A DNA stretch of 64,000 bases from Cyanobacteria bacterium FACHB-471. Lineage in GTDB: Bacteria > Cyanobacteriota > Cyanobacteriia > Elainellales > Elainellaceae. The notes beneath the pieces were generated by a model. That model was not told the DNA's origin. It saw only the letters and a program-made list of their open reading frames with translations, and did no database searches. Below are positions 1-64,000 of this stretch, piece after piece. How positions within the stretch are numbered: position 1 is the first letter of the stretch; every line of letters starts with the position of its first letter. A program made the position numbers and the translations under genes. The stretch covers positions 1 to 64,000 of the forward strand of contig JACJOC010000087.1 of assembly GCA_014695345.1 (NCBI GenBank), in the 5' to 3' direction.

Positions 1-96
1 TGGCTGAAGACTTCAAAGCCAACATGACAATTGTCTTTGATGAATTCCTACCTCAATGGAATTACACGGCAAAGCCAGAATTACAGGTTATTTAAT

Positions 97-1659
97 TCAC
101 GATCCTAAGTATTCCTGGAAACTGAAGTGGGCAAACTCAAACTCTTCTGGCTCTCGCTGCACGATCAGTTCGCTGATCTGCTCAATCTGCTGCAAAAACT
201 CTGCGGCGGCGACGGTTTCCTCCTGGCTGGTTAGATATTGGGTTAACCGTTCTAGCAGAGTTTCCTGGTCTACCCGTTCTTCCTTGCGCTGCATCATTTC
301 TAAAGCCAGCATTTGCAGAATGGTTTGTGCTTCGCAGTCTGCTAGCAAAGTTTCGAGTTTGCGGGCACCGGGGCGATCGCGCAATTGCAGAACACACATT
401 TCCTGATACAGCTCTACTCGCCGTTTGGGTAATTCTGCGCTAGGGTAGCGGCGATGAAACAGGGCAATCATGTTTAATAACAGAGGATTTTCGGTCAGAT
501 CGTTCAACTCCTCCCGTGCTTCAATCTGGCTGAGCAAGTCCTCTGCTGCCTCCGTTGCTGCTTTACGTACTGCTGGAGTGTCGGTTTTACCGTGATGATA
601 GTATTCCTGGCACCAATACCACTTTTGGATAAAGTCTCGGCGTTGCTCAGGTTTAAATTTTCGTACCCACAGCAGCGTGTTGTAGTCGAGCCTGTCACCC
701 GGATCTTGCTCGGTGTAAGCCTTGGGTCGGGATGTCAGGATGAAGACTGAATTTTTGTATGTCCGCATTTGAGCATTGAGCCAGCGAGCCACCAGCGGAC
801 GTTGGGCTTTGGGGACTTCATCAAACCCATCCAACATCACCACCATCTTGCCCTGCCTTAGCATCGTGCGGGCCCAATTCGTAAGCATTCGCAGCCCATC
901 TGCCGCAGGCAAACTGGGAATGTGGTGTTGCTCAATCAGGGTGGCTAGATCGTCAGGCTTATCTTGGGTCAGCAAGTCTCGATATTTGCGCAGCAGCAGC
1001 AGTACTGGAATGAAGCGTGGCACTGATCGGGGCTGTTGGTTCTTGCTCAAGGTGTAGGCAATGTGGCGCAATAAAGTTGTTTTGCCATAACCGCCCCAGG
1101 CAAGAATGGCGATTTGGCTATAGATGGGGTCGCGCTTCGTCCGAGCTAGTAACGCCCAGATATCTACCTTGCTAAAATCTGCCGGATCGTAGAATCCCGA
1201 AGCTCCAAATCCAGGGAGTAGAGTACTGCGATCTAGCTCTAGCGGCACAAAGACCTGTTCCAGCATGGGCGTGAAAATGCCGCTAATTTTCCCGATGCCT
1301 TCGGTGCTCCAGGTTTCACAATCTGCTGCCTGACACTCCAGGTAGCGGTCTTCAACTGAGGTAATTTTAGCGATCGCCACTTCACCCACACGGTCAATGC
1401 TTCGATTTGCGGCTTCTCCTAATTTCTCAAGTCGTTGCTCATTGCCTTTGTGAATTGGCTGAAGCAACTTGGCTCCCTAAGAGAGCATCACTCCAATGAC
1501 GGCAGAGGCGATCGCCTTAGGAATATCGCTCTCGACAAACAAAAACCAGATTGCTCCAAGACTGCCCCCTGTCACCCCACCCGGTTTAATGACTTTGATG
1601 ACAATATCTGCAATTTGCTCACCTAGAGAAATTTTTTGAGGGTCGGGTGCTTGTGTCAT
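97..1659 (-). pseudogene. NACHT-domain NTPase split by an in-frame amber codon
   Basis: The gene reads from ATG at 1659 for 60 codons, meets TAG at 1477-1479, and stays open in the same frame from the next codon to TGA at 97-99. The first piece has a hydrophobic helix rich in Gly, Ile and Val; the second (456 residues from TTG at 1467) has a Walker A loop GGYGKTT near residue 125, a Walker B MLDGFDEV near 211, and the NACHT C-terminal motif FAHFSFQEYL right before its stop. Cyanobacterial NACHT proteins usually have such an N-terminal hydrophobic segment joined to the NTPase, so I infer one ancestral gene of about 520 codons. There is no C-terminal sensor domain (no LRR, TPR, HEAT or pentapeptide repeats). 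Bacterial NACHT proteins often act in phage defence. Read-through, restart at the TTG, or a sequencing error could each keep the product alive. Confidence 0.75.
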
Positions 1660-2171
1660 GGCGCAATACTACCCAGTGAGCAACAATTTTGTTCTCATTG
1701 TGGCTTACTTAACTTGAATCTGGAGTTTAATTCTCACTGTTTTGCCTATCCTGTATGACTGCTCTAGCAACGAGCATTGCCTTTGTTTCTATCTTGAATA
1801 CCGCTGATTCGGTTTTGATATGCGCCAACGGGGTCAAAAATAGAAATGACGCATACAAAAATAGAGACGATGTAGTCAAACATAGAAATGACGTATACAA
1901 AAATAGAGACGATGGGGTGCAGAACCGAAACGACGCATATCAAAATAGAAACGACGCAGCCCCAAAACGCATTCTTAGAATCAATCCCTGAATTGTCCTG
2001 ACTCTGACATCTACTGCAGGAAATTTCTCGGTGTCGCTACGGAATAGAAAACACTTCAACATCAAACGTGGATGAGTTGGAGCATCTGCCTGATTCATCC
2101 GCATAGTTCAGGTGAGAATTTCCTATAACAGGATGTGCTTTCTTGGAGCTTCTTACAGAAGTCCCTAGCCC
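1660..2171. other. Spacer between the NACHT gene and the barrel gene
   Basis: The part next to 1659 should hold the NACHT promoter. The middle carries the 21-bp repeats described separately. The remainder, up to the end of the barrel gene at 2172, shows no gene I trust. Confidence 0.5.
1836..1961 (+). repeat. Six tandem 21-bp repeats, open in one frame
   Basis: Six imperfect 21-bp units lie head to tail. Read on the plus strand in frame with an ATG at 1755, each unit encodes a heptapeptide of the form K/Q-N/H-R-N/D-D-x-Y/V, giving a possible 78-residue protein ending at 1991. The unit length is a multiple of three, so the frame is kept whatever the copy number. I see no convincing ribosome binding site for the ATG at 1755, and I do not recognise the protein. 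It may be a non-coding minisatellite or a small repeat protein. Confidence 0.6.
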
Positions 2172-3542
2172 CTAAAACAATGGCACATTCACATCAATTG
2201 AAGCACCAAAAATTGCACTGTTAAAATCAACATCTGAGTCAGATGAGTCACCAAAGCTCACTCCGCCAAAGAGAATGATACGGCTGTTGCGAGAAAGGTC
2301 GTAACTCAACTGCGCCACAACCTGGTTGTAAAGATCTTCTCGATCTTGTTGGGTAAAGTTAGTTAGGGTGAGTTGGTAATCTAACCCGACCTGAAGGTCA
2401 GGCTGAAGGTTGTAATTGAGTCCAACGCCTACAGTGTTGGTGATACGACTGCGATCGCTTGGGTTTGCGAACCCTAACCGCAGTTGATAAAAACTATCTA
2501 GCCTTAGATCGGAGGCTAACGGGTCGCGTCGGGCTAGGGTTAGCCGCAGAGAGTGATCATTGAAAAAGCGATCGCCATCATCAAAAAGCTGCTGATTGCT
2601 CCAACCAATCTCACCATAAGTACGAGCCGACAAAAACTGGCGAAGGCTAGCTCTAAACTCCAACTCTCGATAGTCCAGTCCTGACAATTCGTTGTAGTGG
2701 ACTAGCCCACCTTCCACTGAGGCAAGCAATAGTGTGTCTGGTCCAAGACGGGGAGCTGCTAAAAGCGTAGCACTGAGGCTGATTAGCTCATCCTCAATCG
2801 GGTCAAGTCGGTCTAACAGAATGTTGTCGCTCTTGAAGTAGCTCAACCGACCCATGAAGAAAACAGTTTCAGCAGGAGAATCTGGCTGAGTCTCGATCTG
2901 CTCCAACTCTTGTTCTCGTAATCTCAGAATTCCCAGTTCTTCATCACCTTCTGACTCGTCAACTTGCTCATCAGTTAGGGCTGGGTCTGGGTCAGATGGT
3001 GGTTCAGCCGGTAGTGTCTGCTGTAGTTCTTGTTCATCAGTTGGGACTAAGTCTGGTTCAGCTGATGGTTCAGTCGGTACTGTCTGCTGCAATTCCTGTT
3101 CCCGCAGCCGCAAGACTCCTAATTCTGGGTCGCTAGCTCCAGTGGTGTTGACTTCAGAATTTTCCTCTGAGACAAAAGCTTCTGTTTCAGGTCGTCCAAC
3201 CCTGGATTGAGTAATCATTTCGGGAGGTGCTACTTGACCCCTAAATGGCATCTGAAGTGACTCAACCTTGGGATTGGCGATCGCCTTGTCTACAGCAGTT
3301 TGTCTGGAAGGTGACTGCCCCTCAACGTGAGGTGTAATGAGTGAGTCAGGTGGAGCAGTTTTGGGAACAGCATAAGCAGCACTGTTGTAGACAAAAGCAA
3401 TCCAGAAAATTGGTAACTTCAGGAGATTAAAGTCTAGAGGTGCGGATTGCTTGTGCTGGTAGGTAGGAGCTTTCCTGTTTGCCGAGATAGATGTTTGAGG
3501 AGCATTAAACTCTCTCCAAATTCGGCTGAGTCTTAAAAACAC
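2172..3542 (-). CDS. Predicted outer-membrane beta-barrel protein with acidic Pro-rich linker
   Basis: This 456-residue protein is not a family I can name. It has a long basic N-region followed by a hydrophobic stretch at about residues 38-58 ending AAYA, which could be a signal peptide. Residues 60-225 are a Pro/Glu/Asp-rich linker holding two copies of a motif ELGV/ILRLREQEL (about 140 and 202). Residues 226-456 alternate polar and hydrophobic positions, have repeated aromatic girdle-like residues and end in Phe (VPLF), as outer-membrane barrels do. It is the last gene of a three-gene minus-strand run behind the FecR-domain gene (153 bp gap) and the CHASE2 kinase, so a role as the outer-membrane partner of that pair is inferred. 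Confidence 0.7.
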   Translation of the reverse strand: MFLRLSRIWREFNAPQTSISANRKAPTYQHKQSAPLDFNLLKLPIFWIAFVYNSAAYAVPKTAPPDSLITPHVEGQSPSRQTAVDKAIANPKVESLQMPFRGQVAPPEMITQSRVGRPETEAFVSEENSEVNTTGASDPELGVLRLREQELQQTVPTEPSAEPDLVPTDEQELQQTLPAEPPSDPDPALTDEQVDESEGDEELGILRLREQELEQIETQPDSPAETVFFMGRLSYFKSDNILLDRLDPIEDELISLSATLLAAPRLGPDTLLLASVEGGLVHYNELSGLDYRELEFRASLRQFLSARTYGEIGWSNQQLFDDGDRFFNDHSLRLTLARRDPLASDLRLDSFYQLRLGFANPSDRSRITNTVGVGLNYNLQPDLQVGLDYQLTLTNFTQQDREDLYNQVVAQLSYDLSRNSRIILFGGVSFGDSSDSDVDFNSAIFGASIDVNVPLF

Positions 3543-3605
3543 CGGTTAAATTCTTCCATTTCAAAAATCATATCTGGGGGATGGTTAATCCGATCAGGCG
3601 ACTGT

Positions 3606-3649
3606 TTCCTGATACAAAAGCTGGCAATGTCCAACTTTTGTATCAGGAA
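3606..3649. repeat. 15-bp perfect inverted repeat between the FecR and barrel genes
   Basis: Arms 3606-3620 and 3635-3649 are perfectly complementary around a 14-nt loop. There is no T-run on the minus-strand downstream side, so it is not a classical intrinsic terminator. It could be a processing or attenuation hairpin that sets the ratio of the FecR and barrel messages. Confidence 0.6.
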
Positions 3650-3695
3650 TAATTCTGTCTCCAACGTTACTCAACTCAAAGCTAATATCCGCTCA

Positions 3696-5414
3696 TCAGT
3701 CGCGGTTGCCATTGCCGTTGCCGTTGCCATTACGGTTGCCAGGACGGTCTTCATCTCGACCATCTCTGGTGTTGGGGATGTTGATAACAGGACGGTCGTT
3801 GCCGTTGCCGTTACCGTTGCCATTACCATTTCCAGGACGGTCATTGCTGTTGCCGTTGCCGTTGCCATTTCCAGGACGGTCGTTGCCGTTGCCGTTACCG
3901 TTGCCATTACCATTTCCAGGACGGTCGTTGCCATTGCCGTTGCCGTTGCCATTACCATTTCCAGGACGGTCGTTGCCGTTGCCGTTGCCGTTACCGTTGG
4001 CATTGCCGTTGCCGTTGCCGTTGCCATTACCATTTCCAGGACGGTCGTTGCCATTGCCGTTGCCATTGCCGTTGCCGTTGCCATTACCGTTGCCATTGCC
4101 AGGACGCTCGTCATCATCATTGCCAGGACGCTCATCATCGTCATCATCCCGACCATCTCTATCATTGGGAATATTTATAACAGGGCGTCCATTGCCACCA
4201 TTACCGCCATTGCCGTTGCCACCGTTGCCGTTGCCGCCATTACCGCTGTTGCCACCGTTGCCACCGTTGCCACCGTTGCCGCCATTACCGCTGTTGCCAC
4301 CGTTGCCACCGTTGCCACCGTTGCCGCCATTACCGCCATTGCCGTTGCCAGGAGGTGTTTGCCCTTGTCCAGGTGGGTTGTTACCAGGATTAGGACGATC
4401 GTCGCTTCGACCCTGTTGGGGAACTACATCTCGAACGGTTGGGTCTTGTACTGGAAGCCTGTCAGTAACTGGAGTGGTGATAATCCCTCCAGCATTCCGA
4501 TCAGGAGTAACGTTTGGCTCCTGGTCAATAGAGTCTCTGCCTGGAGGTGTATTATTTGTTCCTGAATTAGTAGGTGGGTTAGTAGGATCAGATGAGGAAT
4601 TAGCAGGTGTATCAGGAGTTGTTGCGGTGGGCTGTTCACCCTGCTGTGGCGATCGCACAAACTCAGGGTTCTCGATCACCTCTGCGTCTGGGATAGGAGG
4701 CTGAGCGCTAACCGCGGCCCGCATTTCCTCTTGAACGGGGGCGATCGCTTGATCAGGAGTTTCTAAAACTTCAGTTGGAGTGAGCCCACGAACTAGCTCA
4801 CTCGATTCATAAAAGGTAGTGAGGTCAAAGTCATAAACCCCTTCTAGGCGATCGCCCACTGCCACTGCGAGTTGACCACCCCGAAGCTCTTGCGTTTGAG
4901 AGCCATCCTGGTTAGATACTTCAATCCCGCTATCAGTTAGGGCACCTACAATTGTGGTGTCTGTCTCAGGAATGTAGCGAACAAATAGAGCAGAACCTTG
5001 AATTCCAGCTGCTGCGTTGGGTGTGCGAATGTTGGTTCTGCCTTGTCCCGGTGGAATCAGCAGCAAAACCGTTCCGTTAGAAAGCTCAAAATTGCGTGTT
5101 CCAGATGAAAACCGGAACACGACCTGTTGTCCCAACCTTCCTAAAGAACCATCATTAAACCGGAGCTCTGCCGAAGATGAGCGGGCAGTTGAAAGCCCGT
5201 CTCCAGGAGTGAGTACGTCAGAAATGCGAGCATTACGGGAAGACTGGCTCTGAGGCAGCAGTTGAACCCGATTTCGAACTGCCTCAATGACTGCCCGCCT
5301 TAGAACCGTCTGAGCGTGGACTTCCGTCGGTAAAAACATCAAGCTGCATACGAGTGCAGCAATTACGGGAGTAATACGACTGAACATTGGCAGTCTCCAT
5401 TCGCTGAAGTACAA
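3696..5414 (-). CDS. Secreted FecR-domain protein with very long Gly/Asn repeat tail
   Basis: The 572-residue protein starts with a signal peptide (cleavage probably after EVHA, residue 34; the Met at residue 10 is an alternative start). Residues 60-150 match the FecR fold seen in many cyanobacterial periplasmic proteins: D-x-L-T-P-G-D, then a FNDGSLGRL strand and a TPNAAAGIQGS turn. Residues 210-350 are a Pro/Thr/Asn-rich linker. From 353 on there are GGN triplets, then two copies of RPVINIPN-x-RDGRD (about 410 and 544) flanking a stretch of GN dipeptides punctuated by two ERPGN and five DRPGN blocks. FecR domains elsewhere relay signals to sigma-factor systems, but no sigma factor is nearby; the neighbours are a CHASE2 kinase (upstream) and a predicted barrel (downstream). 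The tail could be a flexible spacer in the periplasm or cell wall. Confidence 0.8.
   Translation of the reverse strand: MYFSEWRLPMFSRITPVIAALVCSLMFLPTEVHAQTVLRRAVIEAVRNRVQLLPQSQSSRNARISDVLTPGDGLSTARSSSAELRFNDGSLGRLGQQVVFRFSSGTRNFELSNGTVLLLIPPGQGRTNIRTPNAAAGIQGSALFVRYIPETDTTIVGALTDSGIEVSNQDGSQTQELRGGQLAVAVGDRLEGVYDFDLTTFYESSELVRGLTPTEVLETPDQAIAPVQEEMRAAVSAQPPIPDAEVIENPEFVRSPQQGEQPTATTPDTPANSSSDPTNPPTNSGTNNTPPGRDSIDQEPNVTPDRNAGGIITTPVTDRLPVQDPTVRDVVPQQGRSDDRPNPGNNPPGQGQTPPGNGNGGNGGNGGNGGNGGNSGNGGNGGNGGNGGNSGNGGNGNGGNGNGGNGGNGRPVINIPNDRDGRDDDDDERPGNDDDERPGNGNGNGNGNGNGNGNGNDRPGNGNGNGNGNGNANGNGNGNGNDRPGNGNGNGNGNGNDRPGNGNGNGNGNGNDRPGNGNGNGNSNDRPGNGNGNGNGNGNDRPVINIPNTRDGRDEDRPGNRNGNGNGNGNRD
3700..4358 (-). 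repeat. Low-complexity Gly/Asn-coding repeat tract
   Basis: This is the DNA for the tail of the FecR-domain protein: hexamer-like units coding GN and nonamer-like units coding GGN. The tract is so regular that the other five frames are mostly open as well. Slippage or recombination should make its length vary between strains. Confidence 0.9.
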
Positions 5415-5757
5415 AGCACTTCACGCTTTGCAAAACACAAACTCTTCAAGTTGGCTCTGAAAACCTCTTTCCACAGCACAAAGCGTGTCTCCGGACAGAA
5501 GCACCCACTTTTCTTTCCTTTTTTCAGTAGAAGCACAGAATTTTTCTGTAAATTTTTATTTTTTAGAACTAATTAAAGATGTAACTCAGAGAATTTACGG
5601 CGTAAGCACCCGTGTCGTTTTCTTAGAATAACAAAACCTTGTACCGCATTATGGATGTTTCTCAGTAATCATGCGGAAGTTTTACGTTAGAGGCGATCGC
5701 TCCCCTTCTTCTTCACCAAAAGAACATGAAGTGAATGTATCTTAAGCACTGCTATAT
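5415..5757. other. Intergenic region upstream of the FecR gene
   Basis: This 343-bp AT-rich gap separates the kinase stop from the FecR start. It contains T-rich stretches (about 5510-5570) and one HIP1 site near 5693. It probably holds a separate promoter for the FecR gene; I see no clear terminator. Confidence 0.4.
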
Positions 5758-8241
5758 CTAGTTCTCAGGCAGCGGTGCAGTGTCTTCTGCTTTTACTTTA
5801 GTCAAGTCTTCTAAAGAACCTTGCTTAGAATCTTCAGGTGACACAGTAATGTCTGCTTGCTCAAAGATAGCGGTATCTGCTTGCTCAAAGACGGCAGTGT
5901 CTTCCTGCGTCAACATAGCAGTGTCTGCCTGTTCAAAGATGGCAGTGGAACCCTCTTCTAGTTGAGCAGTCGCCACAACTGAGTTTAAGACAATGGGTAG
6001 TTGTTTCAATGCTTCATGCACTTGGCGGACTGACGTATAGCGTTGAGTAAAGTCGTAGCGCACCATCTTGGTTAATACATCAGCACACTCAGAACTAACC
6101 TGAGGTGCCTGCTTGCGCCAAATCACTTCGCCTGTCATGCCATCATGATTGAGCATGTGAGGAGGTTGCCCCGTTAAAGCTTCGATCGCAATCATGCCTA
6201 AAGCATAAATGTCACTGTTAAAGTGAGGTCGCCCAGCAGACTGTTCATTAGGCATATAGCCTGGAGTACCCACCGCCACCGTAAACTTAGTGTTGCGCTC
6301 AACGTCAGCTAGCTGAGTTGTAATTCTTTTAGCAATACCAAAGTCAATGAGAACGAGTCGATTGTCTGACTTGCGCCGGATAATGTTTGAGGGTTTCAAG
6401 TCACGGTGGATCACGCCCTGACTGTGAACAAACTCCAGCACACGCAGGAGATCTTGTAGGATTACAACTACCTTTGACTCAGGTAAGGGAACACGAGAGT
6501 TGAACTCATCAGAGAGTGGCTGTCCTGCTACAAATTCTTGAACCAGATAAAACTCCTGATCTTCCTCAAATGAATTCAGGAACGAGGGAATTTGATCGTG
6601 TTGCCCCAACCGTTCTAGGGTTTCGGCTTCGGTCGCAAACAGCCTTCGGGCTAGCTTTAGAGTATCCAGATTATCGCTGGCAATTCTCAACTGTTTCACC
6701 ACACAGGGTGCACTGCCCGATCGCTTCATATCTTCAGCAATATAAGTTTCGCTAAAGCCACCAGAACCGAGAACTTTAACAATTTTGTAGCGATCGTGTA
6801 ATACTTTTCCCGAAAGCGCTTGTTCTCGCTCTTGGATCAGATCTTGCAAGTCATCTTGCTGGCTAATAATTTCCTGGACAATGGGGGAAGTGGCGTATTG
6901 TTTTAGCGTGTCTCGCAGGTGTTGTTTTCGCTGTTGTTCTTTGACGGAGCCTGCCATGAGTTGAGAAAAGCCGCTCAGGGCGATCGCCCCTACCGGAATA
7001 GCCGTTGGTAAAATCAGCTGACCATAAGTAAATGCAATATAGCTAATGCCTCCCCAAGCGATCGCCATTCCCATTGCCCAGACCCAGCGCATTGCAGGCT
7101 GACGGGGGCGGCTCAGCAGCAATCCAGCCCCAGCTAAGCCAATCAGCAGAACCAGTCCTCGCAGTGGGGCTTGGGGTAATGCTTCTGCTAGCGATCGCCC
7201 TTGCAATAGAGAGGCGATCGCATTAGCGTGAATCTCAACTCCAGCCATTGGTTCAGAGTAGAGCCAGCTTTTAGAAAAAGGAGCAGCATGAAAATCTTGA
7301 TGTACCGCTGCGGTTGACCCAACTAGAACGATTTTGTCTTTGAAATACTCACCCGATTGCAGGGTAGTCTCCCAAGTTGTTGGGTCTAACACATACCAAA
7401 AAGGAATGTGCTCAAACGTTTGGCTCGGTCCATAGAAAAAGATGTGATTCCCTCTAGGTGTAGAATGCTCAACTTGAGCTGCCCGAAGGGTTGCATCCAC
7501 AAATGTGGGAGTGGTCGCAGCCAATTCTCGATAAGCCTCTGCCTCATTCGCTGGAGAATTTTGGATCAACTCAACAAGAAACTGATTGCCAAATCGATGG
7601 ATTTTGCCATCAGGTTCCATAAAGAAGTTAATCGAGCCAGCCTGATTAGGGTGATGTTGAAACAACGCCAAGGGCGAGGTCAATTGTGTCGTAAAGCCCT
7701 GTGGTGTTTCTACATCGTTATATTGAGCGGCTAGCACTACCCGTTCTGCGTGTTGCTGAATCGATTGAGCAAACTGCTGGTCATCCACTTCACCGTAGCT
7801 ACTTGGTGCTGAGAAGATGATATCGAGTGAAACTGACCGGGCACCTGCTGCCATCAGCTTATCAATCACTTGGGCATAGGCTGAGCGCTGCCAGGGCCAG
7901 CTTTGAATTGGCTCTAGATAGGAATATTTATCCGGATCGGTTTGATAGAATTCCTGCTGTGCCAAAGACGTTTCGTCGATCGCCAAAATCACAACTTCTG
8001 GAGGAGCTGCGATCGCCCCTCTCACTTCAAAGAAAAGAGCTTGTACCTGCCGCTCTAAGAGATCAACAATTCCTAAGTTCAGGGCAGTCGTCGCTGCCGC
8101 CATCAGTACCCATGCTCCGGTTAAGCCATGTCCCCAGGTACTCAACCGAAATTTCTGGAAGCTTTTTGTTGTCTTTCCTGGTTGAGTGCGATCGCGGGGT
8201 GCGGTTGCAGCGTCCGAAACAGGTGCTTTTTTTCTGCCCAT
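5758..8241 (-). CDS. CHASE2-domain serine/threonine protein kinase
   Basis: The 827-residue membrane kinase has an N-terminal transmembrane helix (about 42-58), a CHASE2 sensor domain (about 65-345) expected outside the cytoplasm, three further membrane helices (about 360-430), a short coiled linker, and a Hanks-type kinase domain (about 484-745). Visible kinase motifs are the glycine loop LGSGGFSETY, Lys516, HRDLKPSN (His612-Asp614), DFG (633-635) and a GTPGYMPNEQ activation segment. After the kinase come five octapeptide units of the type D-T-A-x-F-E-Q-A. Family knowledge: CHASE2 senses an unknown extracytoplasmic signal and Hanks kinases phosphorylate Ser/Thr. It heads a co-directional run with the FecR and barrel genes, so periplasmic sensing coupled to envelope proteins is the likely setting. 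Confidence 0.92.
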   Translation of the reverse strand: MGRKKAPVSDAATAPRDRTQPGKTTKSFQKFRLSTWGHGLTGAWVLMAAATTALNLGIVDLLERQVQALFFEVRGAIAAPPEVVILAIDETSLAQQEFYQTDPDKYSYLEPIQSWPWQRSAYAQVIDKLMAAGARSVSLDIIFSAPSSYGEVDDQQFAQSIQQHAERVVLAAQYNDVETPQGFTTQLTSPLALFQHHPNQAGSINFFMEPDGKIHRFGNQFLVELIQNSPANEAEAYRELAATTPTFVDATLRAAQVEHSTPRGNHIFFYGPSQTFEHIPFWYVLDPTTWETTLQSGEYFKDKIVLVGSTAAVHQDFHAAPFSKSWLYSEPMAGVEIHANAIASLLQGRSLAEALPQAPLRGLVLLIGLAGAGLLLSRPRQPAMRWVWAMGMAIAWGGISYIAFTYGQLILPTAIPVGAIALSGFSQLMAGSVKEQQRKQHLRDTLKQYATSPIVQEIISQQDDLQDLIQEREQALSGKVLHDRYKIVKVLGSGGFSETYIAEDMKRSGSAPCVVKQLRIASDNLDTLKLARRLFATEAETLERLGQHDQIPSFLNSFEEDQEFYLVQEFVAGQPLSDEFNSRVPLPESKVVVILQDLLRVLEFVHSQGVIHRDLKPSNIIRRKSDNRLVLIDFGIAKRITTQLADVERNTKFTVAVGTPGYMPNEQSAGRPHFNSDIYALGMIAIEALTGQPPHMLNHDGMTGEVIWRKQAPQVSSECADVLTKMVRYDFTQRYTSVRQVHEALKQLPIVLNSVVATAQLEEGSTAIFEQADTAMLTQEDTAVFEQADTAIFEQADITVSPEDSKQGSLEDLTKVKAEDTAPLPEN
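5830..5949 (-). repeat. Octapeptide repeats in the tail of the CHASE2 kinase
   Basis: Residues 765-804 comprise five 8-residue units: STAIFEQA, DTAMLTQE, DTAVFEQA, DTAIFEQA and the diverged DITVSPED. Each has Ser or Asp followed by Thr at fixed register beside acidic residues. This looks like a row of phospho-threonine docking sites, but that is inference. Confidence 0.85.
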
Positions 8242-8621
8242 TACCCTACCACTTCACAATTGCTTCATGCTGCTGTTTCTATTGATACGCACCCATAGAC
8301 ACTCTACCGGACAATCTTCTGCAAAATCTACCTGCTGAAGTGCGCCTCAAAGCTGGTGGAAGGGGTTGGATTTTTTGTGCGTTTCATCAAGAATCAACTT
8401 TTAGAGCAGACTCTAGATTGATGCCAGGTGTTTCCTGTTGCTGTAGAAATGTAAAAATGAGAGAGACAAAAAGAGCGCTGTGCATCCCTTCTATCTCTCA
8501 CAAAACCGAGTAATTTTGAAGAAGGTTCGTATCGCAGAAATCCTAATCCTAAAGGTTTTCACCTCTTCTGATGTAGGTTGGGTGGAGCCAGGCGAAACCC
8601 AACATTCAGGGCAAACGTAAC
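8242..8621. other. Intergenic region with a dispersed palindromic repeat
   Basis: This 380-bp gap lies between the kinase start (minus) and the end of the exported protein gene (minus). The kinase promoter should be in the first part. The only structure I see is the repeat at 8573-8604. Confidence 0.5.
8573..8604 (+). repeat. Dispersed palindromic repeat, copy 1
   Basis: The element begins GTAGGTTGGGTG and closes with AACCCAAC, forming a 7-bp stem around a GC-rich loop containing GGAGCCAGGCG. A second copy lies in the opposite orientation at 42189-42219 and differs at only a few loop positions. Similar short palindromes occur in intergenic DNA of many cyanobacteria. Confidence 0.8.
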
Positions 8622-9242
8622 TTAATTCAAGAACACTGAACCTGTTTCTTGAATCACCAGGGCAGTTTCATCTTCACCCAAATCTGTGGTTTCATCTAAA
8701 GTGACTTCCAACACGCCAGGCTCGGCGATCGCCACAGGAGTCACGGTCAACAGCCCTCTATCTTCTCTGTAAAACGTGATTGTGATCGGAGTCGCTAACT
8801 GTTGCAATGTCACCTCCGAGTCGCCTGCAAGCGATCGCAACTCCGTGTCTTCAATCACCTGATAGCGGATTACAGCAGCCGTTGAGTTGATCAGCCTGAC
8901 GCTAACCGCTCCATTTACAGGAGTGACTGCTGTCACAGGTTCTTCAATTTGCTCTGGCGTAGGAGGAAAACTCGTGGCGTCACTGGGACTTGGAGCCGCT
9001 TGGTCAGGAGTTACGGGAGTCTCAGGGGCTACTGGCACTTGGCTGCTGGCAGCATTGGGAGGGCATTCTTGAGGTGGAGCAACGGTATTGTTGAAGGGCT
9101 CTTCGTAAAATACACCAGGGCAGCTATTGACTTGGGCAATCAACTCAGATGCTAGAGCCGGAGAAACTGCCCCGATTCCCGCTAACATGGCACTTGCAGC
9201 ACCAAGCAACCGGAAATTAACACGTTGGCGATCGCACTGCAT
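8622..9242 (-). CDS. Exported Pro-rich protein of unknown function
   Basis: The 206-residue product has a signal peptide (residues 1 to about 31, ending ALA-S), two cysteines soon after it, a Pro/Thr/Ala-rich linker (about 60-110), and a C-terminal part (about 110-206) with beta-strand character. GGAGGAG lies just upstream of the ATG at 9242, which supports this start. It is divergent from the AraC regulator 230 bp away. I do not recognise a family. Confidence 0.75.
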   Translation of the reverse strand: MQCDRQRVNFRLLGAASAMLAGIGAVSPALASELIAQVNSCPGVFYEEPFNNTVAPPQECPPNAASSQVPVAPETPVTPDQAAPSPSDATSFPPTPEQIEEPVTAVTPVNGAVSVRLINSTAAVIRYQVIEDTELRSLAGDSEVTLQQLATPITITFYREDRGLLTVTPVAIAEPGVLEVTLDETTDLGEDETALVIQETGSVFLN

Positions 9243-9472
9243 TGAAATCTCCTCCAGAACAATAAATATTATTAGCCTTGCTAACCTGTAACCATCTCAC
9301 GAGTAGCGCTTAATCAATAAGAGAAATTTTTGATGCACCTATAGTAGGAAACTAAAACGACCACTGGAACTATCCCAAGAAGTAAATAGGAACACGCAAG
9401 CGGGGTTTAGGGTATCTGTACTATTTCCTTGACGATGTGAAACTCTGAAACAGCCAACTTGTTCTTCTAGGT

Positions 9473-10339
9473 ATGACTGACTTAACCCATCGGAAGACAA
9501 AATTTTGGATAGCTCCAGAGTTAGGTAACTTGGAGTTATTTCGAGCGACGGCGATTCACTACAGCTATGCTCGTCACTCTCATTCAAGTTATTCGATTGG
9601 TTTGATTGAGGCTGGAGTGGGTGGAAACTATTATCGTGGTTCCAGCTACCTTGCCCCTCCTAAAAGCATTGTTTTGATGAATCCAGAGGAGGTTCATACT
9701 GGCTATTCCGCTGAAGAACAACCGCTTTCTTATCGAATGCTGTATGCCAACATCGATAGTGTGCAGCAAATTGCGAGTGAGCTTCAGATAAAGGAATTTC
9801 CTCACTTTAGAGATGCAGTCATTAAAGATGAGACTTTAGCTAAACAGATTCTTGCGCTGCATGTAGCACTAGAGCGATCGTCAGATCGATTAGAACAACA
9901 GTCTCTATTCGTAAAAGTTTTATCAGAAATTCTGGCTCACTACGCGGCTGTTAAAGTTCCGTCCTTTCGCAATCCGCAAGAGCATCGAGCTATTCAATTA
10001 GTAAAAGAATATTTGCATGACAATCTCAGTGCCAATATTTCACTAGAACAATTGGCAAACCTCACGGGCTTAAACCGTTCTTACTTAATTCGCATCTTTT
10101 GTCAGGCTATCGGAATGCCACCCTATACCTATTTGAATCAGGTGCGAGTAGAGAAGGCAAAACAGCTTTTAAGCCAGAAAATGACCCTTGCAGAAGTGGC
10201 GATCACCGTTGGTATGTCTGATCAAAGTCATCTCAATCGTCACTTCAAGCGCATTGTAGGAGTCCCCCCTGGTCAATACCGCCAGATAGCCACTGCTGGA
10301 TGTCAATATCATTCAAGACAAACTAGCCCCAATTCTTAA
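9473..10339 (+). CDS. AraC-family transcriptional regulator
   Basis: The 288-residue protein has an N-terminal cupin-like ligand-binding half (about 10-165; HSHSSY, GG-x-Y and NPEEVHTGY motifs) and a C-terminal pair of helix-turn-helices (about 175-275) with the family signature ending AITVGMSDQSHLNRHFKRI-G-PPGQYR. AraC proteins bind a small effector and activate nearby genes. The DUF3291 gene follows 35 bp after the stop on the same strand and the exported-protein gene diverges, so both are candidate targets. Confidence 0.92.
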   Translation: MTDLTHRKTKFWIAPELGNLELFRATAIHYSYARHSHSSYSIGLIEAGVGGNYYRGSSYLAPPKSIVLMNPEEVHTGYSAEEQPLSYRMLYANIDSVQQIASELQIKEFPHFRDAVIKDETLAKQILALHVALERSSDRLEQQSLFVKVLSEILAHYAAVKVPSFRNPQEHRAIQLVKEYLHDNLSANISLEQLANLTGLNRSYLIRIFCQAIGMPPYTYLNQVRVEKAKQLLSQKMTLAEVAITVGMSDQSHLNRHFKRIVGVPPGQYRQIATAGCQYHSRQTSPNS

Positions 10340-10374
10340 ATACTTGTGGTCAGGTGTTTTCGAGGCGACAAACC

Positions 10375-10884
10375 ATGACCACAGCAGAATCTAACGCATC
10401 CCAACAGCATCATCTCGCTCAGATCAACATCGCTTTGATGAAAGCGCCTCTTGATCACCCAATCATGGCTGAGTTTGCGACTGCACTAGATCAGGTGAAT
10501 GCGATCGCTGATCAAAGCCCAGGTTTTGTTTGGCGGCTACAATCCTCATCCGGCAACGCAACTCAGATTCGAGCCTATCCTGACCCGAAAATGTTGATCA
10601 ATCTCTCGGTCTGGCAAAGTGTAAACCAGCTAAAAACTTACGTTTATCAAAGTCTGCATAGTGAGTTTTTTGTGCGTCGCCGCCAGTGGTTTGAGAAATA
10701 CCAGGGAGAACACTTCGCCATGTGGTGGGTTCCGGCAGGTCACCTGCCAACTGTAGAAGAAGGTAAAGCCAGGTTGGAATACCTCTCGCAGCACGGAGAT
10801 TCAGCCACAGCTTTCACATTTGCAAAACCTTTCCCTTGCCCCACAGAAAGACCAAATCCTGTACAGCCTGTACAAATTGATTAG
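10375..10884 (+). CDS. DUF3291 domain protein
   Basis: About 169 residues from the ATG at 10375, which has GAGG a few bases upstream; an in-frame GTG at 10354 is less likely. The body has the DUF3291 pattern: LAQINIALMKAPLDHP near the start, SPGFVWRLQ, NLSVWQSV and FAMWWVPAGH-P. The family has a ferredoxin-like dimeric alpha/beta fold related to antibiotic-biosynthesis monooxygenases, but no reaction is established. It probably forms a transcription unit with the AraC gene before it. Confidence 0.85.
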   Translation: MTTAESNASQQHHLAQINIALMKAPLDHPIMAEFATALDQVNAIADQSPGFVWRLQSSSGNATQIRAYPDPKMLINLSVWQSVNQLKTYVYQSLHSEFFVRRRQWFEKYQGEHFAMWWVPAGHLPTVEEGKARLEYLSQHGDSATAFTFAKPFPCPTERPNPVQPVQID

Positions 10885-10961
10885 CGGCATCCAGCCACAG
10901 CGACTCGCAACCCAGGCAGGAAGGCTCCAGAAGCTTAATTCAATTAGTTTTAACTGGGGAG

Positions 10962-10990
10962 TTGACAGAATCAGTAACCTTCGTTATCTT
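10962..10990 (+). promoter_or_regulatory. Sigma-70-type promoter of tRNA-Glu
   Basis: TTGACA at 10962-10967 and TATCTT at 10985-10990 are separated by exactly 17 bp. Transcription would start about 15 bp before the tRNA. Confidence 0.75.
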
Positions 10991-11012
10991 AATTAAGGTT
11001 CACTTAAAGCAA

Positions 11013-11085
11013 GCCCCCATCGTCTAGAGGCCTAGGACACCTCCCTTTCACGGAGGCGACGGGGATTCGAATTCCCCTGGGGGTA
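11013..11085 (+). tRNA. tRNA-Glu (anticodon TTC)
   Basis: A 73-nt cloverleaf can be drawn: acceptor GCCCCCA with TGGGGGT and discriminator A, anticodon stem CCTCC/GGAGG around loop CTTTCAC with anticodon TTC at 11047-11049, and T-arm GGGGATTCGAATTCCCC. CCA is not encoded. In cyanobacteria this tRNA also supplies glutamate for tetrapyrrole (chlorophyll, phycobilin) synthesis through glutamyl-tRNA reductase. Confidence 0.97.
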
Positions 11086-11102
11086 TCTTCTAAGTGAGCT
11101 TG

Positions 11103-11151
11103 AAAATCAGCCCTGCAAGCTTGAGAATGGCTTGCAGGGCTGATTTTTTTA
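11103..11151 (+). terminator. Rho-independent terminator after tRNA-Glu
   Basis: An 18-bp perfect stem (11103-11120 with 11130-11147), 9-nt loop, followed by T-rich sequence to 11151. It lies 17 bp past the tRNA. The rest of the gap up to 11434 shows no gene I accept. Confidence 0.92.
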
Positions 11152-11434
11152 TCAATGGTAAATGTGTGCTAGGGGCAAAGGGGATTGAGGCTTCGGTGGA
11201 ACGGCTAACTGAAAGAAGGGTTAGTTGCTGAGCCGTAGTGGTGCTGATGTGAGGCGATCGCCACTGGTGGTAGAGTAAGAGAGTATCCTGATCAAGAAAT
11301 AGCTCTTTAAGCAGCAACTTTAGGAGATTTGCGGGAATACTATCGGGGGGCATCCCGGTACGCAGCTTTTGCTGAGAAGACTTTGCTGGGGATTACCCTC
11401 TTGATTCACGTATCCTAAAGCCAAGTAAGGATTT

Positions 11435-11806
11435 ATGACTACAGTCCTGGTTGTGGACGATAGCCAAACGGTGCGCCATATGCTCTCAGAACTCCTCATC
11501 GACAGCGGTATGAGCGTACTTGAAGCGACTAATGGCTTAGAGGCAAAGCAGCAAATTCAGGCAAAGTTTCCAGACTTGGTCATCACAGATTTGATTATGC
11601 CGGAGATGAACGGCTATGAGCTTTGCCGCTGGATTAAGAATGGACCCAAAACACAAAGCATTCCAGTGTTAATTTGTTCCACCAAAAGCGAGGAATTTGA
11701 CCGCTATTGGGGGATGAAGCAGGGCGCAGATGCCTACATCACCAAACCATTTCATCCGCCAGAAATGGTTCAAACGGTAAAGCGGTTGTTGCGCGCTGAA
11801 CGTTAA
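11435..11806 (+). CDS. Single-domain response regulator, CheY/PilH-like
   Basis: This 123-residue receiver domain has no output domain. It shows the acidic pair Asp8-Asp9, phospho-acceptor Asp52 in [14 protein letters not shown], Ser/Thr at 82-83 and Lys104 in YITKPF. Such proteins are phosphorylated by a histidine kinase and act by protein binding; in cyanobacteria many belong to chemotaxis-like clusters controlling type IV pili and phototaxis. No kinase lies next to it. The Nudix gene starts 11 bp after the stop, so they may be co-transcribed. Confidence 0.93.
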
Positions 11807-11817
11807 AGGCAAGAACT

Positions 11818-12258
11818 GTGGCTTACAGAAATCCAACCCCCACCGTTGACATCATCATTGAGATGCGCGATCGCCCCTTTCGCCCCATCGTTTTGATCGA
11901 GCGGCTCAATCCGCCGCATGGTTGGGCAATCCCAGGTGGGTTCGTAGATTATGGAGAGTCAGTCGAGACGGCAGCTCAGCGCGAAGCGTTAGAAGAAACG
12001 GGTTTAACAGTAGAGCTAATTGAGCAGTTTCAGGTGTATTCTGATCCAGGGCGCGATCCTCGTCAGCATACGCTAAGTATCGTGTTTATTGCGAATGCCA
12101 GTGGGGAGCCAACTGCCCAGGACGATGCTAAGAGCCTCAAGCTTTTTTTACCTTGGGAAGTTCCTCAGAATTTGTGCTTTGACCACGATCGCATCCTCAA
12201 AGACTACTGGAATTACCGTCTTTATCAGATACGTCCTCGGCTCCAAATTCCAGGTTGA
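11818..12258 (+). CDS. Nudix hydrolase
   Basis: The 146-residue protein starts with GTG at 11818. It contains a complete Nudix box, G-x5-E-x7-REUxEExGU, as GGFVDYGE followed by REALEETGL at about residues 40-62. The upstream PHGWAIPGG is usual for ADP-ribose or nucleoside diphosphate hydrolases of the MutT/ADPRase type, but the substrate cannot be read from the sequence. It sits between a response regulator and RidA, which suggests metabolite clean-up housekeeping. Confidence 0.93.
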
Positions 12259-12299
12259 TCAACCTCGATCTCATCAAATCTCAAACTATTTTTGAATCT

Positions 12300-12689
12300 A
12301 TGGCGCGAAAAATTATTCAAACGGATCAGGCTCCCGCTCCAGTTGGACCTTACAATCAAGCGATCGCTGCAACGGGACAGCTAGTCTTTGTAGCTGGGCA
12401 AATTCCGCTTGATCCAGTAACAGGTCAAATTGTCGGGGAAGCAGTTGCCGAGCAGACCGAGCGGGCGATCGCCAACCTGAAAGCAATTCTTGAAGCTGCC
12501 GGATCGACCCTTGAGGATGTGGTTAAAACAACCGTATTTCTCGCAGATATGAACGACTTTGCTGCAATGAATGCGGTCTACGCTCAACACTTTGATGAAG
12601 CAACAGCTCCCGCTCGTGCCTGCGTTGAAGTGTCCCGCTTGCCTAAAGACGTGCGGGTAGAAATTGAGTGCATCGCCGTTGTGCCGTAA
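12300..12689 (+). CDS. ridA: RidA family enamine/imine deaminase
   Basis: The 129-residue protein (ATG at 12300; an upstream in-frame TTG at 12255 would overlap the Nudix gene and is rejected) matches RidA over its full length: [22 protein letters not shown], a conserved Arg in [15 protein letters not shown] and the C-terminal VEIECIAV. RidA hydrolyses reactive 2-aminoacrylate and related enamines released by PLP enzymes. It is a cytoplasmic trimer in known members. Confidence 0.95.
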
Positions 12690-12704
12690 TCAGCGAAACC
12701 TGGC

Positions 12705-13469
12705 TCAGATGATGGGAATGAGTCTTTCTAGGCTGGCTCTCGTTTCCGGTGGAAAGAACCGTCCCCTCAACCCGTAGGTGACAAGCCCTGCATATTCTCG
12801 TAAGACTAGCGTTGCTTTGCCGCGTCGCCCAACTTCTCTCGGTACAGGGCTAGGAATTGGGGTCACTTCAAATCCTACGCTTTGAAAGGTGAGAAGCGAT
12901 CGCAGCATGTGAGGGGAGTCTGTAATCAGCAAAATGCGTGTAATTCCCTTGGGTTGGAGTGCTTCTACCGTAAATAGGGCGTTTTCTCGCGTGGTTTGAG
13001 AACAGCCCTCTCCATCCAAGGCAGCATCTGGAATTCCTTGTTCCTCCAGCATTTTCAGCATTGCGGGGGAATCACCCATGCCGCTAGTAAAAATCAACGG
13101 CGCTCTGTCAGCCTGCCAGAGTTCGGCAGCTAGCTCAACTCGACTTGGACTGAGTACCGAACCCCTACCCAAAATCACAATCGCATCAGCGTTAGCTCCA
13201 GTGTCTTGAGGCAGTAAGCTTACCAGCACCTTCTCTGCCAGATTGACGCTAGGTGGGGCGATCGCCAGACCGTAGATTAGCAGGAGGGAGGCGATCGTCA
13301 GATTCAAGATGCGCCGTTGACGGCGACGCAACAGAAGTTGAGCAAATCCCAACAGAATCACCAACCCCAGGGTGATCCGCACAGGATGCATCAACCACTG
13401 CGAGATTAATTTGGTGAAGGCTATCCACGAACTTGCGGGAAGCGCAGAGCAAACGGCTAAATCTAGCAT
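12705..13469 (-). CDS. DUF218 / YdcF-ElyC family membrane protein
   Basis: Of 254 residues, the N-terminal 75 hold two hydrophobic helices (about 30-46 and 55-72). The rest is a DUF218 domain: ADAIVILGRG, R-x-E-A-A-E-L-W, LIFTSGMGDS and a TRENALFTVEAL motif with LLITDSPHMLRS. Relatives ElyC and SanA affect envelope integrity and peptidoglycan or enterobacterial antigen precursors. It converges on ridA with a 15-bp gap. Confidence 0.88.
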   Translation of the reverse strand: MLDLAVCSALPASSWIAFTKLISQWLMHPVRITLGLVILLGFAQLLLRRRQRRILNLTIASLLLIYGLAIAPPSVNLAEKVLVSLLPQDTGANADAIVILGRGSVLSPSRVELAAELWQADRAPLIFTSGMGDSPAMLKMLEEQGIPDAALDGEGCSQTTRENALFTVEALQPKGITRILLITDSPHMLRSLLTFQSVGFEVTPIPSPVPREVGRRGKATLVLREYAGLVTYGLRGRFFPPETRASLERLIPII

Positions 13470-13824
13470 GGGCAGAGCGGCTCCTTTCAGGAAAAGTTTT
13501 AGATCAGCAAGCAGTTAGCAGCAGGATTCATGAACCTGCAACAAACCCTACAGGCGGTCCATCAAGCTCTTGGAGCCTAGAGAATTTTAAGTCCTGTCCG
13601 AGTCGAGTCTAGCAAGACAGATAGCAATGTAGCCAGGTTCGCTAGACTTCCCAATTTGCAAGGCTTTCCGGTGTTGCTGTTGGACCCAGAAGGATATCAA
13701 AAATGTGCTAAAATTGTATAGCTAAGCAACAAAAATTGGCATTTATTCAGCACAAAGGCAGCCTTATCTTCACTTTTTCAGCTATTAGCTGCCGAAAGCT
13801 TACGTTTTTGGAGTTTTTTACCGT
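13470..13824. other. Intergenic region upstream of gyrA
   Basis: This 355-bp divergent region must hold promoters for gyrA and for the DUF218 gene. A TGTATA-like -10 lies near 13715, but I cannot pair it with a convincing -35. No small gene or RNA is evident. Confidence 0.4.
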
Positions 13825-16416
13825 ATGACCTTCTCCCAGGAGCCGACTCAGGAGCGGATTATTCCCACGGATCTGCGGATTGAGATGTCCCGGTCTTATT
13901 TGGAATACGCCATGAGCGTAATCGTAGGACGGGCGCTGCCAGATGCCAGGGATGGTCTTAAGCCTGTCCATCGTCGAATTCTCTATGCCATGCATGAGTT
14001 GGGTTTAACGCCCGACCGACCGTTTCGGAAGTGTGCCCGTGTGGTTGGGGAAGTTTTAGGTAAATATCACCCACATGGCGATACGGCGGTTTACGATGCG
14101 CTAGTGCGAATGGCGCAAAACTTTTCGATGCGATCGCCCTTGATCAACGGGCACGGCAACTTTGGCTCTATCGACAACGATCCACCAGCGGCGATGCGAT
14201 ATACCGAGTGTCGCTTGCAGACGCTCACCACCAACGCGCTGCTGCGAGACATCGAATCTGAAACGGTTGATTTCATTGACAACTTTGATGGCTCTCAGCA
14301 GGAGCCAATTGTGCTACCTGCCCGGATTCCTCAGCTTTTGCTCAATGGCTCCTCTGGGATCGCGGTGGGCATGGCGACTAATATTCCACCCCACAACCTG
14401 AGCGAACTGATCGACGGCGTGATTGCGCTAGTGCACGATCCTGACATCACTGATGTGGGGCTGATGCAATACATTCCTGGGCCTGATTTCCCAACGGGTG
14501 GTCAAATTTTGGGTACGACTGGCATTCGAGAAGCCTACACGACTGGGCGCGGCTCTGTCACGATGCGTGGTGTAGCCTCGATCGAGACGATTGAGCATCG
14601 AGGTCGTCCTGATCGGGAAGCAATTATCATCACCGAATTGCCTTTTCAAACCAACAAAGCAGCAATGATCGAAAGAATTGCTGAAATGGTGAACGAGCGC
14701 AGGCTAGAAGGCATTTCTGATATTCGGGATGAGAGCGATCGCGACGGCATGAGAATCGTCATTGAGCTAAAGCGTGACGCTTATCCTCGCGTCGTTCTCA
14801 ACAACCTCTACAAGCAAACTCCGCTCCAGGCAAACTTTGGAGTGAACATGCTGGCGCTGGTGAACGGCGAACCGCAGCTTCTTAGTCTCAAGCAATTCCT
14901 TCAAGTATTCCTGGACTTTCGGATTGAGACGATTACCCGCCGCACTCAGTACGAACTCCGTAAGGCAGAAGAACGGGATCACTTGCTGCAAGGTTTGCTG
15001 ATTGCGCTGGAAAACCTGGACGCAATCATCAACCTGATTCGTCATGCAGCCGATGCTCCAATGGCAAAACAGGAGTTGATCGACTCTTACGGACTCTCAG
15101 AAGCACAGGCAGACGCAATTTTGCAGATGCAGTTGCGCCGATTGACTGCTTTGGAAGCCGAAAAGATCCAGCAGGAACACGACGACCTGCAATCCCGCAT
15201 TGCTGACCTGCAAGACATCTTGGCGCGACGCGAACGCATTCTGCAAATTGTCGAAACTGAAGTTAATGAGCTAAAAGCAACCCACTCTTCCCCCCGTCGC
15301 ACGGTGATTGAACGGGCAGATGGTGAAATTGGTGACATTGACTTAATTGCTAATGAGCAAGCGATCATTTTGCTCACCGAGCAGGGCTACATCAAGCGGA
15401 TGCCTGTGAATACGTTTGAGGCGCAAAGTCGGGCGACTCGCGGTAAGTCAGGCACCCGGATGAAGGAAGACGATGGGGTTGAGCATTTCCTCACCTGCTG
15501 CGACCACGACAGCGTTTTGTTCTTTAGCGATCGCGGTGTTGCTTACTGCCTCAAGGCTTACCAAATTCCTACCGCATCTCGGACTGCACGAGGTGTTCCC
15601 GTGGTTCAAATGCTGCCGATCCCACGGAATGAAAAGATTACTTCTATCGTCCCGGTCACCGAGTTCAGCGATGACAATTATCTGGTGATGCTGACCCAGA
15701 ATGGCTACATCAAAAAGACGCAGCTATCAGCATTTAGCAACATTCGAGCCAATGGCTTGATTGCTATTTCACTGGAGGAAGGCGACCAGTTGCGCTGGGT
15801 GCGTCGTGCTGGTGCTGCTGACAGCATCATTATCGGATCACGTCAGGGGATGGCGATTCACTTTCGCTCAGACCATGAACAGTTGCGCCCCTTGGGTAGA
15901 CCCACGCGAGGTGTAAGGGCGATGTCGCTGCGTAAGGGCGATGAGCTGATCAGCATGGACATCCTGCCCAGTCAGGTGGTAGATAGCTTGGTTGAAACCG
16001 TTGCTGAATCTGCTGAAGCGATCGAGGTTGAGGCAGAGTTGGAAACGGAAGAACTGGATGTGGAGCTACCTCGCAACCAAGGCCCTTGGGCACTGGTAAT
16101 TACGATGGGTGGGTTAGGCAAACGGGTTCCTGTTTCGCAATTCCGCTTACAAAACCGTGCTGGAATGGGTTTGCGGGCAATCAAATTCCGCAAGGCAGAC
16201 GATCGCCTGGCTGCACTGCAAGTCGTAGGTGAAGATGATGAGCTGATGATGGTGACGAGTCGCGGCATCATCATTCGTCAGGTGGTGAGTGCAATCCCGC
16301 GTCAGTCGCGTATGGCCACTGGAGTGCGGGTGCAGCGTTTGGATGAAGAGGATGCGATCGCCGCTGTGGCATTGGTGCCACCTCTAAATGAAGCCGAGTT
16401 AGAGGAAGGAGAATAG
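13825..16416 (+). CDS. gyrA: DNA gyrase subunit A (type IIA topoisomerase A subunit)
   Basis: At 863 residues it is close to E. coli GyrA (875). The breakage-reunion domain shows the catalytic Arg125-Tyr126 in [10 protein letters not shown], the QRDR ([11 protein letters not shown], with Thr87 where E. coli has Ser83 and Asp91 where it has Asp87), and a later coiled-coil. The C-terminal half has the repeating beta-pinwheel blades; the GyrA box is present in a diverged form [10 protein letters not shown]. Cyanobacteria often carry two A-type subunits, so a ParC-like role cannot be fully excluded. The protein introduces negative supercoils with GyrB. Confidence 0.95.
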
Positions 16417-16454
16417 GGATTGAGGATTGGGGGTTAGGAGCTAGGGAGTGACCT

Positions 16455-18092
16455 GTGTTTAGAGTTGGGAAGCTACGATTGAAGCCATTTCGATTCCTGA
16501 TCCCCAAATTTCCCAGATACATCCCAATTGCCTTTGCATTGCTCGGTGGCATTCTGATGGGGTTGACTCCTGCCCCAGTCAACGCTTGGTTTTTGGCTTG
16601 GGTTGCTCTGGTTCCTTTGTGGGTTCTAGTTGCCAAATCTTCCAGCCTGAAGTCCAAACTTGCTCTCGGTTTTGTCTGGGGGCTTGGGTTTCATGGGCTG
16701 GCTTTGTCATGGATTACGGGATTACATCCGCTAACTTGGATGGGTGTTCCCTGGTTGGCAAGTTTGGCGATCGCCCTATTCTGCTGGCTTTTCATTACAG
16801 CTTGGGGGGCGTTACTGGTTTTGATATGGGCAGGAAGCTTTAAGCTGCTTGAGCGGAGTAACCTACGAGCAGCCAATGCCAAGTTCTTGCCGCTTGTCCG
16901 CGTTTTAATGGGTGTCGCTGTTTGGTGTGTTTTAGAAGGCATCTGGAGTTCAGGAGCGCTGTGGTGGACATCCCTTTCTTACACTCAAAGCCCACACAAT
17001 CTGCTGATCCTGCATCTGGGACAACTTACAGGACCATCGGCAGCAACGGCTGCCATTGTTGCGGTTAATGGCTTGCTTGCTGAAGCATGGCTAGTCCGTT
17101 CTCACTCTCCTGAACCGCTACCTTCCCACGCTCATACTTCATCCTCTGCTACTTCTGCAAAGCTCTATCTGGCGATCGCTGCTACCCTCCTTCTCGGTCT
17201 GCACCTGCTTGGATTTAGCCTGTATAGCCGTCCCTTAACCCAACCCCCGGAAACTGCGGTGAGAGTTGGGCTGATTCAGGGCAACGTTCCTACGCGCATC
17301 AAGCTCTACGAAGAAGGAGTGCGCCGAGCCTTCAACGCTTACATGACGGGATATGACATTCTCGCAGACCAGAACGTCGATATTGTCTTCACCCCAGAGG
17401 GCGCTCTGCCGATTTACTGGATGCCGTCAATTTATCAAAGTAATCCCGTTTACCAGTCGGTGTTAAATCGGGGAGTGCCGTTGATTTTGGGCAGTTTTGG
17501 TAGGCAGGACGAGCAGATTACTCAAAGCTTATTTGCGATCGCAGGTAACGGCGAAATGGTCGGGCGTTACAACAAAGTCAAACTTGTGCCATTGGGTGAG
17601 TACATTCCCTTCGGGCAATTTTTGGGTAGCCTGATCAATCGCCTTTCGCCTGTAGAAGCCAGCATGATTCCAGGGGAGCTAGAGCAGCAGTTTGACACAC
17701 CTGTCGGTAGGGCGATCGCAGGTATTTGTTATGAGTCCGCATTTTCCAAGCTGTTTCGAGTGCAGGCGGCAAACGGCGGAGAATTTATCTTAACGGCGTC
17801 CAACAACGATCCCTACAGCTCGACGATGATGTTTCAGCATCATGCACAGGATGTAATGCGGGCGATCGAAACCGATCGCTGGGCAGCAAGAGTGACTAAC
17901 ACGGGCTATTCCGGCATCGTCGATCCGCATGGTAAAACTCGCTGGCTCTCCGACAACAACATCTATGAAATTCATGCCGACACAATTTATCGTCGCCAAA
18001 CGCGATCGCTCTATGTGCAATGGGGAGACTGGCTAACCCCACTCTTATTGATCTCAGCCCTAACTGTTGGGTTAGGAATACGAATCAACTAA
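16455..18092 (+). CDS. lnt: Apolipoprotein N-acyltransferase
   Basis: The 545-residue protein starts with GTG at 16455, 38 bp past gyrA. About six to eight N-terminal membrane helices (roughly 25-260) are followed by a nitrilase-type domain (about 270-500) with the expected catalytic triad: Glu in TPEGALP, Lys in NKVKLVPLGEYIP, and Cys in GICYES. It transfers a third acyl chain to the N-terminal Cys of lipoproteins at the inner membrane. A G-rich spacer (16417-16450) separates it from gyrA. Confidence 0.95.
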   Translation: MFRVGKLRLKPFRFLIPKFPRYIPIAFALLGGILMGLTPAPVNAWFLAWVALVPLWVLVAKSSSLKSKLALGFVWGLGFHGLALSWITGLHPLTWMGVPWLASLAIALFCWLFITAWGALLVLIWAGSFKLLERSNLRAANAKFLPLVRVLMGVAVWCVLEGIWSSGALWWTSLSYTQSPHNLLILHLGQLTGPSAATAAIVAVNGLLAEAWLVRSHSPEPLPSHAHTSSSATSAKLYLAIAATLLLGLHLLGFSLYSRPLTQPPETAVRVGLIQGNVPTRIKLYEEGVRRAFNAYMTGYDILADQNVDIVFTPEGALPIYWMPSIYQSNPVYQSVLNRGVPLILGSFGRQDEQITQSLFAIAGNGEMVGRYNKVKLVPLGEYIPFGQFLGSLINRLSPVEASMIPGELEQQFDTPVGRAIAGICYESAFSKLFRVQAANGGEFILTASNNDPYSSTMMFQHHAQDVMRAIETDRWAARVTNTGYSGIVDPHGKTRWLSDNNIYEIHADTIYRRQTRSLYVQWGDWLTPLLLISALTVGLGIRIN

Positions 18093-18118
18093 AAAAAGCA
18101 CCCCGGTTAGGGGTGCCT
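18091..18118 (-). terminator. Rho-independent terminator of the DUF4278 gene
   Basis: Stem GCACCCC/GGGGTGC (18098-18104 and 18110-18116) with a 5-nt loop; on the minus strand it is followed by seven T residues (18097-18091). It overlaps the end of lnt, so it may also help end that transcript. Confidence 0.88.
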
Positions 18119-18152
18119 CATCAGCTTGTTGTTTGAGAGAATCTATCGGCAC

Positions 18153-18632
18153 TTAGCTGAGTGCAGCATGGCTACGATCGTAAGTGGCGGAGAAGCCAGG
18201 GTGTACTTTGCCCTGAATGTGATTCCAGTAGTGGGATGCATCAGCCGCAGTCAGCCCAACTTCAGTAGCAAGACGGCTCAGCATTACTTGCTGACGTTGC
18301 TTGATCAAACGGTGATGACCCATCATCAAAGAACGAGCCCGATCGTCAGTCGAAGCAACCGTAGCAGGAACTAGCTTGGAGTCAGCAGCAACAGCCGCCC
18401 CAACGGAAGCAACTGCCCGCTCTTCAGGGTGGTTGACTACAGGAGTAGATGGATTGGTCCGGTATGCGACGCCGCGATAAAGCAGATCCAGCGTGGCTTG
18501 CAGAACAGGAACTTTTTTGGGATTGCGGAATCGAACGTCTAAACCGCGATACTTGCCAACCGTGTCACTGTGGCTAAACTCCACTGTGGGTGGGTTGTAG
18601 TCGTAGCTGACACCGCGATAGGTAAGTTTCAT
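18153..18632 (-). CDS. DUF4278 domain protein
   Basis: About 159 residues from the ATG at 18632, chosen because GGAGG lies 9 bases upstream; an in-frame Met five codons earlier lacks this. Two short DUF4278-type motifs are visible, LTYRGVSYDYNPP at the start and LLYRGVAYRTNPS near residue 57. The C-terminal third is helical and basic. DUF4278 proteins are small, mostly cyanobacterial and of unknown function. The gene has its own terminator. Confidence 0.85.
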   Translation of the reverse strand: MKLTYRGVSYDYNPPTVEFSHSDTVGKYRGLDVRFRNPKKVPVLQATLDLLYRGVAYRTNPSTPVVNHPEERAVASVGAAVAADSKLVPATVASTDDRARSLMMGHHRLIKQRQQVMLSRLATEVGLTAADASHYWNHIQGKVHPGFSATYDRSHAALS

Positions 18633-18812
18633 ATAAGTCGCCTCCAAGTAGTTGTGGTGATGAGGCGCGTTCCTTCGGGATAAGTCCCTACTTCCGTCTC
18701 CCTAACTCAGCGTTTTCGACAAGCTTCGAGAGAGATGAACGATTTATTTCTGTATCTATTGTTACGGTTTTCAGTCTGAATGTCAACCTCTGTGGACAAA
18801 AAATCTCAGAAA

Positions 18813-19367
18813 TTACAGATGAAACGGAAATTCTGACCGAATTTGCCAGCGTTGACCGTCGTGGATCAAAAGAGTAAGGCGATCGCCCACAAACTCAAAC
18901 TCTACCTGGCGCATTTGCAACTCTGTCCAGGCTTGCTTAAACGTTTGTCGGGTGAGATTTCGAGAGGCAACGGTGAGATGGGGCGAAAAGGCGCGATTAG
19001 ATTTGGGATCAACAATCTCTAGCGTTTCCTCTAAATGGGTTGCCAAAGCTGTTTGTAGCGCCAGCAGTTCGACCGTCTTTAGCACGTTGATATAGAGAAC
19101 TCGCGGTGCAAACGCTCCAAATCCAGACAGAGCAACTGGCACCTGTGACTGCTGGTTAGCAAATTCGCTTAAAGCCTGTTCTAGCCGAGCAATGTGCTGG
19201 AGTTGCCATTGGAAAGGCGGTTGTAAAGTGACATGGGGCGGAGATTTGGAAGTGCGCGTCTGGTAGCGATCGCCCAACTCCTGAATCACCTGACTGGCAT
19301 ACTCCTGAACCTCCAACGGTGGCAACAGCGCAACAAAAAACCGGGGATTAGACGCATCAGATTTCAT
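18813..19367 (-). CDS. 2H phosphoesterase, 2'-5' RNA ligase / ThpR-like
   Basis: This 184-residue protein has the two H-x-T/S-x motifs that define 2H phosphoesterases: PHVTLQPPF near residue 45 and PHLTVASR near 130. The family includes RNA 2',3'-cyclic phosphodiesterases and the so-called 2'-5' RNA ligases. It is followed on the same strand, 42 bp upstream in transcription order, by the mnmD-like gene, so a shared RNA-related unit is possible. Confidence 0.9.
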   Translation of the reverse strand: MKSDASNPRFFVALLPPLEVQEYASQVIQELGDRYQTRTSKSPPHVTLQPPFQWQLQHIARLEQALSEFANQQSQVPVALSGFGAFAPRVLYINVLKTVELLALQTALATHLEETLEIVDPKSNRAFSPHLTVASRNLTRQTFKQAWTELQMRQVEFEFVGDRLTLLIHDGQRWQIRSEFPFHL

Positions 19368-19409
19368 AGGGAATTGACGAAGTGTATGATTTCCAATATC
19401 CTTCCTCCT

Positions 19410-20273
19410 TCATGACTCATCCTTTCCCCACCACCTTTTCTTCCACTGAGAGGTTGATTCTAATGAGCAGGTTTGTTGTTCGATTTGCCGCTGTTGCAGG
19501 ATTTCTGAAGCGGTGGCGGTAAGGGTTGGATCTCGATAGGGAATGGCAGCCCGCGTTAGCAGATGTTCCCGGTCTTGAACAGATAGGGTTGGCAGGGGGG
19601 CAAAACTGGCAAGGGTACCGGGCGATCGCCTTCCCACTCCTGGAGTTGAGCTAATTTGCAGACCTGCCTCGACTAACGCAGTTCGCACGGCTGCTGCACA
19701 GGAGTAAGTTGCTAATTTTCCATCAGGCTTGAGACAGCCCGCGACATGCGCCAAAAATTCTACTGTCCAAAGCTGGGGACAGTGGGGTGGAGAGAAGGGA
19801 TCAAGGAAAATTGCATCAGCGCGGAAACCAGCCTGACGAATTCGTTGAATCGTTTGGCGTGCATCACCCAGCAGCAGTTGAGCGTGCAGACGATCGCTTT
19901 TCCACTTCAGATCAGCGGCGATCGCATTCAACAGTTGCGGAATCGGATCAGCCCAACCCGCTAGCAAGTTGTGGGCGATCGCTGCTTTGGAAACCTCTGG
20001 GTTTAGTTCCAGCCCGACCCACTCTACCTGGCAAGCCGGATTGACTGCCCAAATCGTTTCTAACGCAGCAGCTGTGTTGTAGCCTAATCCATAACAAACA
20101 TCGAGAATGCTGACCGTTGGCTGCTGTGCCTTTAGCGCTAATTGGGTCGGTTGAATGAACTTTTGCTCAGCTTCTAGTCTTGCCCCCTGACGACTGTGAA
20201 AGGCTTCGTCAAATTCGGCTGAAAAGAAGGTGAACGAACCGTCTGCCGTTAGTTGAGGCTGGAAATTTACCAT
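19410..20273 (-). CDS. mnmD: MnmD-like tRNA methyltransferase (DUF752)
   Basis: The 287-residue protein has the family start, LTADGS-TFFS-EFDEAFHS, a SAM-binding ILDVCYGLGYN motif (about 56-66), VEWVGLELNPEV, the acidic DAIFLDPFSPPHCPQLWT and a C-terminal GVGRRSPGT. MnmD methylates the aminomethyl group on U34 of certain tRNAs to give mnm5s2U. It lacks the fused MnmC1 oxidase domain of E. coli MnmC, as is usual outside Proteobacteria. The substrate in cyanobacteria is inferred. Confidence 0.9.
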   Translation of the reverse strand: MVNFQPQLTADGSFTFFSAEFDEAFHSRQGARLEAEQKFIQPTQLALKAQQPTVSILDVCYGLGYNTAAALETIWAVNPACQVEWVGLELNPEVSKAAIAHNLLAGWADPIPQLLNAIAADLKWKSDRLHAQLLLGDARQTIQRIRQAGFRADAIFLDPFSPPHCPQLWTVEFLAHVAGCLKPDGKLATYSCAAAVRTALVEAGLQISSTPGVGRRSPGTLASFAPLPTLSVQDREHLLTRAAIPYRDPTLTATASEILQQRQIEQQTCSLESTSQWKKRWWGKDES

Positions 20274-20341
20274 CTTGCATCGCTGTTGTAACCGCAGCCA
20301 TGCGGTTTAGAATATCAGCTTGGATTAAACGGTTATGAAAT

Positions 20342-21220
20342 ATGGATATTGATCACCGAGATCAGTTAGTGAGTGGGGTCGTTTCTGCGGAATGGCTGTA
20401 TGAGCATTTGGATGATCCTCAGGTGGCGATCGCCGACTGCCGATTCTCGCTAGCTGATCCAGAGTTAGGACAACGCCAGTACCAGGAAAGCCACATTCCG
20501 GGTGCATACTATTTTGACCTGAATCGGGATCTGTCTGGTCCCGTTGGTCAGCATGGTGGGCGGCATCCCCTACCCGATGTGGGCACTCTGACAGAAAAGC
20601 TGAGAGCGATTGGAGTCCATTCAAGCAATGGCAGTTCGGAAGGTCCTGATTCAGAAAATTCAGGCGAACCAACCCTGGTGGTTGCTTACGATGATTCCCG
20701 CTTGGCCTTTTCTGCCCGTTTTTGGTGGCTATTACGCTACTTAGGACATGAGTATGTCGTAATTTTAGAGGGTGGCTTTGGCAATTGGCAGGCAAATTAT
20801 CCGGTTAGCAATGCCATCCCAGAACCTAAAGTGGGAAGTTTTGTGCCCCATGTACAGGGCGATCGCATCCTCAACATTGAAGCTGTAAAATCGCGCAAAG
20901 ATCGTCCCGGAGTTGTTTTGGTTGACTCTCGGGAGGGCGATCGCTATCGAGGAGAACGCGAACCGATTGACCCAATCGCAGGACATATTCCAGGAGCCGT
21001 CAACTATCCCTGGCAAATGGTGACAACGAGTGAGGGGCAAGTTCGTTCTCTGGCTGAGCAACAGCAGCACTGGGCAGAGCTAGCGCACGTAGAAGAGATC
21101 ATTGTCTACTGCGGGTCGGGGGTCACCGCTTGTGTCAATTTGTTTTCCTTAGAGATGGCGGGTATTAGAGACGCAAAGCTTTATCCGGGTAGCTGGAGCG
21201 ATTGGTGCTCTTATCTTTAA
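20342..21220 (+). CDS. Sulfurtransferase with two rhodanese domains
   Basis: The 292-residue protein has an inactive N-terminal rhodanese domain (about 10-155; Asp118 where a catalytic Cys would be) and an active C-terminal one with Cys257 in YCGSGVTA. CGSGVT loops are typical of 3-mercaptopyruvate or thiosulfate sulfurtransferases. HIPGA occurs in both halves. Residues 94-110 form a Ser/Gly/Glu-rich loop insertion. It is divergent from the mnmD-like gene with 68 bp between starts. Confidence 0.92.
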   Translation: MDIDHRDQLVSGVVSAEWLYEHLDDPQVAIADCRFSLADPELGQRQYQESHIPGAYYFDLNRDLSGPVGQHGGRHPLPDVGTLTEKLRAIGVHSSNGSSEGPDSENSGEPTLVVAYDDSRLAFSARFWWLLRYLGHEYVVILEGGFGNWQANYPVSNAIPEPKVGSFVPHVQGDRILNIEAVKSRKDRPGVVLVDSREGDRYRGEREPIDPIAGHIPGAVNYPWQMVTTSEGQVRSLAEQQQHWAELAHVEEIIVYCGSGVTACVNLFSLEMAGIRDAKLYPGSWSDWCSYL

Positions 21221-21876
21221 GGAAATTCTCCCGATGATCTGTAAGAAGCGTTTGCATTTTGCTCAGAAAAGTCTTTGATTGCCCCCTTTTGGGAACTGAA
21301 AGCTAAATTTTCACATCTAAAAATAATCTAGTTTCATCATCAGCTGACTCCAATCCCAAAAAATTCCTGACTTTGAAGGAAGCAGGATAAAATACCTATA
21401 ATAAAGGTGCGCTATAGCTACTTTTCTAGTAGCAGAATTTCTAGACCAATCTACTAACCTATCTCTTACAGATACTACAGATGGATATGGAAAATATCAG
21501 CAAACTTGTGTTCGTATGGGCGATCGCAAACGGCAGGAGCAATTTTTGTACATGACATAAATCGGCTCTGCTGTCCGAATTTAGGCAGACTTATTTTTAA
21601 ATCAAGACTCAATAGATTGATCGATAGCTGCAGTTAGCATCAATGGCTACAGTTAGCTCAAATAGGCTGCGAGCGCAAGGCAAGATCAGCTTTTAGTCAG
21701 ATGCATCAAAAGGCTCAATAGCCTTGAGTATCGATGGGCTAGAATACTTTGGTCATAGCCTGGTATTTAACTCATAGAGCCAAAAGTATTAGATTTAGCA
21801 GGTTTCTAAAAGCGAACTGCTAGGACTGAACATTCTAGCCGAACTCTCCGCTATAAAATTTTAGGTCTAAGTTTCT
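21221..21876. other. Long intergenic region upstream of the labA-like gene
   Basis: 656 bp without a convincing ORF. There is a small hairpin near 21415 (GCTACT/AGTAGC) and a pair of imperfect direct repeats of about 20 bp at 21632-21673, each starting CAGTTAGC and ending GGCT. The region probably holds the labA-like promoter and a long 5' leader. Confidence 0.4.
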
Positions 21877-22395
21877 ATGTCTATTTCTATGAACCGTCTT
21901 TCGATCTTTGTGGACGGGAACAATATGTTCTACGCTCAACAAAAAAATGGTTGGTTTTTTGATCCTAGGAGGGTGTTATCGCATTTTACGAACGATCCTG
22001 ATGTAATGCTAGTTAATGCCTTCTGGTATACCGGGCTAAAAGATCCGCAGGATCAACGGGGTTTTCGGGATGCTTTAATTAGCCTGGGATATACTGTCCG
22101 TTACAAAATTCTCAAAGAGTATTACGACGATAATTCCGGCCGCTATTCGCAAAAAGCAAATTTAGATATTGAAATTGTTGTAGACATGTTTAATACCGTC
22201 GATCAATATGATCGCGTCATTTTGTTTAGCGGCGATGGCGATTTTGAGCGAGCGATCGAGTTACTGCGTTCCAAGAATACACATATCACTGTAGTATCCA
22301 CAGAAGGAATGATTGCTAGAGAACTCCGCAATGCTACGGATCGCTATATTGATTTAAATGATATTCGCAAGCATATTGAAAAGGTCGATAGCTGA
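21877..22395 (+). CDS. LabA-like NYN-domain protein
   Basis: The 172-residue NYN (PIN-like) domain protein has the acidic residues expected for a metal-dependent nuclease fold: FVDGNNMFY at the start, NLDIEIVVDMFN near the middle, and LFSGDGDFERAIELL. A second Met at residue 5 is an alternative start. In Synechococcus elongatus, LabA acts in circadian output and represses gene expression through RpaA; membership of the broader family here is clear, the clock role is inferred. Confidence 0.9.
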   Translation: MSISMNRLSIFVDGNNMFYAQQKNGWFFDPRRVLSHFTNDPDVMLVNAFWYTGLKDPQDQRGFRDALISLGYTVRYKILKEYYDDNSGRYSQKANLDIEIVVDMFNTVDQYDRVILFSGDGDFERAIELLRSKNTHITVVSTEGMIARELRNATDRYIDLNDIRKHIEKVDS

Positions 22396-22459
22396 AGAAT
22401 TTTTCACTGAGTCATGGAGCACTGCGCTAATGGCAATGCCCTATGACTCACAACCAAAA

Positions 22460-23023
22460 CTAAATTGCTGCTGCAGAAAATAGAGCAGCTTCCAGCCGCT
22501 CCAACGCTTTTTCGAGGTTGTCGTTAACGACCTGAAAGTCAAATTCGTCTACTGCTTCGAGTTCTGCTTCTGCTCGTTTCAGCCGCCGCAAAATTGCCTG
22601 CTCTGAATCTTGGGCGCGATCGCGCAGGCGATTTTCTAATTCCTGCAATGAAGGCGGCAAGATAAAAATTCGCAGTGCGTCAGGAAAGGTTTGGCGAATT
22701 TGCCTGGCCCCTTCTAGCTCGATTTCTAGCACGACCCAGCGCCCTTGCTGAATCTGTTGCTCAACTGGACGACGAGGAGTGCCGTAACAATTACCTGCAA
22801 ACTCAGCCCACTCCAGCAATTCACCCTCTGCAACCATCTGGTCAAACTGAGGGCGGCTGACAAAGTAATAGTGTTGTCCATCTACCTCACCGGGACGCGG
22901 AGCACGAGTCGTGACGGAGATGGAAAAGTAAAGGTCGGGATGACGACGCAAAAGCGATCGCAGCAGCGTGCCTTTGCCTACGCCACTTGGTCCAGTGAAA
23001 ACAACCAGTTTACCTGCTCTCAT
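22460..23023 (-). CDS. gmk: Guanylate kinase
   Basis: 187 residues, normal for the family. The P-loop is [11 protein letters not shown] near residue 11; the GMP-binding [20 protein letters not shown] and [15 protein letters not shown] are present. It phosphorylates GMP to GDP and feeds GTP and second-messenger pools. It is divergent from murF. Confidence 0.96.
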
Positions 23024-23261
23024 GTTTTAACCTATCCACTCGATCGCCGTTTTAGTATTTATCCATGTTCATGTAACTTTGGATAGTCTGACAACTCTAC
23101 AACGCGATCTTTGCCCAAATTTATTTTTAGGGCTTCTTCTAGAAGCCTGCTTTTATCGAGGAAGGACTACGCTTCTTCCCAAATAAAACAGCTTCAAACC
23201 CAGGTCTTAGTGTGTCTGGGGGAGCGGTATGATCACAGCTAGCCGTTTTAGGATTTAGTGC

Positions 23262-24644
23262 ATGTCTTTTGGTGCAAGTCTTGCTCAACTGGTTGAAGTT
23301 TTGGATGCAGAGCCGCTCAATCTAGCAGAGCCTGAACTAGCAAAAATTGCGATGGGAATTACAACCGACAGCCGCCATATCGGAGCAGGAGAACTGTTTT
23401 TGGCGCTACGGGGCGAACAGTTTGACGGACACACATTTGTTGAGGCAGCCCTTCAGCAAGGCGCGATCGCCGCAGTTGTCGACCGGCAGTCGGTGACATC
23501 GGAATTAGGCACAGATACAGAAATACCGCTGCTAGTCGCTGAGGATACGCTGGCAGCTTATCAGGCGATCGCCCGCTGGTGGCGCGATCAGTTCACGATC
23601 CCAGTGATTGCGGTAACTGGCTCTGTAGGCAAAACTACGACCAAAGAATTAATTGCGGCTGTCTTAGCGACTCAAGGGCGCGTGCTGAAAACTCAGGCAA
23701 ACTATAACAATGAGATTGGGGTACCTAAAACGCTGCTTCAGCTTGGGCAAGACCATGATTATGCCGTCATCGAGATGGGAATGAGAGGCAGCGGCGAAAT
23801 TGCTTTACTCACCCAGATTGCCCGACCTGATATTGCTGTGATTACTAACGTTGGCACTGCACACATTGAGCGGCTTGGTTCTGAGCAAGCGATCGCCAAT
23901 GCAAAATGTGAACTGCTGGCAGAAATGCCCTCGACGGGGATCGCCATTCTCAACCACGACAATATCCGTTTGCTCGAAACAGCGGCACAGGTATGGCAAG
24001 GAAAAACCGTTAGCTTTGGACTAGAGGGAGGAGACGTACAGGGGCAACTACTCGACTCGCAAACCCTCCAAGTTGGTGAAATGGCATTCCCGCTGCCGCT
24101 GCCTGGTCGCCATAATGCGCTGAATTATCTAGCGGCACTGGCTGTTGCTCAGGTGCTTCAGGTCAACTGGACGCCACTGACCCGAGGGTTGACCCTGGAA
24201 TTACCAAAAGGACGGGCACAGCGGTATAACCTGCCTAATGACATCGTCATCCTGGATGAAACATACAACGCAGGCGTGGAATCAATGACAGCAGCATTAC
24301 ACCTGCTGGCTCAAACACCAGGACAGCGTCATATCGCAGTTTTAGGCACGATGAAAGAACTGGGCGAGCGCTCTGTGGAACTGCACCATCAAGTCGGCAC
24401 CGTTGTCCATCAGCTTCGTCTGGATCTTCTGCTGATTTTGGCGGAAGAGGCAGAGTCTGAAGCAATGGCAGCAGGTGCAAAAACAGTGCCAGTGGAAAAA
24501 TTTCTCAGTCATGCGGCACTTTTGGAGAGACTCAAGAGCTTTGTGAAACCGGGCGATCGCCTGCTGTTTAAAGCATCCCGTGCTGTAGGGTTGGATCAAG
24601 TCGTAGATCAACTCAAATCAGTCACTCTGACTCAGCAAATCTAA
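23262..24644 (+). CDS. murF: UDP-N-acetylmuramoyl-tripeptide--D-alanyl-D-alanine ligase
   Basis: The 460-residue protein shows the Mur ligase order: N-terminal UDP-binding domain with ITTDSRHIGAGELFLALRGE, central ATPase with P-loop VTGSVGKTTTKE and NNEIGVPKTLL, and C-terminal domain with DETYNAGVESMTAAL. The FDGH-F motif is typical of MurF. It adds D-Ala-D-Ala to the peptidoglycan stem. A TATGAT lies near 23228 as a possible -10. Confidence 0.96.
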   Translation: MSFGASLAQLVEVLDAEPLNLAEPELAKIAMGITTDSRHIGAGELFLALRGEQFDGHTFVEAALQQGAIAAVVDRQSVTSELGTDTEIPLLVAEDTLAAYQAIARWWRDQFTIPVIAVTGSVGKTTTKELIAAVLATQGRVLKTQANYNNEIGVPKTLLQLGQDHDYAVIEMGMRGSGEIALLTQIARPDIAVITNVGTAHIERLGSEQAIANAKCELLAEMPSTGIAILNHDNIRLLETAAQVWQGKTVSFGLEGGDVQGQLLDSQTLQVGEMAFPLPLPGRHNALNYLAALAVAQVLQVNWTPLTRGLTLELPKGRAQRYNLPNDIVILDETYNAGVESMTAALHLLAQTPGQRHIAVLGTMKELGERSVELHHQVGTVVHQLRLDLLLILAEEAESEAMAAGAKTVPVEKFLSHAALLERLKSFVKPGDRLLFKASRAVGLDQVVDQLKSVTLTQQI

Positions 24645-24833
24645 CTTGTGCTTTTACCCAGGGCTATTCTGCAATAGGAGAAGTTCTACCTCCAAAATAG
24701 TTCGGTTGGAAGTCGCGCTATTGCAGATTAATTGCAAGGTGGACAAACTGCACCATCACCACAGTCCTGATCGTCTTGTTTCAACGATCGCCAGTTGCAG
24801 GCTGTCTCGTCATACGCCGTCCCTCAATTGTCT

Positions 24834-24874
24834 GTTTGAGACCCGAGGTTTTAAATCCACCTCGGGTCTCAAAC
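24834..24874. repeat. 16-bp perfect inverted repeat between murF and ictB
   Basis: Arms 24834-24849 and 24859-24874 are perfectly complementary with a 9-nt loop. There is no T-run on either side, so it is not a standard intrinsic terminator. It sits inside a 324-bp gap (24645-24968) that holds no gene I accept; it may be a terminator aided by other factors, an RNA-processing site, or a mobile palindrome. Confidence 0.65.
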
Positions 24875-24968
24875 GGTGATATATTCTCTAAAACACATGG
24901 TGAAAAAGCTGCAACAGCAAGTCTTTTGAGTTCAACGCCGCATCACGCAACACCTCACAACATCTTTT

Positions 24969-26369
24969 ATGAATGTCTGGCAACAGATTACTTTGACAAA
25001 TTTATCGCCTGCCCATTGGGGCGATGCGAGCTATGCACATCGGCTAGTTGGGCTACTAAGAGAATGGCGGCGAAGTAGCTGGCTGATGCAGCAGGCAGAC
25101 TTGATTGGGACGCTGTTGGCGATCGCCGTTTTTGCCTTTGCACCCTTCGTCTCAACCACGCTCATTGGAGTTTTGCTGATTGCCTGTGCCGGATTTTGGG
25201 TGTTGTTAACCCTTTCTGATGAATCAGGAACGGGGTTAACTCCCATTCACTTGCTGGTGTTGCTCTACTGGGGAATTGCAGTCATTGCCACAGCCATTTC
25301 ACCCGTTAGAACAGATGCTCTTTCAGGATTGGTCAAACTAACCCTGTATCTGCTGCTGTTTGTGTTGCTGGCAAAGGTGCTACGATCGCCCCGACTCCGT
25401 TCTTTGCTGATCACAGGCTACCTACTAACTGCTCTGGTAGTGAGTGTCGGCGGCATCCGGCAATGGTTTTTTGGAGCCGCAGCCCTGGCAACTTGGGTTG
25501 ATGCCGAATCTACGCTAGCGGGCACAACTCGGGTCTACAGCTATCTAGGCAATCCAAACCTATTAGCCGCTTATCTGTTGCCTGCCTCGATGCTTAGCGC
25601 CGCAGCAGTTTTTGCTTGGAAGGGCTGGCTGCCTAAGGCATTGGCAGTCGTGATGGCGCTGGTCAATTCCGCCTGTCTGGTTTTGACCTTTAGTCGGGGC
25701 GGATGGATCGGCTTTGTGATCGCTGGCTTTGTGCTGATGATCTTGCTGGTTTACTGGTACAGCGTCTACTTACCGCGAGTTTGGCGACCTTGGGCAATTC
25801 CGATTGTGTTGGGCGTTTCGACTGCGTTTGTAATTGTGTCCGTATTTTCGGTTCCTCAACTGCGCGATCGCTTCCTCAGTATCTTTGCCGGGCGGGAAGA
25901 CAGCAGCAATAACTTCCGCCTCAATGTTTGGGCTGCGGTTCAGAATATGATTCGCGATCGCCCCATACTAGGAATTGGTCCTGGCAACGAAGCTTTTAAT
26001 CGGGTTTATCCACGCTATCAGCGAGCAGGCTACACAGCTTTAAGTGCCTACTCCGTCTTCCTAGAAATTGCAGTCGAAACTGGTTTCATTGGACTGAGCT
26101 GCTTCATCTGGCTGCTGTTAGTCACGCTCAATCAGGGCTGGCTTCAACTTCGGCGACTCCGTAAATTCAACAGCCGTGAAGGATTCTGGTTAATGGCAGC
26201 AATCGCCACTCTCTGCGGAATGTTGGCCCACGGCTTAGTCGATACAGTTTGGTACCGCCCCCAAGTCAGCACCCTGTGGTGGTTGATGGTGGCGCTGATT
26301 GCTAGCTACTACATGCCGTCAAGGGCGATCGTTGAAGACCAAACTTTTGAGAATGCCGAAGCAGCCTAA
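24969..26369 (+). CDS. ictB: IctB family polytopic membrane protein (O-antigen ligase-like)
   Basis: The 466-residue protein has about ten membrane helices and the Wzy/O-antigen ligase (PF04932) pattern, with SYLGNPNLLAAYLLP near residue 192, FSRGGWIGF near 240 and GIGPGNEAFN near 337. IctB was named as a bicarbonate accumulator from a Synechococcus mutant, but its fold is that of O-antigen ligases and its transport role is disputed. It converges on smpB with only 3 bp between the stops. Confidence 0.88.
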   Translation: MNVWQQITLTNLSPAHWGDASYAHRLVGLLREWRRSSWLMQQADLIGTLLAIAVFAFAPFVSTTLIGVLLIACAGFWVLLTLSDESGTGLTPIHLLVLLYWGIAVIATAISPVRTDALSGLVKLTLYLLLFVLLAKVLRSPRLRSLLITGYLLTALVVSVGGIRQWFFGAAALATWVDAESTLAGTTRVYSYLGNPNLLAAYLLPASMLSAAAVFAWKGWLPKALAVVMALVNSACLVLTFSRGGWIGFVIAGFVLMILLVYWYSVYLPRVWRPWAIPIVLGVSTAFVIVSVFSVPQLRDRFLSIFAGREDSSNNFRLNVWAAVQNMIRDRPILGIGPGNEAFNRVYPRYQRAGYTALSAYSVFLEIAVETGFIGLSCFIWLLLVTLNQGWLQLRRLRKFNSREGFWLMAAIATLCGMLAHGLVDTVWYRPQVSTLWWLMVALIASYYMPSRAIVEDQTFENAEAA

Positions 26370-26372
26370 CGC

Positions 26373-26840
26373 CTAGTAATTCTTTACTGCCCGATCGATT
26401 TCGCGCTTCTCCTGCTTACGTTTCAGGTCTTCGCGCTTGTCGTGCAGCTTCTTACCTCTGCCCAAGGCGATCGTTACCTTCAGCCAGCCCCGTTTGAGGT
26501 AAACCTTCAACGGCACTAGAGTCAGTCCTTTTTGCTCAACTTGCCCAATCAGCTTACGAATCTCCTGCCTGTGCAGCAGCAGCTTCCGAGTGCGACGTGG
26601 ATCATGATTGAATATCTGACTGGCACTTTCGTGCGGTGAAATATGCACGTTGTATAGCCATGCTTCACCATTACGAATCAACGCATAGCCATCTCGCAGG
26701 TTAATCTTGCCCTGCCGAATCGACTTAACTTCGGTTCCCCTTAGCTCAATCCCTGCTTCGTAAGTCTCTAAAATCTCATAGAGAAAACGGGCCTGGCGAT
26801 TATCGCTAACAATTTTGTAACCGTCACTACTATCACTCAT
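26373..26840 (-). CDS. smpB: SsrA-binding protein
   Basis: 155 residues, full length. Conserved features: N-terminal [35 protein letters not shown], the [15 protein letters not shown] segment, and the basic C-terminal tail ending with DKRE. It binds tmRNA and delivers it to stalled ribosomes. The tmRNA gene is not in this window. Confidence 0.97.
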
Positions 26841-26864
26841 TACGCACGCTGTGGAGAGATAAAT

Positions 26865-27131
26865 TTACTCAACTACAATGCGCCACTCGTGTAATTCATA
26901 AGCGACGCAACCATTTTGGACTAAGGGATCTTGAGCAACGATCGCCTTTGCCTGTTCTAGTGAATCTGCCTTAAATAACAGCATTCCACCGCCAAACTCC
27001 GCCCAATAACCTGTCCGTGCTTCATGTCCTTTGGCAATCAGGTCTTTGACGTAAGATTTGTGAGCGGGAACAGAGCAATCAAAAGTAGATTTGTCTACGA
27101 TACCCTTTTCAATTTTGACAAACCAAGGCAT
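26865..27131 (-). CDS. YciI-like protein
   Basis: The 88-residue protein has the YciI/YCII dimeric alpha-beta fold pattern: a H-x-x-Y near residue 24, GHEARTGYWAEFGGGMLLF, A-x-x-x-A-x-x-x-DPLVQNGC and YELHEW at the end. Active-site residues of the family are a His and an Asp; the Asp in QDPL is visible. Function is unknown in general. It lies 24 bp before smpB on the same strand. Confidence 0.85.
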   Translation of the reverse strand: MPWFVKIEKGIVDKSTFDCSVPAHKSYVKDLIAKGHEARTGYWAEFGGGMLLFKADSLEQAKAIVAQDPLVQNGCVAYELHEWRIVVE

Positions 27132-27176
27132 AAGATGGCTTTTTTCTACCGAAATCCAGGATAACCTGAACGGGAC

Positions 27177-27770
27177 TCAGGCGGGGGAGAGATAGCCTGC
27201 TGCAACGCAGTCGTCCAACAACTTCTGCACAAATGGCCATAGCTCAGGTGCACCTGTTTCAATGGGGCTGACCCGCTGCTGAACCTGAGCGCGATGAATG
27301 TTGTGGATTTGCCAGGTGCCCCCTCTCGTTTGCTGATTATGCAATACAGGCTGCAAGCGATCTAGAGCGGCTGCAAATTTCGCTGTAGCGGTTTCTTGCG
27401 CCTCAAATTCTTGCCAAATTTTCTTCAACTCAACGCTTTGTTCTGGTGGTAATAGCCCAAACAGCCGAGTCGCCGCCTGTATTTCTCGTTCTGCCTTAGT
27501 TTCGTTTCCCTGTAAGTCGTAGCAAAACGTATCTCCCGCATCGATTTCAACCAGATCGTGGATCAGCAGCATCTTGATCGCAGAGAGCAGGTCAACCCCC
27601 GCAGGCGCATACTCAATTAGCAAAACTGCCATCAGTGCCAGATGCCAGGAATGTTCTGCACTGTTTTCTCGCCGCGATTCATCAACTAATAAAGTCTGGC
27701 GCAAAATTCCCTTAAGCTTGTCAATTTCGATGATGAACTGGATTTGCTGAGAAAGTCGATCGGTTTGCAC
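27177..27770 (-). CDS. HD-domain phosphohydrolase (YfbR/HDDC2-like)
   Basis: The 197-residue protein starts with GTG at 27770. It has the HD metal motif: NSAEHSWHLAL with His near residue 40, IHDLVEIDAGD with the HD pair near 70, and a later Asp in AALDRLQP. The pattern matches YfbR/HDDC2 5'-deoxyribonucleotidases that dephosphorylate dNMPs. It is divergent from the truncated photolyase fragment with about 70 bp between. Confidence 0.88.
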   Translation of the reverse strand: MQTDRLSQQIQFIIEIDKLKGILRQTLLVDESRRENSAEHSWHLALMAVLLIEYAPAGVDLLSAIKMLLIHDLVEIDAGDTFCYDLQGNETKAEREIQAATRLFGLLPPEQSVELKKIWQEFEAQETATAKFAAALDRLQPVLHNQQTRGGTWQIHNIHRAQVQQRVSPIETGAPELWPFVQKLLDDCVAAGYLSPA

Positions 27771-27841
27771 GTTAAGCCTTTGGAATTCAACGCCATTAGA
27801 ATATCAGAGTCGGTGGAGGGAGTTGGGAATGGGCGATCGCT

Positions 27842-28459
27842 TTGCTGGGAATGGACTGGCGGTTTGGCGCACTGCACTTTATGCATCATCTTATTGACGG
27901 CGATTGTCCGATTGACCACTATCAATGGGCGATGCAAGCGGGTGTAACGCACTGCGTCGATAAAACCTGGACAAGAATTTACAACTCAGAGCAAGTTACC
28001 GTTGATCGCTGTGATCCCGAGGGTGCATTTATCAAACAATGGGTGCCAGAACTGGCAAAGTTACCCGCTGCCGCGCTAGGTTCCCCTTTGGGGATCAAGG
28101 GTTATCCTGCTCCTATCCTGAAGTACAAAGCGGCTCGTCAGCGACGAGTACAGCAGCTTCAGCAACAGCGTCAGATTTTTATGAACCAGGAAAACGTGAT
28201 CCCGCATTTGGCACGACTGCCCAAATCGGTGATCCCGTTCGGGGCAGAGCGATTTAATAGTGAGATCGGTTGGGCAAAGTTGCCGGATATTGATATGTTT
28301 CCGTTGCCGCTCGACTTAGATGCGTTGGATATAGAAGGGGCGATCGCTCTTCGTACCTGGTTTGTGGCGCACGTGGAGATCAAGCCCCACCAATCTAAGA
28401 GGCGATCGAAGAAATCAAAAACATCAGATGGTGTAACTCAGCTGAGTCTGTTGCCTTGA
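27842..28459 (+). pseudogene. 5'-truncated photolyase/cryptochrome FAD-binding domain
   Basis: The open frame matches only the C-terminal part of photolyase/cryptochrome proteins: DWRFGALHFMHHLIDGD, HYQWAMQAGVTHCVDKTWTRIYN, DPEGAFIKQWVPEL, then a basic tail after residue 175. The N-terminal antenna domain and the first part of the FAD-binding helices, including the conserved Trp-x-His/Asn-Arg-x-Arg-Met segment, are absent. An in-frame TAG lies at 27797, and the first usable starts are a TTG at 27842 or an ATG at 27851. The match begins right at the frame start, so the gene looks truncated, not split. A functional short protein cannot be excluded. Confidence 0.75.
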
Positions 28460-28465
28460 AGTGGC

Positions 28466-29254
28466 TTACAGCATTGACAACTGACTATCTCCCTGCTGGT
28501 CGTAAAAAAACTGCTCCACTTCGCCTCGCTGATACATCGTTGTCACGTCTCTGCCGCGCCCTACTTTACGAGAATGAATCCCAGCTGCTTCAAGTCGAGA
28601 TTGAGCTGTTTTTGAGGAGCAGTCCAACAGTTTAGCGACGTACTTCAGAGGAATTCTCTGCTTAGCAAAACGAGCTAACAGCAACTCATCTGGCTCATTT
28701 ACAATTTCGGTGAGCAACCGTTCCGCCAACAGCCAGCAGGCAAGGGTATCTGCCTCAGCCCGATGAGATTTGCCGACCTTAAACTGAAAATATCTCACCA
28801 GATTAGGCAAGCTGCGTGACGGCAAATCGGGCAGCATCAGGCGCGAAAGCTGCACGGTACAAAGCTGCTGGTCTTCAGGACGGATAAAAGCTTTTCCCAT
28901 TCGGGCAAACTCTGCCCGCAAAAACGGATAGTCAAATTCCAGGTTGTGCGCCGTCAGGACTCCTTCACTCAAAAGAGGAAGGTAGGATGGCAACACATCA
29001 GCTGCTACAGGAGCCTGACTGACCATTTCTTGGGTGATCCCCGTGAACTGAACAATTTTTTCAGGGATCGGAGTTTCAGGATTGATTAAATCAGTTTGTT
29101 GGTGCAAAACCCCTTCTGCCAGAGTTGCTTGCAGAACCGATATTTCAGTAATTCGATTTGCGGTGGCAATGCTTCCTGTTGTTTCTACATCAACTACTGT
29201 CAGCGTTTGCTGGCTGACCTGACGATAGTAGCTAAGCAGTTCCTTTGAAAGCAC
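28466..29254 (-). CDS. DnaQ-like 3'-5' exonuclease
   Basis: The 262-residue protein starts with GTG at 29254, with AAGGAGAT about 10 bases upstream. The DEDD exonuclease motifs are VVDVETTGS (near 20), HNLEFDYPFL (near 103) and HRAEADTLA (near 163). Residues 195-262 form an extra helical domain with LKYVAKLLDCSSKTAQSRLE, which resembles a helix-turn-helix. It resembles the epsilon subunit of DNA polymerase III, but free-standing DnaQ-like nucleases also act in repair or RNA turnover. Confidence 0.88.
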   Translation of the reverse strand: MLSKELLSYYRQVSQQTLTVVDVETTGSIATANRITEISVLQATLAEGVLHQQTDLINPETPIPEKIVQFTGITQEMVSQAPVAADVLPSYLPLLSEGVLTAHNLEFDYPFLRAEFARMGKAFIRPEDQQLCTVQLSRLMLPDLPSRSLPNLVRYFQFKVGKSHRAEADTLACWLLAERLLTEIVNEPDELLLARFAKQRIPLKYVAKLLDCSSKTAQSRLEAAGIHSRKVGRGRDVTTMYQRGEVEQFFYDQQGDSQLSML

Positions 29255-29335
29255 CTGATCCCCATCTCCTTATTGTTGGAAGTTACTCAGTCGAGTGAGC
29301 AATGCCTACACTCAACGTTTGTCACTTCTTACAAA

Positions 29336-29372
29336 TAATGGGTAATGGATCACAACAACCCATTACCCATTA
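29336..29372 (-). terminator. Hairpin between crhR and the exonuclease gene
   Basis: A 13-bp perfect stem (29336-29348 and 29360-29372) with an 11-nt loop sits just past the end of the helicase gene (minus strand). It lacks a strong T-run, so it may be a weak or factor-assisted terminator. Confidence 0.5.
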
Positions 29373-29393
29373 CTAGTTAGCCATTATTCAATC

Positions 29394-30854
29394 TTACTTC
29401 TGAGGAGAAGCAGAGGTGTGCTGCGATCGCTTAATCGGTTTCGATTTAACGGGCTGCTCTCTGTCCCTATCTCTATCTCTATCTCTGTCCCTGTCTCTAG
29501 AACCGCGTCTTGGCTCGTCGCTCATCGCATCTTCAGAGAAGCCTTGATCAACACGCATCCAAGCAGGGCGAGTCTGGTCATAGGCCATTTGCAATGCAGC
29601 AGCGGCGATTGTGTGGGGATCATACTCCTCACTCAGCTTTGCCACGATTGGCAAGAAGGATGCCATCCGTTCACCCGAAAGTGCTTCGCGGACTTGAGTC
29701 TGCAATTTCTCCAGGTGTTGTGCTTCAATCTGAGCGCGAGTGGGGATCGTGCCAAGCTCAAGGCGCTGGCGAATGTGCCGCTCGATGTCTTTTAGCTTGC
29801 GCTTATCAAGGGGTTGAACGATCGAGATCGCAGTTCCCTCTTTACCAGCACGTCCAGTCCGACCGATGCGGTGAACATAGTTCTCGACGCTATCAGGCAG
29901 GTCATAGTTGACAACGTGAGTCAAGTCTTCGACGTGCAAGCCCCGGGCAGCAATGTCCGTTGCGACTACCCAGCGCACCTGACGCTGACGGAAGCGCAGC
30001 AATAGACGCTCTCGCTGAGATTGGCTGAGGTCGCCGTGATATTCATCAACACTATGACCAGCAGCCTGTAGCTGACGGGTCAATTCAGCCGCCGCGCGAC
30101 GGGTGCGAACGAAAATCAGTGCTGATTCGGGATCTTCCAATTCCAAAATGGGCTGCAAAGCTCTAGCTTTTGTCCAGCCGCGTGGCACCATGTAAGCGAT
30201 CTGGTTGATGCGAGTGGGGGCAGCTTTGGGTTGCTCAACGGTAACCGTAACGGGCGATCGCAAAAACTTGGTCGCTAATTCCCGAATCGAAGGCTCCATG
30301 GTGGCTGAGAAAAACGCAGTCTGCCGCTCTCCAGGAGCCTGACTGAGGATCTTCTCAACGTCCTGAATAAAGCCCATATTGAGCATTTCATCGGCTTCGT
30401 CTAGAACGAGCCAATTCAACTGGTTGAGCTTCAGGTCGCCTCGGCTGAGCAGGTCAAGTACTCGTCCAGGTGTACCGACGATGATTTGAACACCGCGATG
30501 AAGCCGTTGAATCTGGCGATCGATCGCTTGTCCACCATAGACAGCCATGATGTGAAGTCTACGGTCTTCCGAGAAACTGCGAATGGATTGGCAAACTTGA
30601 ACTGCCAATTCACGAGTCGGGGTCAGAATCAGAGCCTGAGTTGCAGAATTGCTAACGTCAATCTGCTCTAGTAGTGGTAGGGAGAAGGCGGCAGTTTTGC
30701 CTGTGCCTGTCTGTGCCTGACCTACTACATCTCGACCTGAAAGAAGGTGGGGGATCGCTTGTGCCTGAATAGTAGTTGGGGCTGTGAAACCCAGCTTTTC
30801 GAGAAGACGCACACGCGCCTCAGACAGACCTAAGCTATTGAAGGAAAGGGTCAT
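29394..30854 (-). CDS. crhR: DEAD-box RNA helicase, CrhR type
   Basis: The 486-residue protein has all core motifs: Q motif at FTAPTTIQAQAIPHL, Walker A AQTGTGKT, PTRELAVQ, GTPGRVLD, DEADEML, SAT, and in the second RecA domain ATDIAARGLHVEDLTHVVNYD and HRIGRTGRAG. The C-terminal extension is basic and ends in RD repeats (about residues 457-468). In Synechocystis, CrhR is cold- and redox-induced and is encoded behind rimO. Here rimO lies 9 bp upstream on the same strand, so the rimO-crhR operon is conserved. Confidence 0.95.
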   Translation of the reverse strand: MTLSFNSLGLSEARVRLLEKLGFTAPTTIQAQAIPHLLSGRDVVGQAQTGTGKTAAFSLPLLEQIDVSNSATQALILTPTRELAVQVCQSIRSFSEDRRLHIMAVYGGQAIDRQIQRLHRGVQIIVGTPGRVLDLLSRGDLKLNQLNWLVLDEADEMLNMGFIQDVEKILSQAPGERQTAFFSATMEPSIRELATKFLRSPVTVTVEQPKAAPTRINQIAYMVPRGWTKARALQPILELEDPESALIFVRTRRAAAELTRQLQAAGHSVDEYHGDLSQSQRERLLLRFRQRQVRWVVATDIAARGLHVEDLTHVVNYDLPDSVENYVHRIGRTGRAGKEGTAISIVQPLDKRKLKDIERHIRQRLELGTIPTRAQIEAQHLEKLQTQVREALSGERMASFLPIVAKLSEEYDPHTIAAAALQMAYDQTRPAWMRVDQGFSEDAMSDEPRRGSRDRDRDRDRDRDREQPVKSKPIKRSQHTSASPQK

Positions 30855-30863
30855 CGAGTCTCC

Positions 30864-32231
30864 TTAGAATGTACTTGTAGAGACACGGCTGAGCGCGCCT
30901 CTCAATTGCGTTTTGGTGTCAGCGACGTAACCGTAAAGGTCGTAGATATCAGCAGCGGTAACCGCTACTGGCACGATTGATCCCAACCGCGCTTCTCCCT
31001 GAACGTAAACCAATCCATCTACCTCTGGGGCAAATCGGGCAGACCGGCCAATGAGTTCTCCGGTTTGCGGATTTTCTTGTTCAATCAAGACATCAACAAC
31101 TTTGTCAATCTCAGCCTGATTCCGTTGAAGAGAAATCGGCTGCTGAATTTGCATCAGCGCATCTCGCCTTGCCTCCATTACGGTTTGGGGCAGTTGGTTG
31201 GGCAGAGAATGTGCAGGCGTACCTTCTTCGGGAGAGAAGGTAAACACGCCAACATGGTCAAACTGATGCCGTTTGACGAACTGCATCAAATGTTCAAAAT
31301 GCAGTTCAGTTTCGCCAGGGAAGCCCACAATGAAGGTCGTTCGTAAAACAGCTTGGGGCAATGCTGCTTTGATCCGTTCAATGATGACATCATTTACCTG
31401 TCCTTGCCAGGGGCGGTTCATTGCCCGCAGCACTTCTGGGTGAGAGTGCTGAAGCGGCAAGTCTAGATACGGAAGAACGTTGGGCGTTTCCTGGATTGCT
31501 TCAATGACTTTGGGGGTTAATCCGGTCGGATAGGCATAGTGCATCCGAATCCAGGGAACATCGACCTCGCCCAAAGCTCGCAATAACTCAGCAAGCTTGG
31601 GTTCGCCATAGAGGTCTAAACCGTAGTTGGTGGTAATTTGAGAAATCAGAATGATCTCCTGCACCCCTTCTGCGGCAAGCTGTTTGGCTTCTGCGACGAT
31701 GGACTCAATGGAGCGCGATCGCTGCTTCCCCCTCAAGTGAGGAATGATGCAAAACGCACATCGATAGTCGCACCCTTCTGCTACACGCAGATAAGCAACT
31801 CCTTCGGTCGTTGTGCGATAGCGAGGAGTTGTTTCATCAGCAATGTAAACTGGCTCGGCAGAAACCTCTTTGACGCGCTCTCCGGCTTCAGCCCGTTGGA
31901 GCACCTCAACAATTTTGTGATAGTCTCCAGTCCCAACAACTGCAACGGCCTCAGGCAATTCATCCAACAGCTCTTGCTGAAAGTGCTGTGCCATGCAGCC
32001 TGTGATCACAATCTTTTTGTCTGCTTCTGCTAATTCTACCAGGGTGCGGACAGACTCTTCTCGTGCTGCCTGGATGAAGCTACAGGTGTTGACGATGACG
32101 AAATCCGCCAGTTCCTCATTGCTGTCTACTTCATAGCCTGCACCGACTAGCAGTCCCAGCATATGTTCGGTGTCTATTCTGTTTTTTTCGCAGCCCAAGT
32201 GGGAGACGGCGACGACTGGCTTGTTGCCCAT
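30864..32231 (-). CDS. rimO: Ribosomal protein S12 methylthiotransferase
   Basis: The 455-residue radical-SAM enzyme has three parts: an N-terminal UPF0004 domain with three Cys ([22 protein letters not shown]), the radical-SAM motif [16 protein letters not shown], and a C-terminal TRAM domain. SHLGCEKN and the missing MiaB-type motifs point to RimO rather than MiaB. It methylthiolates an Asp of ribosomal protein S12. It precedes crhR with a 9-bp gap. Confidence 0.96.
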
Positions 32232-32703
32232 GCAGTTAACGTTCAGTGATTAGGGGTGAATAAGAGTTTCAGGTGCGAGTATGTGGCGATCGCTCAATCT
32301 ATAAACCAGCCCCTACATCGGGATATCTACATTTCTCAGTGTTAAACGTTCAAGCTTAAACGCTCTTTGAAACACTCAGTGCTAAACAGATATCACTAAA
32401 TCGCAATCGCATCTATCGAGGCTGCTGTTGCCATCTTAACGCAGATTGCACAACATAACTACACAAATCTCAAATTACTCAACCTTATTGTCTAACTCTG
32501 GGTGGGTGCAGTGCTTTAAGTCTATTGTCGTTTGGACATGACATTCTGAAAGAGTCGCAAATTTAGCAGCTTGCCGATTGAGGATGGACTATTTGCACGG
32601 GTGCATTCGCTGTTAGAGTAGGTTGTAAGCGCAAACGACCAAAGATCGTTCGTGCATCTTTTTTACCAACTGTTCAATAGCACTGAGTCCGAATTCTAGA
32701 AAC
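32232..32703. other. Divergent regulatory region of rimO-crhR and btpA
   Basis: 472 bp between two divergent starts. Two 13-bp direct repeats CTCAGTGTTAAAC (32335-32347) and CTCAGTGCTAAAC (32375-32387) are spaced 40 bp apart, on the same face of the helix. They lie 104-156 bp upstream of rimO and are candidate operators. A small inverted repeat AACGA/TCGTT lies near 32635. No small ORF is evident. Confidence 0.5.
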
Positions 32704-33561
32704 GTGGACTTAAATCAGATTTTCAAGACCGCAAATCCTGTTATTGGTGTTGTTCACCTTTTGCCCCTACCCACTTCTCCTCGGTGGGGCGGGAGTCTCA
32801 AAGCCGTTATCGACCGAGCTGAGCAAGAAGCGACTGCACTTGCTTCGGGTGGGGTAGATGGCATCATCGTAGAAAACTTTTTTGATGCGCCATTTGCCAA
32901 GGATTGTGTTGATCCCGCAGTTGTGAGCGCCATGAGCTTGGTGGTGCAACGGCTGATGCACATGGTAACGCTGCCAATCGGGATTAATGTACTGCGAAAT
33001 GATGCTCGAAGCGCACTGGCGATCGCCACTTGCGTCAATGCTCAATTTATCCGCGTCAACGTCCTGACCGGTGTTATGGCAACCGACCAGGGATTGATCG
33101 AGGGGCAAGCTCACCAACTGTTACGCTATCGACGTGAGTTGGGCAGTGATGTAAAAATTTTGGCAGACGTGCTGGTCAAACATGCCCGTCCGCTAGGTTC
33201 CCCCAACCTGACGACGGCTGTGCAGGAGACGATCGAGCGGGGGTTGGCAGATGGCGTGATTCTATCGGGCTGGGCAACAGGTAGCCCACCTAGCCTGGAA
33301 GATCTGGAGCTAGCCAGCGCTGCCGCCAATGGAACTCCTGTATTCATAGGCAGTGGGGCAACTTGGGAAAATATTCCACGACTAATTCAGGCGGCTAATG
33401 GTGTAATTGTCTCCAGTTCGCTCAAACGTCGTGGCAAGATCGAGCAGCCGATTGACCCGATTCGCGTCAGCCAGTTTGTTGAAGCGATGCGGCGCGGCGT
33501 TTCAGAGAAGGCTCAGTCTCAGCCAATTTCGTCGGTTGCAGTTCCGTCTTATTTGGAATAG
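32704..33561 (+). CDS. btpA: BtpA-family photosystem I biogenesis protein
   Basis: The 285-residue protein starts with GTG at 32704. The TIM-barrel pattern of BtpA is clear: VIGVVHLLPLPTSPR, A-x-x-GGVDGIIVENF-D-PF, LPIGINVLRND, NAQFIRVNVLTG, ILADVLVKHARPLG and GTPVFIGSGAT. In Synechocystis, BtpA stabilises photosystem I reaction-centre proteins at low temperature. Catalysis is unknown. It is divergent from rimO-crhR, which is also cold-linked; this may be coincidence. Confidence 0.93.
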   Translation: MDLNQIFKTANPVIGVVHLLPLPTSPRWGGSLKAVIDRAEQEATALASGGVDGIIVENFFDAPFAKDCVDPAVVSAMSLVVQRLMHMVTLPIGINVLRNDARSALAIATCVNAQFIRVNVLTGVMATDQGLIEGQAHQLLRYRRELGSDVKILADVLVKHARPLGSPNLTTAVQETIERGLADGVILSGWATGSPPSLEDLELASAAANGTPVFIGSGATWENIPRLIQAANGVIVSSSLKRRGKIEQPIDPIRVSQFVEAMRRGVSEKAQSQPISSVAVPSYLE

Positions 33562-33686
33562 GGTTATGCAGCCTTGGAGAGAATTGGTATTACGTACTGA
33601 GGCAGTTTGAGCCAGAATAGATCAGTCAGACTGGTTCAAATGTGGTCTTTAAGACAACCTTGACGCAAGTTTTAGAGTGAAATCTT

Positions 33687-34619
33687 ATGAGTCGTACAAG
33701 CCGCCGACGTGAAGCCCCCTGGATTCAGCGCAATGCTCGGTACCTGATTGCGGCGATCGCCTCAGTGGGTGCGTTGGGAACAGCTTACCTTACTGCCCTC
33801 AAGCTGTTAGGCGATCCTGCTTCCTGTGCTGCTGGATGTGGTCAGGTGCTGTCCAGCCCTTACGCAACTGTTTTTGGACTACCCCTAACCCTGTTTGGCT
33901 TCCTGGCATACACCAGCATGGGCATAATGGCGCTGGCTCCGCTCGTCATTAGTCCCGATAGAAATCGTGAACTTCGCCAAAACCTAGAGAACTGGACGTG
34001 GCAATTGCTGTTTGTGGGAGCGGCTGCCATGACAGTATTCAGCGCTTACCTGATGTATCTGTTGGCAGCCGAAATTCAGGCAGTTTGTCCATACTGCATT
34101 ACCTCTGCTGTCCTTAGTGTTAGCTTGCTGGCACTGACGCTGTTGGGACGTTCCTGGGACGATGTAGGACAGGTTATGTTCACTGGAGTTCTGGTCAGTA
34201 TGGTGACTCTGGTTGGAACGCTGGGAATTTACTCCGGTATTAACAATCCGGTGACCGCAGAAACCTCGTCAGTTCCTGGCGAACCCGGAGACCCAATTAC
34301 TACTACTTCTGGTCAATCTGAAATTGCTCTAGCTCAACATCTTACCAATATTGGAGCCAAGATGTATGGAGCCTGGTGGTGCCCTCACTGCAACGACCAA
34401 AAGCAACTGTTTGGGAAAGAGGCCGCCGCACAGATTACTTATATAGAATGCGATCCGGGTGGTCAAAATCCGCAGACTGCTCTTTGTCAAGCTAATTCTG
34501 ATAATGTGGCAGGCTATCCCACCTGGGAGATCAACGGGGAGTACTACGGTGGCACCCAAACCCTGGAACAGTTAGCTGATGCATCTGGCTACCAAGGTTC
34601 ACGGGATTTCAGAAACTAG
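33687..34619 (+). CDS. Vitamin K epoxide reductase-thioredoxin fusion
   Basis: The 310-residue fusion has an N-terminal VKOR domain of about four helices (20-180) and a C-terminal thioredoxin-like domain (215-310). Redox cysteines visible are the loop pair Cys47 and Cys51, the CPYC active site (134 and 137), and CPHC (232 and 235) in the thioredoxin part, with Cys255 and Cys267. This is the arrangement of the Synechococcus VKOR homologue, which makes disulfides in lumenal and periplasmic proteins using quinone as oxidant. In plants the orthologue (LTO1) supports photosystem II. Confidence 0.95.
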   Translation: MSRTSRRREAPWIQRNARYLIAAIASVGALGTAYLTALKLLGDPASCAAGCGQVLSSPYATVFGLPLTLFGFLAYTSMGIMALAPLVISPDRNRELRQNLENWTWQLLFVGAAAMTVFSAYLMYLLAAEIQAVCPYCITSAVLSVSLLALTLLGRSWDDVGQVMFTGVLVSMVTLVGTLGIYSGINNPVTAETSSVPGEPGDPITTTSGQSEIALAQHLTNIGAKMYGAWWCPHCNDQKQLFGKEAAAQITYIECDPGGQNPQTALCQANSDNVAGYPTWEINGEYYGGTQTLEQLADASGYQGSRDFRN

Positions 34620-34645
34620 TTGTTAAGCAGTTAGAAATTCTGCGT

Positions 34646-34672
34646 AGAGGGGCAACAGTCGTTTGCCCCTCT
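34646..34672. terminator. Hairpin between convergent VKOR and ABC genes
   Basis: A 10-bp GC-rich perfect stem (34646-34655 and 34663-34672) with a 7-nt loop. The T content after it is weak, so it may work in both directions. It lies between two gene ends. Confidence 0.6.
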
Positions 34673-34686
34673 GTGCTTTCTGCCCA

Positions 34687-36510
34687 TTATCCTTCTTGAT
34701 AACTTGATGCCTGTAGGCTAAACATTTGCTCATAAAGTCCACTCTGTTCCATCAGTTCATCGTGACTGCCCATTTCAACAATTCGACCATGTTCCAGGAC
34801 AACGATGCGATCGGCCATGCGAACGGTGGAGAAACGGTGACTAACCAGGAAGGTCATTTTCCCTTGGGTGAGTTGGCGAAAGCGTTGAAATAGGTCGTAT
34901 TCGGCGATCGCATCCAAAGCCGCTGTCGGTTCATCCAAGATCAAAATCTGTGCCGGGGTCATAAATGCCCGCGCCAATCCCACCTTTTGCCACTGACCAC
35001 CTGAGAGATCGGTGCCATTCGGAAAGATTTTGCCCAGCATGGTCTGGTAGCCATAATCCAGCTTGTCAATAATCTCGGCGGCTCCAGCATCTTTAGCGGC
35101 TTGCTGAATGCGCGGTTGGTTGGTGTGTTCGCGCAAATCGCCAAAACCGATGTTGTCCTGCACACTCAGGTCGTAGCGGGCAAAGTCTTGAAAGATCACG
35201 CCGATGTTGCGCCGCAGGTCAGTCAAGTCAAATCTGGGAAGTGGAATGCCATCCACAGTGATTTCGCCAGAATCCAGATCATAGAATCGGGTTAAAAGCT
35301 TAAGCAGCGTGGTTTTACCTGCGCCATTGATCCCGACCAGGGCAATGCTTTCTCCAGGACTGACGGTTAAATTCAGGTGGCGTAATGTTGGTTCTGTTGC
35401 CCCTGGATAGGTGAAGGTAACGTTTCGTAATTGCAGCCCCTTCCGCATTGGGTTAGGAAAAGCGAGAGAATTTGGCGGGCTAACAACTTCGGGCTTGAGG
35501 TTGAGAAATTCAAAGAACTGCGACACGTAGAGGTTGTATTCGTAGGTCAGCGCCACATTTTCTAAAATGCCCTGAAGCAGAGTTTGCGCTTGCTGAAACG
35601 CCCCAGAGTACATGGTCAAATCGCCGACTGTAATCACTCCTCGCACCGTTTGAACAATTACCCAGGCGTAGGCTGCGTAAAAGCCCAAACTGGCGATCGC
35701 TCCAATTCCAAAGCGCACCGAGTTTTGCTTAGCTGCCAGTGCCCTTGACTCTTCATTAAAGCCAGCCCGAATCGTTTGCCACTGGTCGAGTAAATGCTGG
35801 CTCAGGTTAAACAGTCGCACTTCCTTCACATATTTCTGGTTGAGCAACACTGTTTGCAGGTATTCTGCTAACCGCCCGCTCTGGGTTTGGTGACGCAACA
35901 TCCAAAATCGCCGTCCCGAAAAACTGATCCCCACCCAAAAGGCAGGCACCGAAGTGAGCAACAGCAGCAGCATAATTACTGGGCTAAAACTCAGCAGCAA
36001 GGTTAGCAGTCCGGCAAAGCTGACGACCTGCCCAATCAAGGAGTTCAGCGTTCCTAAAACGCGGACGGGGTAAGTGCTGCCGCTCTGCTGGGCGCGACTG
36101 AGCGTGTCATAAAAATCGGGCAGTTCATAGTGTGCCAGGTCAAGCCGCACCGCTTGCTGAAGCAGCACATGGTTGGCATGAAGTGTAAACTCGTCATTCA
36201 AAATGCGAGACACGTACTCTTTTGATTTGCTCAACCCCCCTTGCAGGCAGGCTAACCCTAAGCCCAATCCCACCAAGGTAATAAGCGGCATCCAGTCGAT
36301 GTCAGGTTTTCCCAGGCTACTGATTACCCGATCGACAATTAGCTTACTGACGTAGAGTTGTGCGACTGGAATCAGGGCACCCAGTATAGTAATGGCTAAA
36401 TTGAGCAACAGCCAGCGAGGAGCAGCATCCCAAACCAGGCGAACCAGGCGGGGCGTGTTGGCTACCATTTCCCAGAATCGAGTCTGGGGATCACGTCTAG
36501 AATCAGGCAT
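34687..36510 (-). CDS. ABC transporter, fused membrane and ATPase domains
   Basis: The 607-residue half-transporter has a six-helix membrane domain (about 30-330) and an ATPase domain (about 350-600). Motifs: Walker A VGINGAGKTTLL, Q-loop IFQDFARYD, signature LSGGQWQK, Walker B LILDEPTAALD and switch His in VSHRFST. It resembles ABCB-type exporters of lipids, peptides or drugs; the substrate is unknown. It would work as a homodimer. Confidence 0.93.
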   Translation of the reverse strand: MPDSRRDPQTRFWEMVANTPRLVRLVWDAAPRWLLLNLAITILGALIPVAQLYVSKLIVDRVISSLGKPDIDWMPLITLVGLGLGLACLQGGLSKSKEYVSRILNDEFTLHANHVLLQQAVRLDLAHYELPDFYDTLSRAQQSGSTYPVRVLGTLNSLIGQVVSFAGLLTLLLSFSPVIMLLLLLTSVPAFWVGISFSGRRFWMLRHQTQSGRLAEYLQTVLLNQKYVKEVRLFNLSQHLLDQWQTIRAGFNEESRALAAKQNSVRFGIGAIASLGFYAAYAWVIVQTVRGVITVGDLTMYSGAFQQAQTLLQGILENVALTYEYNLYVSQFFEFLNLKPEVVSPPNSLAFPNPMRKGLQLRNVTFTYPGATEPTLRHLNLTVSPGESIALVGINGAGKTTLLKLLTRFYDLDSGEITVDGIPLPRFDLTDLRRNIGVIFQDFARYDLSVQDNIGFGDLREHTNQPRIQQAAKDAGAAEIIDKLDYGYQTMLGKIFPNGTDLSGGQWQKVGLARAFMTPAQILILDEPTAALDAIAEYDLFQRFRQLTQGKMTFLVSHRFSTVRMADRIVVLEHGRIVEMGSHDELMEQSGLYEQMFSLQASSYQEG

Positions 36511-36614
36511 TTAGGAAAGGGGGCGATCGCACTTATCTTTTCCAGCATAGACTTTCAGCCCGTTGGACTTTGTGTGCTACCCTAGAACAGTTGTCTAAAT
36601 TCGCACATCTGGGT

Positions 36615-36672
36615 TTTCGGGTGTTTCTGACTTTCAGAAATGCTCCCGGATGGAGGAATAACCCGAAAGGAG
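36615..36672 (+). promoter_or_regulatory. Possible rpsB leader that hides the Shine-Dalgarno
   Basis: An 8-bp perfect pairing (36615-36622 with 36661-36668) encloses a small hairpin (36624-36630 with 36634-36640). The right arm of the outer stem overlaps the start of the Shine-Dalgarno AAGGAG (36667-36672) of rpsB. In other bacteria S2 represses its own operon through the leader, so this could be the S2-binding structure. Confidence 0.45.
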
Positions 36673-36684
36673 TTCGGAAAATTT

Positions 36685-37476
36685 ATGCCAGTCGTTTCTT
36701 TGGCTCAACTTTTGGAGTCCGGAGTTCACTTTGGGCACCAGACTCGCCGTTGGAATCCCAAGATGTCGCCCTTCATCTACACGGCTCGAAATGGGGTTCA
36801 CATCATTGACTTGGTGCAAACCGCCCAGCTAATGGAATCGGCCTACACCTACATGCGCACTGCCTCTGAGCAAGGCAAAAAAGTCTTATTTGTGGGCACC
36901 AAGCGCCAAGCAGCCGGGATCGTTGCTCAAGAAGCAGCCCGTTGCGGTTCCTACTATGTCAACCAGCGTTGGTTGGGCGGAATGCTAACCAACTGGGCGA
37001 CGATTAAAACTCGCGTTGATCGGCTTAAGGAACTGGAGCGTCGGCAGGAAACCGGAGCGCTTGATCTTCTACCTAAAAAAGAAGCATCTGTGCTGCGCCG
37101 GGAGCTTGAGAAGCTGCAAAAGTATCTCGGCGGCATCAAGGCGATGCGGAAAGTTCCTGACATCGTACTGATCGTTGACCAAAAGCGGGAATACAACGCT
37201 GTCCAGGAATGCGAAAAACTGGGAATTCCCATTGTTTCGCTGTTAGACACCAACTGCGACCCTGATGTTGTAGATATTCCGATTCCCGCTAACGATGATG
37301 CAATCCGGTCCATTAAGCTAATAGTGGGTCGCTTAGCCGACGCAATCTATGAAGGTCGTCACGGTCAGCTAGAAGCCGAAGAAGACTTTGAGGATTACGA
37401 AGGTGCCGAAGGAGACTACGAATACGACGAGAGTGACTTCCCCGATGAAGAGGAAGAAGAGGAATCGCAAGATTAG
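36685..37476 (+). CDS. rpsB: 30S ribosomal protein S2
   Basis: 263 residues from ATG at 36685, with AAGGAG 12 bases upstream; an ORF start at 36640 would include the leader and is rejected. The S2 signature [19 protein letters not shown] and the [13 protein letters not shown] motif are present. The last 30 residues are an acidic tail (Glu/Asp/Tyr-rich) that is longer than in E. coli and usual in cyanobacteria. It forms an operon with tsf. Confidence 0.98.
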
Positions 37477-37485
37477 TTCATGTAA

Positions 37486-37556
37486 GTTTTGAGTGATGAG
37501 TTTCGGGTTTTGATTTCATGCACTACTCGAAACTCAAAATTCAAAACTCAAAATTT
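37486..37556. repeat. Imperfect palindromic A/T-rich repeat between rpsB and tsf
   Basis: GAGTTTCG (37498-37505) pairs with CGAAACTC (37528-37535). The flanks repeat CAAAATTC and CAAAACTC units about 10 bp apart. Similar A/T-rich fillers occur in many cyanobacterial gaps. It lies in the rpsB-tsf spacer and may affect transcript ratio. Confidence 0.55.
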
Positions 37557-37580
37557 TTAAAGTAGAGGGATCTAAGCACA

Positions 37581-38240
37581 ATGGCGGAGATATCTGCAAA
37601 ACTCGTCAAGGAACTGCGCGAAAAGACGGGCGCAGGCATGATGGACTGCAAAAAAGCCCTCCAAGAAACCGAGGGTGATATGACCAAAGCAGCGGAATGG
37701 CTCCGACAAAAGGGCATTACCTCCGCTGAGAAGAAAGCTGGAAAGGTTGCTGCAGAAGGACTGGTTGGCAGCTACATCCACACGGGCGGACGAGTCGGCG
37801 TTTTGGTAGAAGTAAACTGCCAGACCGACTTTGTAGCTCGGAACCAGGCTTTCAAAGAGCTAGTACAAAACATCGCAATGCAGATTGCCGCAACTCCTAA
37901 CGTTGAATACGTCAAGGTGAGCGATATCCCGGCTGAAATTGCGGAAAAAGAAAAGGCGATTGAGATGGGCAGAGATGACCTATCTAATAAGCCAGCTAAC
38001 ATTCGCGAAAAGATTGTTCAGGGGCGGATTGAGAAGCGCCTGAAAGAGCTATCTCTGCTGGACCAGCCCTACATTAAAGATCAGAGCATTACGGTAGAAG
38101 AGCTAGTTAAGCAAAACGTAGCTCAACTGGGTGAAAACATTCAGGTACGTCGGTTTTCTCGTTTTGTGTTGGGTGAAGGGATTGAGAAGGAAGAAAGCGA
38201 TTTTGCGGCTGAAGTTGCTGCCCAAACGGGTACTGCTTAA
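37581..38240 (+). CDS. tsf: Elongation factor Ts
   Basis: 219 residues, the short cyanobacterial/plastid form. The EF-Ts signature [19 protein letters not shown] and the FVARN core motif are present. It exchanges GDP for GTP on EF-Tu. It follows rpsB with a 104-bp spacer, the usual operon order. Confidence 0.97.
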
Positions 38241-38294
38241 CAGCTAGCTACGTTAGGTCAAGGGATTTGAGTTTGCATCCCAATCGTGAGTTGT

Positions 38295-38336
38295 AAAAAA
38301 GGCAGGTCTAGCGATGCTGATGACCTGTCTTTTTTG
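38295..38336 (+). terminator. Rho-independent terminator after tsf
   Basis: Stem 38295-38308 with 38322-38335 has one G-T pair, a 13-nt loop and a T-run to 38335. The A-run on the left arm mirrors it, so it may also work in the reverse direction. Confidence 0.88.
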
Positions 38337-38371
38337 TAGTTTTTCTAGAAATGGTTTGAGAGCTTAGGGCT

Positions 38372-39481
38372 ATGGCGGGAGCAGTTGAACGAATTGAGCA
38401 AGATATTGCTGCTTTAGATGAGAGGGTGAGGGCGATCGCCCAAGAATTTCACGACACCTACCATCAATATCTCACCAAATTAGGGCAGTCTGTGCGCCAG
38501 CAGCTAATCCTGGCTAGCTACCACATTTGCACTAAGGGCTATCCTGAGCGCTTTTTGAAACTGTCCTTTAGCCAGCGGCAAAATCTCCAGCAGTCGCTGC
38601 AAAAGCTAGTTCAGCAAGCCCAAGTTCAACTAGTTGAACTAATTGAAGCTGCCTATCTGGAAGTCGCCTCTGCGGATGAGGAAGAAGATGAGATAGATGA
38701 AGATGAGGTCGAGTCTGATGAAGTGAAGTCTGATCCTATGGCATCCGATGAGACGGACTTCGATGAGACGGAAGCAACAGACACACCTGACAGCCCTCAA
38801 GCTTCGGTTGCAGAACTTCAAACTCCAGAATTTCAAACCTTAGAATTCCAAATTTCAGAATCTCAGCCTTTAGAACCTCAACCTTCAGGGTTTGAGCCGT
38901 TAGAACTGCCTTTAAATCAGGTTTCAGCGGAACAGTCCGAATTTCAAGCTTATGTACCGCCTGAGGTAACGTCTGCTTCTGAAGAGGAATCACCGATCGC
39001 TGAAGAGCAGAAACCGACTGCAACGATTGACGTTCTGGATAGCCCAGAGGCAATTGCCTACTGGGAAGAGCGGATCGAAGAGGGTATCGTGGAAATGCTG
39101 CAAACCCTTTCTCACGCCGCAAATCGCCTGCTTCAAAAAGCCTCCATTCTGCCTGACAAGTTGCCTGAGCCTGTTCTGGAAGTGGCTGCCAAGTCAGGAC
39201 TGGCGACAGAAGCCGTCTCCGGACCGCCAAACTTACTGAATCTGCTGGTAGAGACAGACGACGATGACGAGGAAGAATCTGCTGTCACTCACATTATTGC
39301 GATTCAACTAAGGTTATCAGAGATTGAATTTAGCGATGCGACCCTTTCGACTTGGCGCAGCAAAATTCGTAGCCTTTTGGCTCGACTGGTTCAGTTGGGG
39401 CGACAATATCAGAAAAAGCAGCGAGAACGGGCGATCGCCGAAGCAGAAGATGCCTGGAGATCAAGCTGGTTTGAGGAATAA
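38372..39481 (+). CDS. Conserved cyanobacterial protein with long acidic linker
   Basis: The 369-residue protein has an N-terminal helical domain (about 1-95), an acidic Asp/Glu-rich stretch (100-140), a Pro/Glu/Leu/Gln-rich repeat region with units such as LEPQPSGFEPLE (145-220), and a C-terminal helical domain (about 225-369). No known family comes to mind. It lies between tsf and recG, 25 bp before recG, so probably one transcript with recG. Confidence 0.7.
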   Translation: MAGAVERIEQDIAALDERVRAIAQEFHDTYHQYLTKLGQSVRQQLILASYHICTKGYPERFLKLSFSQRQNLQQSLQKLVQQAQVQLVELIEAAYLEVASADEEEDEIDEDEVESDEVKSDPMASDETDFDETEATDTPDSPQASVAELQTPEFQTLEFQISESQPLEPQPSGFEPLELPLNQVSAEQSEFQAYVPPEVTSASEEESPIAEEQKPTATIDVLDSPEAIAYWEERIEEGIVEMLQTLSHAANRLLQKASILPDKLPEPVLEVAAKSGLATEAVSGPPNLLNLLVETDDDDEEESAVTHIIAIQLRLSEIEFSDATLSTWRSKIRSLLARLVQLGRQYQKKQRERAIAEAEDAWRSSWFEE

Positions 39482-39506
39482 TTGCATTTGAGGAAGCATT
39501 GCACAA

Positions 39507-42023
39507 ATGGATTGGCTGCGATTGCAAAAAGCTTTGTCCGTTGAAGCTGAACGAGGCTTCAATGACCTGGTGGGCAACCAGTACCGCTTCAGTGAATTTC
39601 TCAACCTCAGTCTGAATCGACCGCCCGTAGAGTTGCCTCCCGCCGAACAGCAGCGCTTGCAGGCGATCGCCACCCGCTTTGCCAGCTATTCAGACCTATC
39701 CTTTGCTCAACGCCAACATCTCGTTGCAGACACAAGGCGAACGCTATATCAGGTGCGGCGGGAATTAGAGTCGGGGAAGGGGGATCAGGGATTAGGGGAA
39801 GGGGAAGAAGCTTCGGCAGAGAATCTTCACAGCTCAAAATCTTCTGCAAAAACTTCTCAGGCAACCAAGACCAAAACTAAGCTACCTCGTACGGCTCCGC
39901 TAGTTGAGCCAAGAACCAAAATTGAGCTTGATCAGGCAGTTACTTACTTGCCGGGAATCGGTGCGAAGAACAGCGAGCGACTGGCAAAGCTAGAAATTTT
40001 TACTGTGCGGGATTTGCTCTACTATTACCCGCGTGACCATATTGACTACGCCCGCCAAGTCAACATTCGAGATGCGGCAGAGGGCGAAACGGTAACGCTG
40101 GTTGGCACGGTGAAGCGCTGCACCTGTTTCAACAGTCCGCGCAATGCCAAGTTGACCATTTTCGAGCTAATCGTGCGCGACCATACAGGACAAATTAAGC
40201 TCAGCAAATTTTTTGCCGGAACTCGTTACCGTAATCGCGGTTGGCAAGAGCAGCAAAAGCGGATGTATCCTCCTGGTGCGGTAGTTGCGGCATCCGGGCT
40301 AGTGAAAAAAAGTAAGTACGGCGTAACGCTGGATGACCCGCAAATTGAGGTGATTGACCATGCAGGCAGTTCCATCGAATCGATGAAGGTGGGGCGGGTT
40401 GTCCCCATTTACTCGTTGACGGAGGGAGTTGCAGCAGATCTAGTGAGACGAGCGGTGGTTGCAGCGATTCCAGCAGCGGCAAACCTGCAAGACCCGTTGC
40501 CAGAAGCATTGCGCGATAAGTATGGGCTGATTGGAGTGCAGGAGGCGATCGCTCACATTCACTTTCCCCCTAGCGGTGAAGCTTTGGATGCCGCCCGTCG
40601 CCGACTTGTGTTTGACGAATTCTTTTATCTGCAACTGGGTTTGCTCAAACGCCGAATGAATCAGCGCCAGGAGCAAACTACCGCCATTCTCGCGCCAACG
40701 GGTGAGCTAATTAACAATTTCTACCAGGTCTTGCCTTTCACCTTTACCGATGCTCAACAGCGCGTCGTTAACGACATCCTCAACGATCTGCAAAAGCCTG
40801 CTCCGATGAATCGTCTGGTGCAGGGAGATGTCGGCTCCGGCAAAACGGTAGTGGCAGTGGTGGCAATTTTGGCAGCAATTCAGTCGGGCTTCCAGGCAGC
40901 GCTGATGGCTCCTACGGAAGTTTTGGCAGAGCAGCACTACCGCAAGTTGGTCAGTTGGTTTAACCTGCTGCACCTGCCCGTAGAATTGCTCACTGGCTCT
41001 ACTAAAACTGCCAAACGCAGGCAAATTCACGCAGATCTGGAAACTGGAGCGCTACCGCTATTGGTCGGCACTCATGCGCTAATTGAAGATCCGGTTCAGT
41101 TTCAGCAACTTGGGCTGGTCGTAATTGATGAACAGCATCGATTTGGCGTGCAGCAGCGGGCTAGACTTCAGCAAAAGGGAGATCATCCTCACGTGTTGAC
41201 GATGACAGCGACTCCGATTCCCCGAACGTTAGCACTGACAATGCATGGTGACCTGGATGTAAGCCAGATTGATGAACTGCCGCCCGGACGTAAGGCAATT
41301 CAGACAACTGTTTTAGGAGGAAGCGATCGCTCCCATGCCTACGACCTGATCCGCCGCGAAATCGCTCAGGGCAGGCAGGTCTACGTCGTGCTGCCCCTGG
41401 TTGAAGAGTCTGAAAAGCTAGACCTGCGCTCTGCGATCGACGAACACCAACGACTCCAGGAAACCATCTTCCCTGAATTTCAGGTCGGTCTGCTGCACGG
41501 ACGCATGACTTCCGCTGAGAAGGACGAAGCAATCAACCAATTTCGGGACAACCACAGCCAAATTTTGGTTTCTACCACCGTTGTAGAAGTTGGCGTAGAC
41601 GTTCCTAATGCCACCGTAATGCTGATTGAACACGCCGAGCGGTTCGGCCTTTCCCAACTTCACCAACTGCGGGGGCGGGTCGGGCGAGGAGCAGCGCAGT
41701 CCTTTTGCCTGTTAATGAGCAGTTCTAAAAACGAAACAGCTCGTCAGCGGCTAAAAGTGCTAGAGCAATCCCAGGATGGCTTCTTTATCTCCGAAATGGA
41801 TATGCGCTTTCGCGGACCCGGTGAAGTGTTGGGCACCCGCCAATCAGGTCTACCCGATTTTGCCTTGGCTAGTTTGGTCGAAGATCAGGAAGTGCTGGAA
41901 CTTGCCAGAGAAGCCGCAGAGAAAGTGATTGAAAAAGACCCCACTTTGGATCGCTGGTCACTAATGAAAGCCGAACTCACCTACCGCTATCGTCGCCTTA
42001 TGGGTGGGGCAATTCTGACTTGA
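39507..42023 (+). CDS. recG: ATP-dependent DNA helicase RecG
   Basis: The 838-residue protein is longer than E. coli RecG (693) because of an N-terminal extension of about 140 residues with a Glu/Gly/Ser-rich patch (88-115). The wedge (OB) domain is at about 185-290. Helicase motifs: GDVGSGKTVVA (440-450), APTEVLAEQH, TGSTK, DEQHRFGV, MTATPIPRTL, the later STTVVEVGVDVPNA and LRGRVGRG. It reverses stalled forks and processes branched DNA. A G-quadruplex-like motif lies in the extension. Confidence 0.96.
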   Translation: MDWLRLQKALSVEAERGFNDLVGNQYRFSEFLNLSLNRPPVELPPAEQQRLQAIATRFASYSDLSFAQRQHLVADTRRTLYQVRRELESGKGDQGLGEGEEASAENLHSSKSSAKTSQATKTKTKLPRTAPLVEPRTKIELDQAVTYLPGIGAKNSERLAKLEIFTVRDLLYYYPRDHIDYARQVNIRDAAEGETVTLVGTVKRCTCFNSPRNAKLTIFELIVRDHTGQIKLSKFFAGTRYRNRGWQEQQKRMYPPGAVVAASGLVKKSKYGVTLDDPQIEVIDHAGSSIESMKVGRVVPIYSLTEGVAADLVRRAVVAAIPAAANLQDPLPEALRDKYGLIGVQEAIAHIHFPPSGEALDAARRRLVFDEFFYLQLGLLKRRMNQRQEQTTAILAPTGELINNFYQVLPFTFTDAQQRVVNDILNDLQKPAPMNRLVQGDVGSGKTVVAVVAILAAIQSGFQAALMAPTEVLAEQHYRKLVSWFNLLHLPVELLTGSTKTAKRRQIHADLETGALPLLVGTHALIEDPVQFQQLGLVVIDEQHRFGVQQRARLQQKGDHPHVLTMTATPIPRTLALTMHGDLDVSQIDELPPGRKAIQTTVLGGSDRSHAYDLIRREIAQGRQVYVVLPLVEESEKLDLRSAIDEHQRLQETIFPEFQVGLLHGRMTSAEKDEAINQFRDNHSQILVSTTVVEVGVDVPNATVMLIEHAERFGLSQLHQLRGRVGRGAAQSFCLLMSSSKNETARQRLKVLEQSQDGFFISEMDMRFRGPGEVLGTRQSGLPDFALASLVEDQEVLELAREAAEKVIEKDPTLDRWSLMKAELTYRYRRLMGGAILT
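39773..39804 (+). other. G-quadruplex-like motif inside recG
   Basis: Five G-runs (4, 5, 3, 4 and 4 Gs) are separated by AA, ATCA, ATTA and AA. The run lies on the coding strand of recG in the low-complexity stretch of the N-terminal extension. Similar G/A-rich units appear between gyrA and lnt (about 16417-16450), so it may be a dispersed repeat. Confidence 0.7.
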
Positions 42024-42188
42024 AGAAGGTTAAATAGCAACCGCCTATTGTGGGGCGCAGCATTCGGCAGATAAACCTTGAAGCAAACCAAAGATTCTTG
42101 CCCGAATGCTACGCCCTTAGGGGGAATGAGCTGCAAACAGCTAATAGGAATGAAATACAGCAAAACTCACTATCGCAAGCATTTTGGC

Positions 42189-42219
42189 GTTGGGTTCCGC
42201 TTTGCTTCACCCAACCTAC
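42189..42219 (-). repeat. Dispersed palindromic repeat, copy 2
   Basis: On the minus strand this reads GTAGGTTGGGTG, a loop with AAGCAAAGCGG, then AACCCAAC: the same element as at 8573-8604. It lies between the ends of recG and the VOC gene. Confidence 0.8.
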
Positions 42220-42223
42220 GATT

Positions 42224-42643
42224 TTAGGAGGCAAAAATTGATTCGTCGTGCTGGAAGGCTTTGAATTCTAACGCATTGCCACTGGGGTCAAGGAAAAACA
42301 GAGTAGCTTGCTCTCCTACTTCTCCCTTAAAACGAACGTAGGGTTCGATGACGAACTGAATGTTTTGCTGCTTCAGGCGTTCAGCCAGTTCCTTCCACTG
42401 CTCCATCTCAAGAATCACGCCCCAGTGACGCACAGGCACGTTCTTGTTGTCAACCTGATTTGCCTGAGCATCCCTTACTTCGCCAGGGCTAAGATGCGCA
42501 GTGACCTGATGACCAAACAGGTTAAAGTCAATCCATTTGTCAGAAGTTCTACCAATGGTGCAGCCTAAAACCTGCTCATAAAAAGTTCTGGTTGCTTCTA
42601 AATCTTTAACGGGAAAAGCAAGGTGGAAAGGTCGAATGGTCAT
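42224..42643 (-). CDS. VOC/glyoxalase family protein
   Basis: The 139-residue protein has two beta-alpha-beta-beta-beta modules of the vicinal oxygen chelate fold: FHLAFPVKDLEATRTFYEQVLGC at the start and a second half with LFFLDPSGNALEFKAF. His6 in PFHLAF, His66-type residue in VTAHL and Glu in LEFKAF are possible metal ligands. The family includes glyoxalase I and dioxygenases; the substrate is unknown. Confidence 0.88.
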   Translation of the reverse strand: MTIRPFHLAFPVKDLEATRTFYEQVLGCTIGRTSDKWIDFNLFGHQVTAHLSPGEVRDAQANQVDNKNVPVRHWGVILEMEQWKELAERLKQQNIQFVIEPYVRFKGEVGEQATLFFLDPSGNALEFKAFQHDESIFAS

Positions 42644-42667
42644 TCTCGAAGTTACCTAAATGACTGG

Positions 42668-43141
42668 TTATGCAATGTCAGGAGGCACTTGAGGGGCTGG
42701 TTGGGACTGCTGCCACTGCAATTGAATCACATTCTGTAAGTCTGTCCGCTTCACCTCAACGCCGCTAGCAAGATTGCCAGGTGTGTCAAAAAAGATGATG
42801 CTATCTGCTGACTTCATCGCCATCATCTGAAACAAAATATGCGTGACGGGCACGGGAATTACAATCACCTCTGGGTTCTTGGGTGAGTTCGGACCAGAAG
42901 CCGCATCTTTAAGAGTAGGAAAAGCATAAATGACATTTTTCTCAACATCGGGCTGATTGCGGTTGCTCAACGTTGTCATTACCCAACCCTGATCAAGAGT
43001 TTGCAGAACGTAATATTCGAGGTGCTTAAGCTGGGCTGCAATCAGCTTGAGTGCAGGTGCAATGGTTTGAACAATTCCCGGAGTTGTGCCGTCAGGGGGC
43101 GCATGGTCAATCAGTTCCTGAAGTTGCTGGTCTAAGTCCAT
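42668..43141 (-). CDS. Conserved hypothetical protein
   Basis: The 157-residue protein has no motif I recognise. It begins with helices (about 1-50), then a beta-rich part with TYPVPV-like strands (IVIPVPVTHILFQ near 95), and a Gln/Pro-rich tail. No signal peptide or membrane helix. It is upstream of the VOC gene (24 bp) and diverges from hetZ. Confidence 0.65.
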   Translation of the reverse strand: MDLDQQLQELIDHAPPDGTTPGIVQTIAPALKLIAAQLKHLEYYVLQTLDQGWVMTTLSNRNQPDVEKNVIYAFPTLKDAASGPNSPKNPEVIVIPVPVTHILFQMMAMKSADSIIFFDTPGNLASGVEVKRTDLQNVIQLQWQQSQPAPQVPPDIA

Positions 43142-43458
43142 GATGACGGTGGCAAAAGGCTCCTGCCTTCCCAGTCTAGACTGATTCAGCCAGAAGCGAT
43201 CGCCTTTCTACAGCTGCACCTTTATCATTCAAGCCCATCCTTCCATAGACTATTCCCATCAAAAAAAGTTGGAGTAGTCTATACTTGCAACGGCTGATTA
43301 ATCCTTGCCAATTGCTTGCAAGGCAGAATTAAGTGCCAAAAAATGTGCCGTTTAGTCCGGATTCTGGTGAATGAGGGGGATCAGATATAGTGGCGATCGC
43401 GTTTGATTGTGTTAGCTTCTTTGTAGCAATTTACCGTCAGGGGGAGAACGTCTAGAGC
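43142..43458. other. Divergent region upstream of hetZ
   Basis: 317 bp with a near-perfect inverted repeat (ATAGACTA at 43245-43252 and TAGTCTAT at 43275-43282; extended by 4-5 bp with one mismatch). It may be an operator for hetZ or for the hypothetical gene. No HetR-type or NtcA-type consensus was seen. Confidence 0.5.
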
Positions 43459-44601
43459 GTGGAGGCGATTTTTAACCTACTGTTTGATGAATTAAAACAG
43501 TCCACTCAAGCGTCTGAGCAGAACTGTCGAGATGTTGCCACCCGGCTCACGGGGGAAGTCACCCGTATTTGTTCAGAAAGTAGGCGTATTCAAGCCTCTG
43601 GAGAAGTAGAAACCTGGTCAGTCACATTAGCTCGACATCGCTCAAAGCAATGTTTGAAGTACTATCAGCTAGGCTCCCAGCGGGGACGGGTAGAACTGCA
43701 CAGTACCCTGAGTGCAGTGATTTACCGCTACATTACCCCACCCCAGGTGCAGTCCAGCTACCAGGCTCGGCTAACGCTGATTGAAGACTTCCTCCAGGGT
43801 TTCTATATTGAAGCGCTGAATGCGTTTCGACGAGAAAACCAGATGCCCGCGACCTATCGGCCGCGATCGCTCCTGGAACTGTCTGAATACATGGCTTTCA
43901 CCGAGCGCTATGGCAAACGGCGAATTCCATTGCCGGGTCGTCGCAGTCAGCAGCTCATCATTCTGCGGGCACAGACCTTCTCCCAGCAGCAGCCGCCCGA
44001 AACCTCCGTGGATATGGAGCAAGCCGCCGAAGGCATGTCCGGTGAAAATGAGCGGGGTTGGGGAACTGCCTCAGTGCAGCAGGTGCGAGAGCAAATGGTG
44101 GCTCAAGAACCTGAACCTGCGGAGGATGTGCTGCGTCATGCAGTCATTGCAGAATTGATGAACTACCTGGAAGAGCGGCAGCAGACCGACTGTGCAGACT
44201 ACTTTGCGTTAAGATTACAAGATTTGCCTGCGAATGAAATTGAGGCAATTCTCAAGCTCACGCCCCGCCAGCGAGATTATCTTCAGCAGCGGTTTAAGTA
44301 TCATCTGATCCGGTTTGCGCTCTCGCATCACTGGGAATTGGTGCATCAATGGCTAGAAGCCGACCTAGAACGTAACTTTGGTTTAACGCCACAGCAGTGG
44401 CAATTACTCCAGGATAGAATTACACCACAACAGCTTGAGCTTTTGCGCTTAAAGCAAAAGAGGTTAGCTGATGGGGCGATCGCCCAAGCCTTGGGCTGCA
44501 CTGCCACACAGGTTCAGAAACAATGGTCGAAACTATTAGAGCAAGCTTGGGAAATACGAAATAATTTAGTATCCGGAGCAGGTGCATCAACCGATGAATA
44601 G
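43459..44601 (+). CDS. hetZ: HetZ-like protein
   Basis: The 380-residue protein begins with GTG at 43459, GGGGAG 13 bases before. The middle part YQLGSQRGRVELHSTLSAVIYRYI and the C-terminal LADGAIAQALGCTATQVQKQW (helix-turn-helix-like) fit HetZ, an early regulator of heterocyst differentiation in Anabaena that is also found in filamentous cyanobacteria without heterocysts. The next gene, patU, overlaps its end, as in Anabaena where hetZ precedes patU5-patU3. The identification is from memory of the family. Confidence 0.8.
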   Translation: MEAIFNLLFDELKQSTQASEQNCRDVATRLTGEVTRICSESRRIQASGEVETWSVTLARHRSKQCLKYYQLGSQRGRVELHSTLSAVIYRYITPPQVQSSYQARLTLIEDFLQGFYIEALNAFRRENQMPATYRPRSLLELSEYMAFTERYGKRRIPLPGRRSQQLIILRAQTFSQQQPPETSVDMEQAAEGMSGENERGWGTASVQQVREQMVAQEPEPAEDVLRHAVIAELMNYLEERQQTDCADYFALRLQDLPANEIEAILKLTPRQRDYLQQRFKYHLIRFALSHHWELVHQWLEADLERNFGLTPQQWQLLQDRITPQQLELLRLKQKRLADGAIAQALGCTATQVQKQWSKLLEQAWEIRNNLVSGAGASTDE

Positions 44602-45652
44602 GGATACAGAAGCCATAAAAAACTTGCTGGCTTGGCTGCTACAGGAACCTAATCCAAACTTTTCAAGGCCATCAGGGGATTCTAGTCAAGAGACTGGTTT
44701 AGATGAGTTTGGGGCAGTCGAGCAGCAATTAAATGACTCAGATCCACTCGATTCGGAAGAGGTTAGCATCCCGCCAAGCCAATTCAACGGATCGAATCGT
44801 TTTTTCTTTTCAGGGTACCCATTTTCCCCTGGAGAGAGTCAATTATTTGAATCGGGAGATAGACCTGCCGTGCAAGATCGTTTTCATGCTTTGATTCAGC
44901 GCCGTTTACGGGCTGAAATCGAACACAAGCCTCCTCTATTCCCCTGGGAGACAGAGGTTTGCGAGTACTTCGACTCAGCGACACCTGACGTAGTTCCGGC
45001 TTATTTTTGGACGACTCAGCTTCAAAATCTCAGCCTTCCCATTCCCATGCCTGAAACCATTCTGGCAAATTTGCTAGAGCAGTGCCAGGAAGTGGTGCAA
45101 ACTTCACTGCGGGAAGGTGCAAAGTTAGTCCAGGCGGTAGAATCCCTGTTTCCAGGGCAGTCTAACGCGCTCAACCAGTTAGCCGGATTGGTACTTGCTT
45201 CGCCCAGCCGTTCTGCGGCTGTGGCTTCCCAACCGTCTCGCCTCCAGGAAGGTTTTCCGAGCGACTATGATGTTGCAACTCCGGCTCAACGCATGGCGTT
45301 GTCGCTGATTGCTGCTCGTGAAATTATCGAATCTCTGACGCTGACCGTGTCGCCCAGCCAGCCTCAAATAGAGCGCCAGTGGCAGACCGCAGCAGGAGCA
45401 TTGACGCTCACGGCTGAGTACCAAATCAGCACAGGAAGACTGCGGGTACAAGGTGTGTTACCTTGCCCTGGTAGTCTTCAGTTTCAAGGTGCTGATGCCG
45501 AGGCGATCGCCCAGCGGTCTAACCCTGGCAGCCTCAGCGTTGAAATCCCTGACCCAGAACCAGGACAAACCAATCGCCTGGAAGTTCGCCTGGATGGGGC
45601 AAACCTGTCTCCGCTGGTCTTTGCCATTCGGTTTGTCACTGAAGCGGAGTAA
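44594..45652 (+). CDS. patU: PatU-like protein
   Basis: About 352 residues from ATG at 44594, overlapping hetZ by 8 bp; an in-frame GTG at 44582 is possible. The C-terminal part (about 240-352) is a beta-rich domain ending with LEVRLDGANLSPLVFAIRFV. In Anabaena patU is split into patU5 and patU3; a single gene, as here, is usual elsewhere. Assigned by position after hetZ and gross features, so the name is less secure than hetZ. PatU proteins affect heterocyst spacing in Anabaena. Confidence 0.7.
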   Translation: MNRDTEAIKNLLAWLLQEPNPNFSRPSGDSSQETGLDEFGAVEQQLNDSDPLDSEEVSIPPSQFNGSNRFFFSGYPFSPGESQLFESGDRPAVQDRFHALIQRRLRAEIEHKPPLFPWETEVCEYFDSATPDVVPAYFWTTQLQNLSLPIPMPETILANLLEQCQEVVQTSLREGAKLVQAVESLFPGQSNALNQLAGLVLASPSRSAAVASQPSRLQEGFPSDYDVATPAQRMALSLIAAREIIESLTLTVSPSQPQIERQWQTAAGALTLTAEYQISTGRLRVQGVLPCPGSLQFQGADAEAIAQRSNPGSLSVEIPDPEPGQTNRLEVRLDGANLSPLVFAIRFVTEAE

Positions 45653-45654
45653 TG

Positions 45655-45739
45655 CAAGTGAGGGTTACAGGATATAGGGTGTAGGGTATAAAAGAGTTTT
45701 CTACTCCCAACCCCTCACACCCAATCCCTAATTCCCTCC
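45655..45739. repeat. G- and C-rich spacer repeats between patU and the transglutaminase-like gene
   Basis: Short G-rich units such as ATAGGGTGTAGGGTATA are followed after a T-rich loop by C-rich units CCCAACCCCTCACACCC, giving an imperfect inverted repeat. Such spacers are common in filamentous cyanobacteria. Confidence 0.5.
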
Positions 45740-48046
45740 ATGCCTGCTACCGCTCCTCCTAAGCGATTGCCTCAAAAGTTAATTCGCGCTCAGTGGCAAC
45801 GGCTGCGAGATTTACCTCTGCCAGAGCCAGAAGACTCAATCCCGCTGCGTGTATTGGTGCAGCTTTTAGTGACGGTTGGCATCATCGCCACAGATGTTGC
45901 CTCGCTGGATGTCGCAAACTGGGCGGGGTTGAGTCTTTGGGCTGTGCCGTTAAGTATTGTTGGCGCAACCTGGAGCTACTATCGTCGTCGCAGTCGCAAC
46001 GTCCCGGTAAAGTTTTGCATTGCGATCGCCATGTTGGTTGCCCTGGCGGCCTTCTTTGTGCAGTTGCTTAATGAGCCAAACGATACCCGGTTGGCGCTGG
46101 CTGAGCTACTGATTCAGCTTCAGGTATTCCACAGCTTTGACTTGCCCAGACGCAAAGATCTGGGCTACTCGATGATGATTGGGCTGATCTTGATTGGGGT
46201 CGGCGGTACGCTCAGCCAAACTCTTGCTTTTGCCCCACTGCTGTTGCTGTTTTTGGCGATCGCTCTTCCAACACTTATTCTCGACTATCGCTCCCGTTTG
46301 GGATTGCAGCCCTCTCGCAGCTTTCGCCGGATTGGAATTGACCTTTCACTCAAGCGTCTCAGTCTATTTTTGCTGGTGACCGTTGCGCTGGGGTTAACAA
46401 TTTTTGCCTTTTTACCGCGTCTTCCAGGCTATCAGCTGCGGACGTTTCCCGTTAGTTCCCTCATCGAATTTGACGGCGAATTTGACACAAGCAACATCAT
46501 TAACCCTGGCTATGTTCGAGGCGGCAATGGAGAAGGTACGGGTGGCGGCACAGGAGAAGGTACTGGACAAGGGCCTGGAGAAATTGATGACAACCTTTAC
46601 TACGGCTTTAACAGTCAAATTAATCAGAACCTGCGTGGGGAGCTAGAGCCTCAAGTTGTAATGCGGGTTCGCTCTCAAGCAGAAGGATTTTGGCGTGTAT
46701 TGGCGTTTGATCGCTACACCGGGCAAGGTTGGGAAATTTCTCGTAACAGCGAAGAGGAGATCGAGACGCTCAGACGACCCGGTTGGTCGTTGCAGTTCTA
46801 CATTCCCTGGTCTGTTGCACCCTGGTTGTCAGTCAACAGTCGCACTCGCGAAGTGATCCAAACTTACACAATCATTTCTGACCTGACGAATCTGGTTCCG
46901 GTGCTGCATGAACCTAGACAGATTTACTTTCCTACCGAAGAGTTGGCGATTGATGCAGAAGGAGGATTGCGATCGCCCGTTCAACTGGTAGAAGGGGTTA
47001 CCTACACCGTAATCTCAGAGGTGCCTTATCGCGATCGCACTTTATTGCAAAAGGCATCCACCGATTATCCCAAAACCATTCGTGACTATTATCTAGAAGT
47101 GCCAGAGGCGATCGCCGACCGAGTTCGCCAACGCACCCAAGAAATTTTGGCAGCAGCCCCTAATCCAGTTACTGCTCCATCTGAGCAAGCTCTTTATCTG
47201 GCTCAATACCTTAAGCAGAACTACACCGTTCAACCAGAGTTGCCGTTTCTAGAAGAAGATGAGGATTTGGTAGAAGCCTTCTTGTTTCGTTACCAGGGTG
47301 GCTACCCAGATCACTTTTCGACTACTTTAACGATGATGCTTCGATCGATTGGCATTCCAGCAAGACTGGCAGCCGGATTTGGTCCAGGAGAATACAACCC
47401 CTTCACTGGGTTTTACGTTATTCGCAACACTGATGCCTATACGGTCACGGAAGTTTTATTTCCAGGTTATGGCTGGTTTGCCTTTGACCCAATTCCCGGA
47501 CATGAAGTGGTGCCGCCTTCGATCGAAGACTATCAAGTGTTTAGTGTTTTGAAGCAGTTTTGGAACTGGGTTGCCGGATGGCTACCCTCCCCAGTCTCAG
47601 GGTTGCTCAATCAACTGTTTGGTTGGATTGCCAGCAGCCTTGGTGGACTGATTCGCTGGGTCGTTTCGCTCTTTTCTAGAGGATGGGTGGGGCTGCTACT
47701 GGGATTGGCAGTAGTCACAGGACTCAGCTTCCTAGGCTGGCTCAGTTGGAGTGGTTGGCGGATGTTGCGCTACCGTTATTGGCTGACTCGGCTTCCGCCA
47801 ATGGAGGCAATCTATCAACAAATGCTGCATTGGTTGGCGATTCAAGGTTTTCGCAAACCATCAACTCAAACTCCACTTGAGTATGCCCGTCAAATTCAAC
47901 CTCACCATTCGCCTAACCATGCCACAGTGATTGAGGAAATTTCGGATGCTTACGTGAGCTGGCGCTATGGAGGGCGATCGCCTAACCTAACGCGATTGCG
48001 TCAGCAACTCAAAAATCTGAGAAGACGGGCACCAAAACGGAAGTAA
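45740..48046 (+). CDS. TgpA-type transglutaminase-like membrane protein without Cys and His
   Basis: The 768-residue protein has N-terminal membrane helices (about 38-230), a Gly-rich loop (260-280), and a transglutaminase-like domain (about 480-590), plus a C-terminal helix and DUF4129-like tail. In active TgpA-type domains the Cys sits in G-x-C-x-H-F; here it is GYPDHF (Pro523). The His in D-A-H-A-W is Tyr (NTDAYTVTEV, 563-572). Only the Asp in AFDPIPG (583) remains. So the domain is probably inactive as a protease or cross-linker and may bind a ligand. It follows patU by 87 bp. Confidence 0.85.
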   Translation: MPATAPPKRLPQKLIRAQWQRLRDLPLPEPEDSIPLRVLVQLLVTVGIIATDVASLDVANWAGLSLWAVPLSIVGATWSYYRRRSRNVPVKFCIAIAMLVALAAFFVQLLNEPNDTRLALAELLIQLQVFHSFDLPRRKDLGYSMMIGLILIGVGGTLSQTLAFAPLLLLFLAIALPTLILDYRSRLGLQPSRSFRRIGIDLSLKRLSLFLLVTVALGLTIFAFLPRLPGYQLRTFPVSSLIEFDGEFDTSNIINPGYVRGGNGEGTGGGTGEGTGQGPGEIDDNLYYGFNSQINQNLRGELEPQVVMRVRSQAEGFWRVLAFDRYTGQGWEISRNSEEEIETLRRPGWSLQFYIPWSVAPWLSVNSRTREVIQTYTIISDLTNLVPVLHEPRQIYFPTEELAIDAEGGLRSPVQLVEGVTYTVISEVPYRDRTLLQKASTDYPKTIRDYYLEVPEAIADRVRQRTQEILAAAPNPVTAPSEQALYLAQYLKQNYTVQPELPFLEEDEDLVEAFLFRYQGGYPDHFSTTLTMMLRSIGIPARLAAGFGPGEYNPFTGFYVIRNTDAYTVTEVLFPGYGWFAFDPIPGHEVVPPSIEDYQVFSVLKQFWNWVAGWLPSPVSGLLNQLFGWIASSLGGLIRWVVSLFSRGWVGLLLGLAVVTGLSFLGWLSWSGWRMLRYRYWLTRLPPMEAIYQQMLHWLAIQGFRKPSTQTPLEYARQIQPHHSPNHATVIEEISDAYVSWRYGGRSPNLTRLRQQLKNLRRRAPKRK

Positions 48047-48063
48047 TTGCTTAAATAACGAGA

Positions 48064-48459
48064 TTAAGGGTCAATTTCCTGTTCTATTGACTGTCTGAGA
48101 TTCATCAAATTGAGGGGCTTAATAAAGTACTGTCGTGCGCCTAGTTCTAGGGCACGTTTTTGCTCTGCCCGAAAGGCAAAAGCTGATATGACAATGACTG
48201 GAATGCGCGAAAACATAGAGCTTGCCTGAAGTTGCTCCAGCAACAGATAGCCGCTGATATCAGGAAGTTTTAGATCCAGCAGAATCAGGTCAGGCTGAAA
48301 ATCTATCACGATTTGTAAGAAATCAAGACCTGTGGCAATACTACTCACTACATAATCATGGTGATCAAGATAGTCCTCCATTAGTTGTCGATTTGCGTCG
48401 TCGTCCTCAACCAATAGAATCCGTTTGCCCTCAGCTTTTGGCATTTGAGGATTTGTCAT
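48064..48459 (-). CDS. Single-domain response regulator
   Basis: The 131-residue receiver has acidic residues in LLVEDDDANR, phospho-acceptor Asp in LILLDLKLPDISGY, Ser in VIVISAFAF and Lys in YFIKPLNL. The pattern fits receiver domains linked to hybrid kinases. No histidine kinase is next to it. Converges on the transglutaminase-like gene. Confidence 0.92.
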   Translation of the reverse strand: MTNPQMPKAEGKRILLVEDDDANRQLMEDYLDHHDYVVSSIATGLDFLQIVIDFQPDLILLDLKLPDISGYLLLEQLQASSMFSRIPVIVISAFAFRAEQKRALELGARQYFIKPLNLMNLRQSIEQEIDP

Positions 48460-48871
48460 CTTATTTGAAATAGGTGATAGCTTTTTCCTTAAGGGGTTTG
48501 TAAGGGGCAGCTTACATTCTCAAAATATTTAGAGAACAGCATTGCAGTTATCTTAAAAGATAGCTCTTAACTTGAAAACAGAATCACCTCTAAATGCTTA
48601 ATTTAAGTAGAACACTCCACTTATTTAACCCTTTATTAACCTTAAAAGTTTAGCTAAAGAAAGTCCGAAAAGTGCAAATATCCCCTGGGAGGGCATAGCA
48701 TTTAGTAGATCGAACTTGAAATAGATAGACTGAGAGTTCTTGTCTGATTGCTATTCACCTTACATACTTATAGGTTGCAAACTAGACTTCTCAAACATCC
48801 TCATCACCTTTAAAAGTCCAGACAGTTCTTGTAGTTCGACATAATAGAAGTTAGCAACTTCCATATCGGTC
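48460..48871. other. Divergent intergenic region with Pho-box-like repeats
   Basis: 412 bp between the response regulator and the exported protein. AT-rich, with the TTAACC repeat pair described below. No small gene seen. Confidence 0.45.
48624..48642 (+). promoter_or_regulatory. Two TTAACC direct repeats with 11-bp period (Pho-box-like)
   Basis: TTTAACCC (48624-48631) and ATTAACCT (48635-48642) are 11 bp apart. Cyanobacterial Pho boxes are direct 8-bp repeats of PyTTAAPyPy(T/A) with 3-bp spacers, bound by SphR/PhoB. Only two of three units are good, and they lie 230 bp before the next gene, so the match is tentative. Confidence 0.3.
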
Positions 48872-49540
48872 ATGATGACTCAATCTAAAGTAGTTTCTAG
48901 GCGAGTAGTTAGGTTTGCGATCGCCCTGCTGACAACCGCAAGTTTGGTTAGTCTATTTGCCCTGATGCCTGCGCCAGAGTTTGCTGCTCAGCAGCGGCAG
49001 TGGTCAGCGCAATGGGGTGGACAACCCGCGATCGCCCAGCAAATTCCTGGTGGGTTACCTGGTGCAACTGAACCCTGGCAGCAGGTTTACCAACTCATCC
49101 CAGAGTTGCCGCTAGAAAATCATTACGTCAATGCCCGCACGGGGGACCCTAGCCCTAACAATACGCTAGTCAGTCGATTGATTCGCTATCACCTCTATAC
49201 CAAGAGCCGTCCACCCAACTATCGGCTTGATTGGAAACTGACAATGGCAGACTACCTGGGCGAAAATGACTGGGTACGAGCAGAACTGTACCCTGGTGGA
49301 GATACTCTAACCGTTAATCCGATGGAGGGTGATGTGGCTGTAATTCGCAGCCTCAATCGCGCTCAGAGAGACGCTTTGGTTAACGCATTGGTAACTATCT
49401 TTAGCAGTGAAGCGAGTACGACGACGGCTCCTGGGCTTCCTGCCGATTCAGAAGAAGTGACCCCGACGCCTTCTAACCCAAGCAACAACCCAACAATTCT
49501 TCAACCTCGTCCGGGAGATGCTCAGCTGTTGCTGCCCTAA
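48872..49540 (+). CDS. Exported hypothetical protein
   Basis: The 222-residue protein has a hydrophobic N-terminal segment (about 12-32) that looks like a signal peptide ending near FAA-QQ. The body (60-170) includes LIRYHLYTKSRPPNYRLDWKLT, which is unknown to me; the tail (175-222) is Pro/Thr/Ser-rich. The start could also be the next Met (48875). It is followed 41 bp later by the DUF1818 gene. Confidence 0.7.
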   Translation: MMTQSKVVSRRVVRFAIALLTTASLVSLFALMPAPEFAAQQRQWSAQWGGQPAIAQQIPGGLPGATEPWQQVYQLIPELPLENHYVNARTGDPSPNNTLVSRLIRYHLYTKSRPPNYRLDWKLTMADYLGENDWVRAELYPGGDTLTVNPMEGDVAVIRSLNRAQRDALVNALVTIFSSEASTTTAPGLPADSEEVTPTPSNPSNNPTILQPRPGDAQLLLP

Positions 49541-49581
49541 CTGACGAGTTGCTTAACACAGATGCGTACAGTGCTATAACG

Positions 49582-49947
49582 ATGGCCCGTCAAGTAAAAA
49601 GTGGCTCTGGCTGGCGGCTAGGCTGGGATGCTGATGCCTCTGAGTTTCGGGGTTTAGTTGGAGGAGATGATTGGGCAATTGAGTTAACTGAGGCAGAGCT
49701 AAATGATTTCTGTCGTCTGGCTGCAAGGTTAGCAGAAGCAGTGAGCCGCATTGCGGAAGAACTGATGGACGAGGAAAAGGTTAGCTGTGAGGTTGAAAGC
49801 GATTTGCTGTGGCTAGAGGCAGAGGGGTACCCTCAAGCTTTTAGTTTGCGTTTAATGTTGCTTTCGGGTCGTCGTGCAGAAGGATACTGGTCAGAGCAGG
49901 CTGTACCTGCACTACTTCAGGCAACTCAGGTCTTAAAAGTCTTTTGA
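49582..49947 (+). CDS. DUF1818 protein
   Basis: About 121 residues from ATG at 49582; an earlier in-frame TTG (49549) is unlikely. The DUF1818 pattern is visible: GSGWRLGWDADASEF-GLVGG-DWAIELTEAE near the start and LLSGRRAEGYWSEQAVPALLQA near the end. This small, cyanobacteria- and plastid-related family is uncharacterised. Confidence 0.88.
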   Translation: MARQVKSGSGWRLGWDADASEFRGLVGGDDWAIELTEAELNDFCRLAARLAEAVSRIAEELMDEEKVSCEVESDLLWLEAEGYPQAFSLRLMLLSGRRAEGYWSEQAVPALLQATQVLKVF

Positions 49948-50004
49948 AACTCTCCCTGAGCGCTGCCCAATGCCCATCATTATGCTATGCTTGTTAAGCG
50001 ACAT

Positions 50005-50078
50005 CGGGGCGTAGCGCAGCTTGGTAGCGCACTACTTTGGGGTAGTAGGGGTCGTGGGTTCAAATCCCGCCGCTCCGA
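50005..50078 (+). tRNA. tRNA-Pro (anticodon GGG)
   Basis: A 74-nt cloverleaf: acceptor CGGGGCG with CGCTCCG and discriminator A, D-arm GCGC-AGCTTGGTA-GCGC, anticodon stem CTACT/AGTAG around TTGGGGT with anticodon GGG at 50039-50041, and T-arm GTGGG TTCAAAT CCCGC. One G-U pair sits in the acceptor stem. It reads CCC and CCU codons. Confidence 0.96.
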
Positions 50079-50082
50079 TCGC

Positions 50083-50116
50083 AAAAGAATCCATCCTATG
50101 GGGTGGATTCTTTTTT
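50083..50116 (+). terminator. Rho-independent terminator after tRNA-Pro
   Basis: A 14-bp stem with one G-T pair (50083-50096 and 50101-50114), 4-nt loop and a T-run to 50116. It also ends the convergent acetyltransferase gene region. Confidence 0.9.
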
Positions 50117-50132
50117 GCGAAATTTTTTCCCT

Positions 50133-51314
50133 CTAAAAGAAATCGCGCAGCCAGGGATGGGAACCTGTAAATAGCTGGGTTGCGGTGGCGATCGCTTCCT
50201 CTGTTGCTTCTAACTGCCCTAAAAACTGTAGCTCGTGCGGCGAAAACAAGCCTGTGTAGAGGGGCGCTAAGCTGCGAATGTCTAACCGCAACTCCCCTTT
50301 GCCCCCTCGGGTGACAGTCCCTTGTTCATTGGCGACTGAGAGAATAAATTTGCCGCTGTTGTCCGGCAGCAATTCATCTTGAACGTCCAGATGCAGTTCA
50401 GCTTCAGCCGTAGGGGGATAACCCCGCTTCTCTAAGGCACTGGTTATATTCACAATCCGCAGCAGCCAGCGGTTAGACTCGTGCAGTTTGGCGGATTGTT
50501 CTGGCAGCAATAGGGTAAGCGGGTCAATGATAGAGCTGCGCCACCGCACTTTTTCAATCTGGGAACGGTGGTTGGCTAAAAACTTCCAGAAGCTGTACCC
50601 GGCCGATGGTGTGAGGACTGCCCAATCTAGCACCACTAGGGTAGCACTGTGGTTGATTTGCTTTTGACTAAAGATGATGTGGCCTTCAGGCTGAGCGGTT
50701 TCTCCAAACAGGTAGGCATAAACTGCTTCTGGGGCATCGGGTTTGAGAATTTCCTCCCAAACGGCAGGATGCCGATCCAGGTTACCGTTGTTTGTCTGGG
50801 ATTGCTGCTGACTAAGCACTTGAAATACTTCAGCAGTTGGAGAATGAATTGGTTGAATGGGTAGCAGCGATCGCTCCTTCACCTGAATGGCTTTAGCCGG
50901 AATTTCCCAGGTGCAAAAGCTGCCACCTTGCTCATAGCCAGCTTTGCGGTAAAGCTGCTGAGCTGCTGGATACAGTGCCGAAAGAGCCGCTCCGTTAACA
51001 TGCAGGTCTTGCAAAGTGTGCTGCATCAGGGCGATCGCTGCACCTGAGCCGCGATACTCCGGGGCAATGCCAACCGCCGCGATGCCAACCATTGGGACTC
51101 GCTGGTTGCCAAACCACTGTCCCATTGGCAGCGTTGCCAGTCCACCTGCTAGTTGCCCTGAAGCTCGCAAAGCGCGAAAGTTTTCTAGCCCAACTCGCTT
51201 GAAGTAAGTCTCACTGCTACCCGGTTGACTACTAAAGCACTGTTCTAAAATTGCTCCTAGCTGCTGAGCATCTTTGGAGTCAGTCAGAGTTCCGTATTCA
51301 AACTGCGATCGCAT
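50133..51314 (-). CDS. Eis-like GNAT acetyltransferase
   Basis: The 393-residue protein has an N-terminal GNAT domain (about 1-140) with acetyl-CoA-binding IAPEYRGSGAAIALM, a second degenerate GNAT domain (about 150-290) and a C-terminal SCP2-like domain (about 295-393) with LRLDIRSLAPLYTG. This three-domain order is that of the Eis family, some of which acetylate aminoglycosides. The terminal Phe resembles Eis, where the C-terminal carboxylate acts in catalysis. Confidence 0.88.
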   Translation of the reverse strand: MRSQFEYGTLTDSKDAQQLGAILEQCFSSQPGSSETYFKRVGLENFRALRASGQLAGGLATLPMGQWFGNQRVPMVGIAAVGIAPEYRGSGAAIALMQHTLQDLHVNGAALSALYPAAQQLYRKAGYEQGGSFCTWEIPAKAIQVKERSLLPIQPIHSPTAEVFQVLSQQQSQTNNGNLDRHPAVWEEILKPDAPEAVYAYLFGETAQPEGHIIFSQKQINHSATLVVLDWAVLTPSAGYSFWKFLANHRSQIEKVRWRSSIIDPLTLLLPEQSAKLHESNRWLLRIVNITSALEKRGYPPTAEAELHLDVQDELLPDNSGKFILSVANEQGTVTRGGKGELRLDIRSLAPLYTGLFSPHELQFLGQLEATEEAIATATQLFTGSHPWLRDFF

Positions 51315-51372
51315 TAGAACGCCTCTTGAGTTCTACAGCCATCCAACTATAGCTGTAGCTACCAAAGCTACC

Positions 51373-51415
51373 AAGAAAAGAGGGAGTAGAGCTTTGTCCT
51401 GCTCCCTCTTTTCTT
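51373..51415 (-). terminator. Hairpin terminator of the M23 peptidase gene
   Basis: A 14-bp perfect stem (51373-51386 and 51402-51415) with a 15-nt loop, lying 8 bp past the stop of the M23 gene. The T-rich side on the minus strand is CTTTTCTT. Confidence 0.75.
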
Positions 51416-51422
51416 TAAGTTC

Positions 51423-53510
51423 TTACTGCTGTGCTCTGGCGACGGTGAGCGCTCCACTGGCTAGAGGGTCAACTGCAACCCAACCATTGGCAGTGAGTTG
51501 TTGCGCCTCAAAGTGTAAGTGTGGGCCGGTGGAGTTACCTGTGCTGCCCACCCAACCAATGACGCTGCCTTGTTCAATCCAGGCTCCAGGTTGTACGGCA
51601 ATGCCAGACAGGTGAGCATAGAGGTTGCGGAGTGCTACGTCCTGATTTTCTAGCACAACGGTTAGACCGTAGCCGCCCATGTAGTCGGCAACTGCAACCC
51701 GACCGGACACAGCAGCAACTACAGGAGTACCTTGCGGTGCGCCCAGGTCAACCCCTGCATGGAAGCGGCGATCGCCCGAAATGGGGTGGATGCGCCAGCC
51801 AAAGGCGGAAGTTAGTGCTGCCGGAATGGGGAGCGGAAACGCCAGCCCGATTCTACTGAATTGCTGACTCACGGCAGTGGTGACGGAATAGCCTGTGAAG
51901 CGCCCTGGTGCAGCCGCACAGTTGATGCTGCCTGTAGATGCGGTCAGCACCGCAAAGGGGTTTTCAGCTTCAGGTTTTTGCCAGTTTGCATACTGCAGAG
52001 GGGTGATCGCATTGACCTTGCCAAACCCTTTATCTACTCCTTCTAAGGGTGAGGACTGTCCCAGGGCGATCGCCCGTGTCGGGTCGGCGATAGACATGCT
52101 AGGAGAAGTAATGTCTGGCAGCGCTGCTGAGTTAGCTTCCAGAACAGGTTCACCATTCAGTGATTCCATCCTTCTAGACGAAATCTCAGTTGAAGGCATT
52201 GGTATAGTCTGCTGGGCTTGCTCAAATTCACTAGCAGACAGATAAGTCTGTCCTAGAAACATGGAGTCAAAAACAGCAGGAATGGTGGTAATGCCGACTT
52301 TATTCAGCAAGTTGTCTAAGGTCGAACCTACGACACGGTCTAGCTTAACCTCACCCCAGCGCTCAGCACTCGGCTTGTGGAGACCTACATCTGCAGATGC
52401 CGTTTCTTCAGACTCAATTTCTTGAGAGAAACTGTTCTCTGTCGAGAGAGCAATGGGTTCTTGAGAAACTTGACCCAGTTGCAGCTTCTCCACCTTAGAA
52501 CTTTGAATCAAGTTGATGGTTTCGTTCGCCGCATTTGAGACGGTGAGCAGCGAAGCAAGCTGCTGGTCAGGTGTAAGGGTGGAGGGAGTAGCAGCAAGCT
52601 TGATTCCGCTCAGGTTGACGACAATTTCCTTTGAGCTGTTTGCTGCTGGAGTCACGGCAGGAACCAGACAGCGATCGCCCTGATACCCAGCCAACCCAGG
52701 AGGCAGGGTCCGAGCGCCAATATTGGAATAGCCCGCAACTGGATAGCTTAAGGGGGCAAGGGCAGTGGGTGCCTGAGCGATCGCAGCTCCTTCCGCTGTT
52801 GCGATCTGTGGCTGCTGAGCCGCTACTGCTTCGATTTCTGCAATTTTGGTCAGGACCTCAGTTTGGATCTCTGTAGGTAGAGCAGGGTGCTGGGCCACCT
52901 GACGCGCCTGGGCAAACTCCCCTACTTCAGCATAGTGAAGTGCTGAGATAACTAAGTTTTGGCGAAATTCTGCCTCGCGTTCGGGTTTATCTTGCTCAAC
53001 GATTGCCTCTAGTTTCCCTGCCAGTTCTTGTCTTGCAGACTCCAGAGCTACAGCGTTGGCGATCGCCTCTGCTTCTGCTGGCTCAGCAATTTGAGTTGGC
53101 CCAGCTTCTTCAGGTACAGAACCAGCATTCGTCTCTGTGTCAGTGCCAGAGTTGGTATTGCTCTGACTGCTGCCCGATTCTGCTGGTGAAGTTTCTCCAA
53201 CAGTACTGTTCTGGTCAGCAGACGGTTCAGCTACAGGAGCTACATCTGCTGCACTTGCTGAAGTCGGTTCAACTCTGATTTCTGTCAAAGCAGGCGGTAC
53301 GACTACTGTCTCTGGCGGTGCAACCACTTCAGGCTGAATCAGCGGTGCAGCATTAGTCTGAACTGTTGAGTCGCTACTTTCTGCAGGTTGAGGGGGAGAA
53401 AAGTTGGCATTTGGGTTAGCCAGAAGGGGTAACGCATAGCTTTCAAGCATCGCAGAGGTTACAACAGCCGTTGTAAGGCACTGCCCGATGGGTCTAAAAA
53501 CTTGCTTCAT
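51423..53510 (-). CDS. M23-family metallopeptidase, exported
   Basis: About 695 residues from the ATG at 53510; an in-frame GTG eight codons earlier gives a longer form. A signal-like segment (about 5-30) is followed by a very long low-complexity region rich in Pro, Ala, Ser, Thr, Gln and Glu (about 30-540). The C-terminal 150 residues are an M23 (LytM) domain: FGWRIHPISGDRRFHAGVD, VVAAVSGRV, HLSG and the zinc-binding GPHLHFE. M23 enzymes cut peptidoglycan cross-links. All zinc ligands appear present, so it is likely active. Confidence 0.9.
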   Translation of the reverse strand: MKQVFRPIGQCLTTAVVTSAMLESYALPLLANPNANFSPPQPAESSDSTVQTNAAPLIQPEVVAPPETVVVPPALTEIRVEPTSASAADVAPVAEPSADQNSTVGETSPAESGSSQSNTNSGTDTETNAGSVPEEAGPTQIAEPAEAEAIANAVALESARQELAGKLEAIVEQDKPEREAEFRQNLVISALHYAEVGEFAQARQVAQHPALPTEIQTEVLTKIAEIEAVAAQQPQIATAEGAAIAQAPTALAPLSYPVAGYSNIGARTLPPGLAGYQGDRCLVPAVTPAANSSKEIVVNLSGIKLAATPSTLTPDQQLASLLTVSNAANETINLIQSSKVEKLQLGQVSQEPIALSTENSFSQEIESEETASADVGLHKPSAERWGEVKLDRVVGSTLDNLLNKVGITTIPAVFDSMFLGQTYLSASEFEQAQQTIPMPSTEISSRRMESLNGEPVLEANSAALPDITSPSMSIADPTRAIALGQSSPLEGVDKGFGKVNAITPLQYANWQKPEAENPFAVLTASTGSINCAAAPGRFTGYSVTTAVSQQFSRIGLAFPLPIPAALTSAFGWRIHPISGDRRFHAGVDLGAPQGTPVVAAVSGRVAVADYMGGYGLTVVLENQDVALRNLYAHLSGIAVQPGAWIEQGSVIGWVGSTGNSTGPHLHFEAQQLTANGWVAVDPLASGALTVARAQQ

Positions 53511-53828
53511 TAAGAACAAAAAGTAACGCCGCACAGCAATACAAGGGGGGTGAGGGTTGCACTTGCTGACTCAAAGCCATTGCTCAAAGTTTCACAAGTC
53601 CTCAGAATGTCATTTCGGGGCTGAATGACCTGAATCCGGTTAATGTCAGCATTCAATTCTGAAAACCGTTGAGCAAAGAATTTGAACCGCAACGCTACCA
53701 TAACTCTTCCGCCACACGATAGAGTTTGAAGTTTGAGTAAAGACGCTACGGTGTAAAGCGATCGCATCGTTCGAACAGCTGTTCAAACAGCTCGCCATTT
53801 CGCTTTTTACCCTGTCTCCTCATCACCT
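53511..53828. other. Divergent region between M23 and GAF genes
   Basis: Just over 300 bp. It should hold two promoters. No clear motif; one HIP1-like site at about 53760. Confidence 0.35.
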
Positions 53829-54377
53829 ATGTCTAGCCCAACTATTCAAACTGACTTACAAGACGTGTGGCTCCCAGATGAGCCAGATGCCGTTTTCTCG
53901 GCTTTGCTACCCGCACTCGGAAAGGTCCTGGAGTGCGATCGCTGCTTTCTCTATCTCCGCAACCCAGAAAGCAAGATGGGCATGGTGCCTTACTGCTGGA
54001 TTCGCAGCGACGAAATTCCCACTGTGCTGGATTCGGATTGGAAAGCTGAGCCAGAGTCTTTACCTGAAGAAGACCCGCTCTTTGCGGCAGCCCTCCGCAC
54101 TGAAGCTTCCGTTTTTGTCGAAGACGTAGAAACTGCTGACCCCAAAGTGGTTAATCTGGCATTTGAGCAGCGAGAATTTGGTCATCGCGCCCTGATTCAC
54201 GCTCACCTTTGCCAGGATGGTCAGCTATGGGGCATTTTGCAGCCTTGCGTGTTTGGGCAGCCGAGAGTGTGGACAGATTTAGACCACACGGTGATCGATC
54301 AGGTTGTACAGAAAATTACGCCTCTGGCAATCGCCTACATCCAAACTGCTGAAACTGAGTCCGAAGCAGGGATTTGA
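53829..54377 (+). CDS. GAF-domain protein
   Basis: The 182-residue protein consists of one GAF domain (about 20-175): ALGKVLECDRCFLYLRNPE near the start, DPLFAAALRTEASVFVEDV in the middle and LIHAHLCQDGQLWGILQPC. A single Cys at the position used by phytochrome-type chromophore lyases cannot be assigned with confidence. Such stand-alone GAF proteins may bind small molecules. Converges on sds with 41 bp between ends. Confidence 0.88.
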   Translation: MSSPTIQTDLQDVWLPDEPDAVFSALLPALGKVLECDRCFLYLRNPESKMGMVPYCWIRSDEIPTVLDSDWKAEPESLPEEDPLFAAALRTEASVFVEDVETADPKVVNLAFEQREFGHRALIHAHLCQDGQLWGILQPCVFGQPRVWTDLDHTVIDQVVQKITPLAIAYIQTAETESEAGI

Positions 54378-54418
54378 TATAGACGTAACGTCCTGTATTG
54401 ACCTAATACAGGATGGAC

Positions 54419-55390
54419 CTAATACAAGCGGCTAAGAACGTAGTCCGCTAGATTAATCAGTGTTTGGCGAGATTCTGAATGAGGCAAGTCACTCAAGTGT
54501 TGAACTGCCGCATGAGCGTGCTGAGCAGCTAATTCGCGAGAACGCTCAATTCCCTGGCTGTCTTTGATTAAGGCGATCGCCTGCTCCAAATCTCCATCCT
54601 GAGCAAACTCTCGCTCAATTAAGGACTCCAGGTAGGGCTTTTCCTCCAAGGCATAGAGAGCAGGTGCAGTTAGATTGCCGCTCTTCAAATCAGACCCAGC
54701 AGGCTTACCCAAAGATTCCATCGAACCCGTGAAATCTAAGATATCATCGACAACCTGAAACGCCAGACCAATATGACGACCATAACTATATAGATGCATT
54801 GCTAGCTCAGCAGACACACCGCTCAACAGCCCCGCTGCTTTCGCGCTATTAGCAATCAGAGAAGCCGTTTTGTAATAGCTTTTCTCTAAATACGCCTCAA
54901 TCGATAGGTTTGCTTCAAAGCAACTCAAGCCTTGGAGAATCTCACCCTCTGCCAAGTCCATGATTACTTCAGACAGCAGTTTCACAACTGCCAAATTATC
55001 CAAATTTGCCAGATACCAGGAAGACTGAGCAAACAGAAAATCTCCTGCAAGTACCGCAACCCGGTTGCCAAAACTACTGTGAACCGTCGGCACACCGCGC
55101 CTTACATCAGACTCATCTACCACATCATCATGTACCAGACTTGCAGTGTGAATCATCTCGGTAATTTCAGCCAACCGACGATGCTTAGGAGAAATATCTT
55201 GTTCGGGCATCGTAGCGCGAGAAATCAGCAGAACGATGGCGGGTCTGAGGCGCTTTCCTCCTGCCCCAAACAGGTGTTCTGCGGCAGCATACAAAATAGG
55301 ATGACGTTCACCAACCAGGTTTTTCAAATTTTCTGTGAGCAGGCGCAGATCCGCTTCAACTGGTGAAAAGAGAGAGGTCGCTGAGGTCAT
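54419..55390 (-). CDS. sds: Solanesyl diphosphate synthase
   Basis: The 323-residue trans-prenyltransferase has the first Asp-rich motif HDDVVDESD (near 92) and the second VVDDILDFTG (near 217), with GGKRLRPAI at 50-58. It makes the C45 tail for plastoquinone. Product length cannot be read exactly, but the gene order sds-murI-amidase is seen in other cyanobacteria and supports the assignment. Confidence 0.9.
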   Translation of the reverse strand: MTSATSLFSPVEADLRLLTENLKNLVGERHPILYAAAEHLFGAGGKRLRPAIVLLISRATMPEQDISPKHRRLAEITEMIHTASLVHDDVVDESDVRRGVPTVHSSFGNRVAVLAGDFLFAQSSWYLANLDNLAVVKLLSEVIMDLAEGEILQGLSCFEANLSIEAYLEKSYYKTASLIANSAKAAGLLSGVSAELAMHLYSYGRHIGLAFQVVDDILDFTGSMESLGKPAGSDLKSGNLTAPALYALEEKPYLESLIEREFAQDGDLEQAIALIKDSQGIERSRELAAQHAHAAVQHLSDLPHSESRQTLINLADYVLSRLY

Positions 55391-56540
55391 GAATGAGCCG
55401 CTTCAGGCGTTAGATTACAAAATTTTACATATCTTAGCTCTATTCTAAGGCAAGCCTTCTGCATCTGAAAGAACAAAGTCTGGGTTCTAGAGTTTTCTAT
55501 CTCCTGGAGGGGATTTCAGAATATTGATAGCAGTAAAAGTCTACCCTCAAACGGCTAATCAGGCTAATTAGAGTGTGTTACTAGTTCCCTTGCTCGGATT
55601 TAATCACATCTGAGTTAGCAGTGAGCTTTGTGTAAGTGCTCGTTATAAGCAGTTTGTTTTGTCATAGTTCGATTGCGTCTTTTATTTCGGATTGGAGTTG
55701 ATGTTCGACAGATGTTTTACAACTCCCCAAAGCAGTATTTTAATAAGCAGAAGTACTTAGCAAAAATGTTCTTAGGAACCCGGCTGTCTCAGTCCAATTT
55801 TGATTGTCTAACCTTGTGAAAAAGCCTATTCCAGCCTCATGTAGATTTATTAAGTCTATGAAAGAATGCCCTATTGAAAACCAAAATCCTGTGCTAGGAT
55901 TTTTATAGAGATTTAAAAGTTTTCGAACTTAACGCGAATAGGGCTACGGCAATTTTGAAGTAGCGGCAAGGGTATAAGGAGTTCTAATTTTGCGCTCCTC
56001 TTGCTGTGCCTATCTACTTTCCAATCAAAGCTAGCCAGGTTAGTTCATCAATTATCCAGATTTGGATTGCCGCTGGCAGTCTGAAATGGCTGTTCTCTCG
56101 GAACGAGTCTCCTGTTAGATGTGTCCTTTAGGTTGCATCCTGCATGGCATGGCTTTGAGAGGACGGAGACAAATATCTAATTGAAAGCGCAGAGCTTAGG
56201 CTTTGGCTTAATTTTGTTTAGTTTGAACTCTGACTTTACTAGGCTGCTAATTATGACGTACAACGGTATTCCATTCATCATCCCAGTCTTGGCAGCAAGC
56301 TACCTTCTAGCGGTTTATCTGCTGCTGATGCTTGTACAACGCTTACAGGCTTGAGTACTCTGCTCATCTCAGCACTGCGCTGAGTAAGGGTTGTGCCGTG
56401 CGTTCAGGAGGCGGGGCGATCGCGATCACTCCTCTTAAGACTGAACATCTATTGCAACTATCTAGGGGTAGATTATACACCAATTCGTTCTCCTCGTACA
56501 GATGTACGATAGCGTTGCTTCGGCATCATGCTGACCTGCG
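55391..56540. other. Long intergenic region between sds and murI
   Basis: This is the longest gene-poor stretch (1150 bp). It holds the 33-codon ORF at 56253-56354 and several AT-rich stretches. A hairpin with CTCAGC/GCTGAG arms lies near 56375. No tRNA-like fold seen. The sds promoter should be near 55391-55450. A non-coding RNA here is possible but I cannot show one. Confidence 0.4.
56253..56354 (+). CDS. Possible 33-residue single-helix membrane protein
   Basis: ATG at 56253 to TGA at 56352-56354 gives a 33-residue peptide with a long hydrophobic stretch from about residue 6 to 28 and a short polar end QRLQA. It looks like the many small transmembrane subunits of photosynthetic complexes, but I do not recognise it as PetG, PetL, PetM, PetN, PsaI, PsaM, PsbM or PsbX. 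There is no clear Shine-Dalgarno sequence, so it is tentative. Confidence 0.3.
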   Translation: MTYNGIPFIIPVLAASYLLAVYLLLMLVQRLQA

Positions 56541-57464
56541 TTAGACCCCGACTGTCTCAGTCAGGTTCACTTGCTCAACAAGAGGCGTACAGCCTAACCA
56601 CTGAACTGAAACCTGCCTGAAATGATCGGGGTTGCCACTGACACAAAAGCGAGTTGGCAAAGGTGGACGAGTGCTCTTTAGCCCTAGCAGGTCTAGCTCT
56701 TGAGCGGCAGCAGCCACCACATGCACAGCCGGATCAACGAGCTGAACGGAGGGCGGCAGAAGAGTTCTTAAGATTGGTGAGAGATGAGGATAGTGGGTAC
56801 AGCCGTACACGAGCGTGTCGATGTTTTGCTCTAGTAGGGGCGTGAGATATTCCAGTGCGATCGCTCTAGTGTAGGGAGTGTGAATCTGGTTTTGCTCAAT
56901 CAGCGGCACAAACTCTGGACAACCTACTTGCCAGACTTGAACCGTGCTGTCTGCTTCTAAAATTGCCAGACGGTAGGCATTACTGGCTGTGGTTGCAGGT
57001 GTCGCAATTACGCCAACGCGCTTGCCTTGCTGAACGGCAGCCCGTGCCCCTGACAAAATTAGGCGCAGAATTGGCACTTCGATTTCAGCACAGAGCTGAT
57101 CAATCGCGATCGCATCGCTGGTGTTGCAAGCGACGACGATCATTTTCACACCTTGCTGACACAGCCAGGTCAGAATTTCTCGGGCAAACTGGAGAATTTC
57201 TGCCGCAGAGCGATTGCCGTAGGGCACTCTCGCAGTGTCGCCCACATACAAAATCGACTCGTTGGGCAACTGGCGATACATCTCTCTCAGGACAGTCAGC
57301 CCCCCTACCCCGCTGTCAAATACACCAATTCTGGCGCGTTGAGAATTGGTTCCCAGATTTGCTAGAGGGTCGATTGGAGAGCGCTTGGAACCAGGCAGAG
57401 AGTGAATGCCGAGTTGGGAGTCTGTTGCTTCAGAGCAAAGATGGGTTTTAGAAGAGTTAGACAC
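56541..57464 (-). CDS. murI: Glutamate racemase
   Basis: The 307-residue protein starts with GTG at 57464. The catalytic cysteines are in VVACNTSDA and VYGCTHYPHL; IGVFDSGVGGLTVL is the N-terminal signature. Residues 1-44 are an extension before this signature, so a later start is possible. It makes D-Glu for peptidoglycan. Downstream of the amidase gene on the same strand, 67 bp. Confidence 0.95.
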   Translation of the reverse strand: MSNSSKTHLCSEATDSQLGIHSLPGSKRSPIDPLANLGTNSQRARIGVFDSGVGGLTVLREMYRQLPNESILYVGDTARVPYGNRSAAEILQFAREILTWLCQQGVKMIVVACNTSDAIAIDQLCAEIEVPILRLILSGARAAVQQGKRVGVIATPATTASNAYRLAILEADSTVQVWQVGCPEFVPLIEQNQIHTPYTRAIALEYLTPLLEQNIDTLVYGCTHYPHLSPILRTLLPPSVQLVDPAVHVVAAAAQELDLLGLKSTRPPLPTRFCVSGNPDHFRQVSVQWLGCTPLVEQVNLTETVGV

Positions 57465-57531
57465 AGGGAATTAAACACAGAAAAAGCTGTGAACACAGTA
57501 AAGCCTACAATTAAAAGTTGTAAAGCTTTAT

Positions 57532-59328
57532 CTAAAAGTTTTGCTGAACATAGAGAAGAATGCCACGGGCGATCGCTCCTGCCATCTGGCTACGGTATGC
57601 CGGATCACCTAGACGTGGGGCATCATCGCGCCCCGTTACAAATCCAGTTTCTACCAAAATTGCTGGCATAGAAGTATTTCGAATAACATAAAACCTCGCC
57701 TGCCGTACTCCTCGATCCGCTGAACCGGTATTTTGCACCACACTCGCGTGAATCACTTGTGCGAGTCGCAAACCATTATTCGAGTAATAGTAAGTTTCTA
57801 TGCCATTCACGTCAGGGCGGCTCATGCTGATGGCGTTAGCATGAATACTGACAAACAGGTTGGCGTTGGACCGTTCAGCAATCTGGACACGGGGTTCTAG
57901 ATCCAGGTCACGATCATCCTGTCGAGTTAGCACAACTTGAATGCCTTGTTGCTCTAGCAGAGAGGCAACTTCCAGGGCGATCGGCAGCACAATATCTTTC
58001 TCGCGGATACCGTTAATGCCAATTGCACCTGGATCAGGACCGCCGTGTCCCGGATCGACTACCACGACAATGCGACTGTTGGGTACACCTGGCAAATCAG
58101 TGGGTGGATAGCCAGCACGGGGAGGCGTAACAGGAACTGGATTGCCACCAGGGGGGCGCTGCCCTGCCCGTTGCAGTTCCAACGAAAGCAGCTGTTGGCT
58201 GGGCTGATTGACTCCGCTAATGTTTACGCCAGCGGCAGGCTGCACTGAAATCACAACGGTGTCGTTGTCCTCTTGCCGTAGACGAACCCGTCGTAACGGG
58301 CTATTTGCCTCTAATTGAGGACTGTCGACGTTATTAGCAAGTCTTGCATTCGGAATTGTAATTTGATAGTCGGCAGTTGCTCGATCCCATCCGGATGTAA
58401 AAGTCAGTGGTTGATTCGCCTGAATCAACAGTTGAGAGTTGTTGCTTAGTTGAATGCCTTCGATAGTGGCAGGTTCTGCGGGAGCAGCTTGGGCAACGGG
58501 AGGGGCAACGCTGGGGGGTTCGTCTTCTCTAGCAAAGCCACTGGTCGGAATCAGCACAACTCCACCAAATTCGCTGGCTGTGGCTTCCCAATCGATGTTT
58601 GGATCGGATAGCTCAAGGGTGACTCTGGCAGTGGGTGGGTCAGATTCAAGTTGACTGATTTGAATTTGCTCTACGCCAAAACGACCTACCGGAATTTCTG
58701 CTGCCAGTTGAGATGAAACTGCCGTGTCTTCCAGGTCGAAATAGAGTTCGCGACGGTTACGACTGCGATCGACTTCAATTTCTGGTACTGCCCCGCTGGT
58801 GCGAAGGAAAAACCCATCAGGGGTCACTCGCACATTTTCTAGCTGAGTGGCTGCTCCTGAAACCGATGGAGAACTTTCTTGGGGAGTAGATTCACTGGGA
58901 GGCTGAGTGGTCGCTGAGGGAGGAGATTCAACTCGCTCAGGTGTTGGCAGTTGCACTGTCCATTGGGTAGGTGTTGCCCCTCGTACCTGCACCTGCTGTG
59001 GGTCGAGCGTGTATCCAGGGTCAAGCTCAATCACAATGCGGGCAGTCTGTGCATCAAATTGTCCAACGCGGACCTCGCGCACTCCACCGCCTACAAGCTG
59101 ACTCAAGTTTGAATTGCCCAGAGTTGTTCCTGGCAGGTCGATCACTAACCGAGTTGGGTTAGAAATGAGTTGCGCTCTGGGCTGCACGCCGCTATCTGTG
59201 GTGAAGACGAGCTGATTCTGACTTGGATTAAAGCGCCAGAATTGCAGTCGAGCCGCCTCTACTGGAGAAGCGATAATCAAAGCGCCCACAATACCCAGAA
59301 GACTGGGAATTATTCGTTCAAATCTCAC
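57532..59328 (-). CDS. N-acetylmuramoyl-L-alanine amidase with AMIN domains
   Basis: The 598-residue protein starts with GTG at 59328 with GAGGAGA 11 bases upstream. Signal peptide 1-25, first AMIN domain (about 26-128), Pro/Ser-rich linker, further AMIN-like strands (about 160-260 and 280-380), and an Amidase_3 domain (about 422-598). Zinc ligands and catalytic Glu: DPGHGG, GIREKDI, SIHAN and LVETGFVT. It is of the AmiC type, which cleaves septal peptidoglycan; in filamentous cyanobacteria AmiC enzymes drill nanopores for cell-cell contact. Confidence 0.93.
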   Translation of the reverse strand: MRFERIIPSLLGIVGALIIASPVEAARLQFWRFNPSQNQLVFTTDSGVQPRAQLISNPTRLVIDLPGTTLGNSNLSQLVGGGVREVRVGQFDAQTARIVIELDPGYTLDPQQVQVRGATPTQWTVQLPTPERVESPPSATTQPPSESTPQESSPSVSGAATQLENVRVTPDGFFLRTSGAVPEIEVDRSRNRRELYFDLEDTAVSSQLAAEIPVGRFGVEQIQISQLESDPPTARVTLELSDPNIDWEATASEFGGVVLIPTSGFAREDEPPSVAPPVAQAAPAEPATIEGIQLSNNSQLLIQANQPLTFTSGWDRATADYQITIPNARLANNVDSPQLEANSPLRRVRLRQEDNDTVVISVQPAAGVNISGVNQPSQQLLSLELQRAGQRPPGGNPVPVTPPRAGYPPTDLPGVPNSRIVVVVDPGHGGPDPGAIGINGIREKDIVLPIALEVASLLEQQGIQVVLTRQDDRDLDLEPRVQIAERSNANLFVSIHANAISMSRPDVNGIETYYYSNNGLRLAQVIHASVVQNTGSADRGVRQARFYVIRNTSMPAILVETGFVTGRDDAPRLGDPAYRSQMAGAIARGILLYVQQNF

Positions 59329-59543
59329 GGTCTCAGGTTCTCCTCGTTGCTCTAGTCTCGTCGCTTGGATAGAGACGGTCGGTGTCTAATAGGTTATTTA
59401 ACGGTTGCTAATTGTCGTTGTTGGGGGATCGCCTCCGCTAATGTGTAGGAGTAGCTGAGGAACGGTTTGTAGGGGCGTTGGTGAGGGGCTTGAGTTGGGC
59501 GATCGCTCTACCTTAGCAATTTCGCAATCAGATTCTGAACTAT

Positions 59544-59573
59544 TTGGGATTTTAGAGTTTGGGATTTTAGAGT
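59544..59573. repeat. Two perfect 15-bp tandem repeats
   Basis: The unit TTGGGATTTTAGAGT occurs twice head to tail (59544-59558 and 59559-59573). A diverged third unit may follow. It is like other A/T-rich fillers in the window. Confidence 0.8.
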
Positions 59574-59881
59574 TACGATTTTCGATTGCAAAAGTTTTAA
59601 TGAATTGGTGTTCTGACAATCTATCTGACGCACTGCTCTTTGACAAACTAGTCTGAAAGCGCAGTTTTCATCGTTAGAGTGAACTTAACCCGTAGCTAGC
59701 AATCGATTCATGTCGTAGCTGAATATACAGCATGAAACGGAGTTGGGAAACCGAATGCTAGGGTCTCGTCACTTCAACAGACAAATTGGGTGCTGGCAAA
59801 ACATTGCAATGATTGTGCTGCTAGCGTCAGGTGAGTCAAGGTAAGTCACTAGTATTCCCAAACCTATTTCCGCTCAATCCG

Positions 59882-59911
59882 GAAAAAGATTGCGACCCTT
59901 TAAGGATCGCA
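59882..59911 (-). terminator. Rho-independent terminator of the CTDH gene
   Basis: On the minus strand an 8-bp stem (59911-59904 with 59898-59891, one U-G pair) with a 5-nt loop is followed by CTTTTT. The U-G pair exists only in the minus-strand RNA, which supports this direction. Confidence 0.75.
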
Positions 59912-59944
59912 GTCTCTAAAAATCAGGTATTGCTATTGTTGCCT

Positions 59945-60358
59945 CTATTGCTTCATGCCCAATAGCTCTTGGGGCGATGCTAGCAGCTTGATTTGGACTG
60001 AGAGAATTTCTGACTGAGCGTTCAGCACAAATAGCCAGTTAACATTCACGCTAAACACAGGGGTTTGTACTTTGCCCGTGATTTTGTAGTGAGTTCCGTC
60101 CTCCAGGGTCTCGAAGATGCCCTGACGCGGATGAAACTTCATTCCTTTTGCTTCTGCTTGTAGATAATTGGCGATCGCCTCTCCTCCAACTTGGTCTTCA
60201 TCAAACGGAGGATGCATCACCCCATCTGCGGCAAATAAAGCAGCCGTTGCCTGAAAGTCTGTTGAATTTAGAGTCTCAAAATAGTGATAAATGACTGGTT
60301 CTGAGATACCTGAAATAGTTTGTTCAGTGGGTGAGATTGTCTCAGGCTTAACAGTCAT
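59945..60358 (-). CDS. Homologue of the OCP C-terminal domain (CTDH)
   Basis: 137 residues from ATG at 60358, chosen because GAGGAG lies 8 bases upstream. The NTF2-like protein matches the orange carotenoid protein C-terminal domain: ALFAADGVMHPPF, ITGKVQTPVF, and the C-terminal KLLASPQELL. Tyr26 and Trp108 correspond by alignment to OCP Tyr201 and Trp288, which hold the carotenoid keto group. There is no Cys at all. Known CTDHs carry canthaxanthin or echinenone and pass it to HCPs; no HCP or OCP gene lies nearby. Function in photoprotection or singlet-oxygen quenching is inferred. Confidence 0.88.
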   Translation of the reverse strand: MTVKPETISPTEQTISGISEPVIYHYFETLNSTDFQATAALFAADGVMHPPFDEDQVGGEAIANYLQAEAKGMKFHPRQGIFETLEDGTHYKITGKVQTPVFSVNVNWLFVLNAQSEILSVQIKLLASPQELLGMKQ

Positions 60359-60691
60359 TGCCAAGGCTCCTCAAGGTTTTTCCAGTTAGGGCTTCTTATA
60401 CAGCATCTTGGTGCTGAGCATTAAGGCAAAAATATCAAACGGAACAGGCGATCGCTTGCTCCATCCGAGAGATCTTGCTAGTTCGGTGAGCTTCAACTGC
60501 GTTTTGATGTTGAGGCGATCGCAGCTAAATCGAGCCCTAATCAACCAACGGAGTGACAAACGCTAGCTTAGTATTAGCGCTGAGAATCCCATAGAAGTGG
60601 CTATTAGCGTTTAGCCAAGGGCATAACCTGAAGCTGCTCGTTATGAAACATTTACTTGCAACGTTACAGATCAGACGCGTTTAGAAGAATT
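60359..60691. other. Divergent region between CTDH and queG
   Basis: 333 bp. Two HIP1 sites near 60449 and 60518. Should hold both promoters. No other structure seen. Confidence 0.35.
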
Positions 60692-61687
60692 ATGGATTTA
60701 AACAGCCCTACTCCAGTCGCTCCCCCGGCTGTAGACTGCGCTTCCATCAAGCAAACAGCTCTGGATTTAGGCTTTCATAAGGTAGGAATTGCTGCTGTAA
60801 TGCCAGCACAAACCACCGATAGTCCAACGGCAAAGCCTCTAGATGCTGCAAGTAATGAGGCTTTAGACCGCTGGTTAGCGCAAGGCTACCAGGCAGAGAT
60901 GGACTGGATGAAAAATCCCAAACGGCAAGACATTCATCGGGTTATGCCCACCGCAAAGTCGGTCATCTGCGTGGCGCTGAACTATTACACTCCTCACGTC
61001 CGCCCTGACGGTGAGGAGTATGCCAAAGTTTCTCGCTACGGCTGGGGGCGAGACTATCACAAGGTGATGCACAAAAAGTTGAAGGCGCTGGCTAGCTGGC
61101 TAGAGGCTCAAGCTGAAGGGGTTCAGGCTCGACCTTACGCTGATACGGGTCCCGTTCAAGACAAGGTCTGGGCAGAAAGAGCCGGAATCGGCTGGATTGC
61201 CAAAAATAGCAATGTGATCACGCGGGAGTATGGCTCCTGGGTGTTTTTGGGAGAAGTGTTGACCAATCTGGAATTAGCAAGCGATCGCCCACACACCCAG
61301 CACTGTGGCACCTGCACCCGATGTATTGAGGCTTGTCCTACGGGAGCGATCGCCCAACCTTTTGTCGTCGATGCCAACCGCTGCATTGCCTATCACACTA
61401 TCGAAAACCGTGCTGAAGAATTGCCAGAGGCGATCGCCCCTCAACTCCAGGGCTGGGTTGCAGGTTGTGACATCTGCCAAGACGTTTGCCCCTGGAATCA
61501 GCGCTTTGCCCAACCTACGGATGTAGCTGAATTTCAGCCATATCCCCAGAATGTATCTCCAAAACTGACAGAACTGGCTGAACTTTCTGACGAGGAATGG
61601 GATCAGCGCTTCCCCGCGTCTGCCCTCCGCCGCATCAAGCCTGCCATGTTGAGGCGAAATGCAAGAGCAAGTTTGGGAGACTGTTGA
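60692..61687 (+). CDS. queG: Epoxyqueuosine reductase
   Basis: About 331 residues from ATG at 60692; a TTG 12 codons earlier is less likely. It has an N-terminal cobalamin-binding part, [24 protein letters not shown], and two [4Fe-4S] motifs, [15 protein letters not shown] and [11 protein letters not shown]. QueG does the last step of queuosine synthesis in tRNA and uses cobalamin. Confidence 0.96.
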
Positions 61688-61794
61688 AGCTGATTTTTGT
61701 GCACTTTCACCAGTCCTCCATCTATGAATTTTCTTCCCCGATCGCAGGTAGATGATTTAAGCTAGCTGAAAACCCTCGTAATTCTAGTCAAATT

Positions 61795-62742
61795 GTGCTT
61801 AAGCGTATTTCTTTGCTTTCCTTCCTGGTTCTAGCTGGTCTGTGGGGCGCTGCTCGACCAGTATATGGACAGGCTTTAGTTCCCCACATTGTGCCTTTAG
61901 AGGTTGAGCAGCTTGAGCAGCAGGGCTTAAGTTTGGCTCAAGAAGCAGCACAGCTTGCACAGTTTCAGCAGTATGAACCAGCGTTGTCCAGAGCGCAGCT
62001 TGCCACTCAGTTGGCTCCCGAAAATGCTCAGATCTGGTCATTATTGGGAAGTCTCTACCTGACCCCCGAAACGCTAGATCTAAACAAGGGCATTTCGGCT
62101 TTGCAGCGGGCGCGGCGGCTAGACCCAGAGAATGCAGCAATTTTGTTTGCGCTTGGCTCAGCTTACTTTCAACTAGAAGACTACAACCGCTCGGTGGAAT
62201 ACCTGCGGTCGGGGTTGGCGCTTGACGCGGAAGTGCCAGGTGCGCTGTTTGACCTGGGCAATGCCTACTACAAGCTAAATCAGTTTGACCAGGCGATCGC
62301 CCAATACGAAAGAGCAGTAGAGCTAGACGAGGCTTTTTGGCCTGCTACAAATAACATTGGCTTGGTTCTGTATGAGATGGGCGATGTTGAAGGGGCGTTA
62401 GAAAAATGGCAGGCAGCCTTAGAGGTTGATGCAAACCAGCCAGAGCCTCAGTTTGCGATCGCCGTCGTGACTTACGGTCAAGGCAATGTAGAAGCGGCCG
62501 TTCAGCAAGCAGAAACCGCTCTCCGCCAAGATGATCGATACGCCGATGTAGAATTTTTGCGAGAACAGCTTTGGGGTGATCGCTTGCTCAACGATACTCA
62601 AGCCCTCCTGCGACTGCCTCAACTTCAGGCGACTTTAGCTCAACTCAGCGGCACTAGTGCAACGACCGTCGAAATTGTGCCAGGTGGAGCTATTCCTGTA
62701 CCCGACGGTACAGTGCCAAACCAGTCTACTCCTCCCCAGTAA
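61795..62742 (+). CDS. Exported TPR protein
   Basis: The 315-residue protein begins with GTG at 61795 and has a signal peptide (about 1-25, ending YGQA). Four to five tetratricopeptide repeats span about 45-250, with units such as ALFDLGNAYYKLNQFDQAIAQY. The last 30 residues are Gly/Pro-rich. TPR proteins in cyanobacteria act as assembly factors or in pili; no specific partner is apparent. Confidence 0.88.
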   Translation: MLKRISLLSFLVLAGLWGAARPVYGQALVPHIVPLEVEQLEQQGLSLAQEAAQLAQFQQYEPALSRAQLATQLAPENAQIWSLLGSLYLTPETLDLNKGISALQRARRLDPENAAILFALGSAYFQLEDYNRSVEYLRSGLALDAEVPGALFDLGNAYYKLNQFDQAIAQYERAVELDEAFWPATNNIGLVLYEMGDVEGALEKWQAALEVDANQPEPQFAIAVVTYGQGNVEAAVQQAETALRQDDRYADVEFLREQLWGDRLLNDTQALLRLPQLQATLAQLSGTSATTVEIVPGGAIPVPDGTVPNQSTPPQ

Positions 62743-62753
62743 TACTATTCCTA

Positions 62754-62792
62754 TAAGAAAGGGCATCCCGCCCTGCGGGATGCCCTTTCTTA
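62754..62792. terminator. Perfect 18-bp hairpin, first of two
   Basis: Arms 62754-62771 and 62775-62792 with a 3-nt loop. It follows the TPR gene stop by 11 bp and is a bidirectional terminator candidate, with TTTCTTA on both strands. Confidence 0.8.
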
Positions 62793-62804
62793 AGAGCTAT
62801 TTGT

Positions 62805-62845
62805 ACAAAGAGAGGGCGTGGGCTTAGCCCACGCCCTCTCTTTGT
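62805..62845. terminator. Perfect 19-bp hairpin, second of two
   Basis: Arms 62805-62823 and 62827-62845 with a 3-nt loop TTA. It lies 9 bp before the end of the GH10-like gene (minus). CTCTCTTTGT on both sides. It is the mirror partner of the hairpin 12 bp to its left. Confidence 0.8.
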
Positions 62846-62854
62846 AAGAAGGCA

Positions 62855-64000
62855 CTAGCCCACTCTAGGACGAGTTACAGGCTGGCGAAATAGTGAACGG
62901 AAGTCAGCATCGCGATCGCCCAGCGTTTCATAGAAAAAGAACGAAACGCCGGCAAACTGATGCTCTCGGACAGCCTGTACCTGAGTTTGAATTTGCTCCA
63001 TGCTGACCGGACGATTTCTCAACCCAGTCAAAACGCCAATACCAACAGGAATGTGAGATTTGGCAAGCTGAATTTCTGGACGCTGTAGCTCACTCGTAAA
63101 CCGCTCAAAATCATCTCGATAGACCTGAACGATTAGCTCTTCGATCAGCCCTTGCCGCTCCCAAGTGAACCAATCCTGCAAGTATGTTTCGTAGGCAAAT
63201 TCCCAGGGGTTAGGCGACAAAGAAACGATAGCGCGTGGCTTTCGCGCTTTGACCGTGCGGAAAACCTCGGTCATCAAGCTGGTAATCTTGTCTGCTCGCC
63301 ATCTGACCCACTCTAAATTATGAGGATCATTAGGCGGCAAACTGCCCCCGTGTTCCTGCTGGTAAAGCCGCACGGTGTAAGGGTCATACCCTAGCTCCAC
63401 GGGCATTCCAAAATGGTCATCAAACTGAATACCGTCTACGTCGTAGTTGGTGACAATTTCGTTAACCAGATCCAGCAGCATTTGCCGCACTTCTGGGTGA
63501 GTCGGGTTGAGCCAAACTCGCGGGTGAGTTCCTTCGTAGATGATTTGACTGCCGTCCAGCCGATTCGTTACCCAATCAGGATGACGACTAACCAAATCGG
63601 AGTCTGCGGGTGCCATCAGCCCAAACTCAATCCAGGGAATCACGGTCATTCCACGCCGATGACCCCGAATGACGGCTTCAGCCAACATGTCTCTTCTAGC
63701 AAGTCCTGGATGCGGATCAATCGATCGCCCCACGACTCGTTCTGCCACCCGACTGGGGTAAAGCGTGTAGCCCCAATTCCAAACGGTGGGATAGATCGTA
63801 TTAAAGTTCAGCCGCTTCAATCGTTGAATTGCTCGCCCCAGGTTTTCTCTGGAGAACAAAACATCGCTGTCAATGTTAGTTAGCCAGACTCCGCGCAGTT
63901 CTGTTGTGGGAGAGGTGAACGGAAGGGTAGATTGAGCGCTAACTGGGGGCAAAGAATGTCCAATCAGTGCCACTGCCAGTCCCACCCCTAAGAGAACTGT
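62855..64000 (-). CDS. GH10-like / DUF187 family glycoside hydrolase, 5' end outside the window
   Basis: The frame stays open to the window edge at 64000, so the true start lies beyond it; 382 codons are visible. Hydrophobic residues TVLLG-x-GLAVALIG followed by PPVSAQS look like a signal peptide. The body has the DUF187/GHL10 pattern: ELRGVWLTNIDSDVLF, LNFNTIYPTVWNWGYTLYPS, RGMTVIPWIEFGL, DGIQFDDHFGMP and VSLSPNPWEFA. The family is related to glycosidases that act on cell-wall or exopolysaccharides. It converges on the TPR gene. Confidence 0.9.
   Translation of the reverse strand, partial: TVLLGVGLAVALIGHSLPPVSAQSTLPFTSPTTELRGVWLTNIDSDVLFSRENLGRAIQRLKRLNFNTIYPTVWNWGYTLYPSRVAERVVGRSIDPHPGLARRDMLAEAVIRGHRRGMTVIPWIEFGLMAPADSDLVSRHPDWVTNRLDGSQIIYEGTHPRVWLNPTHPEVRQMLLDLVNEIVTNYDVDGIQFDDHFGMPVELGYDPYTVRLYQQEHGGSLPPNDPHNLEWVRWRADKITSLMTEVFRTVKARKPRAIVSLSPNPWEFAYETYLQDWFTWERQGLIEELIVQVYRDDFERFTSELQRPEIQLAKSHIPVGIGVLTGLRNRPVSMEQIQTQVQAVREHQFAGVSFFFYETLGDRDADFRSLFRQPVTRPRVG

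What the first reader, a model, noticed from the sequence alone, without database searches (positions are those of the whole stretch)
2172..8241. CHASE2 kinase - FecR secreted repeat protein - outer-membrane barrel cassette
Three consecutive same-strand genes span inner membrane, periplasm and outer membrane: a kinase sensing outside, a FecR-domain protein with a huge Gly/Asn tail, and a predicted barrel with an acidic linker. FecR normally pairs with an anti-sigma pathway and TonB barrels; here the cytoplasmic part seems replaced by a Hanks kinase. Inference: an envelope signalling route where FecR connects the barrel and CHASE2 domain.
Basis: partly seen in the sequence, partly recalled or inferred. 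Interest (0 to 1): 0.7.

Follow-up and report, generated by a model that had tools for sequence, protein, structure and literature searches.

The report
Three-gene envelope-spanning kinase signalling set
Three neighbouring cyanobacterial genes encode an outer-membrane barrel, a periplasmic FecR-type protein and an inner-membrane kinase with a periplasmic sensor domain; they are inherited together across many genera and probably carry a signal from outside the cell to a protein kinase inside.

Summary
On the minus strand, 8241..2172 encodes a CHASE2 domain fused to an intact Hanks kinase (K), a secreted FecR-domain protein with a disordered tail (F), and a 12-stranded outer-membrane barrel (B). 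F folds like the PupR cell-surface signalling domain (Z 16.4) and B like solved 12-stranded barrels (Z about 20). The trio is a real unit. All nine genomes of the order with this F have K beside it, and B follows wherever the contig continues. Across 386 cyanobacterial genomes, F and K are each present in 36 and together in 35; B is next to F in 34 of 36. The trio survives an inversion of F, and K can move away but is still retained. FecR-CHASE2 pairing is a known theme whose cytoplasmic output varies (histidine kinase, cyclase, here Hanks kinase). The closest precedent is Sinorhizobium NsrA (FecR + TPR + barrel in one protein), encoded next to the CHASE2 cyclase CyaK and required for its signalling. 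What was swapped was a cyclase-type CHASE2 output, not an anti-sigma factor. The Gly/Asn composition of the tail is not conserved. Physical contacts, ligand and substrate are untested.

The parts
5758..8241 (-). K: CHASE2 - transmembrane - Hanks Ser/Thr kinase, 827 aa
   Evidence: Pfam CHASE2 and Pkinase; catalytic motifs conserved in 12 orthologues
7132..8103 (-). CHASE2 periplasmic sensor domain of K (residues 47-370), preceded by a transmembrane segment at residues 44-62 and followed by one at 358-376
6019..6789 (-). Kinase domain of K (residues 485-741)
   Evidence: kinase tree
5850..5947 (-). Repeated acidic-Thr-hydrophobic motif (ADTAIF-like, 24-nt unit x 4) in the C-terminal tail of K; candidate autophosphorylation or docking site
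   Evidence: motif enrichment over shuffled tails
3696..5414 (-). F: secreted FecR-domain protein, 572 aa (probable start at 5387)
   Evidence: Pfam FecR; AF2 pLDDT 87 for the N-terminal 230 residues
4971..5195 (-). FecR domain match (residues 74-148)
   Evidence: fold matches PupR 6ovk, Z 16.4
3699..4724 (-). Low-complexity Gly/Asn-rich C-terminal tail of F (342 aa), variable in composition between orthologues
3606..3649 (-). Hairpin between F and B (19-bp stem); possible attenuator or terminator
   Evidence: z -8.8
2172..3542 (-). B: outer-membrane beta-barrel protein, 456 aa
3106..3131 (-). First copy of the DPELGxLRLRE motif in the N-terminal acidic linker of B
   Evidence: all 12 pattern matches in 36 genomes are in or consistent with this barrel gene
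2919..2945 (-). Second copy of the motif (DEELGILRL), in a predicted helix just before the first strand
2181..2864 (-). 12-stranded barrel (residues 227-454); the protein ends in Phe
20342..21220 (+). Rhodanese gene: flank of the trio in other lineages (beside B); in this window it lies next to the NYN gene without the trio between
21877..22395 (+). NYN-domain gene: flank of the trio in other lineages (beside K)

Best explanation
The three genes encode one signalling route across the cyanobacterial envelope. The barrel (B) sits in the outer membrane and responds to something at the cell surface. Its N-terminal periplasmic linker, with the DPELGxLRLRE motif, contacts the periplasmic FecR protein (F). 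F relays the state of the barrel to the periplasmic CHASE2 domain of the inner-membrane protein K, and CHASE2 controls the cytoplasmic Ser/Thr kinase, which phosphorylates itself (probably on its acidic-Thr C-terminal tail) and unknown targets. Shown here: the folds and domains, the compartments as predicted from sequence, the conserved linkage and the co-occurrence. Inferred: the contacts, the direction of the signal, ligand sensing, the role of the motif, and kinase activity.
For: Domains and folds. Conserved trio: collinear K-F-B in L044-L049, L066, L068, L070, L074 with different flanks; K-F-B with F inverted in L073, L075, L078, L079, L168, L169, L171, L177, L187, L198. Co-occurrence in 386 genomes: F in 36, K in 36, both in 35, Fisher p 2e-47; K is kept even where it is unlinked, and 20 such loci were confirmed as CHASE2+kinase; B next to F in 34 of 36. 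The genome with a fragmentary F and no B (G419) also lacks K. The CHASE2 domain of K belongs with FecR-paired CHASE2 domains (100/100) and is sister to FecR-paired cyclase CHASE2 (100/99), while its kinase domain nests among ordinary Hanks kinases of the genome. Precedent: the S. meliloti protein encoded directly upstream of the CHASE2 cyclase has FecR, TPR repeats and a C-terminal region of the reported barrel length in one chain, and NsrA is reported as the outer-membrane receptor needed for CyaK signalling (PMC7529298, PMC13001267).
Against: No direct contact between any two of the proteins was tested. K is unlinked from F-B in most lineages outside this order, and one genome (G312) has K without a strong F. 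The co-occurrence test is not corrected for shared ancestry. In the window the genes are spaced (343 and 153 nt) with a hairpin between F and B, so joint transcription is uncertain. B lacks a clear plug or signalling domain, and its N-terminal 200 residues are predicted to be disordered.
Confidence: 0.66

Rival explanations
1. Reverse direction: K senses a periplasmic state by itself, and F and B are its outputs or clients (for example an envelope channel whose assembly or opening is adjusted through FecR). The three still belong to one pathway, but the barrel is not the sensor.
For: F-B is the tightest pair (34 of 36), and K is often unlinked. Another FecR group in the same clade pairs with SLH-OprB porins without CHASE2 (L052, L053, L204).
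Against: In S. meliloti the FecR-barrel protein acts upstream of the CHASE2 cyclase (PMC7529298). CHASE2 is a periplasmic sensory domain whose cytoplasmic outputs vary.
Confidence: 0.16
2. The barrel is a secretion pore that brings the low-complexity tail of F to the cell surface (a split autotransporter); the kinase only regulates it.
For: The nearest solved folds include 12-stranded autotransporter translocators and the FapF secretion pore. The tail of F is long and fast-changing in composition.
Against: Similarity to other small outer-membrane barrels (COG4313 channel, OmpG, CymA) is also strong. In classical autotransporters passenger and barrel are one chain. The FecR domain, not the tail, is the conserved part of F.
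Confidence: 0.07
3. Only F and B work together; K shares the neighbourhood by history and acts independently.
For: K sits beside an NYN gene and F-B beside a rhodanese gene in many genomes, so part of the proximity may be inherited synteny.
Against: K and F are present together in 35 genomes and apart in 2 of 386, even though they are often unlinked. The CHASE2 of K groups with FecR-partnered CHASE2 domains. In this window's order the trio lies away from both flanks, still together.
Confidence: 0.07
4. A classical Fec-type anti-sigma / TonB-receptor surface signalling system.
For: F carries the FecR fold, and its best structural match is PupR (Z 16.4).
Against: No anti-sigma domain, no FecR_C or STN domain, no TonB-dependent barrel with plug. 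The signal peptide makes F fully secreted.
Confidence: 0.02

Closest known systems
NsrA-CyaK (with CyaD1/D2) cAMP signalling of Sinorhizobium meliloti
   Same: FecR domain, C-terminal outer-membrane barrel and an inner-membrane CHASE2 receptor encoded side by side. The barrel protein is required for CHASE2-cyclase signalling (PMC7529298, PMC13001267).
   Different: There FecR, TPR repeats and barrel are one 1219-aa protein and the output is a nucleotide cyclase. Here FecR and barrel are separate proteins, there is no TPR, and the output is a Hanks kinase.
BiofilmReg operon of Burkholderia (response regulator, LysM-FecR protein, CHASE2 histidine kinase, DUF4136)
   Same: Periplasmic FecR-domain protein next to a CHASE2 receptor kinase (PMC5192318).
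   Different: Histidine kinase output with a response regulator; LysM on the FecR protein; no barrel reported.
Campylobacterota CHASE2 adenylate cyclase cluster (with phosphodiesterase, FecR-domain protein, TPR protein)
   Same: CHASE2 receptor clustered with a FecR-domain protein (PMC9239204).
   Different: Cyclase output; no separate 12-stranded barrel described.
Cyanobacterial CHASE2 Ser/Thr kinases (cbSTKII, CHASE2 group)
   Same: CHASE2 plus Hanks kinase in one protein (PMC2176072).
   Different: That survey mentions no FecR or porin partner. The other CHASE2 kinase of this genome has the reverse domain order (kinase first) and lies in another CHASE2 clade.
Fec/Pup cell-surface signalling (FecA-FecR-FecI, PupB-PupR)
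   Same: FecR fold in the periplasm next to an outer-membrane barrel.
   Different: No anti-sigma domain, sigma factor, TonB-dependent receptor or STN domain.

Membership tests
CHASE2 receptor | CHASE2 domain bounded by transmembrane segments, cytoplasmic output domain | tested here: met
   Pfam E 7e-48; hydrophobic segments at residues 44-62 and 358-376
Hanks-type Ser/Thr kinase | Complete catalytic motifs | tested here: met
   Pkinase residues 485-741; catalytic Lys, HRD and DFG invariant in 12 orthologues. Activity itself not tested
FecR domain family | PF04773 match and fold | tested here: met
   29.7 bits against cut-off 24; PupR Z 16.4, 136 residues, 2.2 A
Outer-membrane beta-barrel | Barrel of long beta-strands, terminal aromatic residue, exported | tested here: met
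   12 strands, mostly pLDDT 80-94 over the barrel; Z about 20 to solved barrels; C-terminal Phe in the alignment. Export is inferred from the N-terminus of homologues only
FecR anti-sigma regulator | N-terminal cytoplasmic anti-sigma domain and a transmembrane helix | tested here: not met
   N-terminus is a signal peptide; only PF04773 found
TonB-dependent transducer | 22-stranded barrel with plug and STN domain | tested here: not met
   12 strands; no plug or STN match
NsrA-CyaK-like CHASE2/FecR/barrel signalling | FecR and barrel encoded with a CHASE2 receptor of the FecR-partnered clade | tested here: met
NsrA-CyaK-like CHASE2/FecR/barrel signalling | FecR and barrel in one polypeptide with TPR, cyclase output | tested here: not met
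   separate genes, kinase output
NsrA-CyaK-like CHASE2/FecR/barrel signalling | Barrel required for receptor output | not testable with these tools
   needs gene deletions

The most novel reading that the evidence does not exclude
A dedicated three-protein relay, kept together across cyanobacteria, in which an outer-membrane barrel controls a eukaryotic-type Ser/Thr kinase through a periplasmic FecR adaptor: a trans-envelope protein-phosphorylation receptor that arose when the output of a FecR-CHASE2-cyclase receptor was exchanged for a Hanks kinase.
Probability: 0.55. Interest if true: 0.75.

Novelty: new variant of a known kind. Interest (0 to 1): 0.62.

Why it matters
How CHASE2 receptors sense anything, and what FecR proteins outside sigma-factor systems do, are both open. 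The evidence here points to one answer for both: FecR is the periplasmic partner of a particular CHASE2 clade, whose cytoplasmic output (histidine kinase, cyclase, Hanks kinase) is interchangeable, and a barrel in the outer membrane can be the third element. The cassette gives a clean three-gene test case in filamentous cyanobacteria, including named strains, and a candidate input for one of the many orphan cyanobacterial Ser/Thr kinases.

Tried and rejected
Anti-sigma / TonB-receptor reading: rejected on domain content. Gly/Asn tail as a functional signature: rejected, because its composition ranges from 3 to 60% Gly+Asn in orthologues, some being Ser/Thr- or Pro-rich. DPELGxLRLRE as a general envelope motif: in 36 genomes the matches to its DNA pattern lay in this barrel gene, or (G026) on a contig start that fits its missing barrel, so it is specific to B, but its partner is unknown. 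The small secreted protein gene upstream (8622-9242) and the NACHT gene downstream (97-1467) as members: seen only in the closest relatives, so left out. Promoter and terminator scans were no better than shuffles. The original NsrA paper (PMC5952392) is not held; its claims are taken from two later papers, and its gene was matched by position (upstream of the only CHASE2 gene on pSymB), length and domains. Complexes of the three proteins could not be modelled with the structure tool (single chains only). One script step aborted harmlessly when its output pipe was cut.
Full report
What is there. On the minus strand of the window, three genes follow each other: K (8241..5758, CHASE2 plus Hanks kinase), F (5414..3696, FecR) and B (3542..2172, barrel). 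The kinase motifs are intact and conserved in twelve orthologues. F has a signal peptide, no further transmembrane segment and a well-predicted FecR domain (pLDDT 87) that matches the cell-surface signalling domain of PupR (Z 16.4, 2.2 A over 136 residues). The barrel of B (residues 227-454, 12 strands) matches solved outer-membrane barrels (Foldseek E down to 3e-10; Z about 20 to 12-stranded ones), after about 200 disordered residues that carry the motif DPELGxLRLRE once or more.

Is it a unit? In the order of the window all nine genomes with this type of FecR have K beside it. Wherever the contig continues, B follows in the same order, with different flanking genes; in one genome (G026) the contig ends after F and a match to the barrel's motif lies near the start of another contig. 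A search of named genomes with the barrel found 16 loci, all cyanobacterial (among them Leptolyngbya, Microcoleus, Coleofasciculus, Vasconcelosia, Phormidesmis, Myxacorys), in most of which F is next to B, and K next to F in many. In a sample of 386 cyanobacterial genomes, strong F occurs in 36, K in 36 and both in 35; Fisher p is 2e-47, not corrected for ancestry. B is F's immediate neighbour in 34 of the 36. Outside the window's order F is usually inverted (B< F> and, where present, K<), and K may lie elsewhere, but it is then still in the genome; twenty such loci were checked and all encode CHASE2 plus kinase. The one genome with a fragmentary F and no B (G419) also lacks K.

A trace of movement. 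In other lineages K lies beside an NYN-domain gene and B beside a rhodanese gene; L169 and L177 show NYN-K-F-B-rhodanese in full. In this window the rhodanese gene (20342-21220) and the NYN gene (21877-22395) stand next to each other without the trio, which lies 12 kb away, still together. In L057 the same place between rhodanese and NYN holds a CHASE2 cyclase and a FecR gene. So the three genes were inserted or excised as a set; which direction is not decided here.

Where the parts come from. In 36 genomes of the order, 26 of 36 FecR genes lie next to a CHASE2 gene: 9 CHASE2-Hanks kinase, 14 CHASE2-histidine kinase (two confirmed by Pfam, the others assigned by position, length and tree), 3 CHASE2-cyclase; about 0.5 would be expected by chance. 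A tree of CHASE2 domains separates the FecR-partnered group (with two further CHASE2 proteins of this genome) from the other CHASE2 domains of this genome (100/100) and puts the kinase cassette next to FecR-partnered cyclases (100/99). The kinase domains nest among ordinary Hanks kinases of the same genome, and the genome's other CHASE2 kinase has the reverse domain order and belongs to the other group. This fits an exchange of output domain behind a FecR-coupled CHASE2 sensor.

How it probably works. The best guide is S. meliloti: the gene directly upstream of the CHASE2 cyclase on pSymB encodes FecR (residues 85-179, E 2e-15), TPR repeats and a C-terminal region of the length reported for the NsrA barrel. 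NsrA is reported as the outer-membrane receptor required for CyaK signalling (PMC7529298; PMC13001267). Two further reports link CHASE2 to FecR in Burkholderiales and Campylobacterota (PMC5192318; PMC9239204). By analogy B senses, F relays, CHASE2 switches and the kinase acts. The conserved B motif, not found in other genes of 36 genomes, is the natural candidate for contact with F. The C-terminal tail of K carries a Thr-x-x-hydrophobic-Pro motif in 25 of 38 orthologues against a mean of 4 in shuffled tails, and a related acidic-Thr unit is repeated in the window; it is a candidate autophosphorylation or docking site. These last steps are inference.

What is not supported. The Gly/Asn character of the F tail is not conserved. 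The system is not a Fec-type anti-sigma system. A single transcript is not shown: the gaps are 343 and 153 nt, and a strong hairpin (z -8.8) lies between F and B.

Verdict. A genuine, widespread cyanobacterial signalling cassette, a new variant of the CHASE2/FecR/barrel kind. No paper in the searched library describes this combination with a Hanks kinase, but that library is incomplete.

Noticed in passing
window 20342-22395: Rhodanese and NYN-domain genes adjacent to each other; in other lineages the K-F-B trio, or a CHASE2-cyclase plus FecR pair, lies between them.
   Followed up: partly
L051, L052, L053, L204: Another FecR group sits directly upstream of a different kind of outer-membrane protein; L052, L053 and L204 are SLH-OprB porins by Pfam, with no CHASE2 gene nearby.
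   Followed up: partly
L167 2273-9347: A genome in which a CHASE2-cyclase and a short FecR gene lie next to the B-F pair, with the K kinase elsewhere in the genome (L228): a mixed arrangement.
   Followed up: partly
own genome: 18 CHASE2 proteins with at least five output types (Hanks kinase, histidine kinase, cyclase, GGDEF, CHAT). Two (L097, L098) fall in the FecR-partnered clade without an adjacent FecR, while two FecR genes on contig C15 have no adjacent CHASE2.
   Followed up: no
window 1835-1958: Imperfect 21-nt tandem repeat array between the barrel gene and the NACHT gene; a translated repeat of similar kind (NRNDAYQNRNDALK) appears at the same place in L064.
   Followed up: no
window 97-1467: NACHT-domain gene downstream of the cassette, also present there in L064 and L065 as a longer protein.
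   Followed up: no
L201 (G419): Locus with a fragmentary FecR gene and no barrel; this genome also lacks the kinase.
   Followed up: partly
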